A DNA stretch of 64,000 bases from Rubrobacter aplysinae (GTDB taxonomy: Bacteria > Actinomycetota > Rubrobacteria > Rubrobacterales > Rubrobacteraceae). The notes beneath the pieces were generated by a model. That model was not told where the DNA came from, did no database searches, and saw only the letters and a list, made by a program, of their open reading frames with translations. This document shows, in pieces, positions 1-64,000 of the stretch (the stretch's first letter is position 1; the number at the start of each line of letters is the position of its first letter). The translations under genes were made by a program, and so were the position numbers. The stretch spans positions 62,001 to 126,000 of the forward strand of contig NZ_LEKH01000003.1 of NCBI RefSeq assembly GCF_001029505.1. Reading direction: 5' to 3'.

Positions 1-1278
1 CTGGACGCCGGCCGCTGGGTAGACGGGGAGATAGAGAGCCGGGTGCTGGCCGGTACGGACTCGGAGGGTTACGCCCGCACCGAGAGCTGGGCCCCGGGCG
101 AGGCGGAAGACCAGCCCCGGCACTCTGTGGCGGAGATCCGGGGAGAGCGCCCCTCCAAGCTGCGCCCGGAGTTTTCCAGCGCGCTCGGGGCCGCCGGGGA
201 GCGGGATCTTACCGTGGAGGAGATAGAGACGCTCTTTACCGCCCGCGGCTCGGAGCTGTACGAGCTATGTAGCGTCGCCGACGGGCTACGCCGGGAGGTA
301 AACGGCGACGAGGTCACCTACGTCGTCAACCGCAACATCAACTACACCAACCAGTGCTACTTCGGCTGCAGGTTCTGCGCCTTCTCGCGCGGCCCGAAGT
401 CGCTGAACCTGCGCGGTGAGCCGTACCTGCTGGACAACGAGGAGGTGGCCCGCCGCGCCCGCGAGGCCTGGGAGCGCGGCGCGACCGAGGTAACGATGGT
501 CGGCGGCATCCACGGCAAGTTTACCGGCCAGAGCTACCTGGACTACCTGCGCGCCGTCAAGGAGGAGGTGCCCGGGATGCACGTCCACGCCTTCACGCCG
601 CTCGAGGTGTGGCAGGGCGCGACGACGCTCGGGGTGTCGCTGGAGGATTATCTGGCGGAGCTTCGAGACGCCGGTCTGGCGACGCTGCCGGGGACGGCGG
701 CGGAGATCCTGGACGACCCGATACGCCGCATCATCTGCCCGGAGAAAATAAATACCGAGCAGTGGTCGCGGGTGATCCGGACCGCCCACACCGTAGGGAT
801 GAGGACGACCTCGACCATAATGTTCGGCCACGTGGACGGGCCGCTGAACTGGGCGCGGCACCTGGACGTTCTGCGCGACATTCAGAAGGACACCGGCGGC
901 ATCACCGAGTTCGTGCCGCTGCCGTTCGTGCACATGGGGGCACCGCTGTACCTGCAGGGACAGTCGCGCAAGGGTCCGACCTTCGCCGAGACGGTCAAGA
1001 TGCACGCGGTAAGCCGCGTCGCGCTGCACGGTTACATAGACAACATCCAGGCCTCGTGGGTCAAGATCGGGGTCGAGGGCTCCCAGATATGCCTGGAATC
1101 GGGCGCAAACGACCTCGGCGGCACCCTGATGAACGAGACCATCTCCCGCTCGGCAGGCGCGAGCCACGGCCAGGAGATGACCCCCGGGGAGCTTGAGGGC
1201 GTGATCCGCCACATCGGACGTACCCCGCGCCTGCGCAATACCCTCTACGGCGAGCCCGAGCACGCCCCCTCGCCGTAG
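1..1278 (+). CDS. fbiC: FbiC, F0 synthase (fused CofG/CofH), C-terminal part; 5' end outside window
   Basis: This radical SAM enzyme builds the deazaflavin chromophore F0 of coenzyme F420 from a pyrimidine precursor and tyrosine. The frame is open from base 1, so the gene starts upstream. The first ~40 residues (a W-V-D segment, then ARTESW) resemble the end of the CofG half of actinobacterial FbiC, which argues for a fused protein rather than free CofH. The CofH half follows, with its cluster motif CxxxCxxC (CYFGCRFC) near base 350, then GGIH, PGMHVHAFTPLEV, GTAAEILDD and SGANDLGGTLMNETISR. A GTG at base 43 could start a shorter protein but would leave the CofG-like tail unexplained. The stop is followed 32 bases later by the SDR gene. 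Confidence 0.9.
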   Translation: MDAGRWVDGEIESRVLAGTDSEGYARTESWAPGEAEDQPRHSVAEIRGERPSKLRPEFSSALGAAGERDLTVEEIETLFTARGSELYELCSVADGLRREVNGDEVTYVVNRNINYTNQCYFGCRFCAFSRGPKSLNLRGEPYLLDNEEVARRAREAWERGATEVTMVGGIHGKFTGQSYLDYLRAVKEEVPGMHVHAFTPLEVWQGATTLGVSLEDYLAELRDAGLATLPGTAAEILDDPIRRIICPEKINTEQWSRVIRTAHTVGMRTTSTIMFGHVDGPLNWARHLDVLRDIQKDTGGITEFVPLPFVHMGAPLYLQGQSRKGPTFAETVKMHAVSRVALHGYIDNIQASWVKIGVEGSQICLESGANDLGGTLMNETISRSAGASHGQEMTPGELEGVIRHIGRTPRLRNTLYGEPEHAPSP

Positions 1279-1310
1279 ACGACACCCCGACACTCTGGAG
1301 GAGAGCACCT

Positions 1311-2207
1311 TTGACGGACACGAGAGCAGTCCCGGAACGTCCAGAAGCGAGCAGCATGAGCGGCAAGACGGTCGTAATCACCGGCGCAAGCTCAGGCATA
1401 GGGGCGGTCGCGGCCCGGAGACTGGCCGAGATGGGCGCGGACGTCGTGCCCGTCGGACGCTCTCCAGAGCGCACGAGGCAGGTCGCCCGGGAGGTGGAGG
1501 CGGAGCCGATCATCGCGGACTTCGCCAGCTTCGGGCAGGTGCGGGCCCTGGCCGGCGAGCTGCTCGAACGCTGCCCGCGCATAGACGTGCTGGTGAACAA
1601 CGCGGGCGGACTCTTCACGCCGCGTATCGTTACGGAGGACGGCCACGAGAAGACGCTTCAGGTAAACCACCTCTCGACGTTTCTCCTCACAGCGCTGCTG
1701 CGCGGTCGGCTCGTACAGTCCGCAGAGTCCGGCCCGGTCCGGGTGGTCACGACCTCCAGCCTCGGCAATCGTTTCGGCAACGTCCGGCTGGACGATTTAG
1801 AGCGCGAGAAGCGCCGCTGGAACGGCTTCCTGGCGTACTGCGCCACCAAGCTGGAGAACATCCTGTTCACCCGCGAGCTATCCCGGCGTCTCGCGGGCAC
1901 CGGCGTGGAGTCGGTATGCTTCCATCCGGGCAACGTGGCGACCGGCTTCAGCTCCGGCTCGACGTTCCCCGGGGTTTTCTACGGCAACCCCGTGGTGCAG
2001 AGGGCGGTCCTGATCACACCCGAGCAGGGCGCCGCGCCCCTCGTCCGTCTCGCCTCCACGCCCGCCGGAGAGGTGGAGGACGGCGCATACTACGACCGCT
2101 TCGAGAAAGGGCGGGTAAACCGGCAGGCGGACGACGAGAAGCTGGCAGCGAGGCTGTGGGAGCGGTCCGAAGAGCTTACGGGGGCCGAGTCTGGAGGCTC
2201 CGTTTAG
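1311..2207 (+). CDS. Short-chain dehydrogenase/reductase (SDR)
   Basis: Soluble NAD(P)-dependent oxidoreductase of 298 residues with a Rossmann fold. Visible motifs are the cofactor loop TGASSGIG at about residue 25, NNAGG at about 95 and the active-site YCATK (YxxxK). The length and the layout after YxxxK resemble the retinol dehydrogenase / WW-domain oxidoreductase-like group; the substrate cannot be read from sequence. The TTG at 1311 has a strong ribosome binding site (CTGGAGGAG) 7-8 bases upstream. The ATG at 1356 would also keep the whole Rossmann core but has no better site. It follows fbiC by 32 bases and may be co-transcribed. Confidence 0.88.
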   Translation: MTDTRAVPERPEASSMSGKTVVITGASSGIGAVAARRLAEMGADVVPVGRSPERTRQVAREVEAEPIIADFASFGQVRALAGELLERCPRIDVLVNNAGGLFTPRIVTEDGHEKTLQVNHLSTFLLTALLRGRLVQSAESGPVRVVTTSSLGNRFGNVRLDDLEREKRRWNGFLAYCATKLENILFTRELSRRLAGTGVESVCFHPGNVATGFSSGSTFPGVFYGNPVVQRAVLITPEQGAAPLVRLASTPAGEVEDGAYYDRFEKGRVNRQADDEKLAARLWERSEELTGAESGGSV

Positions 2208-2250
2208 CCAGGCCGAAGAGTGGGGCACCATACGGCTCGTGCGTTGATTT

Positions 2251-2283
2251 GACTTCTTAACGACTCCTTAACGACTCTTTTTC
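2251..2283 (+). repeat. 11-bp degenerate tandem repeat
   Basis: Three head-to-tail units beginning GACT (gacttcttaac, gactccttaac, gactctttttc) lie in the gap just before the aldo/keto reductase ribosome binding site. They belong to the window-wide pattern of short junction repeats described in the findings. Confidence 0.55.
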
Positions 2284-2293
2284 TGGAGGGATC

Positions 2294-3319
2294 TTGCAGT
2301 ATCGCAGGCTGGGCAACACCGGGCTCAAGGTATCGGAGCTGTGCTTCGGGGCGATGACCTTCGGCTCCAAGTTCATGAACATCGGCGCCGTGGACCAGAA
2401 GGGGGCCGACGATCTCGTCTCCCGGGCGGTCGAGGCCGGGGTCAACTTCTTCGACACGGCGGACGTCTACTCCTACGGCGAGTCCGAGGAGATACTGGGC
2501 CAGGCGCTAAAGAACGCGGGCGTGGACCGCCAGGCGGCGATCATCGCCACCAAGGTGCAGGGATCGATGAGCGAGGCCGCCTCGAACAACGAGGGCGACG
2601 TGAACAACAAGGGCCTCTCCCGCCAGCACATCATGGCCTCCTGCGAGGCGAGCCTCGAAAGGCTCGGCACGGACTACATAGACCTGTACCAGGTACACGG
2701 CTGGGACCCGACCACCCCGATGGAGGAGACGCTGCGCACCCTGGACGACCTGGTGCGTATGGGCAAGGTCAACTACGTCGGCGTCTCCAACTGGACCGCG
2801 CGGCACGTGGCCAAGTCGCTGGAGATCTCCCGCGCCCACGACTGGGAGGCGTTCTCCTCTCTGCAGGCCCACTACTCGCTCGTCGGGCGCGACCTGGAGC
2901 ACGAGCTCCTGCCGCTCTCCCGCGAAGAGGGCCTGGGCGTCCTGCCGTGGTCCCCACTCTCGGGCGGCTTCCTCTCCGGCAAGTACACCCGCGAGAACCA
3001 GAGCCCGGAGGGCGCCCGGCGCTCGGGCTTCGACTTCCCGCCCGTGGACGAGCGCGGCTTCGACACCGTGGACGCCCTGCGCGAGGTGGCGGACGGCAAG
3101 AATGCCTCGGTCGCCCAGGTTGCGCTGGCGTGGCTGCTGCACCAGCCGGGGGTTACGTCCGTGATCCTGGGCGCGAACAAGATGAGCCAGCTAGAGGACA
3201 ACCTCGGGGCCGCGGAGATACGGCTCTCCGACGAAGAGCTACAGCGCCTCTCGGCGACCACCGAGCCGCCCCGGCTCTACCCGCAGTGGATGGTCGACTT
3301 CCAGGCCACGAGCTTCTAG
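2294..3319 (+). CDS. Aldo/keto reductase
   Basis: NAD(P)H-dependent carbonyl reductase with a TIM-barrel fold, 341 residues, predicted cytoplasmic. The catalytic tetrad is visible: Asp and Tyr in DTADVYSYGESEE, Lys in ATKVQG and His in QVHGWD. The C-terminal cofactor segment (VILGANKMSQLEDNLGA) and the start (YRRLGNTGLKVSELCFGAM) are typical of the YajO/Gcy-like branch. The TTG start at 2294 has TCTGGAGGG 3-4 bases upstream; no other in-frame start fits the family N-terminus. The substrate is unknown. Confidence 0.9.
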   Translation: MQYRRLGNTGLKVSELCFGAMTFGSKFMNIGAVDQKGADDLVSRAVEAGVNFFDTADVYSYGESEEILGQALKNAGVDRQAAIIATKVQGSMSEAASNNEGDVNNKGLSRQHIMASCEASLERLGTDYIDLYQVHGWDPTTPMEETLRTLDDLVRMGKVNYVGVSNWTARHVAKSLEISRAHDWEAFSSLQAHYSLVGRDLEHELLPLSREEGLGVLPWSPLSGGFLSGKYTRENQSPEGARRSGFDFPPVDERGFDTVDALREVADGKNASVAQVALAWLLHQPGVTSVILGANKMSQLEDNLGAAEIRLSDEELQRLSATTEPPRLYPQWMVDFQATSF

Positions 3320-3408
3320 TTTGTCTATGAGTCTAAACTAACTGCCTGGGTTGGGAGACAAATGCGACGCCCCAACCTATAGCTAGCCCCGACCACCTGT
3401 AAACATCA

Positions 3409-3446
3409 AGCAATCGGCGCTCGTAGTTGAGAAAGCGCCGATTGCT
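3409..3446. terminator. Perfect 13-bp inverted repeat between convergent genes
   Basis: AGCAATCGGCGCT at 3409-3421 is exactly complementary to AGCGCCGATTGCT at 3434-3446, with a 12-base loop. It lies between the 3' ends of the aldo/keto reductase (plus) and the HEPN-like gene (minus), so a shared terminator is the simplest reading. Neither side has a clear T-run, so an insertion-boundary or other structural role remains possible. Confidence 0.5.
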
Positions 3447-3467
3447 GGGTGAAATACGTCCTTTCAT

Positions 3468-4616
3468 CTAGTTAGCCTTGATAAAGTTCACAAAATCAGG
3501 ATCTTTGAAGAACTCAAATAATATGATTCTGATGTATTCATAGGATTCTGTGAGCAAATCAGAAAAGTACTCTTCTTTTCCCTCTTCCCGTGACAGCCTG
3601 CCTACATATTTTGCGACCTCATTGAAGTTACCATGAGCTATACTAGATCGTAGATTGTATATGGTTTTTATCCTGCTCTTGAGCTGTTCTAAATCTCGCG
3701 ACCTGTCGCTAAGATATACAAACGTTGCCACCTTTAGCCGAAACTGCTTACTAATTGAGTCCTCAACGTTAAAACGGTTGTTGTCTGGACTATGAGTAAG
3801 CAATAGCTCAAGGACACTTACCAGAACAACCAGTTCGAATTTTTCATCAGATAAGTCTTCGTTAACTGTTCGGAGAAGACCGGCCACGTACATCATCTTC
3901 TCCTCATATTTTTCTAGAGCTTCATCTATAAGCGCGGCATTGCGCTCCAACTCTACTTTCGCGCGGGGGAAGAAGCCATGCACAAGATCTTCATCCTTCA
4001 GACTTGAGTGTGCCATAGCTATATGAGCCAGATAGACTAACGTTAGGCCTACATGAGGGCTTGGCTGCTCAAGGTTACTAAACTGGCTAGGGTTAGAATC
4101 CAAGAGAAAGGAGTGTCCTAGGTGATATTCGCCTTCCCAAGTGAGAAGGGATAAAAGCTGGATGTAGTCAGCTAGGCGCCCGGAGTTTTTAAGTATTGGG
4201 TGTTCATCCTCATATAGCTCAATCCCTATTTCACCTGATTCTCTGCGCTCTCTAGCCCGCTCTCTGGCGGCTTCTATTTCACCCTCATCATCGTATCTGG
4301 CAACAATCCACATCTTCGCCGTAAATTCGTACAGATTTTCGCGTTCATACGTATTCCGCAGTTCTCTTACATAGGAGTCATTTTCGGAGAGGTTGCTACA
4401 AAACTTCAGCATTATGCTTTCTAAAGTAACTATATCTTCTTCACTGTAAGGAGGAGGGCTCATTGATGCAGGTAAATCCAGCGACCGCTCCAAATAGCTT
4501 GTAACTGCCCTTATCTCTTCTTCAGAGCGAGGGTTATCGAGGTAGGCGTTTAACTTACTGGACAACAGGAACTTCTCACGCAGCGGGTATACGTAGCTAG
4601 TCATTAGAAAGTTCAT
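3468..4616 (-). CDS. HEPN-like domain protein, AT-rich, probably acquired
   Basis: Hypothetical protein of 382 residues. The C-terminal ~125 residues have the look of an Apea-like HEPN domain: a run of hydrophobic helices, then YNLRSSIAHGN with R323 and H328 forming the R-x4-H motif of HEPN ribonucleases. Residues 111-130 are a charged Arg/Glu helix. The N-terminal two thirds are helical and not recognised. Two sampled 60-base lines in the gene are 42 and 45% G+C, against 75% in a sampled line of the neighbouring reductase, which points to horizontal transfer. ATG at 4616 has GGAG 9 bases upstream. No partner antitoxin, methylase or helicase gene is adjacent. A role in phage defence is an inference. 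Confidence 0.7.
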   Translation of the reverse strand: MNFLMTSYVYPLREKFLLSSKLNAYLDNPRSEEEIRAVTSYLERSLDLPASMSPPPYSEEDIVTLESIMLKFCSNLSENDSYVRELRNTYERENLYEFTAKMWIVARYDDEGEIEAARERARERRESGEIGIELYEDEHPILKNSGRLADYIQLLSLLTWEGEYHLGHSFLLDSNPSQFSNLEQPSPHVGLTLVYLAHIAMAHSSLKDEDLVHGFFPRAKVELERNAALIDEALEKYEEKMMYVAGLLRTVNEDLSDEKFELVVLVSVLELLLTHSPDNNRFNVEDSISKQFRLKVATFVYLSDRSRDLEQLKSRIKTIYNLRSSIAHGNFNEVAKYVGRLSREEGKEEYFSDLLTESYEYIRIILFEFFKDPDFVNFIKAN

Positions 4617-4702
4617 TAGCTTTATCTCCGATAGTAACTCACAAGCTGACTGTGTCTTTGTAACGTAGTCTAGTATCGGTTCGTTCTGGAGCCTTTGAAG
4701 AG

Positions 4703-5674
4703 TCAGGAATTGACGGCGTTAGGCGGTGTCTCGCCTCTCAGCGCGGCGACGACGTTCTCGGCGGCCACCGAGGCCATCTTATCGCGGGTCTCTATGGAGG
4801 CGCTGCCGATGTGCGGCGCCAGGACGACGTTATCCAGCTCCATGAGCTTCGGGTGGACCTTCGGCTCCTCCTCGTACACGTCGAGCCCGGCGGCAAAGAT
4901 GGTTCCTTCCGCCAGCGCGTCGGCCAGCGCGGCCTCGTCCACTACGGGGCCGCGCGAGGTGTTTACGAGCACGGCACTCTCCCCCATCAGGGATAGTTCG
5001 CGGGCCCCGATCAGGTGTCGAGTGCCCTCGTTTAGCGGCGTGTGAATCGAGACGAAATCACTGTCTCGCAGCAGGTCTTCCAGCTCGCTGCGCTCGGCCT
5101 GTAGCTCGGCTTCGGCTCCGGGTTTCTCGGAGCGGGCGTGATACAGGATCTTCATTCCGAATCCCCGGGCGCGGCGGGCCACCGCCTCGCCTATGCGGCC
5201 CAGGCCCACGATGCCGAGGGTCTTGCCCCACACGTCGGGGCCGACGAGCTGCTTTGGTCCCCAGGCGTGCCACTCTCCGGCGCGCAATAGTCGTTCTCCC
5301 TCACCGAGACGCCGGGCGGCGGCCAGAAGAAGCATGAACGCGGTGTCGGCCGTGGTCTCGTCCAGGACGCCGGGGGTGTTGGTGACGGTTATGCCACGCT
5401 GGGTGGCGGCCTCGACGTCTATGTTGTCGTAGCCGACGGCCATGTTGGAGACTATGCGCAGCCTGCGGCCGGCCGCGCCGAGCACCCCGGCGTCTATCTT
5501 CTCCGTAACGGTGGTGAGGAGCGCGGCGGCGCCGGGCAGCGCGGAGAACAGGTCGCCGTGGGAGGGCGGGGGCTGCGAGGCGTCGGAGAGGGTTATTACC
5601 TCGTGGCCCGCCTCGCGGAGGATTCGGAGGCCGGCGTCCGGGATCTCGCGCGCCACGATCACCTTCTCGGACAT
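4703..5674 (-). CDS. D-isomer-specific 2-hydroxyacid dehydrogenase (glyoxylate/hydroxypyruvate reductase-like)
   Basis: NAD(P)-dependent reductase of 2-oxoacids, 323 residues, cytoplasmic. It shows the nucleotide-binding GLGRIG at about residue 155, the catalytic Arg in VNTSRGPVVD, a Glu in the following stretch, and the catalytic His in LAPHIGSAS. The overall pattern (start VIVAREIPDAGLRIL, middle NMAVGYDNIDVEAATQRGI) best fits glyoxylate reductase, but substrate choice in this family cannot be called with certainty. ATG at 5674 is preceded by AGAGGAGG. It lies 33 bases downstream of aconitase on the same strand, so the two are likely co-transcribed. Confidence 0.88.
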   Translation of the reverse strand: MSEKVIVAREIPDAGLRILREAGHEVITLSDASQPPPSHGDLFSALPGAAALLTTVTEKIDAGVLGAAGRRLRIVSNMAVGYDNIDVEAATQRGITVTNTPGVLDETTADTAFMLLLAAARRLGEGERLLRAGEWHAWGPKQLVGPDVWGKTLGIVGLGRIGEAVARRARGFGMKILYHARSEKPGAEAELQAERSELEDLLRDSDFVSIHTPLNEGTRHLIGARELSLMGESAVLVNTSRGPVVDEAALADALAEGTIFAAGLDVYEEEPKVHPKLMELDNVVLAPHIGSASIETRDKMASVAAENVVAALRGETPPNAVNS

Positions 5675-5707
5675 CCGGCCTCCTCTCCTCTGATTATCCC
5701 CTCTACG

Positions 5708-8557
5708 CTACGCGGTCTCCCGGGAGAGCTCGCGCAGGACGGTCTGGAGTATTCCGCCGTTTTTCAGGTACTCGACCTCGACCGGAGAGTCGGCGCGCAC
5801 CTTGGCCTCGAAGGTCTTCTCCGTGCCGTCGGTTGCGGTGGCCGTTACGGTTGCCGTGGAGCCCGGCGAGAGCCCGGCGAGCCCCTCGATGTCGAAGGTC
5901 TCGGTGCCGTCGAGGCCCAGGGAGTCGGCGCTCTCACCCTCGGCGAACTGCAAGGGTATGACGCCCATGCCGATCAGGTTCGAGCGGTGTATCCGCTCGT
6001 AGCTCTCGGCGATGACCGCCCTGACGCCGAGCAGGAACGTGCCCTTCGCCGCCCAGTCGCGGCTCGAGCCGGTCCCGTACTCCTTGCCGGCGAGCACGAC
6101 GAGCGGCGTGTCTTCCTCCTGGTAGCGCATGGCGGCGTCGTAGATCCACATGTCCTCGTCGGTCGGGTGGTGGACCGTCACCCCGCCCTCGGTTCCGGGC
6201 CTAAGCTCGTTCCTCAGGCGGATGTTGGCGAACGTGCCGCGCACCATCACTTCGTGATTGCCGCGCCGGGATCCGTAGGAGTTGAAGTTGCGGGAGTCCA
6301 CGCCCTTGTCAAGCAGGTACTGACCCGCCGGGCTCTTGGACGGGATCGCGCCCGCCGGAGAGATGTGGTCCGTGGTCACGGAGTCGGCGACCTTTACCAA
6401 AACGCGTGCGCCCTCGACGTCGGTGATGGGCTGCGGCTCGGGCGACATGCCCTTGAAGAACGCGGGCTCCTGGATGTAGGTTGAGTCCGGGTCCCAGTCG
6501 TAGAGCTTGCCCTCGGGGACCTCGACCTCGTTCCACTGCTCGTTTCCGGTGTAGACGTTTGCGTACTGCTCGTTATACAGGCTCGGGTCGAGGGCGCTGT
6601 CTATCTCGTGCCGGATCTCCTCCTGCGACGGCCAGATGTCCTGCAGGTACACCGGCTCGCCGTCCGAGCCGTACCCGAGCGGCTCGTGCACGAGGTCTAT
6701 GTCCACCGTGCCCGCCAAAGCGTAGGCCACCACGAGCGGCGGGCTCGCCAGATAGTTGGCCTTCACGTCCGGGTTGATCCGGCCCTCGAAGTTGCGGTTG
6801 CCGCTGAGCACGGAGGCGACTACCAGGTCATTGTCGTTTACCGCTTCCGACACCTCCTCGGACAGAGGGCCCGAGTTGCCGATACAGGTGGTGCAGCCGT
6901 AGCCGACCACGTCGAACTTGAGTGCCTCCAGATAGCGCATTACGTCCGCGTTCTGCAGATACTCGGTCACGACCTTGGACCCCGGCGCGAGGCTGGTCTT
7001 TACGTGCGGCTCGACGGTGAGACCCTTCTCGACCGCGTTGCGGGCCAGCAGCCCGGCCCCCATCATCACCGACGGGTTCGAGGTATTGGTGCAGCTCGTG
7101 ATAGCGGCTATAACGGCGGAGCCGTGCTTTATGTACGCCTCCTCGCCATCCAGGGTAACGGTCACCGTATCCTCGGGGACCGGCTCGTCCTCCTCGCCGG
7201 GCTCGGGGCGCTGCGGCTCCTCGGGCTCTTCCTCGCCCGCCCCCGCGAGCGTCCCGGCCGGGGCGTCGCTCGCCGGGAAGGACTCGGTGTCCTCCCGGTC
7301 CAGGGTGTCGCCGTGGCCGTTGGATCCGTTGGTCCCGTTAGAGCCGTTGGCGTCCTTGCCCGTGATCTCGGCCAGCGCGTGCCGGAAAGACCGCCGCATC
7401 TCGCCGAGCGCGACCCTGTCCTGCGGCCGGCGCGGTCCGGACAGGCTCGGCTCGACGGTGTCCATGTCCAACTCAAGCGTCTCCGAGAAGCGCGGCTCTG
7501 GCGTGTCGTCGGTGCGGAACAGGCCCTGCTCCTTGTAGTAGCCCTCGACGAGCTGCACCAGATCCTCGTCCCGGCCCGTGCCCCTCAGGTAGTTCAGGGT
7601 CTCGGCGTCGGTCGGGAAGAAGGTGGTCGTCGCGCCGAACTCCGGCGACATGTTCGCGATGGTCGCCCGGTCGGGCAGCGAGAGCCTGGAGAGGCCGTCG
7701 CCGTAGAACTCCACGAACTTGCCGACGACCCCGTGGGAGCGCAGCATCTGGGTGACGGTAAGTACGAGGTCGGTGGCGGTCACGCCCTCGGCGAGCGCGC
7801 CGGTCAGCTTGAAGCCGATCACCTCGGGCACGAGCATGTAGTACGGCTGGCCGAGCATCACGGCCTCGGCCTCGATGCCGCCCACCCCCCAGCCGAGCAC
7901 TCCGAGGCCGTTGATCATGGTCGTGTGGCTGTCCGTGCCCACGAGCGTGTCCGGCATCACGACGCCGTCCTTGACGAGCACGCCCTTCGCCAGGTACTCC
8001 AGGTTGACCTGGTGGATGATCCCCGTCGCGGGCGGCACCACGGTGAAGTCGTCGAAGGCCTGCTGCCCCCAGCGCAGGAACTCGTACCGTTCGCGGTTGC
8101 GCTCGAACTCGCGCTCGGCGTTGAACTGCAGGGCCGCCGCCGTGCCGAAGGCGTCCACCTGCACGGAGTGGTCTATGACGAGGTCGGACGGTACTAGCGG
8201 GTTGATCTTGTCCGCATCGCCGCCGATGTCGTTCATCGCGGTTCGCATCGCCGCCAGGTCCACGACCGCCGGGACGCCGGTGAAGTCCTGCAACACCACG
8301 CGGGCGGGCAGATAAGCAAGCTCTCCCCCGACGGACTCGGGCCAGGAGGCCAGCGCCTCGACCTCGTTCTCGCCGACGAACTTGCCGCCCGCGTTTCGCA
8401 GGAGGCTCTCCAGGAGCACCCGGACGCTGAACGGCAGCGAGAAGATGTCCCCGCCCACCTTCTCATCCAGCGTCTTCAGACTGTAGAAGTCAACCGCGGA
8501 GCCTCCGGTGTCTACCGGAAGCTGGCCGCGCGCGCCGAAAAGGTCATCGTTTTGCAT
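5708..8557 (-). CDS. acnA: Aconitate hydratase A
   Basis: TCA-cycle enzyme that interconverts citrate and isocitrate through a [4Fe-4S] cluster; 949 residues. The cluster cysteines are visible in SCTNTSNP and in [10 protein letters not shown]. The swivel domain is present ([28 protein letters not shown]). Between the first two domains lies a low-complexity acidic linker of about 75 residues, starting with an [11 protein letters not shown] run encoded by a 9-bp tandem repeat and continuing Glu/Pro-rich; it accounts for the length above the usual ~890-930. ATG at 8557 has GAGG about 9 bases upstream. A possible -10 (TATACT) lies on the minus strand at 8639-8644. Confidence 0.95.
7318..7353. repeat. 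9-bp tandem repeat inside acnA
   Basis: Four units with consensus CCGTTGGNN (ccgttggat, ccgttggtc, ccgttagag, ccgttggcg) encode the Asn-Gly-Ser/Thr run at the start of the aconitase linker. The repeat keeps the reading frame because its period is a multiple of three. Confidence 0.8.
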
Positions 8558-8683
8558 ATTAGCGACCTCGCTTGGTCTCGTAAGTTTCGTTAATCTCCGG
8601 AACGGCTCTCGTTGCCACCGGGTTATTACCTAATACCTAGTATAGAGGATACCGCAACGTTTGCCGCGAGCCAGCCCGTCCGT

Positions 8684-9211
8684 CTATCCCCCGGAGTAGC
8701 CCACCAGCTCGAGCGTGAGGTGGTCGGTCTCGGAGAACCCCAGCGCCTGGTAGAAGGCTCTGGCGGCGGAGTTGTCGCGGGTTGCGACGAGCTCTATGAG
8801 GCTCGCGCCGTACCCGCGGGCGACGTCCCGGACGCCGCGCATCAAGAGCCTTCCGATGCCCCGGCCCCGGGCCTCTTCATCCACCACCAGGGTCGGCACC
8901 TCCACGACGGTGTCGCCGTGGGCGAGGTCTGGTTTGATCCACAGCGTCGCCACTCCCCTGACCCGGCCCCTCTCCTCGGCCACGAGCACCCCGGCGCGGG
9001 GCTCCTCGAGCAGCTCCAGGAGCCGCCCGCGCACCGCTTCTTGGCGCGGCTCGGAGTCGCCGAGGGCGGCGGCGAGCTGACGGGAGAGCCTATACACCGC
9101 CTCCTCGTCCCCGGCGTCCGCGTCACGCAGGAGGAAGCCGCCCGCGTCGCTTGCGGGTTTGTTTACGTGGTTTACGTGATTTACGTGGTTGTCCTGGTTC
9201 GACGCATCCAT
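8684..9211 (-). CDS. GNAT-family N-acetyltransferase
   Basis: Acetyl-CoA-dependent N-acetyltransferase, 175 residues. The acetyl-CoA loop is visible as VVDEEARGRGIGRLLMRGV, followed by NSAARAFYQALGF. The acceptor substrate is unknown. The first ~17 residues (an N-H-V repeat) come from a 9-bp DNA repeat and are not part of the fold, which begins around FLLRDADAGDEEAV. ATG at 9211 is the only good in-frame start before the domain. Confidence 0.85.
   Translation of the reverse strand: MDASNQDNHVNHVNHVNKPASDAGGFLLRDADAGDEEAVYRLSRQLAAALGDSEPRQEAVRGRLLELLEEPRAGVLVAEERGRVRGVATLWIKPDLAHGDTVVEVPTLVVDEEARGRGIGRLLMRGVRDVARGYGASLIELVATRDNSAARAFYQALGFSETDHLTLELVGYSGG
9161..9196. repeat. 9-bp tandem repeat at the start of the GNAT gene
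   Basis: Units gtttacgtg, gtttacgtg, atttacgtg and a decayed fourth copy lie just inside the coding start on the minus strand. They encode the (NHV)n run that precedes the acetyltransferase domain. Confidence 0.75.
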
Positions 9212-9336
9212 GAGGGAACCTGTAATCTACCCTAAAATCGCGCGCCGACAACAGACGCTCGGCAAGAGGAGTAGATAGAAGAAAAGCCGGCGAGAGGGAC
9301 GCAGGCTCCGGCGGGACTACACGAGAGGGGTGGCGG

Positions 9337-10626
9337 ATGCAGATTCTGTGGGGTATCGGCGGGATGGTCGCGCTTCTGGCTATAGCGTTCGCCTTCTCCG
9401 AGAACCGGCGGGCCATAAGCCCCCGCGTGGTTGCCGGGGCCTTCGCCATACAGCTGATATTCGGGGTGCTCGTGCTGTACACGGACGTCGGGGCGCGGGT
9501 GCTGGAGGCGGTATCGAGCGGCGTGCAGGCCGTCATCAACTCCTCGGGTGAGGGAATAGATTTCCTCTTTGGCGGGATCTTGCCCGATGATGGCGTGGTG
9601 TTCGCGTTCCAGGTGCTGCCCGTGATCGTGTTCTTCGCCTCGCTGACGAGCGTGCTCTACTACCTCGGCGTCCTGCAGTGGGTGGTCCGCGTGCTGGGGG
9701 GTGCGATCCAGAAGCTCCTCGGCACGAGCCAGGCCGAGTCCATGTCCGCAACCTCCAACATCTTCGTCGGCCAGACAGAGGCCCCGCTGGTCGTCAGGCC
9801 GTTCGTGGAGCGGATGACCCGCTCGGAGCTTTTCGCGGTAATGTGCGGCGGGCTCGCCAGCGTGGCGGGCTCGGTGCTCGTCGGGTACTCGTTGCTCGGA
9901 GCGCGGCTAGAGTACCTGATCGCCGCCGCCTTCATGGCCGCCCCCGGCGGCCTCCTGATGGCGAAGATGTTGATCCCCGAGACCGGGACGCCCGAGACCG
10001 CTTCCGGCTCCCAGGTAACGGCGGTGGACCGCCGCGCCTCCGCAGTCGGCCAGGAGAGCGCAGCAGAGGCCGAGGAGCAGGAGGAGGCCGAGATATCCGC
10101 TGACGAGCCGCCGCGCAACGTCATAGACGCCGCCGCCAAGGGCGCGACCGACGGCCTCCGGCTCGCCCTGAACGTCGGGGCGATGCTCCTGGCTTTTATC
10201 TCCCTGATCGCGCTCATCAACCTCCTACTCGGCTCTGTGGGCGGCCTGTTCGGGCTCCCGGACCTCACCTTCCAGCAGATACTAGGCTACGTGTTCGCGC
10301 CGGTGATGTTCGTCGTCGGGGTGCCGTGGTCCGAGGCGGTCCAGGCCGGCAGCTTCCTCGGACAGAAGATCGTGCTCAACGAGTTCGTCGCCTTTCTGGA
10401 GTTCGGCCCGCAAGTCGGGGAGTTCTCGGACAAGTCGGCGGCGATCATCACCTTCGCCCTCACCGGCTTCGCCAACTTCTCCTCCATCGCGATCCTGATC
10501 GGCGGCATCGGCGGCATCGCGCCGACGCGGCGGGGAGAGATCGCCCAGCTCGGCCTCAAGGCGGTGCTCGCCGGGTCCCTGGCGAACCTGATGAGCGCAA
10601 CCATCGCGGGTATGCTTATCGGATAG
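9337..10626 (+). CDS. nupC: Concentrative nucleoside transporter (CNT family)
   Basis: Membrane symporter that brings nucleosides into the cell using an ion gradient; 429 residues. Family signatures include [37 protein letters not shown] and, near the end, [26 protein letters not shown]. About ten hydrophobic segments are visible. A hydrophilic, acidic loop (residues ~220-265) sits between transport domains. ATG at 9337 has GAGAGGGG upstream. It is the first gene of an apparent nucleoside salvage operon with deoB, the pyrimidine phosphorylase and the purine phosphorylase. Confidence 0.93.
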
Positions 10627-10650
10627 CGGTCGGCTAGCAGGAGGAGAAGC

Positions 10651-11826
10651 ATGGGTCGCAGAGCGGTGATAATGGTTCTGGACGGCGTCGGGGTCGGCAA
10701 CGCCCCGGACGCGGCGGAGTTCGGCGACGAGGGCTCGGACACCCTGGGTAACACGGCCCGCCGCGTGGGCGGCCTCTCGGTGCCCAACATGCAGGCTCTC
10801 GGCCTGGGCAACGTCCACGAGATACAGGGCGTCCCGCCCGCCGACTCCCCCCGGGCTTCCTGGGGTCTCGCCGTGGAGCACTCCGCCGCCAAGGCCACGC
10901 TGGCCGGGCACTGGGAGATGATGGGCCTCGTGCTGGACGAGCCGCTGCCGACGTATCCGCAAGGCTTCCCACCGGAGATAGTAGAGCGTTTCGAGCGGGA
11001 GACCGGGCGGCGGGTGATCGGCAACAAGCCTGCCTCGGGCACGGAGATACTCGAGGAACTGGGTCCCGAGCAGCAGTCTTCGGGGGATTGGATCGTCTAC
11101 ACCTCCGCCGACTCGGTGTTCCAGATCGCCGCCCACACGGGGGTAATACCGCTCGAAGAGCTGTACGAGGCTTGCGAGCGGGCCCACGAGATGCTCATTG
11201 GGGAGGGCCGGATCCTGGTCGAGCGCGTCATAGCCCGCCCGTATCACGGCGAGCCCGGAGCCTACGAGCGCGAGCACGGGAACCGCCACGACTACGGCAT
11301 CGAGCCCCACGCCCCGACCTACATGGACCACGTAAAGAGCTCCGGCAAGGAGAGCGTCGCCGTCGGCAAGATCCGGGACATCTTCGACGGCAAGGGCATC
11401 ACCGAGCATCTCCCCGGCAAGCCCGACGACGCGGCAAAGGTGGACGCCACGCTACAGGCGCTCGCCGGTGTGGACGAGGGCTTCGTCTTCGTGAACCTCG
11501 TGGACTTCGACGCCGAGTACGGCCACCGCCGCGACCCAGAGGGCATGGCGGCGAACCTCGCGCGCTTCGACGCCCGCGTGCCGGAGCTTCTGGAGGCTCT
11601 CACAGAGGAGGACCTCCTGATCCTGACCGCCGACCACGGCAACGACCCGACCTACTCCGGCACCGACCACACCCGGGAGCGCGTCCCCGTGCTCGCCGTC
11701 TCCGGGGGCGGCTCTCTGCCCGCCGAGATCGGCGTCCGGGACGGCTTCGCCGACCTAGGAGCGACCGTGGCGGACTGGCTCGGCGTGCAACGGGACGGTC
11801 TGCCCGGCAGGAGCCTGCTCTCGTGA
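10651..11826 (+). CDS. deoB: Phosphopentomutase
   Basis: Moves phosphate between C1 and C5 of ribose or deoxyribose, linking nucleoside phosphorolysis to the pentose phosphate pathway. The 391-residue protein has the alkaline-phosphatase-superfamily metal sites: MVLDGVGVGNAPD at the N-terminus, NLVDFDAEYGHRRD, and LTADHGNDPTYSGTDHTRE. ATG at 10651 has GCAGGAGGAG 5-6 bases upstream. Its stop overlaps the GTG start of the next gene (GTGA), so translation is probably coupled. Confidence 0.95.
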   Translation: MGRRAVIMVLDGVGVGNAPDAAEFGDEGSDTLGNTARRVGGLSVPNMQALGLGNVHEIQGVPPADSPRASWGLAVEHSAAKATLAGHWEMMGLVLDEPLPTYPQGFPPEIVERFERETGRRVIGNKPASGTEILEELGPEQQSSGDWIVYTSADSVFQIAAHTGVIPLEELYEACERAHEMLIGEGRILVERVIARPYHGEPGAYEREHGNRHDYGIEPHAPTYMDHVKSSGKESVAVGKIRDIFDGKGITEHLPGKPDDAAKVDATLQALAGVDEGFVFVNLVDFDAEYGHRRDPEGMAANLARFDARVPELLEALTEEDLLILTADHGNDPTYSGTDHTRERVPVLAVSGGGSLPAEIGVRDGFADLGATVADWLGVQRDGLPGRSLLS

Positions 11827-13088
11827 GCGCCGCACTGGAAGCCATAGAGGTCAAGAAGCGCGGCGGCGGGCTGCCGGAGGACATGATCCGGTCCGTCGTG
11901 GCGGGGTACGCGGCGGGCGAGGTGCCCGACTACCAGATGTCGGCGCTCTTGATGGCGATCTTCACCCGGGGGATGGTCTACGAGGAGACGCTGGCGCTGA
12001 CGGCGGCGATGGCGGACTCTGGCGGGCGGTACTCCTTCCCCGAGTGCGTCGACAAGCACTCCACGGGCGGGATCGGGGACAAGATCTCACTAACCTCCCT
12101 CCCGATAGCCGCGGCCTGCGGCGCGCCGGTCGCAAAGCTCTCCGGGCGCGGGCTCGGCCAGACCGGCGGCACGGTGGACAAGCTCGAGGCCATACCGGGC
12201 TTTACCTGCGACCTCTCCGAGAGCAGTTTCCGGCGGCAGGTAGAGGAGGTAGGGCTCGCCATAGTGGAGGCGGGCGAGGTCGCCCCGGCGGACAAGGAGA
12301 TCTACGCCCTGCGCGACGTTACGGGCACGGTGGACTCCCTGCCGCTCATCGGCTCCTCCATAGTCTCCAAGAAGGCCGCCACCGGTGCGGGTCACCTGCT
12401 GTACGACGTCAAGTGCGGCTCGGGGGCATTCATGAAGACCGCCGCCGAGGCGCGGGAGCTGGCGGAGCTACTGGTGAGGCTCTCCGAGTCACTGGGCATC
12501 CGGGCCTCGGCCCTCATAACCGGCATGGCCGAGCCGCTCGGCGCGGCGGTCGGCAACGCCCTGGAGCTGCGGGAGAGCCTCGCGCTGCTGCGGGGAGAGC
12601 CGGTCCCGGAGGACCTGGACCACGAGGCCCGGCTGGTCGCGGCCCGGCTGCTCTACCTCAAAGGCATCTCCGACGCCGAAGCAGCCGTGGATCGTGCCAT
12701 AAGCTCCGGCGCGGCGTACGAGAAGCTCCGGGAGTTCGTCGCCGCCCAGGGCGGCGAGGCGGATGCCCTGGAGTCGCTTGCCGTCTCGGAGGCGGTGCGC
12801 GAGGTGGTGGCCCCGGAGGGCGGCTACGTGGCCGGCTTCGACGCACTATCAATCGGTCAGGCCGCGCTCGTGCTGGGCGCCGGCCGGGAGAGGAAGACGG
12901 ACGCGGTGGATCACTCCGTCGGCGTGGAGGCGCTGGTCAAGGTCGGGGAGGAGATTGAGGCCGGGCAGCCCGTCGCCCGGCTGTACGGCGAGCGCCGGGC
13001 CGAGGAGGCCGAGAGGCTCGTGAAAGAGGCGCTCTCCCTCTCTTCCGGGAAGGTCGAGGCTCCCACTGCTATCCTGGACAGCTTGTAA
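11823..13088 (+). CDS. Pyrimidine-nucleoside / thymidine phosphorylase
   Basis: Splits thymidine, deoxyuridine or uridine with phosphate into base and (deoxy)ribose-1-phosphate. The 421-residue protein carries the family signature around SGRGLGQTGGTVDKLEAIPGF, plus KHSTGGIGDK and KCGSGAFMKT. The GTG at 11823 overlaps the deoB stop and gives a start, SAALEAIEVKKRGG, that matches the family. A longer open frame reaching back to 11088 is only a shadow of deoB. The C-terminal domain (VDHSVGVEALVKVGEEIEAGQPVARLY) is complete. Whether it prefers thymidine (DeoA) or several pyrimidine nucleosides (Pdp) is unclear. Confidence 0.93.
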   Translation: MSAALEAIEVKKRGGGLPEDMIRSVVAGYAAGEVPDYQMSALLMAIFTRGMVYEETLALTAAMADSGGRYSFPECVDKHSTGGIGDKISLTSLPIAAACGAPVAKLSGRGLGQTGGTVDKLEAIPGFTCDLSESSFRRQVEEVGLAIVEAGEVAPADKEIYALRDVTGTVDSLPLIGSSIVSKKAATGAGHLLYDVKCGSGAFMKTAAEARELAELLVRLSESLGIRASALITGMAEPLGAAVGNALELRESLALLRGEPVPEDLDHEARLVAARLLYLKGISDAEAAVDRAISSGAAYEKLREFVAAQGGEADALESLAVSEAVREVVAPEGGYVAGFDALSIGQAALVLGAGRERKTDAVDHSVGVEALVKVGEEIEAGQPVARLYGERRAEEAERLVKEALSLSSGKVEAPTAILDSL

Positions 13089-13172
13089 GTTGGACGCCCT
13101 CGGATATCCGGCTTTAGGCATCGAGCCTCCGCCGGAGAACTCTGACGGCTCCTCGACCGGAGGGAGATCTAC

Positions 13173-13886
13173 GTGAGCCCAGTACATCTGCGGGCAGAGC
13201 CCGGCGACTACGCGGACAGCGTCCTGCTGCCGGGCGACCCGCGCCGCGCCCAGTACATAGCCGAGACCTTCTTCGAGGCCCCGAAGCTCGTGAACGAGGA
13301 GCGCGGGATGCTCGGCTACACCGGCACCTACGGGGGACAGCCCGTCTCCGTACAGAGCACCGGCATGGGCTGCCCGAGCGCCTCCATCGTGACCGAGGAG
13401 CTGTATCAGCTCGGGGCCCGGAACCTGTTGAGGATCGGCACCTGCGGCGGTTACAGCCCCGAGATGTCGCTCGGGGATCTCGTGATCGCCACCGCCGCCA
13501 CCCCGATGGACGGCACCACCACAACCCTCACCCGCGGCATACCCTACGCCCCGGCGGCAGACTTCCACGCCGTACACGCCGCCTATCACGCCTCCGAAGG
13601 GTACGACGCACGGCCCCACCTCGGGCCCGTCGTGACCTCGGACGTGTTCTACGATCCCGAGGAAGAGCCCCAGGAGCTGTGGAACGGGCTCGGGGTTCTG
13701 GCCGTGGAGATGGAGGCGGCCTCGATCTTCACCATCTCGGCCATGCACGGGATACGCGCCGGGTGTCTTTTGACCGTCTCCGACACCATCGGCCTGGAGG
13801 TCACCCGCATAGGCGACGAGGCTCTCAGAAAGGCCGTGGACGACATGACCAGGCTGGCGCTCGACACCCTGAACGCTTTAGACTAG
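13173..13886 (+). CDS. deoD: Purine-nucleoside phosphorylase, DeoD type
   Basis: Hexameric-type phosphorylase that releases purine bases from nucleosides; 237 residues. Motifs: LLPGDPRRAQYIAE at the start, GTCGGYSPEMSLGDLVI in the middle and VEMEAASIF near residue 180. The GTG start at 13173 has GGAGGGAG 6 bases upstream. It is the last gene of the salvage operon that begins with nupC. The next gene on the same strand starts 118 bases downstream and is of an unrelated type. Confidence 0.93.
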   Translation: MSPVHLRAEPGDYADSVLLPGDPRRAQYIAETFFEAPKLVNEERGMLGYTGTYGGQPVSVQSTGMGCPSASIVTEELYQLGARNLLRIGTCGGYSPEMSLGDLVIATAATPMDGTTTTLTRGIPYAPAADFHAVHAAYHASEGYDARPHLGPVVTSDVFYDPEEEPQELWNGLGVLAVEMEAASIFTISAMHGIRAGCLLTVSDTIGLEVTRIGDEALRKAVDDMTRLALDTLNALD

Positions 13887-14004
13887 GCAGGCTGTTCTAG
13901 ATTGTTGACGGCTACCGCGACGCCCCCGGTCCGGGTGGGACCCTCGAGCGTGGCGGAATTGCAGTGCGACGCAACCGAAGTGTAGGCCTCTCCGGGAGGG
14001 ATGC

Positions 14005-15408
14005 TTGACGATCCTCAACGAGTCCGGGGTCCCGGACGCCCTCTCCCCGCTATACGGGGTGGGCAGCCTCTGCGAGCGGCTGCCATACGCCCTGGTCGCC
14101 GTGGCCGGCACCCGGGCCGAGGCGCACCTGATCCAGACCCTCTCAGAGCTCGGCCCCGGCGCCCCCCGGCTCCCCGAGGGCTCTCGCGGCGTACAGGAGC
14201 CGGTGTATCTGGTGCTGGATCCCGCGTCGAACACCCCGGGCGTGGAGCAGGGCCAGCTCGCGACCAGGGTTATCGGGGCGGCATCTAGCCTGGCCTCCAG
14301 CGGCACGGGTCTCGTGCTGCTCCTGGTCTCCCGCTCGGCGCGTCTTCTGGGCGTGGACGCGGACTTCGAGGCCCGGCTGGCCGGGCGCAGGCTGGGGGTG
14401 CCGGTGCTCACCGTGGATCTCGCCCCCGAGGAAGATGGCGCCGGGGGCTCTCCCCCGCTTTCCACGGAGCTGGAGGACCGGGCGCTCGCCGCCCTGGTAG
14501 GACTCTGCCCGGGCGAAGAGCAGGCTCTGGAAGAGGCGTCGTCACAGGAGAAGCGTGGTGGCCTCTTCGGCGGCCGCCGACGGGGACGACAGCCGATTCG
14601 GGAAGGGGAAGCTCCTCCCCGGCAATCCCGGCACCGCCGGTCGGCGACGCTCATGAGCCTGCAGGCCGCTCCGGGCAGGGGCGGGCGCAGTCTGCGGGAG
14701 CTCTCCGCCGACATGGAGCGGGCCGGGGTGCCCTTGAACGGCAGCGTACCGGCCCCGACCGTGGAGGAGCTTCCGGTGCTCGGAGAAGGCTCCATCATCG
14801 CCCCGATGGACCCGTACCTGACCCTCTCCGCCGAAGCCGCCGCCGCGCGTGGTGCGGAGGTGGTCGAGACCATGCTGCCCATAGGGGTAGACGGCACGGC
14901 CCGATTCATACAGGACATCGCCGAGGCGACCGGGGCCGAGATCGGAGCCGGGGAGACGAGCCGGGCGCGCTCGGTGTGGGAGCGGCTCGGCGGCCTGCGG
15001 GGCCGCATCCGGGGCAAACGCTTCTTCCTGACCGGCGACACGGGGATCGAGATACCCCTGGCCCGGTTTCTGGCGGACGCCGGGGCGGTCGTCACGGAGG
15101 TCGGGACGCCGAGGCTGGACCGCCGCTTTCTGGCAGCCGAGCTGCAATCCCTGACCGGGCGCGGCGTGGACGTGGTGGAGTCGCCGGAGTGGAGCACCCA
15201 GCTCGACCGGGTGGACGCGGCAAAGCCCGACGTGGTGATAGCGAGCCCCGGGCTGTACGTACCGCTCGTGGCGCGGGGCTACCTGTGCCGCTCCTCTCTC
15301 GACTTTCTCGGGGCCGGCATCCACGGCTACGAGGGGGCGCGGCGCATCCTGGAGCTACTGGTGCGGACCATGGACCGCGCCGAGAACCTCGACGCGGTGG
15401 AGTTCTAG
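14005..15408 (+). CDS. BchN/NifD-like nitrogenase-superfamily protein, cluster cysteines mostly missing
   Basis: 467 residues resembling the N subunit of dark-operative protochlorophyllide reductase. The best evidence is the segment VAGTRAEAHLIQ (residues 32-44), which parallels the BchN stretch GTKTCAHFIQ, plus PIGVDGT at ~292 and the C-terminal GYLCRSSLDF...GIHGYEGARRILELL. Of the three BchN cysteines that ligate the [4Fe-4S] cluster, only C23 has a plausible counterpart; the GTKTCAH cysteine is Glu39, and the SCP-type cysteine near residue 110 is absent. Residues ~175-225 are an Arg-rich linker. TTG at 14005 follows GGGAGGG; no other start codon exists between the upstream in-frame stop and this point. 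Real function unknown. Confidence 0.75.
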   Translation: MTILNESGVPDALSPLYGVGSLCERLPYALVAVAGTRAEAHLIQTLSELGPGAPRLPEGSRGVQEPVYLVLDPASNTPGVEQGQLATRVIGAASSLASSGTGLVLLLVSRSARLLGVDADFEARLAGRRLGVPVLTVDLAPEEDGAGGSPPLSTELEDRALAALVGLCPGEEQALEEASSQEKRGGLFGGRRRGRQPIREGEAPPRQSRHRRSATLMSLQAAPGRGGRSLRELSADMERAGVPLNGSVPAPTVEELPVLGEGSIIAPMDPYLTLSAEAAAARGAEVVETMLPIGVDGTARFIQDIAEATGAEIGAGETSRARSVWERLGGLRGRIRGKRFFLTGDTGIEIPLARFLADAGAVVTEVGTPRLDRRFLAAELQSLTGRGVDVVESPEWSTQLDRVDAAKPDVVIASPGLYVPLVARGYLCRSSLDFLGAGIHGYEGARRILELLVRTMDRAENLDAVEF

Positions 15409-15409
15409 G

Positions 15410-16927
15410 GTGACCCAGAGAAACCAGAAGAGCCAGGGGAACCAAAGGAGCCAGAGAACGCAAAACAGCCCCGTAAAGCTACTGAGCGGTGTACACGAGG
15501 GCCCCGGCAGCCACGGGATGCTCCGGGTCTCGGCCGGTATCCGGGGGGTGCACACGATCCTGCGGGCCATGCCCGAGGAATGGTATCTACCCGCCCTGCT
15601 CGCCACGAAGGGCGAGTCTTCCGGCACCGAGCCCGCGCCGGTCTCCCTGAGCCCGCTGCATCGGGGTCCACGGCCGGAGGGCTCGCGGGCCCCGGGAGAT
15701 ACGAGGTCGGACATAACGAGTGCGGTGCGGCGCAATCCCCGGGCGGAGGCCTTCGTGTTCGCCCGCTCGGAGACCGCGTTGCTCTCGGGCGAGAAGCCCC
15801 CGAAGTTCGAGTTGCCCGAAGACGAGGAGACCGGGTGGTCCCCGAGGCTCGTAACCTGCCCCTGGGAGACGGCCCGGATGCGCGAGCACGAGGCCGCGGA
15901 CCTCGTCCTGGAAGAGCTCGTGCGCGCCTACGCCAGACCGCTCAAGAGGAGCGAGAGCCCGAGCGTAAACATATTCGGCCCGCCGATGTTCGGCCCGAAC
16001 GCCCGGGCCGAGATGGACGAGGCGGCGCGGCTGCTAGAGAAGATCGGGGTCGAGGTGAACGCCCGGCTCCCGCTCGGGGCCGGCGTGGAGGATCTCAAGC
16101 GCCTGCCGCGGGCGTGGGCGAACCTCGTGCTGTACCGGGAGGTCGGGGACTCGGCGACGCTGTATCTGCGCGACGAGTTCGGCATCCCGCGCGTCACGAC
16201 GCCCATGATCGGGGCCGCCGGTACCGGCTCCGTCCTGAGGAGCGTGGGGTCGCTCTGCTCGCTGGATCCCCGCCAGGTTCAACGGGCCACCTTCTCGGAG
16301 CTCTCCCAGACCGCCCGGCTGCCGTGGTATGCCCGGCTCGCCTCACCCGAGACCTTCGCCGGCAGGAGGGTCGCGATCTTCGGGGACTTCACCTACGCCG
16401 TCGGCCTCGGGTACGTCCTGGCGCGGGAGGTGGGTCTGGAGATCGCGCCCTGCGGCACTTACATGGAGCATCTGCGGCAGGACTTCCTGTTCCAGGCCTC
16501 ATCCTTTACCGACGAGGCCTTCGCCACCGACGACCCGGAGGAGGCCGCGGCCCGCATCGAAGGAGCGCGTCCGGACCTCGTGATCGGCACCCACCTCGAG
16601 GAGAAGGTTGCGGAGTCGCTCGGGGTACCTTTCCTGCCGCTCGTCCCGCCTACCGCCCACGAGTCCCTCGTGGAGCAGCCGCTGATGGGCTACGCGGGGT
16701 CCAGCATCCTGGCGGATCACCTGCGCGGCGCTTTAAGGAAGGTGCCGCGCGACACGGTCCAGGGCGAGGACGGGCCCGGGGTACCGTGGACCGAGGGGGC
16801 CCTGGAGGAGTTGGAGAACATCTCTCCGTTTCTCAGGGGCCGGGCGAGGAGAATGGCCGAGGAGCGCGCCCGCGAGCGCGGCTCGGCCGAGGTCACCCGG
16901 CGCATCCTGCGCGAGTCCCGATCCTAG
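15410..16927 (+). CDS. BchB/NifK-like nitrogenase-superfamily protein with DPOR C-terminal domain
   Basis: 505 residues with clear similarity to BchB of dark-operative protochlorophyllide reductase: HEGPGSHGMLRVSAGIRGVH (~29-48), NIFGPPMFG (~187), PLGAGVEDLKRLPRAWANLVLY written in parts as PLGAG then NLVLYREV, AIFGDFTYA (~322), DLVIGTHLEEKVAESLG (~389), and the BchB-specific tail WTEGALEELENISPFLRGRARR (460-481; core FLRGRARR). The BchB SCTAEL motif is SETALL here (Glu121), and Asp36, the cluster ligand of BchB, aligns with a Glu. The GTG at 15410 lies one base after the upstream stop. The first ~21 residues are encoded by a 9-bp repeat and precede the conserved start. Confidence 0.8.
   Translation: MTQRNQKSQGNQRSQRTQNSPVKLLSGVHEGPGSHGMLRVSAGIRGVHTILRAMPEEWYLPALLATKGESSGTEPAPVSLSPLHRGPRPEGSRAPGDTRSDITSAVRRNPRAEAFVFARSETALLSGEKPPKFELPEDEETGWSPRLVTCPWETARMREHEAADLVLEELVRAYARPLKRSESPSVNIFGPPMFGPNARAEMDEAARLLEKIGVEVNARLPLGAGVEDLKRLPRAWANLVLYREVGDSATLYLRDEFGIPRVTTPMIGAAGTGSVLRSVGSLCSLDPRQVQRATFSELSQTARLPWYARLASPETFAGRRVAIFGDFTYAVGLGYVLAREVGLEIAPCGTYMEHLRQDFLFQASSFTDEAFATDDPEEAAARIEGARPDLVIGTHLEEKVAESLGVPFLPLVPPTAHESLVEQPLMGYAGSSILADHLRGALRKVPRDTVQGEDGPGVPWTEGALEELENISPFLRGRARRMAEERARERGSAEVTRRILRESRS
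15413..15466. repeat. 9-bp tandem repeat inserted at the start of the BchB-like gene
   Basis: Six consecutive 9-base units with consensus ARCCARAGN (for example aaccagaag, agccagggg, agccagaga) fill the space between the GTG start and the codon where BchB homologues normally begin (VKLLSGVHEGP). They add a Gln/Asn/Ser/Arg-rich leader to the protein. Confidence 0.8.
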
Positions 16928-16965
16928 GAGTAATGATCGCCGCGGCTCTTGTGCGATGCCTCCGC

Positions 16966-16971
16966 TAGACT
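16966..16971 (+). promoter_or_regulatory. Putative -10 (TAGACT) of a leaderless GNAT transcript
   Basis: TAGACT ends six bases before the ATG at 16978 and no ribosome binding site is present, so transcription would start at or next to the start codon. No good -35 is seen. Confidence 0.35.
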
Positions 16972-16977
16972 GGGCTT

Positions 16978-17451
16978 ATGCAAGGTGAGATCTGTACCGG
17001 ATCCGCGCGCGTGGAAGAGGCCGGACAAATACTCAAGCTACAGTATCTGTGCTTCCAGTCTCAAGCCGCTCTCTACAGGGACTACTCCCTGCCACCGCTC
17101 ACCCAGACGCTGCGGGAGCTGCTCCGAGAGTACGATCACAAGGAGATTCTCGCCGCCCGGCTCGGCGGCGAGATTGTAGGCTCGGTGCGCGCGGAGATGG
17201 AGGCCGGAGTCTGCTCAATACAACGCCTCATCGTCCACCCAAAGCTGCAAGGCACCGGCCTGGGTAGCAGGCTAATGCGGGAGATCGAAGCCGGCTTCCC
17301 CGGCGCCGATAGCTTCGGGCTGTGTACCGGACACAAGAGCGGCCCCAGCCTGCGGCTCTACCGTGGTCTCGGCTACGAGGCCTACCGCGAGGAGGCGGAG
17401 TCGCCAAGCGTAACCCTGATTCACATGCGCAAACCCAACCTGGGCGAGTGA
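16978..17451 (+). CDS. GNAT-family N-acetyltransferase
   Basis: 157-residue acetyltransferase. The acetyl-CoA binding stretch is IVHPKLQGTGLGSRLMREIE at about residue 80, followed by GPSLRLYRGLGYEAYRE. The acceptor is unknown. It starts 50 bases after the BchB-like gene but appears to have its own promoter and no Shine-Dalgarno, so it may not belong to that unit. Confidence 0.87.
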   Translation: MQGEICTGSARVEEAGQILKLQYLCFQSQAALYRDYSLPPLTQTLRELLREYDHKEILAARLGGEIVGSVRAEMEAGVCSIQRLIVHPKLQGTGLGSRLMREIEAGFPGADSFGLCTGHKSGPSLRLYRGLGYEAYREEAESPSVTLIHMRKPNLGE

Positions 17452-17452
17452 T

Positions 17453-17470
17453 AGATCACTAAGATCACTA
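17453..17470. repeat. Exact 9-bp tandem duplication after the GNAT stop
   Basis: AGATCACTA is repeated exactly, head to tail, starting two bases after the stop codon. It is another member of the junction repeats. Confidence 0.7.
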
Positions 17471-17532
17471 CCAGGCACTCGACCGGCGCTGATCGCTCGA
17501 AGTGTCCGGGGAAGCGTACATCTCCGGGCCGG

Positions 17533-17538
17533 TATAAT
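17533..17538 (+). promoter_or_regulatory. Putative -10 (TATAAT)
   Basis: A perfect TATAAT lies 35 bases upstream of the TTG start at 17573. No clear -35 is visible at the usual spacing. Confidence 0.4.
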
Positions 17539-17572
17539 CCCGTCCGGCGAGCAGGCGAGTTGGGAGACCTTA

Positions 17573-17854
17573 TTGGGCATCAGAGACTTCATACAGTACC
17601 TCCAGGAGCACCGCGAGAAGCTACAGAGGTCGCAGAAGCTACCCGAACAGGTCCGCGAGGAGACGCTCAAGGAGGCGGATACGATGGTCGGCATGGCCGA
17701 CGCCGCCATCAAGGACCTGGACTCCGTGCTGAATAACCGCCGCGTCAACCTGAACGAGGAGCACGCGCTGCGCTTTGCCCAGGACGTCTTCACCCACCTC
17801 AGAGAAGATGAGGAGCGGGTAAAAGAGGCCCTGCGCGCCCCCGACGAAGGCTAG
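17573..17854 (+). CDS. Small helical protein of unknown function
   Basis: 93 residues, highly charged, predicted almost entirely helical and possibly coiled-coil (IQYLQEHREKLQRSQ, then EEHALRFAQDVFTHLREDEERVKE). No signal peptide or membrane segment. The TTG start has GGGAG 6 bases upstream and a TATAAT box further up, which supports it as a real gene. No family is recognised with confidence. Confidence 0.7.
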   Translation: MGIRDFIQYLQEHREKLQRSQKLPEQVREETLKEADTMVGMADAAIKDLDSVLNNRRVNLNEEHALRFAQDVFTHLREDEERVKEALRAPDEG

Positions 17855-17976
17855 GGCCGCCAGTCCTTCCGGGAACGGGTTCAGGGGAGCGTTACGGAAG
17901 CCCGCCAAGGCCAGGATACAGAGGTACAGCGCCACGGAAAGTAGCGGAGAGACGCAGAGAGGCCGTCACCGATTGG

Positions 17977-17982
17977 TATAAT
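17977..17982 (+). promoter_or_regulatory. Putative -10 (TATAAT) upstream of htrA
   Basis: TATAAT on the plus strand, about 140 bases before the HtrA start. The intervening leader contains short 9-bp periodic runs (gtggccccg, ggtggcccg, ggtggcctc) but no recognisable gene. Confidence 0.4.
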
Positions 17983-18123
17983 CTTCCACTGGCGGAGCGG
18001 GTCTCACGATCCGGCGGCAACCTTACCGGCGGGGCATCGTACAGGTCCCTGCGGTGGGTGATCTCGTGGCCCCGGGTGGCCCGGGTGGCCTCCCGCAGCC
18101 GCGCATCCGACAGGAGGTAGAGT

Positions 18124-19245
18124 TTGATCCGCAGATCTCGAGCAGTGTTCCCCATGTTACCTATCATGACGGCGCTGTTGACCCTGGCGCTGGTGGCCGC
18201 CGGCTGCTCCTCCGAGGGCAACACCCAGGACCAAAGCTCCGAGACCCGTCAGGAGAACGTCGCGCAGGGACCGCCGGACATGTCCTCTTCGGAGGTCCCC
18301 GGGGAAGAGCCCGTCGCCCGGGTGGCGGACCAGCTCCGGCCCTCGGTGGTGCAGATAAACGTGCAGTCCGTCGAGGAGACCCCCTACGGACCGCAGCGGG
18401 GCGAGGGCGTGGGGAGCGGCGTGATCTACCGCCAGGACGGCTACATAATCACCAACAACCACGTGGTCCAGGGCTCCGGCAACGTCGAGGTCGGGTTCGC
18501 CAGCGGGGACACCGCGAGCGCCGAGGTGGTCGGCGGCGACCCGTTCACCGACATAGCGGTGGTCAAGGTGGACCGCGGCGACCTCCCGGCCGCGAGCTTC
18601 AGGACGGAGCACAATCTCGACGTGGGCCAGCTCGCGGTCGCCATCGGCAGCCCCCAGGGCTTCGACTCCACGGTGACGGCGGGCGTGGTCAGCGGCCTGG
18701 GCCGGGAGGTTCCGGCCAACCTTACCGGCGGCACCCAGGAGGCGTCGCTCGTGGACCTCGTCCAGACCGACGCCGCCATCTCTCCCGGCAGCTCGGGCGG
18801 GGCACTGGTGGACCGCTCGGGCCGGATAATCGGTATCAACGTGGCCTATCTGCCGCCGGCGCAGACCGGCGCGGAGAGCATCGGCTTCGCCATCCCATCC
18901 CAGACCGCCGTGCAGACCGCGGATCAGCTAATCTCTACCGGGCAGGCCTCGAACGCCTACCTCGGGGTCAGGCTCTCCGACGTGAACCAGGAGACCGCCG
19001 AGCAGTTCGACACCCAGGCCGGGGCGCTGGTCGAGCAGGCGCCGCAAGGGGAACCCGCATCACAGGCCGGTATACGGCAGGGCGACATAATCACCGCCGT
19101 GGACGGGCGCGAGGTGGAGAACACCGGAGACCTCCTCTCCGCGCTCCGGCGCTACCAGCCGGGTGATACCGTGGAGATAACCCTCGTGCGCAACGGCGGC
19201 AACGAAACCACCGTAAACGTCACACTCGGCGAACGCAGTCAGTAA
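18124..19245 (+). CDS. HtrA/DegP-like serine protease lipoprotein with PDZ domain
   Basis: Extracytoplasmic protein-quality-control protease, 373 residues. A lipoprotein signal ends in LVAAGC (C28). The trypsin-like domain has its catalytic triad: H113 in TNNHV, D143 in FTDIAVV, and S224 in PGSSGGALVD. One PDZ domain (about 275-365) shows NAYLGVRLSDV and GDIITAVDGREVENTGDLL. Only one PDZ is present, as in many actinobacterial homologues. The TTG start at 18124 has CAGGAGG 8-9 bases upstream. It probably sits on the outer face of the membrane and degrades or chaperones misfolded proteins. Confidence 0.93.
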   Translation: MIRRSRAVFPMLPIMTALLTLALVAAGCSSEGNTQDQSSETRQENVAQGPPDMSSSEVPGEEPVARVADQLRPSVVQINVQSVEETPYGPQRGEGVGSGVIYRQDGYIITNNHVVQGSGNVEVGFASGDTASAEVVGGDPFTDIAVVKVDRGDLPAASFRTEHNLDVGQLAVAIGSPQGFDSTVTAGVVSGLGREVPANLTGGTQEASLVDLVQTDAAISPGSSGGALVDRSGRIIGINVAYLPPAQTGAESIGFAIPSQTAVQTADQLISTGQASNAYLGVRLSDVNQETAEQFDTQAGALVEQAPQGEPASQAGIRQGDIITAVDGREVENTGDLLSALRRYQPGDTVEITLVRNGGNETTVNVTLGERSQ

Positions 19246-19250
19246 CGCAG

Positions 19251-19280
19251 CCAGTAAGAGTTAGTAAGAACCAGTAAGAA
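19251..19280. repeat. 10-bp tandem repeat after htrA
   Basis: Units ccagtaagag, ttagtaagaa and ccagtaagaa follow the htrA stop codon, with two more decayed units before them (19231-19250). It is intergenic. Confidence 0.7.
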
Positions 19281-19366
19281 CGACGACGGCCGGGGGCGGC
19301 AGGTAGAGTCACGATGTTTACCCCGTCTGGGCCGTAAAGAATCGTACAGGATAGGAGAGAGGTAGA

Positions 19367-19957
19367 TTGGCGAATCAGAGCGGTGGCGGCCGGCGAGGCG
19401 GAGGAGCCAGAGGTCTGTCGGCGGGTACCATAGTAATAGTGGCGGTGTTGTTCGCCCTGGTGGTAGCGTTCGTGGCCGTGGTTGTCCTGGACAGCCGCCA
19501 AGGAGCCTCCTCCGGCCCGCCCGACGGCACGGAGGAGGTAGACGTCGGACAGGCCGGGCAGCACACCGAAGAGAACGTGGACTACGAGCAGACCCCGCCC
19601 GCCGGCGGTGAACACAACCCGGCGTGGCAGAACTGCGGGGTATACGAGGAGCCGGTCAGGAACGAGACCGCCGTCCACTCCCTGGAGCACGGGGCGGTCT
19701 GGATCACCTACCGGCCGGACCTCTCGGAGGGGCAGGTGCAGCAGCTAGAGGACCTCGCCCAGGGGGAGTCGTACGTGCTCGTGAGCCCTATGCAGGATCT
19801 CCCCTCCCCCATAGTCGTCAGCGCCTGGGGCCAGCAGCTCCAGGTAGAAGAGGCCTCCGACGAGCGCATACAGCAGTTCAAGAGCGCCTTTCTCCAGGGC
19901 CCACAGACGCCAGAGCCCGGCGCGGCCTGCTCCGGCGGCGTGGGTGAGCCGGTCTAG
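19367..19957 (+). CDS. DUF3105 membrane-anchored protein
   Basis: 196 residues: a Gly/Arg-rich cytoplasmic start, one membrane helix at about 20-42, then an extracytoplasmic DUF3105 domain recognised by NPAWQNCGVYEEPVRNE, HSLEHGAVWITYRPDL and VVSAWGQQL. The conserved Cys and His residues are present, but the biochemical role of this family is not established. The TTG start has AGGAGAGAGG upstream. Its stop overlaps the start of the DUF305 gene by one base, so the two are translationally coupled and probably act together at the outer membrane face. Confidence 0.88.
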   Translation: MANQSGGGRRGGGARGLSAGTIVIVAVLFALVVAFVAVVVLDSRQGASSGPPDGTEEVDVGQAGQHTEENVDYEQTPPAGGEHNPAWQNCGVYEEPVRNETAVHSLEHGAVWITYRPDLSEGQVQQLEDLAQGESYVLVSPMQDLPSPIVVSAWGQQLQVEEASDERIQQFKSAFLQGPQTPEPGAACSGGVGEPV

Positions 19958-20613
19958 TGAGCCCGCTCGTGAGCCTGTTACGGCGCATAGGCCCGGTCGG
20001 CCTGCTCGCCGGGACCGCGGTGCTGGTGGTCGTCGCCTCACTCGCGCTGGTCCTGTTCGACCAGCCTCCGGGCGAGGGCTCCGCCGAGGCCGGCTTCGCC
20101 CGTGACATGTCCGTCCACCACGCCCAGGCCGTGGAGATATCCCAGATCGTACTGGACAAGACGGACGACCCCGCCATAGAGAACCTCGCCACGGACATAA
20201 CGTTAACCCAGCAATCCCAGATCGGCCGCATGCAGGGCTGGCTCTCTGTGTGGGGGCTGCCGATCTCCGGCGCGGGCGAGAGCATGGCGTGGATGGGCCA
20301 CGAGGTGGACGGCCGGATGCCCGGCATGGCGAGCCCCGAAGAGCTAAACGAGCTCCGCAACGCCGACGGCGAGGAGGCGGACGAGGTCTTTCTGCGGCTC
20401 ATGATCCCGCACCACGAGGCCGCCATCCCGATGTCCCGGGCACTCATACAACGCTCCGACAACGAGGCTGTTACGGGCCTGGCCGAGGCCATCATCCCCT
20501 CCCAGTCCTCAGAGATCGAGATAATGCGCCAGATGCGCCGGGAGCGGGGCCTGGAGCCTGGAGCTGGAGGCGGCGTACACGAGGGCCACGGAGGCCACGG
20601 GCAGGGCGGGTAG
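19957..20613 (+). CDS. DUF305 membrane-anchored protein
   Basis: 218 residues with an N-terminal membrane anchor (about 12-34) and a ferritin-like helical DUF305 domain. Duplicated His-containing motifs are visible: DMSVHHAQAVEI and LMIPHHEAAIPMSR, with Met-rich stretches (GRMQGW, WMGHEVDGRMPGM). Some DUF305 proteins bind copper, so metal handling is plausible; that is family knowledge, not shown here. The C-terminus is a His/Gly repeat (HEGHGGHGQGG) that could also bind metal. GTG at 19957 overlaps the DUF3105 stop (TAGTG). Confidence 0.88.
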   Translation: MSPLVSLLRRIGPVGLLAGTAVLVVVASLALVLFDQPPGEGSAEAGFARDMSVHHAQAVEISQIVLDKTDDPAIENLATDITLTQQSQIGRMQGWLSVWGLPISGAGESMAWMGHEVDGRMPGMASPEELNELRNADGEEADEVFLRLMIPHHEAAIPMSRALIQRSDNEAVTGLAEAIIPSQSSEIEIMRQMRRERGLEPGAGGGVHEGHGGHGQGG

Positions 20614-20674
20614 GTCGGGTATGCCCCGATGCACGAAGCCTAACCGGCCTCAGCGATCTTCTGGCAGAGGTTAG

Positions 20675-20758
20675 TAGGGGCGGTGGGACTCGAACCCACA
20701 CTCCTATGCAGGAAACGGATTTTAAGTCCGGTGCGTCTACCGATTCCGCCACGCCCCC
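20675..20758 (-). tRNA. tRNA-Leu, anticodon TAA
   Basis: An 84-base class II tRNA. The acceptor stem GGGGGCG pairs with CGCCCCT (one G-U), the T-arm GTGGGTTCGAGTCCCAC is perfect, and the anticodon loop reads CT-TAA-AA. The long variable arm fits leucine. No CCA is encoded. A promoter lies just upstream. Confidence 0.97.
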
Positions 20759-20769
20759 GAGATTTTGTG

Positions 20770-20798
20770 AGTATAGCAGCCGCCCACGGGCTTCTAAA
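20770..20798 (-). promoter_or_regulatory. Promoter of tRNA-Leu
   Basis: On the minus strand, TTTAGA (20793-20798), a 17-base spacer and TATACT (20770-20775) lie 11 bases before the tRNA 5' end. Confidence 0.6.
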
Positions 20799-20807
20799 CG
20801 GCTAGAA

Positions 20808-21266
20808 CTACTCCGTGTCCAGGGTAGTGCAGCAGGACTCGGGATAAGGGCTCTGCAAACGCTCCAGGGTCCACTCCGCCACCGGGTTGGGTACGCCGCC
20901 TTTCGCCAGATGCAGGGCGGTGAAGGCGTGCAGGCATTTGACGTAGCCGCCGTCCCGGATGCCGGCCACCCGGTTGCCGTAGAGCCTCTGGTGCTCGGCG
21001 TGGGTCTCCTCTATGGGCTCGGTCCCGAGCTCCTCCTGGGCCTCGCGCACGCCGCCGGCAGCTTCGAGACGGGAGATTCCGGTAGCCAGCGAGGGGCAGG
21101 TTATCCAGAAGCGGGTCGGCATGCTGCGGGACGGCTCGTTCTCTATAACGCTGGGCTTACCGTACGGGCAACGGGCGGCCACGCTAAAGGGACGAGGATT
21201 GCGTCCGAGCTGTAGGGAGACCGCCGCGCGGTCCCCGGAGCCGCTAGCCTCCATCTTCCGTACCAC
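20808..21266 (-). CDS. DUF501 family protein
   Basis: 152 residues of unknown function. The DUF501 pattern is visible: LGRNPRPFSVAARCPYGKPSVIEN, PTRFWITCPSL, EQRLYG-type region HAEHQRLYGNRVAGI and the conserved KCLHAFTALHLAKG NPVAEW stretch. Several conserved Cys and His residues suggest metal binding, which is unproven. It overlaps the end of ftsB; either GTG at 21266 or ATG at 21254 may be the start. The eno-ftsB-DUF501 order is common in actinobacteria. Confidence 0.88.
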   Translation of the reverse strand: MVRKMEASGSGDRAAVSLQLGRNPRPFSVAARCPYGKPSVIENEPSRSMPTRFWITCPSLATGISRLEAAGGVREAQEELGTEPIEETHAEHQRLYGNRVAGIRDGGYVKCLHAFTALHLAKGGVPNPVAEWTLERLQSPYPESCCTTLDTE

Positions 21267-21579
21267 CCGACTTCATGCGCTCGGGGACGAGGTAGACCTC
21301 CTCGCCCGGTCCGATCATGCCGTAGCGGTCGCGGGCGGCCCGTTCTATGCCCGCGTCCGTCTTTAGCTCCTTAGCCTGGGCGACCATCGCCTCGTTCTCG
21401 ATGCGGGTCTGTTTGATCTCGTGCTCTAGCTCCGCCACGCGGGAGTTGCCGTCCAGGATCTGCTGTAGCGGCGACAGGTAGGAGGCGAGGAGGAGCCCGA
21501 TAAACGCCGCGTAGACCACGACCGCCAGAGGCCGGAGGTTGCTTCCTCGTACAACCCCTCGCGTCGCTCTCCGGTTCAA
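21244..21579 (-). CDS. ftsB: FtsB/DivIC-type septum formation protein
   Basis: Bitopic cell-division protein of the FtsL-FtsB-FtsQ complex, 111 residues. It has one membrane helix (LAVVVYAAFIGLLLASYL, about 17-34), then a coiled coil (VAELEHEIKQTRIENEAMVAQAKEL) and the conserved end ERAARDRYGMIGPGEEVYLVPE. TTG at 21579 starts it, 7 bases after the pyk stop; the ribosome binding site is weak. Confidence 0.88.
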   Translation of the reverse strand: MNRRATRGVVRGSNLRPLAVVVYAAFIGLLLASYLSPLQQILDGNSRVAELEHEIKQTRIENEAMVAQAKELKTDAGIERAARDRYGMIGPGEEVYLVPERMKSGGTEDGG

Positions 21580-21586
21580 GGCCGGC

Positions 21587-23029
21587 TCAGCGATCTTCCC
21601 CGACGGTGTACACGTGCAGGAGGTTCGTGGAGCCCGGAGTGGAGCTCATTATCCCGCCGGTAAGGATCACGCGGTCCCCTTCCCGGATCTGCTCGTTCTC
21701 CTCCGCGGCGGCGACGGCGGCCCGGAAACGCTCCTCGAAGCTGCCCGCCTGCTCGCCCCCGAGCGCGGTAACACCCCAGACCAGCGCCAGCCGCCGCACG
21801 GTCTCCTGCTCCGGGCTGACCGCGATGATCCGGTTCGGCGGCCTGAAGCGCGCCACCCGGATGGAGGACAGCCCGCTCTGGGTGGAGGTGAGTATGGCGT
21901 CCAGCTCGAGCACCTCGGCCAGCTCGCAGGCGGCGTGGGTGAGGGCGTCGTAGTGATCGCCCCGGCCCCAGGCCGTCGAGGCGCTTATATCCTGGCCGTA
22001 GTCTATGGCCTCCTCCGCGGCCCGGCAGATGCGGTCCATCTCCCGCACGCTCTGGAGCGGGTAGCGCCCGACCGCCGTCTCACCCGAGAGCATCACCGCG
22101 TCGGTGCGGTCGAAGATAGCGTTGGCGACGTCCGAGACCTCGGCCCGGGTGGCGCGGGGGTTGCGGATCATGGAGTCGAGCATCTGGGTGGCGACGATAA
22201 CCGGCTTACCGAGCCTGCGGCACCGGGCCACGATGTTCTTCTGCTCTATGGGCACCTGCTCGGCGGAGAGCTCGACGGCGAGGTCCCCGCGGGCGACCAT
22301 TATGCCGTCCGACTCCCGCAGGATGTCCTCGATGTCGTCTATGGCCTCGTGCTTCTCTATCTTGGAGATTACCGGGATCGGGCTGGCTTCCCCGGCGAAC
22401 TCCCGGATACGCTCCTTGAGATCCCGCACCTCCTCGCCCGAGCGCACGAAGGAGGCCGCGATCCAGTCCGGCCTGAGCTCCTGCACCCCGTAGCGCAGAT
22501 CCTCCACGTCCTTATCGGTCAGCCCCTTTATGGAGAGCGAGGAGTCCGGGAAGTTCAGGCCCTTGTGGGATGAGATCTCCCCTCCGTCAACGACCATGCA
22601 CTCCACCTCCCCGTCCTCGACGTTCTCGACCCTCAGGGAGAGCAGGCCGTCGTCTATCAGGACCCGGTCCCCGGGGCTCACGTCCTCGGCGATGTGCTCG
22701 TAGGAGGTCGCCAGCCGGCTGGCGTCGCCCAGAAAATCCCCCGGGGCTATGGTCACCCGGTTACCGGTAACGAGCTCCGTGCCGCCGACGACCTCGCCGG
22801 TGCGGATCTTGGGCCCCTGGATGTCCTGGAGTATTGCTACGTTGCGCTGCGCCTCTTTTGCCGCCGCCCGCACGGTCTCGGCATTTTTGGCGTGGGTCTC
22901 GTGGTCGCCGTGGGAGAAGTTCAGCCGGGTAACGTCCACCCCGTAGCGTACGAGCTCCCGGATCATCTCCCCCGACGAGGTAGCGGGACCGAGAGTTGCG
23001 ACTATCTTTGTCCTGCGCGGTGTGCCCAA
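21587..23029 (-). CDS. pyk: Pyruvate kinase
   Basis: Last step of glycolysis, phosphoenolpyruvate plus ADP to pyruvate plus ATP; 480 residues from the chosen start. Motifs: RRTKIVATLGPATSS, RLNFSHGDHETH, the signature ISKIEKHEAI and MVARGDLAVEL, and the C-terminal domain ending in SSTPGSTNLLHVYTVG. The TTG at 23029 has GGGAGG 7 bases upstream, overlapping the enolase stop, and yields the family start GTPRRTK. A longer frame to 23152 only covers the end of enolase. Confidence 0.95.
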   Translation of the reverse strand: MGTPRRTKIVATLGPATSSGEMIRELVRYGVDVTRLNFSHGDHETHAKNAETVRAAAKEAQRNVAILQDIQGPKIRTGEVVGGTELVTGNRVTIAPGDFLGDASRLATSYEHIAEDVSPGDRVLIDDGLLSLRVENVEDGEVECMVVDGGEISSHKGLNFPDSSLSIKGLTDKDVEDLRYGVQELRPDWIAASFVRSGEEVRDLKERIREFAGEASPIPVISKIEKHEAIDDIEDILRESDGIMVARGDLAVELSAEQVPIEQKNIVARCRRLGKPVIVATQMLDSMIRNPRATRAEVSDVANAIFDRTDAVMLSGETAVGRYPLQSVREMDRICRAAEEAIDYGQDISASTAWGRGDHYDALTHAACELAEVLELDAILTSTQSGLSSIRVARFRPPNRIIAVSPEQETVRRLALVWGVTALGGEQAGSFEERFRAAVAAAEENEQIREGDRVILTGGIMSSTPGSTNLLHVYTVGEDR

Positions 23030-23033
23030 CGCC

Positions 23034-24347
<1,314 letters not shown>

Positions 24348-24447
24348 CTAATAGATATTATGTCTTTCAGGCCCCAACTCTACGCCCTGGGACACCCAGA
24401 TGCTAGTGTCCGGCCCGTTCGCGGAATCCCGGGCGGCCCATTTTCCC

Positions 24448-25602
24448 CTATTGCCCCTGTTCGCCGGTGGTCTCTCCCTGTCCGCCGGCGGAGCCGCCGG
24501 GGTCGAAGCCCTCCTTGTACTGGATGTCGCGGCGCTCGGTCTCTTTCTCCAGCCACTTCTGGAACTCCTCGGACTGGGCCTGCTGGGTGAGCTGGTCCCG
24601 GATCTCACCCTCCACCTCCTCGAACGGCGGCGTGTTCTTCTCCCGGATCTCCCGCAGCTTTATTATGTGGTACCCAAACTCCGTCTTTACCGGCCCTATG
24701 ATGTCGCCTTCCTCGGCGTCGTCGGCGAACAGGGCGTCGCTGAATGCCGGGGCATAGGTCTGCTGGCCGGTCTGCGGGTCGGTCTCGGGCGCACAGCCGA
24801 GGTCGCCGCCCTCCTCGGCGGTCCCGGTGTCCTGGGAGTTCTCCTTTGCTAGCGCGGCGAAGTCGCCGTCGCCCTCTAGCTCTTTCTTGACCTCCTCGGC
24901 CTTCTCCTTGGCGTCGGGCGGGAAGAGGATGTGGCTGGCGCAACGCTCCTCGGGCCGGGCGAAGGAGTCCTCGTTATCTTCGTAGTAGGAGCGGACCTCT
25001 TCGTCGGAGGGACCGGCGTCCGCGGTAACCTCCTCCTGCACCTTCTGCAGGGGGAGTTGATCCCGGATGTCCTGCCGCAGCTCCTTCTCCGTAATACCCG
25101 CCTGTTCGAGGGCCTGATTGTAGGCCTGCTCGTCGCTCAGGTCGCCCTGGCCCTGGGAGCGGGCCTGCTCGCCGACCTGCTCCTTGAGGCTCTGTATCTC
25201 CTCGTTCACGTCCTCGTCGGAGACGGTGATCCCGTTCTCCTCGGCGTAGGCCTTCGCGATCTCGGTCTGGACCAGCTGGGGCATGATCTGGACCACCAGC
25301 TGCTCGTACTGGGGGTCGCCCGGGGACGGCAACTGCGCCTCTCCCCCGCCCTGCTGGCCCTGCTGTTGAGCCACGGCCTCCAGCTGCTCGTCGAACTCGG
25401 CCCGGGTCACCTCGCCGCCGTCGAACTTCGCCAGCGTCTCCGCGCCGGACTCATTGGCGGAGTTGGACCCGGCGGGCCCGCAGCCCGCGAGCAGTAGGGC
25501 CACCAGACCCGTTAGAACCGCCCTACCTGTAAAGTGCCGGACCCTGCTGAAACGGGGATGACTCGGGGTACTCGGAATGCTCGACGTGCTGGAAGTGCTC
25601 AA
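24448..25602 (-). CDS. PrsA/SurA-like peptidyl-prolyl isomerase lipoprotein
   Basis: Extracytoplasmic foldase, 384 residues. After a Ser/Thr-rich N-terminus encoded by a 9-bp repeat comes a lipoprotein signal with lipobox LLLAGC. A SurA-type N-terminal domain follows, then one parvulin domain (about 235-335) with CASHILFPPDAKEKAEEV in parts, GGDLG and FGYHIIKL. The C-terminus is Gly/Gln-rich. TTG at 25602 is the likely start. It lies between mfd and eno, where actinobacteria often have such a gene. Confidence 0.9.
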   Translation of the reverse strand: MSTSSTSSIPSTPSHPRFSRVRHFTGRAVLTGLVALLLAGCGPAGSNSANESGAETLAKFDGGEVTRAEFDEQLEAVAQQQGQQGGGEAQLPSPGDPQYEQLVVQIMPQLVQTEIAKAYAEENGITVSDEDVNEEIQSLKEQVGEQARSQGQGDLSDEQAYNQALEQAGITEKELRQDIRDQLPLQKVQEEVTADAGPSDEEVRSYYEDNEDSFARPEERCASHILFPPDAKEKAEEVKKELEGDGDFAALAKENSQDTGTAEEGGDLGCAPETDPQTGQQTYAPAFSDALFADDAEEGDIIGPVKTEFGYHIIKLREIREKNTPPFEEVEGEIRDQLTQQAQSEEFQKWLEKETERRDIQYKEGFDPGGSAGGQGETTGEQGQ

Positions 25603-25605
25603 GGC
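25561..25605. repeat. 9-bp tandem repeat at the start of the PPIase gene
   Basis: Five units with consensus RCTCGRNGT (actcggggt, actcggaat, gctcgacgt, gctggaagt, gctcaaggc) cover the TTG start and first ~14 codons on the minus strand, encoding a Ser/Thr/Pro run ahead of the signal peptide. Confidence 0.75.
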
Positions 25606-25692
25606 GCGGGGTCCTAACGTAGGTCGGGGTTCTTGCCGGGCCGCACCGGCAGGGGCTGGCCGCCCCTCTCTCGGCCCCTCAAAACGCCCGCG

Positions 25693-25698
25693 ATTATA
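25693..25698 (-). promoter_or_regulatory. Putative -10 (TATAAT) for the PPIase gene
   Basis: TATAAT on the minus strand overlaps the last codons of mfd, about 90 bases before the PPIase start. Confidence 0.4.
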
Positions 25699-28600
25699 GC
25701 ACGGAGTCTTTTAGCGCCCCGAGCGCCGTCTCGGTCAGCGCAAGCGGGCCTTCTTCGGATTTTGCGCCGTTCAGACCGCGGACCGAGATCCTGCCCTCCT
25801 TCACGGAGACCTGGCCGCCGACCGACCTCCTGAGCGCGGCGGGCGCGGCGGCCGGGGAGCCCTTGACCCCGACGATGTTCAGCGCGCCCTGCCGGTAAGA
25901 CACCGAGGTCGCGCCTATGGCGCGGGCCAGTATCTTGACCCGCGATAGCGCGAGCAGGTTCCTCGCCGGGTCCGGCAGCGGCCCGAAGCGGTCGGCGAGC
26001 TCCTCGGCCAGGTCGTCGGCCTCAGCCAGGGTCCCGAGGCCCGACGCCCGGCGGTAGAGGTCTACACGCTCGATCTCGTCCTGCACGTACTCCAGCGGCA
26101 GGTACGCGTCCAGCGGCACCTCCACGAGGACCGGCTTCTGCTCCCGGCGCTCGACGCTCTCGCCCCGGGCGGCCGAGACGGCCTCTCTCAGGAGCTGCAG
26201 GTACATCTCGAATCCCACGGCCTCGATCTGGCCCGACTGCTCCGCCCCGAGCAGGCTGCCCGCGCCCCGGATCTCCAGGTCCCGCATCGCCACGGCGAAG
26301 CCGCTCCCGAGCTCGGTGAAGTCCATCAGGGCTTCGAGGCGCTTCTGGGACTCGGGGGTGGTGTCGAGCGGCGCGAAGAGATAGGCGTAGGCCTGCTCGC
26401 GGGAGCGCCCGATCCTGCCCCGTAGCTGGTACAGCTGGGAGAGGCCCATCGTGTCGGCCCGGTCCACGATCAGGGTGTTCGCCGTCGAGACGTCGAGCCC
26501 GCTCTCGACTATCGTCGTCGTAACGAGCACCTGCGCCTCGCCGTCCAGGAAGGTCTGCATCACGTTCTCCAGCGCCCGCTCGGGCATCTGTCCGTGGGCG
26601 GTAACGAAGCTCGCCTCCGGCACCAGCGCCTGTAGCCGCTCGGCCGTGTCGTCTATGGTCTCGACCCGGTTGTGGACGAAGAAGACCTGGCCGCCGCGCT
26701 CGATCTCGCGCCGGATCGCCCGCCCGACCATCTCCTCCTCGTACGGTCCGACGTGCGTCAGGATGCTGCGTCTGCCCGCCGGAGCCGTCTCGATGGTGCT
26801 TATGTCCCGAAGCTCCGAGAGGCCCATCTGCATGGTGCGCGGTATCGGGGTCGCCGTGAGCGTCAGCACGTCCACGTCGCTCTTTAACTCTTTGAGGCGC
26901 TCCTTGTGCTTGACCCCGAAACGCTGCTCCTCGTCCACGACCACGAGCCCGAGGTCCTTGGGCGTGACCTCGCTGGATAAGAGCGAGTGGGTGCCGACGA
27001 GCACGTCTATCTCGCCGTTTGCGAAGTCCCGTAGCACCTTCTTGCGCTCGGCGGCGGTCGAGAACCGGGAGATGCTTTCGACGCGGGTGGCGAACTTTTC
27101 CAGCCTGTTCGCGAAGGTGCGGTAGTGCTGTTGTACGAGGATGGTGGTCGGTGCGATCATCATGGTCTGCTTGCCGGCGAGCGCGGCCTTGAACGCGGCC
27201 CGCACCGCCACCTCGGTCTTGCCGAAGCCGACGTCGCCGCACACGAGCCGGTCCATCGGCTGCTCACGCTGCATGTCGGCCTTCGTGGCCGCTATCGCGG
27301 CCTCCTGATCCGGGGTCTCCGTGTACGGGAAGCTCTCCTCGAGCTCCCGGTCCCAGTCCGTGTCCTCGGGGAATGCGTGGCCCTCGGCGTTTGCGCGGGC
27401 GGCGTAGAGCTGCAACAGGTCTCCGGCCATCGCCCTAACGCGGCTCCTTACCCGGTCGGTGACCCGAGCCCAGCTCTCGCCGCCGAGCTTGTCCAGCCGG
27501 CCGGACTCACCGCCGATGTACTTGTGCAGGAGCTCCATCTGCTCGTAGGGGACGAACAGGGTGTCGCCGTCGCGGTAGCTGACCTGCATGTAGTCCCGCG
27601 TCGCCCCGAGCACCTCCTTGGCGACGAGACCCTCGAACCGCCCGATGCCCTGGGTAGCGTGGACCACGAGATCGCCGGTCTTTAGATCCGCGAACGAGGC
27701 GACCTGCCGGCCCGGCGCGGCGGCCTCGCGGCGGCTCGCCCTCCGGCGGCCGTACAGCGCGTCGCGCCGGAAGACGGCCACCCGCGCCTCGGGGTAGGAG
27801 AACCCTTCCTCGACCTCGCCGGGCACCGCGTACACCGCGGGCGGCAGCGACTCGTCCACCCGCTCGGCCTGCTTGACGGCGCGGTTCGCCTCGCCGAAGG
27901 CGTAAGCCGTGCGCCGGGCCTCACCGGCGGAGCCGCATGCTATAAACGCCGCGTAGCCATCCTCCACCAGAGAGTCCAGCCGCCGTCCGGCCTCGCGGAT
28001 AGTCTCGGCCCAGGCGGCGACCGGGGGCGCGCTGACGGCCTCCGCCTCGTCGGCCCGGCCCGAGAACTCCAGGTCGGCTGCGGGATAAGCGCCGTCCACC
28101 CAGCCGTCGTACAGCTCCTCGACCACGTCCTCCGGCGCTGTCTCCGCGGGCTCCTCGCGCCACAGCTCCGCCCCATCCAGGCGTTCGGCCACGACCTCCG
28201 CCGGCGAGACGGGGTCGAGCCCGATCAGCAGCCGGTCGAGCCCGGGGGTGCGTATACCGAGCCGGGCCTCGTCCGGCAGCTCTTCGTCCGTGGCGGCGGC
28301 GAGCGCGGCCAGATCTCCCTCGCGGGCGGCATAGACGGTAACGGCTTCTAGCTCTCGCACCACACGCTGGGTGGCCAGCGAGACGGCTCGGACGCTCTCG
28401 ATCTCATCCCCCCACCACTCCACACGCACGGGCGAGCGGCGGGTGCTGGTAAACACGTCCAAAATACCGCCGCGCACCGCGAACTCGCCGGGCTTGGAGA
28501 CCCGGTCGACCCGCCCGTATCCGAGCTCGGAGAGGCGCGTTATCACGGACTCTGGATCCAGCTCCAGACCGCCGGAGAGCTGCACGGGCGCGTAGAGCGG

Positions 28601-28909
28601 GGTGCGCTCCGCGTACGAGGCCGGGCCGGCTACCAAGAGAGCGGCCCCCTCCAGGGAATGCAGCGCCCGCTGGCGGCGGCCGACGCGCTCTACCGGCGGG
28701 TCGAAGACCTCACCGTAGGAGACGCCGCGAGAGGACAGGTGTACCACCCGTCCGTCCGTGAACCCCCGCGCCTCTCGCGCGTAGCGTTCCGCGGAGTCCT
28801 CGTCGGATGTGAGGAGCACGACGGGGTCTTGTCCGGCCTCCCGGGCGGCGAGGTAGGCCCGGACGCGGCGCGGGGCCTGTACTAGTCTGGTTCGGGTTCG
28901 TTCTGACAC
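25694..28909 (-). CDS. mfd: Transcription-repair coupling factor Mfd
   Basis: ATP-driven translocase that removes stalled RNA polymerase at lesions and recruits UvrA; 1071 residues, slightly shorter than the ~1150 of E. coli, mostly at the N-terminus. Visible in order: UvrB-like region, RNA-polymerase-interacting domain (FADLKTGDLVVHATQGIGRF), RecG-like helicase with Walker A GDVGFGKTEVA, VVDEEQRFGVKHKE and TATPIPRTM, then the C-terminal RGRIGRSREQAYAYL and TRCF domain. GTG at 28909 is the start chosen; no in-frame ATG precedes it. Confidence 0.95.
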   Translation of the reverse strand: MSERTRTRLVQAPRRVRAYLAAREAGQDPVVLLTSDEDSAERYAREARGFTDGRVVHLSSRGVSYGEVFDPPVERVGRRQRALHSLEGAALLVAGPASYAERTPLYAPVQLSGGLELDPESVITRLSELGYGRVDRVSKPGEFAVRGGILDVFTSTRRSPVRVEWWGDEIESVRAVSLATQRVVRELEAVTVYAAREGDLAALAAATDEELPDEARLGIRTPGLDRLLIGLDPVSPAEVVAERLDGAELWREEPAETAPEDVVEELYDGWVDGAYPAADLEFSGRADEAEAVSAPPVAAWAETIREAGRRLDSLVEDGYAAFIACGSAGEARRTAYAFGEANRAVKQAERVDESLPPAVYAVPGEVEEGFSYPEARVAVFRRDALYGRRRASRREAAAPGRQVASFADLKTGDLVVHATQGIGRFEGLVAKEVLGATRDYMQVSYRDGDTLFVPYEQMELLHKYIGGESGRLDKLGGESWARVTDRVRSRVRAMAGDLLQLYAARANAEGHAFPEDTDWDRELEESFPYTETPDQEAAIAATKADMQREQPMDRLVCGDVGFGKTEVAVRAAFKAALAGKQTMMIAPTTILVQQHYRTFANRLEKFATRVESISRFSTAAERKKVLRDFANGEIDVLVGTHSLLSSEVTPKDLGLVVVDEEQRFGVKHKERLKELKSDVDVLTLTATPIPRTMQMGLSELRDISTIETAPAGRRSILTHVGPYEEEMVGRAIRREIERGGQVFFVHNRVETIDDTAERLQALVPEASFVTAHGQMPERALENVMQTFLDGEAQVLVTTTIVESGLDVSTANTLIVDRADTMGLSQLYQLRGRIGRSREQAYAYLFAPLDTTPESQKRLEALMDFTELGSGFAVAMRDLEIRGAGSLLGAEQSGQIEAVGFEMYLQLLREAVSAARGESVERREQKPVLVEVPLDAYLPLEYVQDEIERVDLYRRASGLGTLAEADDLAEELADRFGPLPDPARNLLALSRVKILARAIGATSVSYRQGALNIVGVKGSPAAAPAALRRSVGGQVSVKEGRISVRGLNGAKSEEGPLALTETALGALKDSVL

Positions 28910-29080
28910 CCGGACATTCTACCCCCGCCCCCAGCAAATCCAACCGGGCTCCCGGGCGCCGGACCGATTTCCGTTGTTTTCCGCCCCACCCCTTGAGACT
29001 TTGAGACAATCCCCACTCGAGCAGAGCGCCGCGAGAACCGGAATACAAAATACAAGGAATACAAAGTAAAGGAGACCAGC

Positions 29081-29500
29081 ATGTCGGATACGCAGAGCCC
29101 GGTAGAGAAGCTGAACCAGCGCAGCGAGGGCCGGCTGCCGGGAATGCTCGGGATCGAGATTACGGCGTCGGAGGGCGGAGTTCTGAGGAGCCGCATGCCG
29201 CTCGGGGAAGAGCTGATGGCCCCAAACGGCTACCTGCACGCCGCGACGGTCATAGCCCTCGCCGACACCTCCTGCGGCTACGGATGCTTCGAGAACCTGC
29301 CGGACGGGGCCGAGAGCTTTACCACCGTGGAGCTAAAGAGTAACTTCACCGGCACGGCAAGGTCGGGAGCGATAGCCTGTGAGGCCCGGCTCGTACACGG
29401 CGGGCGCACCACCCAGGTCTGGGACGCGACCGTGACGGACGAGGAATCGGGGCGTGAGATCTGCCTGTTCCGCTGCACCCAGATGCTCCTGTACGGCTAG
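29081..29500 (+). CDS. PaaI-type hotdog thioesterase
   Basis: 139-residue acyl-CoA thioesterase of the hotdog fold. The pattern GMLGIEITASEGG, then APNGYLHAATVIALADTSCGYG, and VELKSNFTGTARSGAI fits the PaaI / 4-hydroxybenzoyl-CoA thioesterase group. ATG at 29081 has AAAGGAG 6 bases upstream. The 40 bases before it hold an aatacaa repeat. Substrate unknown. It is divergent from mfd. Confidence 0.88.
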   Translation: MSDTQSPVEKLNQRSEGRLPGMLGIEITASEGGVLRSRMPLGEELMAPNGYLHAATVIALADTSCGYGCFENLPDGAESFTTVELKSNFTGTARSGAIACEARLVHGGRTTQVWDATVTDEESGREICLFRCTQMLLYG

Positions 29501-29599
29501 ACGCCGCGGCTGCGGTGGGACCGGTTAAGAGACTGAGTCTACGACAATTTTTGAGTACAATGCAAAGAAAGAAACTTGGCTAATCTAGAAGGAGCGTAG

Positions 29600-29863
29600 A
29601 TGAAGCAGCATCTAATCTCCGTGAGAGATTTGCTGAAGAGTTGGACGCTGGCTAGAACTGATCTCCAGTTCGAGTTCATAGTCTATGGCTCTATCTCTAT
29701 AATAGTGGGAGCGGCGATTGCCCTATCGTTCATCGGCGTGAGTAGCATAGCTTTTGCTCCCGTGGTGCTTGCACTCCTGGCATTTGGAGGATATATGGCA
29801 CAGGCCTACGAGTGGCGTCAACAGCAGGGTATGAGCAGAGAGTGCGTAGAACGAGAAAGCTAG
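29600..29863 (+). CDS. Small AT-rich membrane protein of unknown function
   Basis: 87 residues with two hydrophobic helices (about 26-45 and 50-66) and short polar ends. A sampled 60-base line in the gene is 45% G+C, well below neighbouring genes, so it may be recently acquired. ATG has AAGGAGCG 5-6 bases upstream and a TACAAT box lies at 29556-29561. No homologous family is recognised. Confidence 0.7.
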   Translation: MKQHLISVRDLLKSWTLARTDLQFEFIVYGSISIIVGAAIALSFIGVSSIAFAPVVLALLAFGGYMAQAYEWRQQQGMSRECVERES

Positions 29864-29923
29864 CTGACACCAGGGAAAGTACCTTTTTCTCAATCTTCTA
29901 GTGCAGAGCTTTCCAGGGAAGAT

Positions 29924-30820
29924 TCATCCGCCGCGCCTCCTAGACTCTATCCCGGGGCCAGCAGCCGGGGCCCCTATGCGCCGGTCGATCTCCAAAGCGA
30001 GCCGGCCGGGTTCATCCGCTGCGAGATGGATGCGGGAAGCTGGCCTGCTCTCCTTGATGAAACCGCGTACCGATCCTGATGTATAGAGGGTGAGCATCAG
30101 ATCTGTCTTCCCCGAGGTAGCCAGGTAAAGGCTATCCCCATTAGGGTCATACTGCACGCCATCTCCGGCTCTCGGGGCCATGTGCATTTTTCGCGCTACA
30201 TTTTTTATCTCCTCATAAGGGATAAACCCTTCGGCGAAAACACCGTGGCGTAGCCTGAGTCCTGTCTCGTCGAGCCGGTAAGGTAGGGTAACGAGCGTCG
30301 CGTAGAGCCCCAGGATCCAGAAGAAAGCATACACCTCCACACCCAGCAGGGCCCAACCGAGCCACGTCCAGGGCGAAAACAGATAAACGAGCAGGTGGAT
30401 CACGAAAAGCTCTACGGGTAAGACGAAGACCAGCATCGGTATCATCGAGCGCAGTAGGGAACGTTTGTGGTAGCTAAACTCGCCCTCCGAGAGCTTGGCG
30501 CGCCGGAAGGCCCACTTGAACAGCGCGGCGAAGATCCTCATCTCGTGCGTGATGAGCCGCGCCGCGACATTCGGCAACACGAGAGACGCTCCGCTTTCGA
30601 GGGCCTGCAACACGTCCAGCCCGGACCTACGCTCCCGCCGGTAACGCTTCACGACGAGGACCACCTCCCCGATACAGAGCAGCACGACAAACGCCTCCAT
30701 GCCCGCCACGCTGAGCACCGCATCGCCGAAATCCATGGTCCCCGACCAGACCAGCGCCGCCTCGGCCACGATCACCAGCGGCAAGATCAGCTTCAAGGAT
30801 CGTTTCATGAAGCCTTTCAT
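29924..30820 (-). CDS. Integral membrane protein with PH-like C-terminal region
   Basis: 298 residues from the ATG at 30820, which overlaps the stop of the MerR gene (TAATG) and has GGAGGAC upstream. Hydrophobic helices lie near residues 9-25, 30-55 and 125-180. A cytoplasmic C-terminal part follows (YRLDETGLRLRHGVFAEGFIPYEEIKNV), resembling bacterial PH-like domains, though this is a weak call. An upstream extension of the frame to 31162 is a shadow of the MerR gene. Coupling to the regulator suggests it is the regulated output or the partner of its signal. Confidence 0.75.
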   Translation of the reverse strand: MKGFMKRSLKLILPLVIVAEAALVWSGTMDFGDAVLSVAGMEAFVVLLCIGEVVLVVKRYRRERRSGLDVLQALESGASLVLPNVAARLITHEMRIFAALFKWAFRRAKLSEGEFSYHKRSLLRSMIPMLVFVLPVELFVIHLLVYLFSPWTWLGWALLGVEVYAFFWILGLYATLVTLPYRLDETGLRLRHGVFAEGFIPYEEIKNVARKMHMAPRAGDGVQYDPNGDSLYLATSGKTDLMLTLYTSGSVRGFIKESRPASRIHLAADEPGRLALEIDRRIGAPAAGPGIESRRRGG

Positions 30821-31662
30821 TATGTGTCCTCCGGAGAGAAACGCTCGAGGAATAGCTCCATACACCTCCGTTGCGCCGGGTACATGGCGTCTAGTACGAC
30901 CCCGGAGAATATCTTCCCCATGCCTCCTATAGGAGGAGCCTTTGCCCCTCTTCCAGGCCCGAAAATCTCCTCGGATAACGTGCTCTGCGCGAAAAACGCC
31001 GCGTAGTCCTCGGCGAGCAGCTCTATCTCGTCGGAATCCTCTGGCAGGTACGCCAGTGCCGCGAGACGCTCTTCGAGCGCCAACAGCCTCTCGCACTCTT
31101 CGGGATGGTCGCCCATGTAACGGGCCAGACCCTCCTGAAACTCCAGGTAGCCCCGCGGCCACTCGAAGTCGTCGAGCGTGCCCCAGAGCTCTCTCATCTG
31201 CTCCAGCATCCGCGGGTCGAGGCCGCCCAAACGATCTCCCATGCGCTCGCGAAACACCGCGAGCGCATGTGGCTCCTCTTCAGGTGGTGAATCCTCCGAG
31301 CCGGCGGAGGTACCGTCCGGGAGCATTCGGCGTAGATCGACGCGCCTTCTCTGGAGCTGCTCGATCTGCTCCTCCACCTCACCGAGGAGCGTCTCCAGAA
31401 CATCCTCGAGCCCGAGGCCCGAGTCGCCCTCGCCAGGCAACGCTTTGATCCTCCCGAGCGATAAGCCGAGGCGCTGTAGCTTCTTGATCCTGTTCAGACG
31501 CAGGAGGCTATCGGCGGCGTACAACCGGTACCCGGAGCCAGAACGCTCCGGGGCCTCTATCATCCCGAGCTTCTCGTAATGCCTTATAGCCTTCGGGGTG
31601 ATGCCGAGCAGCCGGGCGGCCTCGCCGATTAATAGCCGATTCTCTGGCCTCGTAGAATCCAT
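30820..31662 (-). CDS. MerR-family transcriptional regulator
   Basis: 280 residues. The N-terminal winged helix is clear: LLIGEAARLLGITPKAIRHYEKLGMIEAPERSGSGYRLY spans the recognition helix and wing (core AIRHYEKLG). A dimerising coiled coil (EEQIEQLQRRRVDLRRML) follows, then a ~150-residue helical effector domain that lacks the short Cys metal-site layout and so probably senses an organic ligand or protein. The promoter upstream has the 19-base spacer that MerR proteins act on, so it likely controls its own operon. Confidence 0.9.
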   Translation of the reverse strand: MDSTRPENRLLIGEAARLLGITPKAIRHYEKLGMIEAPERSGSGYRLYAADSLLRLNRIKKLQRLGLSLGRIKALPGEGDSGLGLEDVLETLLGEVEEQIEQLQRRRVDLRRMLPDGTSAGSEDSPPEEEPHALAVFRERMGDRLGGLDPRMLEQMRELWGTLDDFEWPRGYLEFQEGLARYMGDHPEECERLLALEERLAALAYLPEDSDEIELLAEDYAAFFAQSTLSEEIFGPGRGAKAPPIGGMGKIFSGVVLDAMYPAQRRCMELFLERFSPEDT

Positions 31663-31673
31663 ATCTAAAGGTC

Positions 31674-31704
31674 AGTTTAAGGCTTGACCCTGGGACAAGG
31701 TCAA
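31674..31704 (-). promoter_or_regulatory. MerR-type promoter with 19-bp spacer and dyad
   Basis: On the minus strand, TTGACC (31699-31704) and TAAACT (31674-31679) are separated by exactly 19 bases. An inverted repeat, TTGACC at 31684-31689 and GGTCAA at 31699-31704, overlaps the spacer and the -35. The -10 ends 11 bases before the MerR start codon. Confidence 0.75.
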
Positions 31705-31771
31705 TGACTATCTCGACTGGCTCGATTATAGGTTCGCGGGGCCGCTACTCTTTAGTCGCCCTTCGCGTCTT

Positions 31772-32356
31772 TCACGTTTTCACGTTGAAGCGGTTCATCG
31801 CGGCCTCGGCGCCGGACTCCAGTATCTCCTCGACGGCGTCGGCGGCGGTCGGGGCTGCCTCTGCCACGGAGCCCTCCATCTTGCCGAGCACGTACGGGGT
31901 CACGCCAACGCCTTCGGGCGGACGGCCGATGCCGACGCGCACCCGCACGAAGTCGGGGCCGACGTGTTGTATGAGGGACTTGAGGCCGTTGTGGCCCCCG
32001 GCTCCGCCTCCGATCTTCACCCGTACCGCGCCCGGGTCGAGGTCCAGGTCGTCGTGGATCACGATCAACCCTTCGGCTTTCCTCCCCGAGAGCGCCGCGC
32101 CGGAGTTGTTCATATACGTGGTCGGCTTTATTAGCTCGATCTCTTTCGCCCTCAGGCTTATGGAGGCGGACTCGGCCTTTTTCTTCTTGCGCCAGGTGCC
32201 GCGCCCGTGGCGGTTCGCCAGCTCGTCGGCGGTCAGGAAACCCGCGTTGTGACGAGTGCGCGAGTAGGAGCGGCCCGGGTTTCCGAGCCCCACGACCACG
32301 GGGGAGCCGGTGTGGCTCCCCCGCGTGTGATCCGCTTGTTTTCGTCCGAAGACCAT
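31772..32356 (-). CDS. pth: Peptidyl-tRNA hydrolase
   Basis: Recycles peptidyl-tRNA released from ribosomes; 194 residues. Motifs: VVGLGNPGRSYSRTRHNAGF with the catalytic His, KPTTYMNNSG, VIHDDLDLDPG, and GGGAGGHNGLKSLIQHVG. The first ~17 residues are an extra tail. It follows the L25 gene by 21 bases on the minus strand, the usual arrangement. Confidence 0.94.
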   Translation of the reverse strand: MVFGRKQADHTRGSHTGSPVVVGLGNPGRSYSRTRHNAGFLTADELANRHGRGTWRKKKKAESASISLRAKEIELIKPTTYMNNSGAALSGRKAEGLIVIHDDLDLDPGAVRVKIGGGAGGHNGLKSLIQHVGPDFVRVRVGIGRPPEGVGVTPYVLGKMEGSVAEAAPTAADAVEEILESGAEAAMNRFNVKT

Positions 32357-32377
32357 GCGAGCCCCGGAGACCGGAGG

Positions 32378-33070
32378 CTACTCGGCCTCTTCTTCGTCGG
32401 CCTCCTCGCCGGCGGCGGCCTGCTCGCCCCCCTCGGTCTCCTCGCCCATCTCCTCGGAGTCCTCCTCGACGATGCCGGCGCTCTCCATCTCCTCCTCGGT
32501 GATCTCGGTCGGAGCCGTAACCGTTGCCGCGACCTCCTCGGGATCACTGATCAGGGTCACGCCCTCGGGCATGGCGATGTCGCCGAGTGAGAGGTTCTCG
32601 TTCATGTACAGCCCGGAGACGTCTACCTCGATCTCCTGCGGGATGTTGCCCGGCAGGGACTCTACCTGTAGCTCGTAGGCGACCTGCTGCAGGACGCCGT
32701 CGTCCTCGTTTACGCCCGGGGCCTCGCCGACCACCGTGACCGGCACGGTGACCTCGATGCGCTCGCGCATGTTCACCGGGGTGAAGTCCACGTGCACGAG
32801 CTGCCCGGAGACCGGGTCGCGCTGGAGGTCCACCACGCGGGCCACAGCCGTGCGGGAGCCGACCTGCACGTCGTACAGCGCGTTATCGCCCAGGTTCTGG
32901 AGGGTGAGATCCACCGTCTTCACCGGTACCGCGAGCGCGGTGCTGACCTCGTTCGGGTCGTCGTTGTAGAGGATAGCCGGCGCCATACCCGTCTTTCTCA
33001 GGCGGCGGTTCTCGTTCTTGCCGCGCGCGGCGCGCTCTCTGGCCTGCAGGTCCACGTTATCGTTCGCCAC
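32378..33070 (-). CDS. rplY: 50S ribosomal protein L25 (general stress protein Ctc type)
   Basis: 5S rRNA-binding ribosomal protein, 230 residues in the long Ctc form. The N-terminal domain begins LQARERAARGKNENRRLRKTGMAPAILY and the TL5-type C-terminal domain contains LVHVDFTPVNMRERIEVTVPV and SLPGNIPQEIEVDVSGL. The last ~35 residues are strongly acidic (Glu-rich). Lies between prs and pth as in many actinobacteria. Confidence 0.93.
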   Translation of the reverse strand: MANDNVDLQARERAARGKNENRRLRKTGMAPAILYNDDPNEVSTALAVPVKTVDLTLQNLGDNALYDVQVGSRTAVARVVDLQRDPVSGQLVHVDFTPVNMRERIEVTVPVTVVGEAPGVNEDDGVLQQVAYELQVESLPGNIPQEIEVDVSGLYMNENLSLGDIAMPEGVTLISDPEEVAATVTAPTEITEEEMESAGIVEEDSEEMGEETEGGEQAAAGEEADEEEAE

Positions 33071-33114
33071 TTCTCTCTCCTGATCCTTCTCTGACCTTCT
33101 AATGCCTTCTGGTA

Positions 33115-34110
33115 CTAGAAAAGCTGATTCTCGCCCATGAATACCTCGCTTACGGAGGCGTCTGTGAACACGTTGTGTATCGCGCTCGCGAGTATCGGGG
33201 CGATTGTAAGCGTTTGTATCTTAGACTGCGGCTGGTCTTCCTTCAAGGGCAAGGTGTCGGTGACGATGACCTCCTTGAGCGCGGAGTCCTGGATGCGCTC
33301 GTAAGCCGGGCCCGAGAACACGCCGTGGGTCCCGGCAGCCGAGACCTCTGTAGCGCCCTCACTCTCGATCAACCTCCCGGCCGCGTTACACAGGGTGCCG
33401 GCCGTGTCTATGATGTCGTCTATCATGATCACACGCTTGCCCTCGACCTCCCCGATAACGTGGGTGACCTCGGACTGTCCGGCCTCGTGGCGGGTCTTGC
33501 CCATGATCGCCCACGGCAGGTTCAGATGCTCCGATAGCTTCTGGGCAACCTTCGCCTCCCCGGTGTCCGGGGCCACGACCACGGCGTCGTCCGCGTCCCT
33601 GAAGTCGCGCTCGGTAAAGTAGTCCACGAAGGTGTGCATGGCCGTGAGGTGATCCACCGGGAAGTGGAAGAAGCCCTCGATCTGGCCGACGTGCAGGTCC
33701 ATCGTCATCACCCGGTCCGCCCCGGCGGTCTGGATGAGGTTCGCCACGAGCCGGGCGGTAATGGGCTCGCGCGGCTTGGTCTTACGGTCCTGGCGGGAGT
33801 AGGCGTACCACGGGATGACCGCGACTATCCTCTTCGCCGAAGCCCGTTTGGCGGCGTCTATCATGATGAGGAGCTCCATCAGGTTCTGGTTGACGGGCTC
33901 GCACAGGCTCTGCACCAGGAACAGGTCGGCTCCGCGCACGCTCTCCCCGAACCGGGCGTACATCTCGCCGTTCTTGAACTTGGTTAGCTCTATATCGCCG
34001 AGCTCCACGTCCAGCTTGTTCGCTATCCTCTCCGCCTGATCCTGATAACCGCTGCCGGAGAAGAGCATCATCCGTTTCTCCGTTACCTGTGCCAAATGTC
34101 CGCTCTCCAT
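33115..34110 (-). CDS. prs: Ribose-phosphate pyrophosphokinase
   Basis: Makes PRPP from ribose-5-phosphate and ATP for nucleotide, His and Trp synthesis; 331 residues. Motifs: FSGSGYQDQAERIANKL, FKNGEMYARFGESVRG, PWYAYSRQDRKTKPREPITA, MDLHVGQIEGFF, VVAPDTGEAKVAQ and the PRPP loop VIMIDDIIDTAGTL. ATG at 34110, with a second possible start 13 codons later. It follows glmU by 98 bases. Confidence 0.95.
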   Translation of the reverse strand: MESGHLAQVTEKRMMLFSGSGYQDQAERIANKLDVELGDIELTKFKNGEMYARFGESVRGADLFLVQSLCEPVNQNLMELLIMIDAAKRASAKRIVAVIPWYAYSRQDRKTKPREPITARLVANLIQTAGADRVMTMDLHVGQIEGFFHFPVDHLTAMHTFVDYFTERDFRDADDAVVVAPDTGEAKVAQKLSEHLNLPWAIMGKTRHEAGQSEVTHVIGEVEGKRVIMIDDIIDTAGTLCNAAGRLIESEGATEVSAAGTHGVFSGPAYERIQDSALKEVIVTDTLPLKEDQPQSKIQTLTIAPILASAIHNVFTDASVSEVFMGENQLF

Positions 34111-34156
34111 GTTCGAAACCCCTCCGTTTCGGTTCGTAGGTCCGTAGCTTCGTGGC

Positions 34157-34184
34157 CGATGGCCTCTGCTCGATGGCCTCTGCT
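34157..34184. repeat. Exact 14-bp tandem duplication between glmU and prs
   Basis: CGATGGCCTCTGCT is repeated exactly, head to tail, in the 98-base gap between glmU and prs. The sequence before it (ttcgtagg, tccgtagc, ttcgtggc) is also periodic. Confidence 0.7.
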
Positions 34185-34208
34185 CTGCCGGGCCCGGCGT
34201 CCGCCCGG

Positions 34209-35660
34209 CTAAGGCTCGCCGGAGCCCTCGTCCGGGGTTCCGTCCGGGCCGTTCTTCTTGGCGCGCCCGGATTCCGGGGTCTGCGAATTTCCCGAGTTCG
34301 GGGAGTCGCGGATGACCCGCGCCGGGGCCCCGACCGCGAGCTTTCCGGGCGGGATGTCCTTGTTCGCCGTGCTCCCGGCCCCGAGATATGCGCCGCGCCC
34401 GACCCGGATCGGGGCTATCAGGTTCGTGTTTACCCCGGTGAACACACCGTCCTCTATTACGGTCCGGCTCTTGTTCTTGCCGTCGTAGTTCGCCGTGATC
34501 GTGCCGGCCCCGAGGTTCACGTCCCGCCCGATCTCGGCGTCCCCCACGTACGAGAGGTGCGGGACCTTGCTCTCCGGCCCGACGGTGGTGTTCTTGACCT
34601 CGCAGTACGCCCCAACCTTCGACTCTGCGGCGAGCACCGTCCCGGCCCGCAGGTAGGAGTACGGCCCGACCCAGGCCCCGGCCCCGACGCGCGCCCCCCG
34701 GCTTACCGAGTGTTCCACCGCCGCCCCATCCTCGACCACGGTGTCCCTGATGTCGGACTGCGGCCCGATAACGCAGTCCGCCCCCACGACGGTCTCGCCG
34801 CGCAGCAGGCTGCCGGGCAGGACTATGGTGTCGCGGCCTATCTCCACCCCGGCCTCTATGTGAGTCGAGTTCGGGTCCCGCACGGTAACGCCGTTTCGCA
34901 TGTGGGAGTCCAGGATCTGGCGGGAGATGATCTCCTCGGCCTTTGCGAGCTGCGCCCGGTCGTTGACGAGCGTCGCCTCCTCGGGATTTTCGAGCACGTA
35001 GGTAACGGCCCGGCTGCGGCGACCGATGATCTCCAGCGCGTCGGTGAGATACAGCTCGCCCCCTGCGTTGTCCGTGCCGGTCTCTTCCAGGGCATCCCGG
35101 ATCTCGGAGAGCTCGAAGGCGTACAGCCCGAGGTTTACGAGGCTTATGCCCTTCTCTTCCTCGCTAGCGTCCTTGTCCTCGACGATGCGAACCACCCCGG
35201 CGTCCTCGGAGACGCGCCCGAGACCCGTCGGGTCCGGCACGTCGGCGACGAGCAGCGTGGCCCCCACCCCGGCCGTCCGGTGCCGCCGGATCAGGCCGGA
35301 GAGCGTCCTGTCGGAGATGAGCGGCCCGTCCCCGTTGACCACGAGGAGGGTACCTTCCTCCTCGTCTATGGCGTCGAGCGCGACCTTCACCGCGTCACCG
35401 GTGCCGCGTTGCTCCCTCTGCAAGACCGGCTCGGTCACTTTCGGCAACACCGCCTCGACCTTCTCAGACTGGTGCCCGACGACCACCAGAGTCTTCTCCG
35501 GCGCGAGTGGCCGGGTCGCGGAGATCACGTAATTTACCATCGGCACGCCGCACAGGGTATGTAGCACCTTGGCCCGATTGGACCTCATCCTGGTCCCGCG
35601 TCCGGCTGCGAGTACCGCCGCGAAGATCGGCGCCTCTCGTCCCTCTACAAGATCAGGCAT
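34209..35660 (-). CDS. glmU: Bifunctional UDP-GlcNAc pyrophosphorylase / glucosamine-1-P acetyltransferase
   Basis: Makes UDP-GlcNAc for peptidoglycan in two steps; 483 residues from ATG 35660. The uridyltransferase half starts IFAAVLAAGRGTRMRSNRAKVL and has NGDGPLIS. The acetyltransferase half is a left-handed beta-helix (PGSLLRGETVVGADCVIGPQSDI in part) with NYDGKNKSRTVIEDGVFTGVNTNL. The 45 C-terminal residues are a polar tail. A GTG at 35699 would add 13 residues; ATG 35660 has AGGAG upstream, though widely spaced. Confidence 0.94.
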   Translation of the reverse strand: MPDLVEGREAPIFAAVLAAGRGTRMRSNRAKVLHTLCGVPMVNYVISATRPLAPEKTLVVVGHQSEKVEAVLPKVTEPVLQREQRGTGDAVKVALDAIDEEEGTLLVVNGDGPLISDRTLSGLIRRHRTAGVGATLLVADVPDPTGLGRVSEDAGVVRIVEDKDASEEEKGISLVNLGLYAFELSEIRDALEETGTDNAGGELYLTDALEIIGRRSRAVTYVLENPEEATLVNDRAQLAKAEEIISRQILDSHMRNGVTVRDPNSTHIEAGVEIGRDTIVLPGSLLRGETVVGADCVIGPQSDIRDTVVEDGAAVEHSVSRGARVGAGAWVGPYSYLRAGTVLAAESKVGAYCEVKNTTVGPESKVPHLSYVGDAEIGRDVNLGAGTITANYDGKNKSRTVIEDGVFTGVNTNLIAPIRVGRGAYLGAGSTANKDIPPGKLAVGAPARVIRDSPNSGNSQTPESGRAKKNGPDGTPDEGSGEP

Positions 35661-35743
35661 GTGCTCTGGGGCTCCTTCGGGCTCGGATCTCGGTATCACT
35701 GGCGGGTCCGTCTAACGCTGGAGGTACATAAAGGTACGACCGG

Positions 35744-35814
35744 CTGGGGCGGCAGGATTCGAACCTGCGATCCCGGGACCAAAACCCGGTGCCTTGCCGC
35801 TTGGCTACGCCCCA
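35744..35814 (-). tRNA. tRNA-Gln, anticodon TTG
   Basis: A 71-base tRNA. The acceptor stem TGGGGCG pairs with CGCCCCA, the anticodon loop reads TT-TTG-GT between CCGGG and CCCGG, and the T-arm GCAGGTTCGAATCCTGC is perfect. No CCA is encoded. It lies upstream of glmU on the same strand. Confidence 0.97.
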
Positions 35815-35942
35815 TCTGCTATGTATGCCCCGTCTCTGGATATCCTCCGGCGAACTCTCGTCTCTGGCGGGCTCACGCGGGCTCGCGCCAATCGTGCAGA
35901 ATACACAATCCGGGGCGCGTTATCCCGCCACGGGCACCGGGA

Positions 35943-36194
35943 TTATACCGGAGCATCGCCGGGGCTTCCAAAAGTTTCCGTCCTCCCCGCGAGGCGGGCC
36001 CCGGCGCGTCGCGGCCTCCCGTATCCGGTGGGCAGGGGGAGGCGGGATAGCTCCTGTGCCGTGAGCCGCCCCGCCTCCTCGTGCCCGTCACCCTTTGAGA
36101 GTCCCTGTTCCAGCAAACTTTCCGTAAATTCCTCGAGACGCCCGTGCGCCACCACGAACGCCTCGCTCCCCTGTATTACCGGCCACTCTGGCAT
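35943..36194 (-). CDS. Small protein of unknown function downstream of ispE
   Basis: 83 residues starting MPEWPVIQGSEAFVVAHGR, with an amphipathic helix region (RLEEFTESLLEQGL) and a polar C-terminal half. TAGGAG, which overlaps the ispE stop codon, lies 10 bases before the ATG at 36194, so it could be the last gene of the tatD-ksgA-ispE unit. Its stop overlaps a TATAAT box. No family is recognised and it could be a chance frame. Confidence 0.5.
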   Translation of the reverse strand: MPEWPVIQGSEAFVVAHGRLEEFTESLLEQGLSKGDGHEEAGRLTAQELSRLPLPTGYGRPRRAGARLAGRTETFGSPGDAPV

Positions 36195-36207
36195 GGATAC
36201 GCATCTC

Positions 36208-37146
36208 CTAGCGTGCGTCGGGCGCCGGTAGACTCTCCACCCCGCAGGGGACGGGCTCGTACACGCCCCCGAACGGCGCACCGAGGCCGGAGACGGTGCC
36301 CTCGGCCGCCGCCCAGGACCCGAAGACCCCGTACACGGCGGTGCCGCTGCCGCTCATCGAGGCCCCCAGAGCTCCGTTACCCTCATTACCCTGGTTACCC
36401 TCACGGCCCTCGCCGCCGCGCAGGGCCTGCTCGTACTCCTCGACCTCGGGGACGAGGCTCTTGGTGACCGGCGCGAGCGCGTTGCCCACGGTCCTCCCGA
36501 GCTCTTCGAGGCTGCCGCGTTCCAGGGCGGCGAGTACGGCCCCGACGCAACGTTCACCCGGGCCCGGCAGCCGGTCGTAGCCCTCGTAGATGGCGGCGGT
36601 GCTCGCGCCACGCCCGGGGCGGACGATGGCCAACCGGTGCCCCGGCGGCGCGGGCAACGGCCTAAGCACCTCGCCTATGCCCTCCGCGAGCGCGGTGCCA
36701 CCCGAGACGCAGAACGGCACGTCGGCCCCGATTCTGGCCCCGATCTCCCGCGCCCCGATGGCCCCGAGCCCGAGGCCGAACACCTCGTCGAGCCCTACCA
36801 GCACCGCCGCAGCGTCCGCCGACGCCCCGCCGAGCCCCGAGCCGGCCGGTATCCCCTTTCGCAGCCGCACGCGGGCCGGGAGTTCCCTACCGCAGACGCT
36901 CTGGAGCAGGCTCCACGCCCGGCGGACCGTGTTCCTCTCCGGCTCCCCTACCTCAGCTCCCTCTGGCTCGACGACGAGATCCAGGCCCTCCCCGGGTCCG
37001 CGCTCTATCTCTACCTCGTCGAAGAGCGAGACGCTCTGCATCACGGTCCTGATGTCATGGTAGCCGTCGAAGCGCAGCCCGCCGACCTCCAGAGCGTAGT
37101 TGACCTTCGCGTAGGCCCGCAGGCGCACCCTCCCGGCACCGCTCAA
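36208..37146 (-). CDS. ispE: 4-diphosphocytidyl-2-C-methyl-D-erythritol kinase
   Basis: GHMP kinase of the MEP isoprenoid pathway; 312 residues from TTG 37146. Motifs: [22 protein letters not shown], the ATP loop [17 protein letters not shown], and [17 protein letters not shown] near the end. The TTG overlaps the ksgA stop (TTGA). A GTG at 37179 would give a longer protein reading over ksgA. A 9-bp repeat encodes a short Gly/Asn/Glu insert ([13 protein letters not shown]) in front of the final motif. Confidence 0.93.
36376..36411. repeat. 9-bp tandem repeat inside ispE
   Basis: Units gttaccctc, attaccctg, gttaccctc and acggccctc encode the Gly-Asn-Glu/Gln run just upstream of the last kinase motif. 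The insertion stays in frame. Confidence 0.8.
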
Positions 37147-37970
37147 CCCGGGGAACCCCCCGCCCCTTCTTCGAGCCACCGGTACAACCCCACGAACTCC
37201 GCCGGCGACAGCTCCTCCGCCCGCGCGTCCGGCCCGTGGCCCACAGAGGCCAGCGCCTCCGGCGCCCGCGCCCTATCCCCGGCGGCCAGGTTGTTGGCGA
37301 GCCGCTTGCGGCGGTTGCCGAACGCGGCGAGCACCAGCTCCTTCAAGCCCGCGTACTCGGCCTCCCCGAAAAGCGGCTCCACGCGGCGCCGGACCTCGAC
37401 CACGGCCGAGTCCACCCGGGGCGGCGGGTCGAAGACCCTGCGCGAGACCCGGTGCTCCACGGAGACCTCGCCAAGGAGCTGTAGCAGCACCGCGTAGGAG
37501 CCGTAGTCCTTGGTGCGGGGCGCGGCGGCCATGCGACGGGCAACCTCTAGCTGCACCATGAAGCGCAGCCTGCGGACACCCGGAACCCTTTCCAGCAGCC
37601 CGAGCACCAGCGGCGAGGCCACGTTGTACGGGAGGTTCGCGACCATCGCCGACGGAGGCGGGTCGAGCACAGCATAGTCGAAGACCAAGGCGTCGGCGGC
37701 GTGAACCCGGACGTTGTCGCGCCCGGCGAGCGCGGCCCGCAGCTCCGGCATGACGCCCTCGTCTACCTCTAGGGCGTGGACCAGCCGGGCCCGGTCGGCG
37801 AGGACCGTGGTAAGCGCGCCGCGGCCGGCCCCGATCTCGACCACAACGTCCCCCGCCCCGACCCCGGCGGCGACTATGCGGGCCGTGTTCGGGTCGGTCA
37901 GGAAGTGCTGCCCGAACCGCTTTTTCGGGGCCTCTCTGCGGCCCGGGCGAGGCTGGGACACGGCGGGCAT
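37143..37970 (-). CDS. ksgA: 16S rRNA (adenine1518/1519-N6)-dimethyltransferase
   Basis: Dimethylates two adenines in helix 45 of 16S rRNA; 275 residues. Motifs: [18 protein letters not shown], the SAM site [15 protein letters not shown], and the catalytic [18 protein letters not shown] at 37970 overlaps the tatD stop (TGATG). An apparent upstream extension to 38357 is a shadow of tatD. Confidence 0.95.
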
Positions 37971-38764
37971 CAGGCCGGAGGGGAGTCCGGGCTCTCCGGG
38001 TTTTCCAGATTTCCCAGTGGCAGGCCGTAGAACCTTGCGGCGTTCCGCGCGGTTATCTCGCCGAGCTCCCCGGTCTCCATCCCGAGGGCCCCGGCGACGA
38101 AGGCCGCCGTGTGGACCAAGTTCTTGGGCTGGTTCCGCTCCCGGCGCACCGGCTGGGGGCTGAGGTACGGGGCGTCGGTCTCCACCAGCAGCCGGTCCGG
38201 GTCTATGAGGGCGAGGTAGGGGGCGGTCGCACTGCCGTTGTAGGTGACGTTCCCTGCGAGCCCGATGTAGTAGTCGCGCTCCGCGGCGGCCCTTATCTCG
38301 TTCTCGCCACCCTCGAAGCAGTGCAGCACCACCGGGACCTCGGCGTTCTTCAGGCACTCCATCGCGTCCTCGAAGGCCGCGCGGGCGTGGATCACGACCG
38401 GCAGCCGCAGGTCGTTGGCGAGGTAGATGGCGTCCGCGAACAGCGCCTTCTGCACGTCCTCGGGGTGCTCGTTGCGGTGGTAGTCGAGCCCGACCTCCCC
38501 GAGGGCGACGACGCCCGGCGACTCCGAGATAGCGGCCAGCGCGTCGAGGTCGCCCGGCGTGTAGTCACCGGCGTTGTGAGGATGTATGCCGACCGCGGAG
38601 TACACGCCCGGCAAAGCGGCGGCGAGCTCCGCACCCCGCTTTGAATCCTCGGTCGTGGTCCCGATGTTCACCACCGTCTCCACCCCCTCCGCGAGGGCGG
38701 CCTCCATCGCCTCGCCGGGCGATACCTCCAGCCTCAGCAGGTGCGTATGAGAGTCTACGAACAT
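37970..38764 (-). CDS. tatD: TatD-family metal-dependent hydrolase
   Basis: 264-residue TIM-barrel metallo-hydrolase, often a DNase or aminoacylase-like enzyme in quality control. Metal ligands are visible: DSHTHL at the start, GEVGLDYHRN, VIHARAAFEDAM, LHCFEGG and LVETDAPYLSPQP. The final ~16 residues (Asn/Pro/Ser-rich) come from a 9-bp repeat. It is the first gene of the tatD-ksgA-ispE operon, with a TATAAT box at 38809-38814. Confidence 0.92.
   Translation of the reverse strand: MFVDSHTHLLRLEVSPGEAMEAALAEGVETVVNIGTTTEDSKRGAELAAALPGVYSAVGIHPHNAGDYTPGDLDALAAISESPGVVALGEVGLDYHRNEHPEDVQKALFADAIYLANDLRLPVVIHARAAFEDAMECLKNAEVPVVLHCFEGGENEIRAAAERDYYIGLAGNVTYNGSATAPYLALIDPDRLLVETDAPYLSPQPVRRERNQPKNLVHTAAFVAGALGMETGELGEITARNAARFYGLPLGNLENPESPDSPPA
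37983..38018. repeat. 9-bp tandem repeat at the tatD 3' end
   Basis: Units gagtccggg, ctctccggg, ttttccaga and tttcccagt encode the low-complexity C-terminus of TatD (LENPESPDSPP) just before the ksgA start. Confidence 0.7.
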
Positions 38765-38808
38765 CGCTTTACACCTCTAACGGCATCGGGGACCCGGACA
38801 CGCCCGGC

Positions 38809-38814
38809 ATTATA
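38809..38814 (-). promoter_or_regulatory. Putative -10 (TATAAT) of tatD-ksgA-ispE
   Basis: TATAAT followed by GCCGG on the minus strand, about 45 bases before the tatD ATG. The same TATAAT-NCCGG arrangement precedes cls and recJ. Confidence 0.45.
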
Positions 38815-38861
38815 CAGAGCAATACTGGACACTACGGAGAACCGGCCAGCCAGGGCATCCG

Positions 38862-39383
38862 TCACAGGGCAACGCCTCCTCTGAATCCCAGAGGCTTCTG
38901 CATCCTGAAGCTCGTAAGCTCGACCCCACGGCGGACGACCACCCGCTCTTCCAGGGTAGAGAAACCGTGCCGCTCGAAGAACGGCCGGGCCGTAATACTG
39001 GCCTCGGTGAAGATGAGATGCAGTCCCCGCTCGCGGGCTTCCCGCTCGACAGAGGCGTACAGGCGTGAACCGACGCCCCGCCCGACGGAGTCCCGGCGAC
39101 AGTAGAACATGTCTAGATGTCCATTTTCTTCCAGCTCGGCGAAGGCGATCACCTCATCCCCTTTCTCGTTTCTCCTCTCGGCGACGAGCGTACACCGGCT
39201 GCTCATGCGTGCGTGCCACGACTCCGGGTCGGGCACCTCCGGCGACCACGCCCAGGCCTGTTCCGCAGAGTAATCCGCCCGGTTCACGGAATGTACCGTC
39301 TCGTGGAACAGGCGTGCGATCCTGGGGGCGTCGTCCTTTTCATAGCCTCTTATTCCTATGCCGGAGCCCCGCTCTCCGGCCAC
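38862..39383 (-). CDS. GNAT-family N-acetyltransferase (YafP-like)
   Basis: 173 residues. Start IGIRGYEKDDAPRIARLFHETVHSVNRADYSAEQ is typical of the YafP-like group; the acetyl-CoA loop is RRDSVGRGVGSRLYASVE, and the end is SITARPFFERHGF. Acceptor unknown. GTG at 39383 overlaps the rsmI stop (TAGTG). Confidence 0.87.
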   Translation of the reverse strand: MAGERGSGIGIRGYEKDDAPRIARLFHETVHSVNRADYSAEQAWAWSPEVPDPESWHARMSSRCTLVAERRNEKGDEVIAFAELEENGHLDMFYCRRDSVGRGVGSRLYASVEREARERGLHLIFTEASITARPFFERHGFSTLEERVVVRRGVELTSFRMQKPLGFRGGVAL

Positions 39384-40216
39384 TAGCCCCCGACCAGCCG
39401 GTCGTAGACGTCGGCCTTCTTGAGGCCCGTCTCCCTGGCGGCCCGCGCGGCGGCCTTCGAGGGGCTGCTGCCTTCCTCGACGTAGCCCCGGGCCAGACTG
39501 ATCGCCTCCTCCGGTCCGGGCGTCCGAGCGGCGGCCCCTCCGCCTACCACGAGCACGATCTCGCCCTTAACCTCCTTCACCTCTTTTCCCTCCGCCGGAC
39601 CACCCGAGAAATGTTGCAGTGCTTCCTGCGCGGTCCCGCGGAAGACCTCCTCGTGCAGCTTGGTAAGCTCCCGGCAGACCGCGACCGGCGCCTCCGCCGG
39701 AAGCTCCCCGAGCGTCGCCGCCAGCCTGTGGGGCGACTCGAAGAGCACGAAGGTCGCCTTCTCCACTCTCATCCGCTCGAAGAGCCGCGTCCTCTCGCCC
39801 CCGGAACGCGGCGGGAAGCCCGCGAGCACCGCCCCCTCGGGAGGGAGGCCGCTGACCACGAGCGCCGTCAGCGCGGCGGATGGGCCGGGCAGAGCCTCGA
39901 CCTCCACCCCGGCCTCTATGCAGGCCGCGACGAGCCGGTACCCAGGGTCGGAGACGAGCGGGGTCCCGGCGTCGGAGACCAGCGCGACGGTCTGCCCGCG
40001 GGCCCGGGCGGCCAGCTCGGAGGCCTTGCGGGCCTCGTTGTGCTCGTGGTAGGAGACGAGCCGGCCGCCGTTCTCGATCTCGTAGTGGGAGAGGAGCCTG
40101 CCGGTGCGCCGGGTGTCCTCGCAGGCTATGACGTCGGCCTCACGCAGGGCGCGCAGGGCGCGCAGGGTGATGTCTTCGAGGTTGCCTATCGGGGTCGGGA
40201 CGACGAGGAGCGGCAA
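39383..40216 (-). CDS. rsmI: 16S rRNA (cytidine1402-2'-O)-methyltransferase
   Basis: SAM-dependent tetrapyrrole-methylase-fold enzyme that 2'-O-methylates C1402 in the decoding site; 277 residues. Motifs: LLVVPTPIGNLEDITLRALRAL, ACEDTRRTGRLLSHYEI, VSDAGTPLVSDPGYRLV, LPGPSAALTALVVSGLP and VLFESPHRLAATL. It follows the ROK kinase by 15 bases and overlaps the GNAT gene downstream. Confidence 0.94.
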   Translation of the reverse strand: MPLLVVPTPIGNLEDITLRALRALREADVIACEDTRRTGRLLSHYEIENGGRLVSYHEHNEARKASELAARARGQTVALVSDAGTPLVSDPGYRLVAACIEAGVEVEALPGPSAALTALVVSGLPPEGAVLAGFPPRSGGERTRLFERMRVEKATFVLFESPHRLAATLGELPAEAPVAVCRELTKLHEEVFRGTAQEALQHFSGGPAEGKEVKEVKGEIVLVVGGGAAARTPGPEEAISLARGYVEEGSSPSKAAARAARETGLKKADVYDRLVGG

Positions 40217-40231
40217 GGGACGTCGCCCGGC

Positions 40232-41239
40232 CTAGCCGGCGTCGAGGACGGTAGCGCCGGAGGCGTCCCGGGCCAACGCCGCCGCCCCGAGAAGGCCGGA
40301 TCTCGCCCCCAGGGTGGCCGGTTTGATCTCGGCCAGGTCTCTCGAAGGCGAGCGCGCCCGCAGCCGCACTTCGCGCCGGGCGGGTTCGAGGATGAGGTCT
40401 CCCGCCTCGGCGACCCCGCCTCCCACGGCGACGATCTCCGGATTGAAGACGTTTACGAAGCCTGCGATCCCGATGCCGAGCCACGTCCCAGTCTCCCGCA
40501 TCACGGAGAGCGCCAGCGCGTCCTCCTCGGTGGCGAGCTCGGTGACCTGCTCGCCGGAGAAGCCCCGAGGGTCCGTGACCACCCTGGCGAGGTCGGAGCC
40601 GGGCTTCTCGGCGGCTATCTGCCGGGCGCGGCGCTCTATGGCGAGGCCGGAGGCCATGATCTCGAAGCAGCCCCGGTTGCCGCAGTTGCAGCGCGGCCCG
40701 GTGGCGTGCAGGGTGGTGTGTCCGAGCTCGCCGCCCGCCCCCTGGCTGCCACGCAGGAGTCTACCGTCGAGGATCACGCCCCCACCGACCCCGGTGCCGA
40801 GGGTCAGGAACACGAGGTTCTCGACCTCGCTGCCGGCCCCGAAGACGAACTCCCCCCAGGCGGCGGCGCTGGCGTCGTTCTCGACCGTGACGGTGAGCCC
40901 GGTGCGACTCTGGAGCTCGCTCTTTAGCGGGAGGCCCTCTATGGCGTGGAGGTTGGGCGAGAAGACCACCTTATCCTCGCTCGCCAGCAGGAGTCCGGGC
41001 ACGGCCAGGCAAACCGCCTCTACCCCGTCGCCAGCGTCGCCGGAGTCATCGGCTGCCTCCTCGACCGCGCGCGCCAGGCTGTCGAGCAGCTTCTCCGGGT
41101 CGTTGGCGGTCGGATAGCGGGCCTCGTTCAGGAGCTTCCCCTGCGGCGACACGAGACCGGCGGCTATCTTGGTCCCCCCTACGTCTACACCTATGGCGTT
41201 CAACGGCTCTCCCCACTCATCGGACTGATTCACCAGCAT
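40232..41239 (-). CDS. ROK-family sugar kinase (glucokinase-like)
   Basis: 335 residues, predicted to phosphorylate glucose or a related hexose. Motifs: AIGVDVGGTKIAAGLV (ATP/phosphate), VTVENDASAAAWGEF, LGTGVGGGVILDG, ELGHTTLHATG, and the zinc motif CNCGNRGCFE that defines ROK kinases. No DNA-binding N-terminus, so it is a kinase rather than a repressor. Exact sugar not determined. Confidence 0.92.
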   Translation of the reverse strand: MLVNQSDEWGEPLNAIGVDVGGTKIAAGLVSPQGKLLNEARYPTANDPEKLLDSLARAVEEAADDSGDAGDGVEAVCLAVPGLLLASEDKVVFSPNLHAIEGLPLKSELQSRTGLTVTVENDASAAAWGEFVFGAGSEVENLVFLTLGTGVGGGVILDGRLLRGSQGAGGELGHTTLHATGPRCNCGNRGCFEIMASGLAIERRARQIAAEKPGSDLARVVTDPRGFSGEQVTELATEEDALALSVMRETGTWLGIGIAGFVNVFNPEIVAVGGGVAEAGDLILEPARREVRLRARSPSRDLAEIKPATLGARSGLLGAAALARDASGATVLDAG

Positions 41240-41273
41240 CGCAACGCCAGTTTAGAACCAGGGTCGGCAGAAA

Positions 41274-42134
41274 TCAGCCCGCAAAGAAGGCGTGCAGCTC
41301 CGCGTAGGTCTCTTCCGGGGCCTCTTCTGGAAGATAGTGGCCGCAATCTAGCGCCCGGCCTCGTGTATCGTCGGCCCAACCGCGCCAGATGTCCATGACG
41401 TCGTACCATTCTTCTAGAAAGTTGCGGCGGCCCCACAACGCGAGAACGGGGCACCCTATGCGCCTGCCCGCAAGGCGATCCTCTTCGTCTTGGGCAAAAT
41501 CGAGCGTGGCCCCGGCCCGGTAATCCTCGCAGATGGCGTGGATCGTCTCCGGGTTTTGGAAGCAGCGTAGATAGTCCTCGAATGCCTCCGGGGCAAAAAG
41601 GTGCCGGCGCCCTTCGAGGAGGTGCTCGTCCGGGTCGAGCGCCAGGAATCGCTCGGGCACGTCGTGGGGCTGGGCGTAGAAGAACCAGTGCCAGTAGCCG
41701 AGGGCGAACGCCATGTCGGCGCGCCGGAAGGCCTCGCCCGTGGGGATTATGTCGAGGACGGCGAGCTTCGCGACGCGCTCGGGATGGTCGAGGGCCATGC
41801 GATAGGCGCAGCGGCCCCCGCGGTCGTGCCCGCAGACGTTGAAACGCTCGAAGCCAAAGTGACGCATCACCGAGATCTGATCCTTCGCCATCTCCCGCTT
41901 GGAGTAGGGCGCGTGGTCGGGTGTGGTAGGCGGCTTGGAAGAGTCGCCGTAGCCCCGGAGGTCGGCGGCGACCACGGTGAAGTCCTCGGCGAGGCGGGGG
42001 GCGATCCGGTGCCACATCGCGTGTGTCTGGGGATTACCGTGTAGCAGCAGCAAAGGGGGACCACTGCCGGCGTGGCGCACCCGAATCTCCGCCTCTCCTA
42101 CATCCACCGTCGACAACTCGAAGCTTTCGAACAT
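41274..42134 (-). CDS. Alpha/beta hydrolase, haloacetate (fluoroacetate) dehalogenase-like
   Basis: 286 residues from ATG 42134, which has AAAGGGG 8 bases upstream. It shows LLLLHGNPQTHAMWH, the nucleophile motif CGHDRGGR (D104, R105, R108), VLDIIPT (D128), GYWHWFFYAQP (H149, W150), CEDYRAGAT (Y205) and the catalytic DCGHYLPEE (H266). In fluoroacetate dehalogenases the equivalent Asp, two Arg, His, Trp and Tyr bind the substrate carboxylate and halide. All are present, so the call is specific, although the natural substrate is unproven. No regulator or transporter for haloacids is adjacent. Confidence 0.82.
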   Translation of the reverse strand: MFESFELSTVDVGEAEIRVRHAGSGPPLLLLHGNPQTHAMWHRIAPRLAEDFTVVAADLRGYGDSSKPPTTPDHAPYSKREMAKDQISVMRHFGFERFNVCGHDRGGRCAYRMALDHPERVAKLAVLDIIPTGEAFRRADMAFALGYWHWFFYAQPHDVPERFLALDPDEHLLEGRRHLFAPEAFEDYLRCFQNPETIHAICEDYRAGATLDFAQDEEDRLAGRRIGCPVLALWGRRNFLEEWYDVMDIWRGWADDTRGRALDCGHYLPEEAPEETYAELHAFFAG

Positions 42135-42272
42135 AGGAGTTACCCCTTTGTTCACACTTGGAACTTCCGCCGGCCCCGGCTCCCCACCGATATTTCAATA
42201 TTCCCGGCCAGGCTTGCACTCGCCGCCTCAACCCCGCTCCTGCCCACCTCTGCTTGCTCTGTACGTCCTCGG

Positions 42273-43988
42273 CTAGCCCTTCCAGTCCAGGATCTCGAGC
42301 TCTACCTCGCCAGAGTAGCGGCTGCGGGCGACGGTGTACACCGCGTCGAAGCCGTCGCCGGGGATCGCCTCCGGGGAGCACGCCAGCCTGGCCGACACCG
42401 TCTCCCCGCCGTTCTCATCACTTTCGCCACCCTCGATCCTCTGGTCCTCCTGGCGCAGCCTCACGAGGTTCATGCCCTCCCAGAGTTGTCGCGAGCCCTC
42501 TACGCGCAGCCCCCTGCTGATGAACACGGGCCGGTGGTTGCCGCTGCCGAAAGGCGCGAGCCGCTCGTGCCAGTCGAGCAGGCCGTTGGAGACCTCGGCG
42601 AGGGTCACCTCGGCGTCCACCTCTATAGGGGGCTCGAAGATGTCCGGGTCCTCGGCGTGCTGGTCGCGCACGGCCCGGTTCACGCCCTCGACGAAGGCAT
42701 CGAAGTTTCCGGGCTCGATGGAGAGCCCGGCGGCCTTGCGGTGCCCGCCCCAGTGCCCGAGCAGGTGCCGGACAGAGTGGATCGCGCCGTGCAGGTCCAC
42801 GTCCGTCTCCCCGGCCCTCGCCGAGCCGCCGTAGCCGCCGTCCACCCGGCGTCCGAGCACGGCGGCCGGTCTGCCGGTGGCCCCGGCGACCCGCCCGGCG
42901 ACGAGCCCGGCGAGCCCGCCGACCTCCTCGGAGACGACAACCTTGAAGTCCTGCTCGGGGTCCACCTCCTCCATCGCGGCCTCCACGGCCCGCCGGGTGC
43001 GCTTCTGACGCTCGCCGTTTAAGTAGTTCAGCTCGTCGGCGATGCGGGCCGCCTCCCGCCGGTCGTCGGTCAGGAGGAGCTCGAGGGCCGGGCCGGGGTT
43101 CTTGATGCGGCCGATGGAGTTGATCCTGGGCCCGAGCCGCCAGCCGAGGTCCTGCTCGTCGAGCCCGCCCCGGACCCCGGCGGCCTTCACGAGCGCCGCT
43201 ATCCCCGGCCTCGCCCCGCCGCTCGACAGACCGCCGTTCAGGTACTTCAGGCCCGCACTGGCGAGAGCCCGATTGTCGCCGGTGAGCGGCGCTATATCCA
43301 CGATGGTCCCGATGGAGACGAGATCCAGGAGGCGTCCTATCTTGCGCCTGCCATCCGGGTCCCCGAGCCTGCGCGAAAGCGCCCAGGCGAGCTTCCACGC
43401 CACCCCGACCCCGGCGAGCGGATCGTCGAGGTCCCAGAGCTTGGGGTCCAGCACGGCGACCGCCGGTGGTGACTCGGGCGGGTCCTCGGGCGGCAGGTGA
43501 TGGTCGGTTACGATCACGTCCATCCCCAGAGACGCTGCAAGCTCGACCTCGGCCCGGTTGGAGATGCCGCAGTCGGCGGTCACCAAAAGGTCCACGCCCG
43601 CCGAGAACAGGTCCCGCACGTAGGGTTCGAGCAGGCTGTAGCCGACCTGGCGGGTCGGGAGCTTGTACAGGACGTTGTCGGTGTAGCCCGAGATGGCGGT
43701 GTACAGGAGCGCGGCCGAGGTGATACCGTCCGTGTCGTAGTCCCCGAAGACGGCGATCCTCTCGCCGCCCTCTATGGCGCGGGCGAGGCGTCCGGCGGCG
43801 GCCTCCCAGACCTCACCCTCCGGCGGGGTGACCTCCGAGAGCGAGGGCGAGAGAAAAGCCGGAGCCGTCTCCGGCGGGATGTCCCGGTTGGCGAGCACGC
43901 GGGCGCACAGCGGGCCGGCCTCCGGCATCGCTTCGCGGAGCCTCGAAACGGCCCCTTCGTCCGGCTCCAGAATCCTCCAGCGCGCCAT
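42273..43988 (-). CDS. recJ: Single-stranded-DNA-specific exonuclease RecJ
   Basis: 5'-3' single-strand exonuclease in recombination and repair; 571 residues. DHH-phosphoesterase motifs: AVFGDYDTDGITSAALLY, VTADCG, VTDHHLPPE; the DHHA1 domain has SARAGETDVDLH and GHWGGHRKAAGLSI; a C-terminal OB fold follows. ATG at 43988 has GGAGAG upstream, and a TATAAT box is about 90 bases upstream. Confidence 0.93.
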   Translation of the reverse strand: MARWRILEPDEGAVSRLREAMPEAGPLCARVLANRDIPPETAPAFLSPSLSEVTPPEGEVWEAAAGRLARAIEGGERIAVFGDYDTDGITSAALLYTAISGYTDNVLYKLPTRQVGYSLLEPYVRDLFSAGVDLLVTADCGISNRAEVELAASLGMDVIVTDHHLPPEDPPESPPAVAVLDPKLWDLDDPLAGVGVAWKLAWALSRRLGDPDGRRKIGRLLDLVSIGTIVDIAPLTGDNRALASAGLKYLNGGLSSGGARPGIAALVKAAGVRGGLDEQDLGWRLGPRINSIGRIKNPGPALELLLTDDRREAARIADELNYLNGERQKRTRRAVEAAMEEVDPEQDFKVVVSEEVGGLAGLVAGRVAGATGRPAAVLGRRVDGGYGGSARAGETDVDLHGAIHSVRHLLGHWGGHRKAAGLSIEPGNFDAFVEGVNRAVRDQHAEDPDIFEPPIEVDAEVTLAEVSNGLLDWHERLAPFGSGNHRPVFISRGLRVEGSRQLWEGMNLVRLRQEDQRIEGGESDENGGETVSARLACSPEAIPGDGFDAVYTVARSRYSGEVELEILDWKG

Positions 43989-44075
43989 CTTGCCCGGCTC
44001 TCCTCTCCGGCGTCTCGCACGTACCCTGCAAGTATCTCGCGCTTCCCGCGCACTTCCCGACTTCTTACTCCCCGG

Positions 44076-44081
44076 ATTATA
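44076..44081 (-). promoter_or_regulatory. Putative -10 (TATAAT) of recJ
   Basis: TATAAT followed by CCGG on the minus strand in the gap between recJ and the divergent regulator gene. Confidence 0.45.
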
Positions 44082-44152
44082 CAGAGGGTGCGATCCGTCT
44101 CGTCGCGGGGCCCACGAGACGGCCCGGCGCGGGCTACTGACGTATCCTGATG

Positions 44153-44158
44153 TAAGAT
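44153..44158 (+). promoter_or_regulatory. Putative -10 (TAAGAT), leaderless dtxR/mntR transcript
   Basis: TAAGAT ends seven bases before the ATG at 44166, so the transcript would begin at that codon. There is no ribosome binding site. Confidence 0.4.
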
Positions 44159-44165
44159 CATGTCG

Positions 44166-44843
44166 ATGGAACAGACGACGTCATCCTCGGCCGGCGACTA
44201 CGTGAAGGCCATCTGGGAGCTGTCCGGCGATCCACGTGCCGGGGCCTCCACGAAGGACATCGCAGCCCGGCTCTCGGTTGCCCCGGCCTCGGTAACGAAC
44301 ATGCTGATCCGGCTCCAGGAGAGAGGCCTGGTGAGCTACGAACGTTACCGGGGTGCGCTGCTCACCGGCGAGGGGAACGCGGAGGCGCTGCGCCTCATAC
44401 GCCGCCACCGCCTGATCGAGACGTTTCTGCTGGAGCACCTCGGGTACTCGTGGCAGGAGGTCCACGACGAGGCCGAGAAGCTGGAGCACGCCGTCTCGGA
44501 CCTGTTCACCGAGCGTCTGGCGGAGCTTCTGGAGCACCCGGTACACGACCCGCACGGCCACCCCATCCCCCGGCCCGACGGCGGACTTCCGGCAGAGGAG
44601 CTCTTTACCCTGGCCGAGTCACGCGAGGGGCAGTCGGTCGTGATCTCCCGCGTCAGCGACGACGACCCCGCGAGGCTCTCGTACCTCGGCGAACGGGGCC
44701 TCATCCCCGGCAGCCGGGTCCGGGTGCGCGAGGTGCGCGAGGTGGACGGCGTCGTCATGGTCGAGGATACGGCCGGAGAGGCGTTTCCGCTTGGCGGGCC
44801 GCTGGCCCGGGCGATCTACGTCGAGTCTTTCGTGGGAGCCTAG
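44166..44843 (+). CDS. DtxR/MntR-family metal-dependent regulator
   Basis: 225 residues from ATG 44166. The winged helix reads YVKAIWELSGDPRAGASTKDIA and VAPASVTNMLIRLQERGLV; the metal-binding and dimerisation region includes RHRLIETFLLEHLGYSW, HDEAEKLEHAVSD and HPHGHPIPRPDG-like DPHGHPIPRPDG; a FeoA/SH3-like domain ends the protein. It probably senses Fe(II) or Mn(II) and represses uptake genes elsewhere. ATG at 44160 is possible, but 44166 fits the family start and the nearby -10. Confidence 0.9.
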   Translation: MEQTTSSSAGDYVKAIWELSGDPRAGASTKDIAARLSVAPASVTNMLIRLQERGLVSYERYRGALLTGEGNAEALRLIRRHRLIETFLLEHLGYSWQEVHDEAEKLEHAVSDLFTERLAELLEHPVHDPHGHPIPRPDGGLPAEELFTLAESREGQSVVISRVSDDDPARLSYLGERGLIPGSRVRVREVREVDGVVMVEDTAGEAFPLGGPLARAIYVESFVGA

Positions 44844-44876
44844 GGGGCCGCCGGGCCTCCAGAGCTCCGGAGCTTC

Positions 44877-46175
44877 CTAGAACAGCGGTTCGAGCGAGGA
44901 GATGGCGCGCTCGGCGATCTTTGCCGGCAGGGGCCGCCGGGTCCAGGTGTCTCGGGTGATCTCCAGGGCGTTGGTCTTGTCCAGCTCGAACATGCGCTCG
45001 ACCTGCTCGGCCAGGTTCCGGTCGTAGACCTCGAGGTTCACCTCGTAGTTCTGGAGGAGACTCAGGCGGTCTATGTTCGCGGTACCTATGGTGGACCACA
45101 CGCCGTCTATGGTCGCGGTCTTGGAGTGGATCATTATGTTCTCGTAGCCGAAGATCCTGACCCCGTTGTCCAGTAGCTCGTACCAGTGGCGGCGCGAGAG
45201 CCAGTCCACCGTGGGATGGTTGGAGTCGCGGGGCAGGAGTATCTGCACGTCCACCCCGCGGCCCGCGGCGGCGATCAGGCTCCCCCGCAGAGCCTTGTCC
45301 GGGATGAAGTAGGCGCTCGTGAGGTAGATGCGGCTCATTGCCCGGTCTATGGCTTCGAGATACACCGCCCTTATGGGGAAGATCCTGAGGTACGGGTCGT
45401 TGCGGTGGAGCACGGCGTCCGAGACCCAGGAGCGGGGCCGGTTGTCGGTCTGTATCGCCGGGAGGTCGCCGGGGTGGTGCTCGTTCCAGAAGTCTATAAA
45501 GGCGTTCTTTAGCTCCGATACCTCCATGCCCCGGACGCGCAGGTGGGTGTCGCGCCAGCTACCGGAGGCGTAGAACGAGCCGATGTTGAAGCCCCCGACG
45601 AACGCGACCCTATCGTCCACGCACAGGATCTTGCGATGGTCGCGGAAGATGGTGCGCGGGTCCACGCAGTTGGCCGGGTTAGAGGGCGGCCGGAAGTGGA
45701 GGGTGTTTATCTCCGGCGGGAAGTCCTTGAACTCCGCCGGGACGACCAGGAAGTTCGCGACCCCGTCGAAGATGGCGTACACGTCCACGCCCTCGCGCGC
45801 CTTGCGGGCCAGAGCCTCGACGAAGCGTTGGCCCGTCTCGTCGCCTTTCCAGATAAAGGTCTCGACGAAGATCTCACGCTCCGCGCGCTCTATCTCGGCG
45901 AGCATCTCCTCGAAAAGCTCCCCGCCCTGGGGGTAGATCTTGAACCACACGCCCCCCGACTCCAGCTCGATCTCGGGCTGGCTCTCCCACGGGTAGCCTT
46001 CCCGGGGGGTCTGCCGGCGCTTTCGGAGCTGGGTCAGGGTTATCAGGATCGCGACCACCATCGTCTGCATCGCGGCGATAACGGCGACTATCCTGAAAAC
46101 GTAGCCGCGGAGCCCGCGCAAGAGCCCCCGGGCCTCGGATAACCAGTGCGAGATGGTGGATAACGAGCGGGACAT
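44877..46175 (-). CDS. cls: Cardiolipin synthase (phospholipase D family)
   Basis: 432-residue membrane enzyme that makes cardiolipin. One N-terminal membrane helix (about 25-48) precedes two HKD motifs: HRKILCVDDRVAFVGGFNIG and HSKTATIDGVWSTIGTANID. The protein ends RPLPAKIAERAISSLEPLF, as in typical Cls. ATG 46175 has no ribosome binding site and lies 7 bases after TATAAT. Confidence 0.92.
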   Translation of the reverse strand: MSRSLSTISHWLSEARGLLRGLRGYVFRIVAVIAAMQTMVVAILITLTQLRKRRQTPREGYPWESQPEIELESGGVWFKIYPQGGELFEEMLAEIERAEREIFVETFIWKGDETGQRFVEALARKAREGVDVYAIFDGVANFLVVPAEFKDFPPEINTLHFRPPSNPANCVDPRTIFRDHRKILCVDDRVAFVGGFNIGSFYASGSWRDTHLRVRGMEVSELKNAFIDFWNEHHPGDLPAIQTDNRPRSWVSDAVLHRNDPYLRIFPIRAVYLEAIDRAMSRIYLTSAYFIPDKALRGSLIAAAGRGVDVQILLPRDSNHPTVDWLSRRHWYELLDNGVRIFGYENIMIHSKTATIDGVWSTIGTANIDRLSLLQNYEVNLEVYDRNLAEQVERMFELDKTNALEITRDTWTRRPLPAKIAERAISSLEPLF

Positions 46176-46182
46176 GTACCGG

Positions 46183-46188
46183 ATTATA
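46183..46188 (-). promoter_or_regulatory. -10 (TATAAT) of a leaderless cls transcript
   Basis: TATAATCCGG on the minus strand ends 7 bases before the cls ATG, so the first transcribed base should be at or next to the A of ATG. Confidence 0.5.
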
Positions 46189-46219
46189 CGGCAGTCTCCC
46201 CGGTGAAGGCGAGCCCAGG

Positions 46220-47041
46220 CTACCCGCGACGCTTTTTGTTCTCCTCGTCTCCCTTGTTTCCTTTATTTTCCCTTCTCACCCTGGAGACGAAGTCCCGCGC
46301 CTCGTGGGCGGCGCGGTCCCGGATACCGGAGATCTCCTGCTGGCCGAGCTCGTCGTATCCGCGCTCGAAGTAGAGCACGGCGGCCCGGCCCATCGCCAGG
46401 GTACCGGCGTAGCCTATCGCCCCGGAGACGGCCCAGCCCCCGAACGGCACGATCTTGACCACCTGACGGCCCACCGCCCTGAAGCCGAGCCCCGCGCCGA
46501 GCACTCCGAGAAGCTCCCGGGCCCTGTCCAGTGTGATCTCCTCCCCGTAAATGGAGGCTATTTGCAGGACCATGCGGCCCTGGTTCGCGGTCATCACCGG
46601 CAAATCCGCCCCGGGCACCGGCAACGCCCCGATAAACGCGTTCTGGCGGGCGTTGTTGTGGATCACCTCCTCGCACACCGCCCTGCGGAACGCCTCGTAG
46701 CCGCGCCCGAGCGAGACCAGATAGTCCTCGTCGAGCCTCCCGGCCACCCAGGGCACGACCTCCCCCAGCAGCTCCGCCTCCGGCGAGAGCAGCGGCTCCG
46801 AGCGCAGCGTCAGCTCCCCGGGGCTCTCTATAGCTTTACCGGAGAGATCCAGCACCGTCTCGCCGCCGGAGCCCTCGCGAACCGCGATTATTATCTCCGC
46901 CCCCCGTGTCCCGCGCCCGGCTCCGAGCGCGCGGGCGAGACTGTCCGCGCCGCCCCCCTTGCCGGTCACCGCAACCGTCGCCCGCTCCCGGGCCGCCCGG
47001 CGCGTCTCGTTGAACACCCTGTACAAGCTCCTGATACTCAT
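46220..47041 (-). CDS. DUF697-domain protein
   Basis: 273 residues. The C-terminal half is a DUF697 region with NAFIGALPVPGADLPVMTANQGR, VLGAGLGFRAVGR and GWAVSGAIGYAGTLAMGRAA, giving two or three membrane-associated helices. DUF697 often follows a Ras-like GTPase domain, but no P-loop is visible in the N-terminal 110 residues here. The C-terminus is a Lys/Asn/Glu-rich tail encoded by a 9-bp repeat. Function unknown. Confidence 0.8.
   Translation of the reverse strand: MSIRSLYRVFNETRRAARERATVAVTGKGGGADSLARALGAGRGTRGAEIIIAVREGSGGETVLDLSGKAIESPGELTLRSEPLLSPEAELLGEVVPWVAGRLDEDYLVSLGRGYEAFRRAVCEEVIHNNARQNAFIGALPVPGADLPVMTANQGRMVLQIASIYGEEITLDRARELLGVLGAGLGFRAVGRQVVKIVPFGGWAVSGAIGYAGTLAMGRAAVLYFERGYDELGQQEISGIRDRAAHEARDFVSRVRRENKGNKGDEENKKRRG
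46239..46283. repeat. 9-bp tandem repeat at the 3' end of the DUF697 gene
   Basis: Five pyrimidine-rich units (ttctcctcg, tctcccttg, tttccttta, ttttccctt, ctcaccctg) encode the charged C-terminal tail (RRENKGNKGDEENKKRR). Confidence 0.75.
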
Positions 47042-47386
47042 CCTCTACCTCCGGCTCTAGAAATACACTGGAAATACGCCGCCCGGCTCCGCCACACGCC
47101 TCCGCAACACGCCTCTACAAAAGCCTCTGACATAAGCTCCAGAGGGCCGGGGCCACCGACCATCCGGCCTCTCAGGAACCCGTAGGGAGTGTCTACCCCG
47201 TAGCGTTCCGGCGCACGCCCGGACCGGGTAATGAGGAGCGTAGCGGGTGGCGTGGAGGGCGGCTTTTGGCGGCGCTGGCGTTATTGATCTTTGATTCATT
47301 TGGGATATATTACGTAGAGTACAACACGAGAGTTCCTTTGGTCCGTTTTGGTCCGTTTGGGAAAGCGGGTAGATCGAGAGGATACC
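47042..47386. other. Intergenic region between the DUF697 gene and rpoD
   Basis: This 345-base divergent gap holds the rpoD promoter near its right end and a 10-bp tandem repeat (ttggtccgtt twice, 47338-47357). A 41-codon minus-strand frame (47038-47163) overlaps the DUF697 start, but support for it is weak. Nothing else was recognised. Confidence 0.6.
47284..47311 (+). promoter_or_regulatory. Promoter of the primary sigma factor gene
   Basis: TTGATC (47284-47289), a 16-base spacer and TATATT (47306-47311), about 75 bases before the chosen start. Confidence 0.6.
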
Positions 47387-48481
47387 TTGCAGCCTCAGCA
47401 TGATCTGCGAGACATAGAAGAGGTCCAGGAACTCTTCGAGGCGGGACAGACCGCGGGTACGCTGGAGTCCGGCGAGGTACTCGAGCTCCTTTCGGAGGTG
47501 GACCTCTCCACCGAGCAGATACAGCAAGTCTACGGCCTCTTGCGCGAGCGCGGCGTCGAGATCGTGGATACAGGCTTTCTCGAGGACAGCGTAAAGGAGA
47601 AGGAGGACATCCAGCTCGTCGAGGAGGTGCTGGGGAGCAACCTGCGCACCCGCTACACCGGCGACGCGGTGCAGATGTATCTGGACGAGATCGGCAAGAC
47701 CCCACTGCTCACGAAGGCCCAGGAGGTGTACCTCGCAAAAAGGATACAGCGCGGCGACCGCCGCGCCCGGGCGCACCTCACCCGGGCGAACCTCCGGCTC
47801 GTGGTCTCCATCGCAAAGAAGTACGCCAGCCGCGGCGTCTCCCTGCTGGACCTCGTACAGGAAGGGAACATCGGTCTGATGCGGGCCGTGGAGAAGTTCG
47901 ACTACCGCCGGGGCTACAAGTTCTCCACCTACGCGACGTGGTGGATCCGGCAGGCCGTCACCCGGGCCATCGCCGACAAGGGCCGCACCATCCGGGTCCC
48001 GGTGCACATGGTGGAGAAGATCAACAAGTACTACCGGGTGCAGCGGTCCCTCGCCTCCGAGCTGAACCGCGAGCCGACCGACGAGGAGGTCGCCGCCCTG
48101 ATGGAGATAGAGACCGAGGAGGTCTCCCGCATCCGCAAGGTCAGTCGACGCTCCATAAGCCTGGAGACCCCGGTCGGGGAGGACTACTCCTCGGAGCTCG
48201 GAGACTTTATCGCGGACGACGAATCGGAGACCCCCCACGATCTCGCGAAGACCTCGCTCCTCAAGTCCCGCATGCAGGAGGCCCTGTACTCCCTGCCGGA
48301 GCGGGAGCGCATGGTGCTGGAGTACCGCTTCGGCCTTACGGGCGGCCAGCCAAAGACGCTAGAGGAGGTCGGGGAGCGCTTCGAGGTAACCCGCGAGAGG
48401 ATCCGGCAGATACAGCTAACCGCCCTGGCGAAGATAAAGACCAGCCCCCACGCCGCGAGCCTGCGCGACCTGCTGGACTAG
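47387..48481 (+). CDS. rpoD: Primary (SigA/RpoD-type) RNA polymerase sigma factor
   Basis: 364 residues. An acidic N-terminal part is followed by region 1.2 ([21 protein letters not shown]), region 2 ([47 protein letters not shown]), region 3 ([11 protein letters not shown]) and region 4 ([34 protein letters not shown]). Full region 2.4 and the 4.2 helix-turn-helix mark it as a primary-type sigma. TTG at 47387 has GAGAGGA upstream; a TTG at 47348 in the same frame falls in the repeat-rich leader. Confidence 0.93.
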
Positions 48482-48504
48482 CCTACGCCAGATCCGGCCA
48501 CCCG

Positions 48505-48669
48505 CTACCTGCTATCGCGGTCATTCCCCCGGCCGTTGCGGCTGTCGTCCTCACCGCCTCCGTCGTCCTCTCCGCGCCGCGCGGCCTCACTAAAGACCCG
48601 CGCCAGGATCGGGATGCCGATTATCACCACGATCACGATCACCAGCAAGGAAACGAAAGCGATGGCCAA
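48505..48669 (-). CDS. Small single-pass membrane protein, 54 residues
   Basis: On the minus strand the frame begins MAIAFVSLLVIVIVVIIGIP, one strong membrane helix, followed by a short RVFSEAARRG segment and a Gly/Asp/Glu/Arg-rich cytoplasmic or outer tail (about 25 residues). The TTG start at 48669 has GGGAG 6-7 bases upstream. It converges on rpoD, filling an otherwise empty 350-base gap. No family is recognised. Confidence 0.65.
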   Translation of the reverse strand: MAIAFVSLLVIVIVVIIGIPILARVFSEAARRGEDDGGGEDDSRNGRGNDRDSR

Positions 48670-48837
48670 GGAGTTCTCCCTTCTCTGGATGCGGGAACCT
48701 CGGGCCGCTTTCGGCGCCCCGGTAGGTTCCGCTCCAGATTAGCACGCGCCGACTGCACATTCCGCGTGGTGATCCTCGCCGAGGATCTTACAGGTCTTTA
48801 TACAGCGCTCTATACAGAGCTTTACAGGCCTCGGGCT

Positions 48838-49287
48838 CTACTGGCCGGACTCTTCAAAGCCGTTCTCCGCTATCCGCCTGAAGTTCTGGAGGTCCTCCTG
48901 CATGCTCTTCTGCGGGTCGCTGAGGATACCCGCGACCTTCTCGCCGACCGCACCACCGGGCGGATCCGAGTAGTTCATGGTCACCTCGACCCTGGTGCGG
49001 TCGCCGGCCATCTCCTCGAAACGAACCTCGCCGGAGGTCATGACCTCCCCGTCTATCGTGTTCCAGGCGATCCCCCGGTCCGGGTCCTTCTCCGTGGTGC
49101 GGGCGTCGAACTCCACACTCTTGCTTAGAGGGCCCTCGACCTTCCAGTGGGTGGTGTCCTCGCCGGTGGTCCGGATCTCCTCGATGTTCTGCATGAACCT
49201 GGGGAAGTTCTCGAAGTCCGCCCAGTAGCGGAAAACCTGCTCCTTGGGTGCCTGAACCTCGATGCTCTCGTTTACCCGCTGCGCCAA
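48838..49287 (-). CDS. SRPBCC (polyketide cyclase/START-like) family protein
   Basis: 149 residues of the helix-grip fold with a hydrophobic pocket. The pattern NESIEVQAPKEQVFRYWADFENFPRFMQNIEEI, RGIAWNTIDGEVMTSGEVRF and a long final helix (SDPQKSMQEDLQNFRRIAE) match the bacterial 'SRPBCC/ YesU-like stress' group. Ligand unknown. TTG at 49287 has AGGAG 6 bases upstream. The 225 bases upstream hold nothing recognisable. Confidence 0.87.
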   Translation of the reverse strand: MAQRVNESIEVQAPKEQVFRYWADFENFPRFMQNIEEIRTTGEDTTHWKVEGPLSKSVEFDARTTEKDPDRGIAWNTIDGEVMTSGEVRFEEMAGDRTRVEVTMNYSDPPGGAVGEKVAGILSDPQKSMQEDLQNFRRIAENGFEESGQ

Positions 49288-49512
49288 GCCTGACTCCTAT
49301 CTAGCTTATTCGACGTGCAGTCCACGCCGTTCCTGTTACAGGATGATGCTAAACTCGTCGGCACGATCCAGGAGTTAACTCACACACAGGATGTGGATCC
49401 AGTTCCCGGAGGTGTGTCTACGAGGCAATACGCGACGACACACAACGATACGTGACGTTACCTAGAAAAGAACCCGGATGCCGCACTTTTAGGGTTTATA
49501 CAGGAGACCCGG

Positions 49513-49878
49513 CTAGGTCGGGTCGTTGCGCGCCACCTCGGCCATCTGCTCCCTGGAGAGCCTGCCGTCGGTGCCCCCGCGCTCGCTGGGAGTGCTGCCC
49601 CTCACCGAGAGTATCGCGCCCCAGGGGAGCAGGGTGACCCGATCCTCGGCGGCGTCCTCGACGCTGTTGGAGACCTCTATGCCGACCTGCCCGATGCGGT
49701 GCAGCTCGAAGACGCCGGAGCGGGCCTCTAGCGCGGCGTGCGCGATACCCTTCTTGTCGTCGGGGTCCATGGGCTCTTCGGGGCCGGCCAGGTACTTGAC
49801 GACCACCCTGTGGCCCAGCCACTTCATCAGTACGCTCTCGGTCTCTTGCTGACGCCCCGGAGGGCCCTTGGGTGGCAT
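49513..49878 (-). CDS. Hypothetical protein
   Basis: 121 residues from ATG 49878, which has GGAGGA 8 bases upstream; a longer frame to 49926 has no site. The sequence (VVVKYLAGPEEP, GVFELHRIGQVGIEVSNS, LLPWGAILSVRG) suggests a small mainly beta fold. It lacks a signal peptide or membrane segment. No family is recognised. Confidence 0.65.
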   Translation of the reverse strand: MPPKGPPGRQQETESVLMKWLGHRVVVKYLAGPEEPMDPDDKKGIAHAALEARSGVFELHRIGQVGIEVSNSVEDAAEDRVTLLPWGAILSVRGSTPSERGGTDGRLSREQMAEVARNDPT

Positions 49879-50081
49879 CTGGCAGTCCTCCTCCAGCTCG
49901 TGGGACTCCCTGGAAGCGTGCGGCACGCCCGGTGCGGCACGCTCGCTCTCACACTAGCCGCATCTCATACTAGCAGATTAAAGGCTAATAGTAGCTAAGG
50001 TTTCTCCAGTGAAGTCGCCGGACATCGTAGCGAGCCTTTTTACGAGCCTCTTTTACGCACCTCTTTTACGTGCCCTGCGGT

Positions 50082-51350
50082 CTACCGGCCACCCAAGAGC
50101 TCCACGGCCCGCTCTAGCTGGGCGTCGCGGGAGAGTATCTCTTCTAGTGAGAGTCCGTCCTCGTCGTTCGGGTAAACGGGCTCTTCATCCTCGCCGAGCT
50201 TGACCTTTACGCCGGGTTGTATGCCGTTATCCCGGATAAAGTCTCCGTCGGGGGTGAGCCACTCGGCGATGCCGATCAGGAGCTCCGAGCCGTCGTCGAG
50301 CTTGTAAGGCTGGAGCACGGTGCCGGTGCCGAAGGTCGTGGCGCCGACGAGCCGGGCGCGGCCGTTGTCGCGCAAGGCTCCGGCGAGGATCTCGGCGCTG
50401 GAGGCGGTGCCCCCGTTTACGAGCACCGTCATCGGGGTGTCAGCCTCGATTGCGGCGTCGCCGCCGGAGACGCGCACCTTCTCGCGGTCCCCCTCCGCAT
50501 CCTGACGGATGTACACGACGCTACCGGATTCCAGAAATAGACCCGCCGACTCCACGGCCTGCTCCAACTGCCCCCCGGGGTTGTTACGGAGGTCGAGCAC
50601 GAACCGCTCGGCCCCGGCCGCCCGGGCCTCCGAGAGCGCCGTCTCTAGCTCCCCGGCGCTCTCGGAGGAGAACGAGGAAAGCCTCACGTGGGCCGTCTGG
50701 GTGCCCGGCAGGAGGCTCCACGAGGCCGCCGACACGTCTATCTCGGAGCGCTCGAGGGAGACACTGCGCTCCTCGCCGTCGCGGCGGAGGGTAATGCCAA
50801 CCTCGGTCCCCTCTTCACCCCGGATCCTCTCCGAAACCCCCGAAAGCTCAAGACCCTCGACGTTCTCGCCGTCCACGGCGACCACCACGTCGCCGCTCTC
50901 GACCCCGGCCTCCGCGGCCGGAGAGCCGTCTATCGGGGAGGTCACGACGGCCTCGCCGTCGCGGTCCTCTATACGGATGCCCACCCCGACGTACCTGCCC
51001 GAAATACTCTCCTCGTTACGCTCGGACTCATCCGGGGTCAGGAGCCTGGTGTGGCCCTTGTCCCCCAGAGAATCCAGCATGCCCCGGATGGCGGCCCGGG
51101 CCTGCTCGTCGGGGTCGAGGGCCTCCTGATCCACGTACTCGTCCTGGACGAGGTTCAGGGCCTCCGCGTACAGCGTGACCCCTTCCTGACTCCCCCCGGA
51201 TAGCCCGGCCGGTCCCCGCGAGAGACCGGCGTAGTACGCGGCGGAGACCAGCACCAGCACGCCCGCGACGAGCGCCGCCTGGCGCACGAAACGCCGCAGA
51301 CCGAACCTCTTGCCCGACTCGGGCCTAGTAAACAGAGAGCTCCACCGCAT
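50082..51350 (-). CDS. S41-family C-terminal processing peptidase-like protein
   Basis: 422 residues with one N-terminal membrane helix (about 24-42), a PDZ domain (around 118-195; GVESGDVVVAVDGENVEGL) and the S41 core (FVLDLRNNPGGQLEQAVE, VNGGTASSAEILAGALRD). The catalytic Ser (S317) is present, but the usual TFGKG Lys is Thr here (TFGTG, T342), so the standard Ser/Lys dyad is absent. Similar TFGTG sequences occur in some bacterial homologues. It may use another base or be a non-catalytic relative. Confidence 0.85.
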   Translation of the reverse strand: MRWSSLFTRPESGKRFGLRRFVRQAALVAGVLVLVSAAYYAGLSRGPAGLSGGSQEGVTLYAEALNLVQDEYVDQEALDPDEQARAAIRGMLDSLGDKGHTRLLTPDESERNEESISGRYVGVGIRIEDRDGEAVVTSPIDGSPAAEAGVESGDVVVAVDGENVEGLELSGVSERIRGEEGTEVGITLRRDGEERSVSLERSEIDVSAASWSLLPGTQTAHVRLSSFSSESAGELETALSEARAAGAERFVLDLRNNPGGQLEQAVESAGLFLESGSVVYIRQDAEGDREKVRVSGGDAAIEADTPMTVLVNGGTASSAEILAGALRDNGRARLVGATTFGTGTVLQPYKLDDGSELLIGIAEWLTPDGDFIRDNGIQPGVKVKLGEDEEPVYPNDEDGLSLEEILSRDAQLERAVELLGGR

Positions 51351-51423
51351 GCGAGGATTCTACTACCGTCCCGGAGACATTCCCCCGGGGTGATCCGAGG
51401 CTCCGACGCACCCGGGCGCGCGG

Positions 51424-53028
51424 CTACTGGGCGAGGGCGCAGCCGTCCTTGCGCGGGTCGCTGGCGCAGGCCCGGACCCCTTCGGGCGTGAGCCGGATGA
51501 GCTGGGCCGCGCCGGTGGGCACGGCGTAGTCCGGCCCGACCTCTACCCGGTGTCCCATGCTCCGCAGCTTGCTTATCTCCTCCGGCGGGACGCGCCCCTC
51601 CACGAGGAGCCCGCCGTCGTCGCTGTGGAAGTGGCGGGGGTGGTCCACGGCCTGCTGGGGCGGCATCTCGTAGTCTATGAGGTTCACGAGTAGCTGGGCG
51701 TGTCCCTGGGGCTGCATCGGGCCGCCCATGACGCCGAAGGCCGCCCACAGCGCGTCCCCCCGGGTGGCGAGCCCCGGGATTATGGTGTGCAGCGGCCGCT
51801 TTCCGGGGGCGAGTGCATTGGGGTGGCCCTCCTCGAGCCGGAAGGAGCTGCCGCGGTTCTGGAGACAGACGCCGGTCCCCTCGGCGACGATGCCGCTGCC
51901 GAAGCTATCGAAGACGCTGTTTATGAGGGAGCAGCCGTTACCGGCGGAGTCCACGGCGCACAGGTAGCTGGTGTCTCCCCCGAGACGGCCGCTCGTGGCG
52001 AGATGCCCGGCGCGGGAGGTTGAGATCTGCTGCCGCATACCGGCGGCGTGCTCCCTGGAGAGGAGGTACCGCGTCGGCACGGAGGCGAATTCCGGGTCCC
52101 CGACCCTGGCGTAGAGGTCGGAGAACGCCAGCTTCTTCGCCTCGGCCTCGAGGTGTATGCGCTCGGCGGTGTAGGGCCGCAGGGCCGACAGCGTGTAGCC
52201 TCCGAGGATATTGAGCATCTCGAGGGCGGCTATCCCCTGGCCCGGGGGCGGCATCTCGTACACGGTGATGCCCCGGTAGTCGGTCGAGATCGGCTCCACA
52301 AGCGGAGATGCCGCGTGCCCGGCGAGATCCTCCTCCGAGAGCAGGCCCCCGTCCCGGCGGACGGAGCTGGCTATGCGGGCCGCGATCTTGCCGCCATAGA
52401 AGGCGTCAGCCCCTTTTGCGGCGACGGCGGAGAGCGTCCGGGCGAGATCCGGCTGGCGGAAGACTTCACCCGCCCTCGGCGCGCGGCCGCCTGGCAGTAG
52501 ACCCCGGACGGCCGACTCGCTAAGGCCCAGCATCTCCTCGGCCTCGCGCCAGTGGTGGGCGTTGACCTCCGGGACCGGGAACCCTCCTTCTGCAAGGGCT
52601 CTGGCGGGCTCGAGTAGATCACCCAGAGGCTTGACGCCGAACGTCCGGGCCGCGTCCTCCCACAGCCGCACGGCGCCGGGAACCGTTACGGAGAGGCCGC
52701 CACGGGCCGGCATCCGCCGGTAACCGACCTCGCGAAGCTTCTGGATAGTGGCGCCGCCGGGAGCCCGTCCGGCTCCCTCCATCCCCCTGACCCGCCCGGA
52801 GGAAGCGTCGTAGTAGAGGGCGAATGCGTCGCCACCCATGCCGGTCGCCATCGGGGAGACCACAGCCATGACAGCCGCCATCGCCACACAGGCATCGGCG
52901 GCGGTGCCGCCCTCGTCCAGTACCCGGATTCCGGCCCGGGACGCCTGCGGATGCTCCGAAGCCACCGCTCCGCCCATCCCGAATACCGTGGAACGCCCGC
53001 CGGAGAAAGGCCGCGAGTAATCATCCAC
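51424..53028 (-). CDS. ggt: Gamma-glutamyltransferase
   Basis: 534-residue Ntn hydrolase that cleaves or transfers gamma-glutamyl groups from glutathione and related peptides. The autoprocessing site is GGDTSYLCAVD with the nucleophile Thr353; upstream GGTAADACVAMAAVMAVVSPM in part and GMGGDAF are typical. The GTG start at 53028 lies at the edge of a 10-bp repeat, has no ribosome binding site and gives no signal peptide, so a cytoplasmic enzyme is suggested. An internal start at residue 18 is possible. Confidence 0.9.
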   Translation of the reverse strand: MDDYSRPFSGGRSTVFGMGGAVASEHPQASRAGIRVLDEGGTAADACVAMAAVMAVVSPMATGMGGDAFALYYDASSGRVRGMEGAGRAPGGATIQKLREVGYRRMPARGGLSVTVPGAVRLWEDAARTFGVKPLGDLLEPARALAEGGFPVPEVNAHHWREAEEMLGLSESAVRGLLPGGRAPRAGEVFRQPDLARTLSAVAAKGADAFYGGKIAARIASSVRRDGGLLSEEDLAGHAASPLVEPISTDYRGITVYEMPPPGQGIAALEMLNILGGYTLSALRPYTAERIHLEAEAKKLAFSDLYARVGDPEFASVPTRYLLSREHAAGMRQQISTSRAGHLATSGRLGGDTSYLCAVDSAGNGCSLINSVFDSFGSGIVAEGTGVCLQNRGSSFRLEEGHPNALAPGKRPLHTIIPGLATRGDALWAAFGVMGGPMQPQGHAQLLVNLIDYEMPPQQAVDHPRHFHSDDGGLLVEGRVPPEEISKLRSMGHRVEVGPDYAVPTGAAQLIRLTPEGVRACASDPRKDGCALAQ

Positions 53029-53060
53029 GGTTAACTACAGTCATCTACAGTCATCCACGT
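53021..53060. repeat. 10-bp tandem repeat at the ggt start
   Basis: Units tcatccacgg, ttaactacag, tcatctacag and tcatccacgt span the ggt start codon and its immediate upstream region. Confidence 0.7.
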
Positions 53061-53213
53061 AACACTCTCCCCAGGGGCTGGATAGTCTTCGTCAAATATA
53101 TACGCTGTTAAGTTTACCGATTATACTCTCCGCCTTTTCCGACCCGCCCCGGAGACGCCCGGCATTCACGCTGGAACCCGGATCGCGTGACGTGTAGCAT
53201 TCCGGGGTATCTC

Positions 53214-53966
53214 ATGGATCCCTCTCAGCTAATACTTCTGGCGGTGCTCGGGGTCTGCGGCGGCGCTCTCTCGGGCCTGGTGGGGGTCGGCGGCGGCATC
53301 GTGTTCGTGCCCGCGCTGTTGTACGTTGCGGGCTGGAACATAACCGAGGCGGTGGCGGCGAGCCTGGCGATCATCGTGTTCTCCTCGCTCTCGGGGACCA
53401 TCCGCAACGCCCGCAGCGAGAACCCGGTACAGTGGCGCACGGCCGTTCTACTCTCGCTCGCGGTCGCGCCCTCGACCCTGATAGGGGTTGCCATAAGCCG
53501 CATCTCCCCGGATGCGGTGGTCGAGCTTGCCTTCGCCGCCCTGCTGCTGGCCCTCGCCTATCCCACGGCCAAAGGCCGCTCGGAGGGTGTGGGAGGCGGC
53601 AAGAGGATACCCGTGGCGCTGGTGCTCTCCGCCGGGGTCGGCATCGGCGCGCTCTCGGGGCTGGTGGGGGTCGGCGGCGGGGTGCTGATGGTGCCGCTGA
53701 TGGTGCTCGGGATGGGCCTCACCACCAAGACGGCCGTCTCCACCAGCCTGGCGGTGGTGCTCTCCGCCGGGGCCGTGGGAGCACTGGGGTACATCCTCGT
53801 CGGGGCCGTGGACCTCACGGAGCTGCCGCCCCTTATAGTGGGCGCCATCGTCGGGGCCTGGCTCGGGGTGAGGCTGCGCGACCCGCTGCCGGAGCGGGCG
53901 CTACGCCTGGGCTTCGCCGGGTTCATGGTCGTAACCGCCGTCTACACGGCTATCGGGGCGCTCTAG
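53214..53966 (+). CDS. TauE/SafE-family (sulfite/anion exporter-like) permease
   Basis: 250-residue membrane protein with seven or eight helices. The duplicated signature is visible: GGALSGLVGVGGGIVFVPAL near the start and GALSGLVGVGGGVLMVPLMV in the middle. Members export sulfite, sulfoacetate or other organic anions; substrate not known here. ATG at 53214 is preferred; a GTG at 53187 would add nine residues. Confidence 0.88.
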   Translation: MDPSQLILLAVLGVCGGALSGLVGVGGGIVFVPALLYVAGWNITEAVAASLAIIVFSSLSGTIRNARSENPVQWRTAVLLSLAVAPSTLIGVAISRISPDAVVELAFAALLLALAYPTAKGRSEGVGGGKRIPVALVLSAGVGIGALSGLVGVGGGVLMVPLMVLGMGLTTKTAVSTSLAVVLSAGAVGALGYILVGAVDLTELPPLIVGAIVGAWLGVRLRDPLPERALRLGFAGFMVVTAVYTAIGAL

Positions 53967-53997
53967 GGAGCCACAGAGGCCCGGCGGGCGATCGCGC

Positions 53998-54996
53998 TCA
54001 GGCGAAGCAGGGGCAGGCCTGCACCCAGTGGCCCGGCCTCGCCTCGCGCCAGGGAGGCTCGGTCTCGGCGCAGGCGGCGGTGGCGTACGGGCACCGGGTG
54101 CGGAACCGGCAGCCCGAAGGCGGATCTATCGGGCTCGGCACGTCGCCTTCGAGCACGATGCGTTCGCGGCCGGCCTCGGTGTCCGGGTCCGGCACGGGGA
54201 CGGCGGATAGGAGGGCCCGGGTGTAGGGGTGCATCGGGTTGGCGTACAGCTCCTCGCTCGGGGCCAGCTCGACCAGCGCGCCCAGGTACATCACCCCGAT
54301 TCGGTCGGAGATGTACTTCACCACAGAGAGGTCGTGCGAGATAAACAGGTAGGTCAGGTTCTTCTCGCGCTGGAGCCGCTTCATCAGGTTTATCACCTGC
54401 GCCTGGATGGAGACGTCGAGCGCCGAGACCGGCTCGTCGGCGATGATGAACTCCGGGTCCACGGCCAGTGCCCGGGCTATCCCGAGCCTCTGACGCTGGC
54501 CGCCGGAGAACTCGTGTGAGTAGCGGTTGGCGTGCTCGGCGGACATTCCCACGGTCTCCAGGAGCTCGCGTATCCTCTCGCTGCGCTCCCGGCCCTTCAT
54601 CAAACCGTGGATGTCGAGGCCCTCGGCGATGATGTCCCCGGCCGTCATCCGCGGGTTCAGCGAGGCCTGCGGGTCCTGGAAGATCATCTGCACCCGCCGG
54701 TGCAGCTTCCGGTCGTCCTCGCCCTTGAAGGTGCTTATGTCCGCGCCGTCGTACAGGATCTCGCCGGCGGTCGGCTCGTAGAGGCGCACCATGAGCCTGC
54801 CGGCGGTGGACTTGCCGCACCCCGTCTCCCCGACGAGGCCGAAGGTCTCCCCGCGCTCTATGGCGAAGGAGATGCCGTCTACCGCCTTGAGGCTCTGCCC
54901 CTTACCGACCTCGAAGTGCTTCTTGAGGTCCTTGACCTCCAGCAGCTTGTCGGAGGAACCGCCAGAGCCGCCGTTCGTCTCCACTTTCTCCGTCAT
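53998..54996 (-). CDS. oppF: Peptide ABC transporter ATP-binding protein, OppF type
   Basis: 332 residues. Walker [13 protein letters not shown]-loop, signature [15 protein letters not shown], Walker [14 protein letters not shown] and the OppF C-terminal extension with its Cys cluster ([15 protein letters not shown]), which in this family can carry an iron-sulfur cluster. The Gly/Ser run near the start comes from short repeats. ATG overlaps the oppD stop (ATGA). Confidence 0.93.
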
Positions 54997-56015
54997 CCCT
55001 GGCTCCCGGCGCCCACCGGAGCCTCTACGCGAGGGGCCATCTCGTGATTGAGCCAGCAGGCCGAGACGTGCTCGCTCGAAAGCCGGGCGTAGTCGGGCAT
55101 CTCCTCGGTGCAGATCTTCATGGCGTGCGGGCAGCGGTCGGCGAACGGGCAGGCCCGCGGCGGGCGCATCGGGTCCGGCGGCGAGCCGGCGATGGGGATG
55201 AGGTCCTGGGTGCGGTCAGCCGTCGGCAGCGGCACGGAGGAGAGCAGGCCCCAGGTGTAAGGGTGACGCGGCTCGTGGAAGATCTCGCGCACCGTCCCCT
55301 TCTCGACGACCTTGCCCGAGTACATCACCGCGACCCGGTGGGCGGCGTTGGCGACCACCCCGAGGTCGTGCGTGATCAGCACTATGGAGGTGCCGGTCCT
55401 CTCTTGGAGGTCGTGCAATAGGTCCAGTATCTGCGCCTGGATGGTCACGTCAAGCGCGGTGGTCGGCTCGTCGGCTATGAGGACCTTCGGCTCACAGGCG
55501 AGGGCTATGGCGATCACGACCCGCTGGCGCATCCCGCCGGAGAGCTGGTGCGGGTAGGCGTTTATCCGGGTCTCGGGGCTCGGAATGCCGACCATCTTCA
55601 GTAGCTCAAGCGTCCTCTCGCGGGCCTTCCCCCCGGTGAGCCCGAGGTGCTTCTTGAGGCTCTCGCCGATCTGACGCCCGACCTTCATGGTCGGGTTGAG
55701 GCTCGTCATCGGGTCCTGGAAGACCATCGCTATCTCCGGCCCGCGCATCTTGCGCATATCTCTCTCGGAGAGCTTCAGCAGGTCCCGGCCCTCGAAGAGT
55801 ATCTCTCCGCCGGTGACGCGGCTGTTGGACTCCGGCAACAGGCGCATCACGCTCTTGGCCGCCACCGTCTTGCCCGAGCCGGACTCCCCTACCACGGCCA
55901 GCGTCTCCCCGCGCCGCAGGTCGTAGGAGGCACCCCGCACCGCCTGCACCTCTCCGGCGTGGCTGGAGAAGGAGATCTCCAGGTTCTTGACCTCTAGCAA
56001 CGTATCGGTAGCCAA
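54993..56015 (-). CDS. oppD: Peptide ABC transporter ATP-binding protein, OppD type
   Basis: 340 residues from TTG 56015 (GGAGGG 8 bases upstream). Walker [14 protein letters not shown], signature [15 protein letters not shown], Walker [14 protein letters not shown], and the C-terminal Cys motif [16 protein letters not shown] longer open frame to 56681 is a shadow of oppC. Works with OppF as the ATPase pair. Confidence 0.93.
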
Positions 56016-56027
56016 ATACAGTACCCT

Positions 56028-56054
56028 CCTACTCGTCCTACTCGCTTCTACTCG
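56028..56054. repeat. 9-10-bp tandem repeat between oppC and oppD
   Basis: Units cctactcgt, cctactcgct and tctactcgc overlap the oppC stop region and the oppD ribosome binding site. Confidence 0.65.
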
Positions 56055-56986
56055 CGCATCTTCGGGTCGAACGCGTCTCTGAGACCGTCGGCCAGGACGT
56101 TGAACCCGATCATCAGTACGACCAGGATCCCGGCGGGGAACCACAGCATGTAGGAGTAGAAGCGTAGCTGCTGGTAGCCGTCCTCGATCAGAGCGCCCAG
56201 GGAGGCGTCCGGTATCTGTATGCCGAGCCCGATAAAGCTCAGAAAAGCCTCGAAGAATATGGCGTTCGGGATGGTGAACATGAGCTGGATGATTATCAGG
56301 CCCAGGGAGTTCGGGATCAGGTGCTTGGCTATCAGACGCATGTCGCTCGCCCCCAGGGAGCGCGCGGCGAGGAAGAACTCCTGCTCCTTGAGCTTCATCA
56401 CCTGCGCCCTCACAAGCCGGGCCATCGGGACCCAGCCCACTATCGTCAGCGACAGCGCTATCGAGAAGATGCCCGGGCTGAAGACCAGCAGCATCAGGAT
56501 GGCGACTATCAGGATCGGTATGCCGTTGAGGATCTCGATGAAGCGCTGCAGCACGCTGTCCACCTTGCCGCCGTAGTAGCCCGCGATCACGCCGTAGATG
56601 GTGCCGATGATCAGGTCCAGCGTGGCGGCCAGGAAGGCTATGTACAGCGAGATCTGGGTCCCGGACCACGTCCTGACCCACAGGTCGCGGCCAAACTTGT
56701 CCGTGCCGAACCAGTGATCTGCGGAGGGCCCGAGGAACTGGGCGCCGGAGTCCTGTCCGGCGACGGTGTAGGGCTGGAGCAGCGGCCCGACGAAGGCCGC
56801 TATTATCACGCCCACTATCAGGACCAGCCCGACCAGCGCACCGCGGTTCTGTTTGAAGCGCGTCCAGGCGTCCTTCCAGAAGCTCGTCGGAGGACCGGAG
56901 AGCGTCCCGGCCTCCTCCTCTTGCAGGGAGCTCTCCCGCGAGGGCTCGAACAGGTCCGGCGTCAGCGTGGTTTTCGGGGTCTCCAC
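56048..56986 (-). CDS. oppC: Peptide ABC transporter permease, OppC type
   Basis: 312 residues with an N-terminal cytoplasmic tail, a first helix at about 50-72 and the five-helix BPD_transp_1 core; the EAA loop is AARSLGASDMRLIAKHLIPN. GTG at 56986 has AAGGAG 7 bases upstream, beside the oppB stop. Confidence 0.92.
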   Translation of the reverse strand: METPKTTLTPDLFEPSRESSLQEEEAGTLSGPPTSFWKDAWTRFKQNRGALVGLVLIVGVIIAAFVGPLLQPYTVAGQDSGAQFLGPSADHWFGTDKFGRDLWVRTWSGTQISLYIAFLAATLDLIIGTIYGVIAGYYGGKVDSVLQRFIEILNGIPILIVAILMLLVFSPGIFSIALSLTIVGWVPMARLVRAQVMKLKEQEFFLAARSLGASDMRLIAKHLIPNSLGLIIIQLMFTIPNAIFFEAFLSFIGLGIQIPDASLGALIEDGYQQLRFYSYMLWFPAGILVVLMIGFNVLADGLRDAFDPKMRE

Positions 56987-56990
56987 GGGC

Positions 56991-57917
56991 TTACTCCTTC
57001 GCTCCAGCCAGGCGCATCCTCGGGTCCACGATGGTGTACAGGATGTCCTGTATCAGGATGCTCACTATGAACAGGGCGGCGAAGAAGATCGTGGTCCCCA
57101 GGATCATCGAGTAGTCGTTCTCGAAGATGGAGTTCACGAACTGGTTGCCTATCCCCGGTATGGCGAAGATCTGCTCCACCACCAGCGACCCGGTGACCAG
57201 CGACACGATAAGCGGCCCGAGGATGGTAATGATGGGTATCAGCGAGTTCTTGAGGACGTGCCGGATGACGAGCGTGGACTGGCTAATGCCCTTGGACTTC
57301 GCCAGCGTCACGTAGTCCTGTCCCAGTACCTCGAGCATCTCGGATCTGATAAATCGCGCCACGATGGCGATGACGAACACGGACAGCGCCAATGAGGGCA
57401 GTATAGAGAACACATAGCTGTCGAAGCCCGCCTGCGGCAGCCACTGCAGCTTGAACCCGAGCAGGTACTGTAGGATAGCGGCGAAGACGAAGTTGGGGAA
57501 CGACTTGCCGAGCACCGCCAGTATCACCGACCCGGAGTCCGCCCAGGTATTGTGCCGCATCGCGCCGACGGCCCCGAGCAACAACCCGGCGGCGGTGCCG
57601 AAGATTATGGCCTGTGCTCCCAGAAAGGTGGACACGGGCAGCCGGGAGGCGATGATGTCGCTCACGGGCTGGTTCTCGTAGTAGAACGAGACCCCGAGGT
57701 CTCCGTGCGCCACGTTGAGCATGTACCGGCCGTACTGTACCAGCAGCGGCTCGTCGAGGCCGTACCGCTCGTTCATGATGGCCTCTTGCTCGGCAGAGAG
57801 CTTCTCGGCGTTGAAGGGGGAGCCCGGCAGGAGCTGCATGAGGAACCACGTCGCGCTGACGATTATGAACAGCGTTATCAACATCAGCACCACACGTCGT
57901 GCTATGAACCCGATCAT
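56991..57917 (-). CDS. oppB: Peptide ABC transporter permease, OppB type
   Basis: 308 residues, six predicted membrane helices. The EAA loop reads TLAKSKGISQSTLVIRHVLKN; MIGFIARRVVLMLITLFII is the first helix. Forms the channel with OppC. A small GC-rich hairpin (58014-58030) lies between oppA and oppB and may limit read-through from the more highly expressed binding protein. Confidence 0.92.
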   Translation of the reverse strand: MIGFIARRVVLMLITLFIIVSATWFLMQLLPGSPFNAEKLSAEQEAIMNERYGLDEPLLVQYGRYMLNVAHGDLGVSFYYENQPVSDIIASRLPVSTFLGAQAIIFGTAAGLLLGAVGAMRHNTWADSGSVILAVLGKSFPNFVFAAILQYLLGFKLQWLPQAGFDSYVFSILPSLALSVFVIAIVARFIRSEMLEVLGQDYVTLAKSKGISQSTLVIRHVLKNSLIPIITILGPLIVSLVTGSLVVEQIFAIPGIGNQFVNSIFENDYSMILGTTIFFAALFIVSILIQDILYTIVDPRMRLAGAKE

Positions 57918-58058
57918 CCCTGCATCCGACCTTCCGAACGGCCTTCTGAACTCACCCTGGACCTCATCCGATATACCACACGAACCACCCGAGTTGACGA
58001 CACTGACGATACACCGGCAGGCTCCGCCGGCGCATCGCCCGCATCCGCGCTACCCGTC

Positions 58059-59789
58059 CTACTTGTTCAGCTTCCAGTACTTGAAGTCGAACTCAGCCCC
58101 GTAAGGGTGCCTTACAGGGTTCTCTATGTACTGCTTCTGGAGATAGTTGGTGACGCGATAGTAGTTGGGCGCGAGCGCCGCCCCGTCGGCGATGAGCAGC
58201 TTCTCGGCCTGGACCAGCATCTCGGCCCGCTCCTCGAAGTCCGACTCGGCCTTGGCGTCGGCGATGAGCTGGTCGTACTCCTCGTTGTCGAAGTTGGCGT
58301 AGTTGAAGTCCGAGCCGCTGGTCCACAGGTCGAGGAAGGTCATCGGGTCGTCATAGTCCGCGCCCCAGCCGGTGGCGAGGCTAACCTGGAAGTCACCGTT
58401 GCCCTGCCGGTCGAGCGCCGTCGAGAACGGCACCTGCTCTATCTCGATCTCGGCCCCGAGGTTCTTCTTGAGCTGGTTCTGCATGAACGTGGCCGAGTCC
58501 TGTCCGACGGTGTCGTCGGTGGTAAGCAGCGAGAGGGTGGGCTTCTCGCCCAGCTCTTCCACGCCTTTTGCCCAGTACTCCTGGGCCTGGTCCACGTCGA
58601 AGCCGTTTATCGGGTCCCCCGCCATCTCGCGGAAAGTCGTCCCTTCCGCACCAGAGGAGACTTTCTCGGGGACCAGCCCCGTCGCCGGTATCGAGTCGTC
58701 GTTCAGGACCGTGTCCACGTAATCCTGGGAGTTGAAGCCGAGCTGTATCGCCTTGCGGATATTGCGGTTGGAGATAACCGGGTCCTCGATGTTGAGCGTA
58801 AAGTAGAACGACGAGAACTCGGGGATGCTGGCTACGTCCGGGTTGTCGGCGTAGCGGTCGGCCTTGTCGGCCGTTATCCTGGCGTAGTCGAGGTCGCCGG
58901 TCTCGTAGAGGTTTAGCGCGGTGTTGGCTTCCTTGATCACGTCGAGGTTTATGTTCTGTATGCCGACGTTTGAGGCGTCCCAGTAGTCCTGGTTCTTCTC
59001 CAGCTTCACGCCGCCGGCGGGATCGAACTCGGTGAACTTGTAGGGGCCGTTGTAGAGCAGGGAGTCGGCCCCCTGGGCGAAGCTGTCGCCCTGCTGCTCG
59101 ACGAACTTCTGGTTGAGCGGGAAGTAGGTCGGGAATGCCATAAGACCGAGGAAGTACGGCGCGGGGTTGACGAGCCTTACCTCCAGCGTCTTGTCGTCCG
59201 GGGCGTCTATGGCCACGTCGCCCTCGCTGCCGTCTCCGCCCGAAAACTCCGAGCCGCCCTCGACGAAGTCCGCGATGATGTAGGCGTACTCCCCGGAGGT
59301 CTCCGGGTCCATCGCCCGCAGCCAGGCGTACTTGAAGTCCTGGCTTGTTACCGGGTCTCCGTTGGACCACGTGATGCCGTCCCGCAGCTTGAAGGTGTAC
59401 GTCAGCTTGTCGGAGCTTACGTCCACGCTCTCGGCCTGCGCCGGCTGGGGCTCCTCGTTCTCGTCGAGCCGGTACAGGCCCTCGTTCGTGTTCGCCAACA
59501 AGGAGAATGAGTTGGTGTCGGTGGTCGTGGTGGAGCTCATGTCGGGGATGTCCTGGGGCAAATACCCGTTCAGCGTATTGCCGCCGGAGCCGCCAGAGCC
59601 GCCGGAGCCGCCGCCATCACCGCCCTGGCCGCCGCTGAACACGCCGCAGCCCGCCGTGCCCAGCAGCCCTACTCCGGCCAGACCGGCGCCGCCAAACTTC
59701 AGGAAGTCACGCCGGGTGATACCGCTACTGGCCGCCCTGACCTCACTCACCTCACTCACCTCAGCTGGCATTGTTCTGGAATTTCCCAA
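58059..59789 (-). CDS. oppA: Peptide-binding lipoprotein, OppA type (first of two)
   Basis: 576 residues, SBP_bac_5 fold. It has a twin-Arg motif (TRRDFLKFGG) followed by a lipobox (LLGTAGC), so it is probably Tat-exported and lipidated. A Gly/Ser linker follows. Body motifs: ANTNEGLYRLDENEE, LRDGITWSNGDPVTSQDFKYAWLRAMDP, LLYNGPYKFTEFD. TTG 59789 has AAGGAG 6 bases upstream. The N-terminal SEVSEV run is encoded by a 9-bp repeat. Confidence 0.92.
   Translation of the reverse strand: MGNSRTMPAEVSEVSEVRAASSGITRRDFLKFGGAGLAGVGLLGTAGCGVFSGGQGGDGGGSGGSGGSGGNTLNGYLPQDIPDMSSTTTTDTNSFSLLANTNEGLYRLDENEEPQPAQAESVDVSSDKLTYTFKLRDGITWSNGDPVTSQDFKYAWLRAMDPETSGEYAYIIADFVEGGSEFSGGDGSEGDVAIDAPDDKTLEVRLVNPAPYFLGLMAFPTYFPLNQKFVEQQGDSFAQGADSLLYNGPYKFTEFDPAGGVKLEKNQDYWDASNVGIQNINLDVIKEANTALNLYETGDLDYARITADKADRYADNPDVASIPEFSSFYFTLNIEDPVISNRNIRKAIQLGFNSQDYVDTVLNDDSIPATGLVPEKVSSGAEGTTFREMAGDPINGFDVDQAQEYWAKGVEELGEKPTLSLLTTDDTVGQDSATFMQNQLKKNLGAEIEIEQVPFSTALDRQGNGDFQVSLATGWGADYDDPMTFLDLWTSGSDFNYANFDNEEYDQLIADAKAESDFEERAEMLVQAEKLLIADGAALAPNYYRVTNYLQKQYIENPVRHPYGAEFDFKYWKLNK
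59737..59763. repeat. 9-bp tandem repeat at the oppA start
   Basis: Three units, ctgacctca, ctcacctca, ctcacctca, encode SEVSEV ahead of the Tat motif. Confidence 0.8.
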
Positions 59790-60101
59790 GGCTTGCTCCT
59801 TCCTCTACACTCCCCTACATTCCTGTACATCTATCCGGGACTTCGGGACAGGGTTTTCGCGGGCTTCTCGCTGGCGTCGTCAGCAGCTTTCCAGGCGGTT
59901 CTCGTCACGGTCCATCATTGGTTGGAGACTACCGAGGCCGCCGCGGGATTGTCAATAGTGACAATCCCACCGGCGATACCGGGGCGCCGACGCCCGGACA
60001 TCCGCCCTGTTCGAGAGGGTCTGGCAGGGGCAATGATCATGCGGAGGCGGGCTTTTCTCCTCGCGAGGCCACGATCTAAGCCCCGGGCTCGCGGGCCGGG
60101 A
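59790..60101. other. Intergenic region upstream of oppA1
   Basis: About 310 bases without a gene. It contains a 10-bp perfect inverted repeat at 59945-59968 and a short 9-bp periodic run at about 59801-59828. The promoter of the oppABCDF unit should lie here, but no convincing -35/-10 pair was found. Confidence 0.6.
59945..59968. promoter_or_regulatory. Perfect 10-bp dyad, candidate operator
   Basis: GGGATTGTCA and TGACAATCCC flank a 4-base loop (ATAG), about 160 bases upstream of oppA1. No T-run follows on either strand, so an operator for an opp regulator is more likely than a terminator. Confidence 0.5.
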
Positions 60102-60878
60102 TTACTGGTAGCGGGCGAAGCCCTGGTAGGGGTCGTCGGTCATGGCGCGGACCGTGACGCAGCCGGTCTGCCTCCCGCCGTGAGCGGAGATGTACTCGCC
60201 GCCACCGAGGTAGAAGCCGACGTGGGTAACGGCCCTTTCCCCGAAGAACACGAGGTCTCCCGGACGGGCGGTCTCCCAGCCCGCCTGACTTTTGCCTCTG
60301 TTGAACGGGGCGCGATAGAACTGGTCGCCGGAATCGCGGGGCACGGTGACGCCGAGGGCCCGCATGATTCGGAACACGAGCCCGGAGCAGTCCATCCCGG
60401 CCGTAGAGTCCGTGCCGCCCCAACGGTAGGGCAGGCCGATCATGGCCCGCGCGAGGCCGATGGCGGAGTGCTGGCGGGCCGAGTCGGCGGTGGTGTCGGC
60501 GGAGGCGCCGACGGGGAGGGCGTCGTCGGGGTCGAGTTCCACCTTCCCCCCGTCAGGTAGCATCGTCTCCCCGGCTTTCGTCTGCAGGAGCGTGCCGAGC
60601 GGGAGACCGGCCCGGTTAGGCCTAGACACCGTGAGATCCGGGCTCCAGCCGTCCGCGGAGACGAGCGCGGCGTCCGGCGGGACCAGGCCCGGATAGCCCC
60701 GCTCATCCAGGCTACTCGGGTGGCCGGGCACCACCACCCCGGGCCAGCCTCCACACTCTTCAAGAGTCTGGAGCGGCACGAGCGTCTCGCCCGTCACAAG
60801 CTCCGTCACCAGCTCGGAGCCGGGCTCAGGGCCGGAGCGCACCGGCACCGGGGCGAGGGCGGCGAGCTCCACCCCCAC
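60102..60878 (-). CDS. NlpC/P60 peptidase, YkfC-like (murein peptide recycling)
   Basis: 258 residues. N-terminal SH3-like regions, then an NlpC/P60 domain from about 140 with GLPYRWGGTDSTAGMDCSGL (Cys164), THVGFYLG (His219) and ISAHGG (His233). No signal peptide, so cytoplasmic, as in YkfC-type gamma-D-Glu-diamino acid endopeptidases that trim imported wall peptides. GTG overlaps the stop of the second oppA (TAGTG). Position beside opp genes supports this role. Confidence 0.88.
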   Translation of the reverse strand: MGVELAALAPVPVRSGPEPGSELVTELVTGETLVPLQTLEECGGWPGVVVPGHPSSLDERGYPGLVPPDAALVSADGWSPDLTVSRPNRAGLPLGTLLQTKAGETMLPDGGKVELDPDDALPVGASADTTADSARQHSAIGLARAMIGLPYRWGGTDSTAGMDCSGLVFRIMRALGVTVPRDSGDQFYRAPFNRGKSQAGWETARPGDLVFFGERAVTHVGFYLGGGEYISAHGGRQTGCVTVRAMTDDPYQGFARYQ

Positions 60879-62557
60879 TACCTTTGTACCTTGACGTGAC
60901 GGTAGTCCACGGGCACCCCGTAGGGCGAGACGGCGTAGCCCTGCACGGCGGGGTTTATCAGGTAGGAATCGCCGGGGTAGAAGACCGGCGCGACGAGGGC
61001 TTTCTCTCGCACCAGGATGCGCTCCGCTCGGGCGAGTAGCCGGGCCCGGCGTCCGGGGTCGGGCTCCCGCCGGGCCTCTGCTATTAGCTCCTCGTAGCGC
61101 GGCCCTATCGGGCGCAAGCCTTCGAGGGGGGAGCCGGAGCTTCTGGGGTCCAGGTAGCTTGCCGGGTCGTCGTAGTAGGCGGTCTCGCGGGAGGCCAGGA
61201 TCTGGTACTCTCCGGCCTCCTGACGCTCCAGGAGGACGTCCGGGGGCACTATCCGTACCTCCACCCTGGCCCCGAGGCGCTCCTCCAGCTGCTCCTGGAG
61301 AAGGGCAGCGGCCTCGCGGTCCTCCTCCTCGTGGCTGGTCAGGATGGTCAGCGTCGGCTCCCGGCCGAGCTCCCGCACGCCCCGCTCCCAGTACCGGCGG
61401 GCCCCGGCCGTGCCCACGGCGGGGACGGCGTCCCCCGCCCTCTCCCGGAAGGTCTCTTCCTCGTCGCCCTCCCCGCCGGAGGACATGGCGTACGGCACGT
61501 AGCCGTATGCGGGCACGGAGCCGTCGCCTAGAGCGGCCTCCACGAACGAGTCCCGGTCGAACCCGGACCGTACCGCCTTGCGGAGGCTCAGGTTGCCCAG
61601 CGCGGCATCCTGGTCGTTCAGGTACAGGGAGAACGTGGCGAAGTCCGTGTGCTGCTCGAAGCCCTCCTCCGTCTCGTGCCGCGGCACCTGTCTGGGGCCC
61701 AGGATCGCGACGTCTAGCTCGCCGGACTCGTACTTGCCGAGTCCGGCGCCGGGGGCCGTCCGGGCGTCCACGATCCGGGTCCCCACGCTACCGGAGTCCC
61801 AGTAGCCCTCGCGCTTCTCCAGCCGTACCCCCCGCTCCGGGTCGAACCCGGTCATCTCGTACGGCCCGTTGTACAGGAGGCTCTCGGTGGACTCGCCGAA
61901 CTCCTCGCCCCACGGGGCCACGAAACCCTCCTTTAGCGGCAGGTAGACAGGGAGGGTCGTGAGGTCCAGGAAAAACGGCGTCGGGCTCCGGAGCGTGACC
62001 TCCAGGGTACGCTCGCCGGTGGCCTTTACGCCGACGTCCTCGCGCCCGGCATCCCCGGCGGCGAACTCCGCCCCGCCCCGGATGAAGTCCGTCAGGAGGT
62101 ACGCGTTCTCGCTGTCCGTCTCGGGGTCCATCGCCCGCAGCCAGGCGTACTCGAAGTCCCGGGCGGTGACGGGCTCGCCGTTGGACCACCGGACGCCCTC
62201 GCGCAGGGTGAAGGTGTAGCGGAGCCGGTCGTCGCCGACCTCCACGCTCTCCGCCATACCGGGCACGGGCTCCCCACTCTCGTCCCGCCGGTACAGCCCC
62301 TCTCCGACGTTACCGAGCACGGCGAGCGCGCTCTCCGAGCTGGCGGCGGGGTCCAGGCTAGAGATACCGCCCTGGAGCTGGTCGTTGAACTCGTCGTTAC
62401 CGGGCCCGGAGACCTCGGCCTCGGGCTCCCCGGACAGCAGGCCGCAACCGGCGGGCAAGAGCAGCGCCGCCGCCAGCACCAGCGGCGCCAGTATCGCCGT
62501 TAGCCTGGGCGGCCCGCCTCCCCCGCCCGGTTCTCCGGATCTTGCCTCGCAACGCAC
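60878..62557 (-). CDS. Peptide-binding lipoprotein, OppA type (second of two)
   Basis: 559 residues. A Sec lipoprotein signal (LVLAAALLLPAGC) is used here instead of Tat. The body closely parallels the first OppA (NVGEGLYRRDESGEP, LREGVRWSNGEPVTARDFEYAWLRAMDP, LLYNGPYEMTGFD), indicating an ancient duplication. It may deliver a different peptide set to the same OppBCDF. Translationally coupled to the NlpC gene. Confidence 0.9.
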   Translation of the reverse strand: MRCEARSGEPGGGGGPPRLTAILAPLVLAAALLLPAGCGLLSGEPEAEVSGPGNDEFNDQLQGGISSLDPAASSESALAVLGNVGEGLYRRDESGEPVPGMAESVEVGDDRLRYTFTLREGVRWSNGEPVTARDFEYAWLRAMDPETDSENAYLLTDFIRGGAEFAAGDAGREDVGVKATGERTLEVTLRSPTPFFLDLTTLPVYLPLKEGFVAPWGEEFGESTESLLYNGPYEMTGFDPERGVRLEKREGYWDSGSVGTRIVDARTAPGAGLGKYESGELDVAILGPRQVPRHETEEGFEQHTDFATFSLYLNDQDAALGNLSLRKAVRSGFDRDSFVEAALGDGSVPAYGYVPYAMSSGGEGDEEETFRERAGDAVPAVGTAGARRYWERGVRELGREPTLTILTSHEEEDREAAALLQEQLEERLGARVEVRIVPPDVLLERQEAGEYQILASRETAYYDDPASYLDPRSSGSPLEGLRPIGPRYEELIAEARREPDPGRRARLLARAERILVREKALVAPVFYPGDSYLINPAVQGYAVSPYGVPVDYRHVKVQR

Positions 62558-62649
62558 CCGGGCAGTCTACCGCGAAGGCGACTTACACGGTATCTTGCCC
62601 GGATGCTCGATCTCGGCTGCGTTAGAGACTCTATCCGCCAGGAGGGATA

Positions 62650-63219
62650 ATGCAAACACCGATCCTAAAAGACTTCCCGGACGAGCTCGAGACAGATCGG
62701 CTCATCATAAGGTCCCCCATGCCCGGCGACGGCGAGGAGAAACGCCGGGCCGTCTCCGAGTCGCTGCCGAGCCTTGGCCCGTGGCTCCACTGGGCGCGAC
62801 GAGAGCCGGGGCCGGAACAGGCCGAGGAGGAGGTCCGGCGGGCGAGGGTAGCCTTTGTGGAACGCACCGACCTCCAGATGCTGCTGTTTCACCGGCAGAG
62901 CGGCGAGCTCGTCGGGGGCAGCGGCCTGCACCGCATCGAGTGGGAGATCCCGAAGTTCGAGATCGGGTACTGGTGCCGCGGCCGATTCGAGGGCCGGGGC
63001 TACATCACCGAGGCGGTGCGCGGCATAGCCGGGTTCGCCGCGGCGTACCTGGACGCGAGACGGCTGGAGATCCGCTGCGACGCCCGAAACCTCCGCAGCG
63101 CCCGCGTAGCCGAGAGCGCGGGCTTCGAGCTGGAGGCCCGGCTAAGAGACGCCGGCCTCACACCGGACGGGAGCATCGGGGAGATCCTGATCTACTCCCG
63201 CTTCCCCCGTTCTCCCTGA
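62650..63219 (+). CDS. GNAT acetyltransferase, RimJ/RimL type
   Basis: 189 residues. Pattern ELETDRLIIRSPMPGDGEEK, EIGYWCRGRFEGRGYITEAVRG and EIRCDARNLRSARVAESAGFELEARLRD matches RimJ/RimL-like protein or antibiotic acetyltransferases. ATG has AGGAGGG 3-5 bases upstream. Substrate unknown. Confidence 0.88.
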   Translation: MQTPILKDFPDELETDRLIIRSPMPGDGEEKRRAVSESLPSLGPWLHWARREPGPEQAEEEVRRARVAFVERTDLQMLLFHRQSGELVGGSGLHRIEWEIPKFEIGYWCRGRFEGRGYITEAVRGIAGFAAAYLDARRLEIRCDARNLRSARVAESAGFELEARLRDAGLTPDGSIGEILIYSRFPRSP

Positions 63220-63241
63220 TCCCCGGCGTGGCTCCGGCAGG

Positions 63242-64000
63242 CTACCTCGCGGACACGCCGGACGCACCGGCCACGCCGGAGCCCCATCCGCCACCGCCCA
63301 TCAGGCGCTCCAGGGTGGCGGCAATGGCCGCGCCCGTCCCGAGCAGGGCGAGCAGGAAGAGTGCGACCGGGCCGACCACGGGCACAAGGTACAGCACCGA
63401 GATCGCGAACGCCCCGACCGCGGAGGCCAGGGCCTCGCCGCCCCGGTGACTGCCCGTGACAAGGAGCAGCCCGCGCCCGGCGGAGTACGCCGACACCAGA
63501 GCCCCGAAGACGATCAGCGCCAGATAGGCCGGCACCGAGAGCAACAGCAGCGGGGCCCCAACCAGGGTCACGGCGAGCAGCCCCGACAGCAGGGCCACCG
63601 CCGGCAGCGAGGCCACGCCGAGCAGCGCCGAGCGTCCGGGGTAGCGTTTCAGGCTCCGGGCCGAGGCCGTGAGCGGGCGGCGGGCCAGCACCGAGAGCAG
63701 CATGGCGGCGGCGCAGAACCCCAGCGTGGTCAGCAGCCAGAGGGTGATGTTGGCGAAGGCCTCGCTGCCACTCACCACGGGAGAGCCCCCCGACATCATG
63801 CCGTATCGCCTCTCGCCCTCCACCACGGCGGCCGCGCTTATGTCGGCGTTGCCGTTGCCGAGAGAGAGGTCCTCCCCGACGCGCGCCTGGGGCCCGAGTC
63901 GTACGGCGCCGTGGCCCACGTCCACCGAGCCCTTTACGGGCGCGTTCACGTACACGTTGCCGAACCCCGTCTGCACGTCCCCCTCGACCGGTCCCCTTAC
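63242..64000 (-). CDS. Bactofilin-like polymer-forming protein with membrane domain; 5' end outside window
   Basis: The frame is open to the window edge. The visible N-terminal part (VRGPVEGDVQTGFGNV, VKGSVDVGHGAVRLG, RVGEDLSLGNGNADI) is a beta-helical repeat like bactofilin or polymer-forming cytoskeletal domains. After residue ~80 come four to six membrane helices, including LLSGLLAVTLVGAPLLLLSV and YLVPVVGPVALFLLALLG. The C-terminus is a Gly/Ala/Ser run from a 9-bp repeat (acgccggac, gcaccggcc, acgccggag). Such fusions are seen in bacteria, but their role is not established. Confidence 0.75.
   Translation of the reverse strand, partial: VRGPVEGDVQTGFGNVYVNAPVKGSVDVGHGAVRLGPQARVGEDLSLGNGNADISAAAVVEGERRYGMMSGGSPVVSGSEAFANITLWLLTTLGFCAAAMLLSVLARRPLTASARSLKRYPGRSALLGVASLPAVALLSGLLAVTLVGAPLLLLSVPAYLALIVFGALVSAYSAGRGLLLVTGSHRGGEALASAVGAFAISVLYLVPVVGPVALFLLALLGTGAAIAATLERLMGGGGWGSGVAGASGVSAR

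Follow-up and report, generated by a model that had tools for sequence, protein, structure and literature searches.

Genes annotated as protochlorophyllide reductase occur in Rubrobacteraceae and have been used as an argument for once-photosynthetic Actinobacteria, which raises the question of what the encoded proteins do in this family. We examined one such locus in Rubrobacter aplysinae, within a window of 64,000 nucleotides (the whole stretch of DNA that was analysed) from a 3.19-Mb genome assembled into 33 contigs and 98.9% complete. Rubrobacter homologues of BchB and BchN were reported by Gupta & Khadka 2016 (according to PMC4783071, PMC7203096 and PMC9561532) and were read there, as cited in PMC4783071 and PMC7203096, as possible signs of ancestral photosynthesis or an ancestral DPOR. 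In the passages of the citing papers covered here, PMC7901476 described the gene pair as common to Rubrobacter genomes and judged it no sign of phototrophy, and PMC7203096 speculated on a different function for it. Judging from these citing papers, the homologues of 2016 are the genes described below, and the gene pair itself has been known in Rubrobacter since that year. The passages covered here from the papers citing Gupta & Khadka 2016 make no mention of ligand loss, acidic replacements, a fixed deoA-PNP-N-B-c5 block or c5.

A pair related to BchN and BchB

The pair, referred to here as N and B, lies among the following features:

11823-13088, plus strand: deoA-type pyrimidine-nucleoside/thymidine phosphorylase, opening the conserved block
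13173-13886, plus strand: DeoD-type purine-nucleoside phosphorylase (PNP), upstream of N in the conserved block
14005-15408, plus strand: BchN-like subunit N, 467 aa, TTG start
15409-15472, plus strand: N-B spacer or 21-aa low-complexity N-terminal extension, with 9/18-bp imperfect tandem repeats
15473-16927, plus strand: BchB-like subunit B, 484 aa from the conserved start, 505 aa from GTG 15410
16978-17451, plus strand: GNAT acetyltransferase, between B and c5
17573-17854, plus strand: c5, a helical protein of 93 aa, conserved; proposed third component
18124-19245, plus strand: HtrA-type trypsin/PDZ protease, downstream of c5

The window also holds two tRNA genes, both on the minus strand (20675-20758 and 35744-35814).

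An earlier note on this DNA, made without database searches, had likened the two proteins to the N and B subunits of light-independent protochlorophyllide reductase (DPOR), and profile and structure searches agree with it. Both match PF00148, the nitrogenase component 1 family (E = 3.2e-22 for N, 1.1e-43 for B), and their closest PDB structures are ChlN/BchN for N and ChlB/BchB for B. The C-terminal domain of BchB, also recognised earlier, is present on B as PCP_red (E = 7.7e-10); it is missing from B in four genomes of one genus (L031-L034). Against the NCBIfam models, N scored 207 bits to DPOR_bchN (cut-off 420), and B scored 264 bits to DPOR_BchB (cut-off 490) and 417 bits to PRK02910.1-3 (cut-off 509). 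Scores to BchY (45 bits), BchZ (70), NifD (25) and NifE (37) were low compared to the 207-417 bits for BchN and BchB. Since N and B fall under every equivalog cut-off, they are relatives of BchN and BchB that do not reach DPOR equivalog scores.

The AF2 model obtained for N (pLDDT 79.8, pTM 0.82) matched ChlN (2xdq_A; E = 3.9e-27, TM 0.73/0.80), which indicates that N has the nitrogenase component 1 fold; B is assigned the same fold from its sequence. The possibility, raised earlier, that the fold is not adopted thus found no support, through the model for N and through sequence matches for B.

We placed the proteins in a tree of N- and B-type sequences that included Nif proteins and left out BchY and BchZ, so that the wider comparison proposed in the earlier note was made in this tree for BchN, BchB and Nif only. 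The Rubrobacteraceae N proteins grouped with BchN (support 100/99) and the B proteins with BchB (100/97), the branching order inside these clades being unsettled. The stems leading to N and B were equally long (1.04 and 1.05 changes per site), as expected from one shift of a two-subunit unit. Neither the tree with Nif proteins nor the profile scores to NifD, NifE, BchY and BchZ placed the pair closer to NifDK, NifEN or BchYZ than to BchNB.

The 1-base gap originally described between N and B applies if GTG 15410 is used as the start of B; in relatives, B begins at the residue equivalent to GTG 15473, not GTG 15410. Between N and this conserved start lies a 9/18-bp imperfect tandem repeat (CCAGAGGAG-type; 56 bases, 15415-15470), which may add 21 residues to the N-terminus of B if translation starts at GTG 15410, and this extension is unconserved among relatives. 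The N and B genes overlap or are in near-contact in several relatives. Most relatives also share the TTG start of N, followed by a highly conserved N-terminus (TILNESG), and this start may be a pointer to translational control.

Conserved loss of the cluster ligands

The [4Fe-4S] cluster of the DPOR NB component is held by three BchN cysteines and BchB Asp36 (PMC12518044), and BchB Asp274 is the catalytic proton donor (PMC4157233, PMC12518044). For the residue comparison we used BchNB of Roseobacter litoralis and Thiodictyon as references. Cys26, Cys51, Cys112 and Trp387 are cited in R. capsulatus BchN numbering, offset by 3 from R. litoralis. In the window, the three cysteine positions of N are taken by Ser14, Glu39 and Arg110, the last standing where the third BchN cysteine had already been noticed to be missing. 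B has Glu57 in place of Asp36, Glu121 in place of Cys95 (the cysteine of SCTAEL), Ser at Asp274 and Ala at His378; the two glutamates, too, had been read correctly from the letters alone. Aligned with BchNB, the ligand replacements recurred in about 30 relatives, in every one with coverage, and no family member was found with the cysteines intact, a state that would have made the present pair look like a decayed copy.

The replacements are of a restricted kind at the former ligand sites. The Cys51 position (N39) is Glu or Asp in all Rubrobacteraceae sequences with coverage, the Asp36 position (B57) is Glu in 25 of 25 aligned sequences, and the Cys95 position (B121) is Glu or Asp throughout the family. 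The Cys112 position (N110) is nearly always Arg, with Trp, His and Leu also occurring in relatives, and the Cys26 position (N14) is variable (Ser, Pro, Ala or His). In the Asp274 column the relatives have Ser, Pro, Arg, Thr, Val or Ala and never Asp, and His378 is lost in all aligned relatives. B Arg119, two residues ahead of Glu121, is invariant. Each subunit has gained one family-invariant cysteine, N Cys428 (two columns before BchN Trp387) and B Cys283, and no histidine is invariant in the family alignments of N or B. A change from Cys to Glu requires all three codon bases to be replaced, which makes drift alone an unlikely cause.

One way to read the conserved carboxylates is as a new metal site (e.g. 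for Mn, Mg or Fe), which would make the pair a nitrogenase-fold metalloenzyme with an unprecedented cofactor. In its favour, N39, B57 and B121 are acidic in every sequence; assuming a conserved fold, for which the structural match of N speaks, the three acids would come together where N and B join. However, invariant histidines are lacking in both subunits, N39 and B121 switch between Glu and Asp, and the invariant Arg119 so close to Glu121 suits a salt bridge better. We therefore consider a metal site unlikely, though the least unlikely of the rival explanations.

B was found in 34 of the 39 genomes of the order Rubrobacterales, in all 13 genera, so that the pair does co-occur across related genomes as a real unit was expected to. 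The five genomes without B (G017, G018, G031, G032 and G037) are all draft assemblies and also lack c5 and the PNP of the block, so by all signs the locus is missing from them as a whole, perhaps through loss in assembly. N and B are both under purifying selection, with dN/dS of 0.09-0.30 in seven pairwise comparisons per gene. A decaying remnant left behind after loss of the cofactor would fit the lost catalytic residues and the disappearance of PCP_red from the four genomes mentioned above, but it is contradicted by purifying selection in every pair tested, many invariant columns, open frames with few stops and a gene block fixed across the family's genera. Pseudogene status was accordingly rejected on the basis of dN/dS, conservation and presence in most genomes, and we regard decay as the least probable explanation of all.

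The absence of a BchL/NifH-type ATPase, seen earlier in the window, extends to all genomes searched: none of the 39 scored above the cut-off for BchL (TIGR01281, DPOR_bchL), the top score being 33.6 bits against 345. Searching the window's genome with PF00142 and TIGR01281 gave four weak matches, all of them ParA/Soj, Mrp or ArsA-like proteins, and a hidden BchL/NifH was rejected because these searches came nowhere near the cut-off in the family. As to a chlorophyll-pathway setting, the same genome has a single CobN/BchH-family protein (L128), taken by eye for a cobaltochelatase-type protein.

L-N-B sets that have kept their cluster ligands occur in two further Actinomycetota, G223 and G043. 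The G223 set (L106:7106-10632, contig C99) keeps all NB-cluster ligands and has Asn at both Asp274 and His378; its B has a PCP_red-like C-terminus, seen in sequence. The cluster adjoins two B12-binding radical SAM-like genes and genes with multihaem-like CxxCH motifs, and the set is possibly a nitrogenase-like redox enzyme acting on another substrate. In the G043 set (L107:2095-5374, contig C4), the N cysteines and Asp36 are intact and L scores above the DPOR_bchL cut-off; B has a short C-terminus with no PCP_red seen and is without Cys95. Both sets resemble the Rubrobacteraceae pair in phylum and in their DPOR-like N and B, but differ from it in keeping BchL and the NB-cluster ligands. Nitrogenase-like frames were also seen elsewhere: plasmid pMaq22A_1p of Methylobacterium aquaticum has two unannotated ones (L036:2653-5981). 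An 880-aa frame of genome G011 (L110:815-3454) combines apparent universal-stress-protein-like domains, several PCP_red-like stretches and rubredoxin-like CxxC motifs, and many Rubrobacteraceae have C-terminal matches similar to it.

A sample of about 357 Actinomycetota from outside the family yielded no gene that could be assigned to the cluster-less type; its few matches were other nitrogenase-like proteins, the two best of which retain the cysteines. A scan of named genomes, with patterns derived from the Rubrobacteraceae family itself, matched only Rubrobacteraceae or unplaced actinobacterial records.

The cluster cysteines are shared by the wider nitrogenase superfamily. Since BchN, G223 and G043 have them as well, their absence from Rubrobacteraceae is derived rather than ancestral. 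This bears on the view that the genes encode a functional or ancestral DPOR, a leftover or precursor of photosynthesis (the reading of Gupta & Khadka 2016, per PMC4783071 and PMC7203096). The grouping of N with BchN and B with BchB, the N-B gene order and the PCP_red domain speak in its favour. Yet the cluster ligands, Asp274 and His378 are all lost, BchL is absent, the cysteines found alike in BchN/ChlN, G223 and G043 mark the Rubrobacteraceae state as derived, and the authors of PMC7901476, in the passages covered, likewise judged that the genes do not mean phototrophy. We consider this explanation very improbable.

The gene block and a proposed third component

The nucleoside salvage genes noticed next to the pair, deoA and PNP, proved to belong to a fixed block. 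The order PNP-N-B-c5 on one strand was found in 21 of 21 loci compared, and deoA stands ahead of PNP in every locus where the contig extends far enough. The GNAT gene between B and c5 is peculiar to the window (0 of 20 other loci) and is probably not a member of the unit. An HtrA-type protease gene lies 3' of c5 in most relatives, though not in the divergent genus g11; although adjacent, it probably lies outside the unit.

Treating N-B as a two-gene unit, as was done at first, overlooked c5 (17573-17854). The presence of c5 and of B coincides in the identical 34 family genomes, and c5 shows the highest conservation among the three proteins (mean column identity 74%, compared to 61-64% for N and B). 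It matched no family in Pfam or NCBIfam. Its AF2 model (pLDDT 86) has three helices, and a fold search with it returned a generic three-helix bundle whose top match, a mite allergen (E = 0.05), is uninformative. The c5 sequence shows neither a conserved cysteine nor anything recognisable as an ATP- or Fe-S-binding motif.

These features matter for the idea of an oxidoreductase with another redox centre (the N428/B283 cysteines, a flavin or a tetrapyrrole) and another electron donor, perhaps with c5 replacing BchL. The new invariant cysteine in each subunit, that of N lying near BchN Trp387, could be taken to point this way. Lone cysteines in separate subunits are unable to hold a cubane cluster, however, and c5 lacks both these motifs and a conserved cysteine. 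We think this somewhat less likely than the metal site.

A probable repurposed complex

N-B is probably a repurposed protein complex that does not testify to photosynthesis. More specifically, we favour, at a probability of roughly 55%, a secondarily cluster-less NB component that acts as a non-redox, ligand-binding N2B2 complex, with or without c5, tied to nucleoside salvage. Of the three readings first offered for the locus, a repurposed non-redox complex fits best, and one using a different cofactor, in the form of a carboxylate metal site, is less likely. The usual nitrogenase-like oxidoreductase is disfavoured because BchL/NifH, the cluster ligands and Asp274 are all absent.

Fold and homology make it most likely that N and B still assemble as an N2B2 heterotetramer. 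The former [4Fe-4S] cavity at the N-B interface would then be lined by N Glu39, B Glu57 and B Glu121 together with two arginines, the invariant B Arg119 and the usual N Arg110. These acids and arginines may fill the cavity with a network of salt bridges; a site for a divalent metal is less likely. Without BchL/NifH and Asp274, such a complex would neither take up electrons in an ATP-driven manner nor reduce protochlorophyllide. The pocket beside the cluster site, remodelled yet conserved and containing the new N Cys428, most likely has another small molecule as its ligand, and c5 may dock onto N-B. A part in nucleoside/pentose salvage, whether regulatory, scaffolding or catalytic, is suggested by the fixed deoA-PNP-N-B-c5 block; gene order is the whole basis of this weakest step, and operon neighbours can differ in function. 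We put forward only tentatively the bolder proposal that the Fe-S cluster was swapped for a carboxylate site (metal or salt bridges), with c5 as a subunit and a ligand from nucleoside metabolism, which would be the first Fe-S-free, NifH-independent function of the fold, universal in one family.

Compared to BchNB/ChlNB, the repurposed pair is alike in fold, subunit pair, N-B order, the C-terminal PCP_red on B, the EGP and GD motifs and its place inside the BchN-like and BchB-like clades. It is unlike them in lacking the three N cysteines, B Asp36, Asp274, His378 and BchL, in scoring below the equivalog cut-offs, and in having an extra partner, c5, and a different operon. A model for repurposing of the nitrogenase fold is NifEN, a heterotetramer of this fold that serves as a scaffold and does not reduce a substrate of its own. 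Unlike N-B, NifEN still carries an Fe-S cluster and has NifH and NifB as partners, and its sequence similarity to N-B is weak.

For the family, the conserved loss of the cluster ligands, the catalytic Asp and BchL speaks against the use of these genes as an argument for past photosynthesis and against their annotation. Confirmation of the complex would make it a case of the nitrogenase fold being retained by selection after the loss of its defining cofactor, the cluster's place being taken by three acids and two arginines, with a new partner protein beside it.
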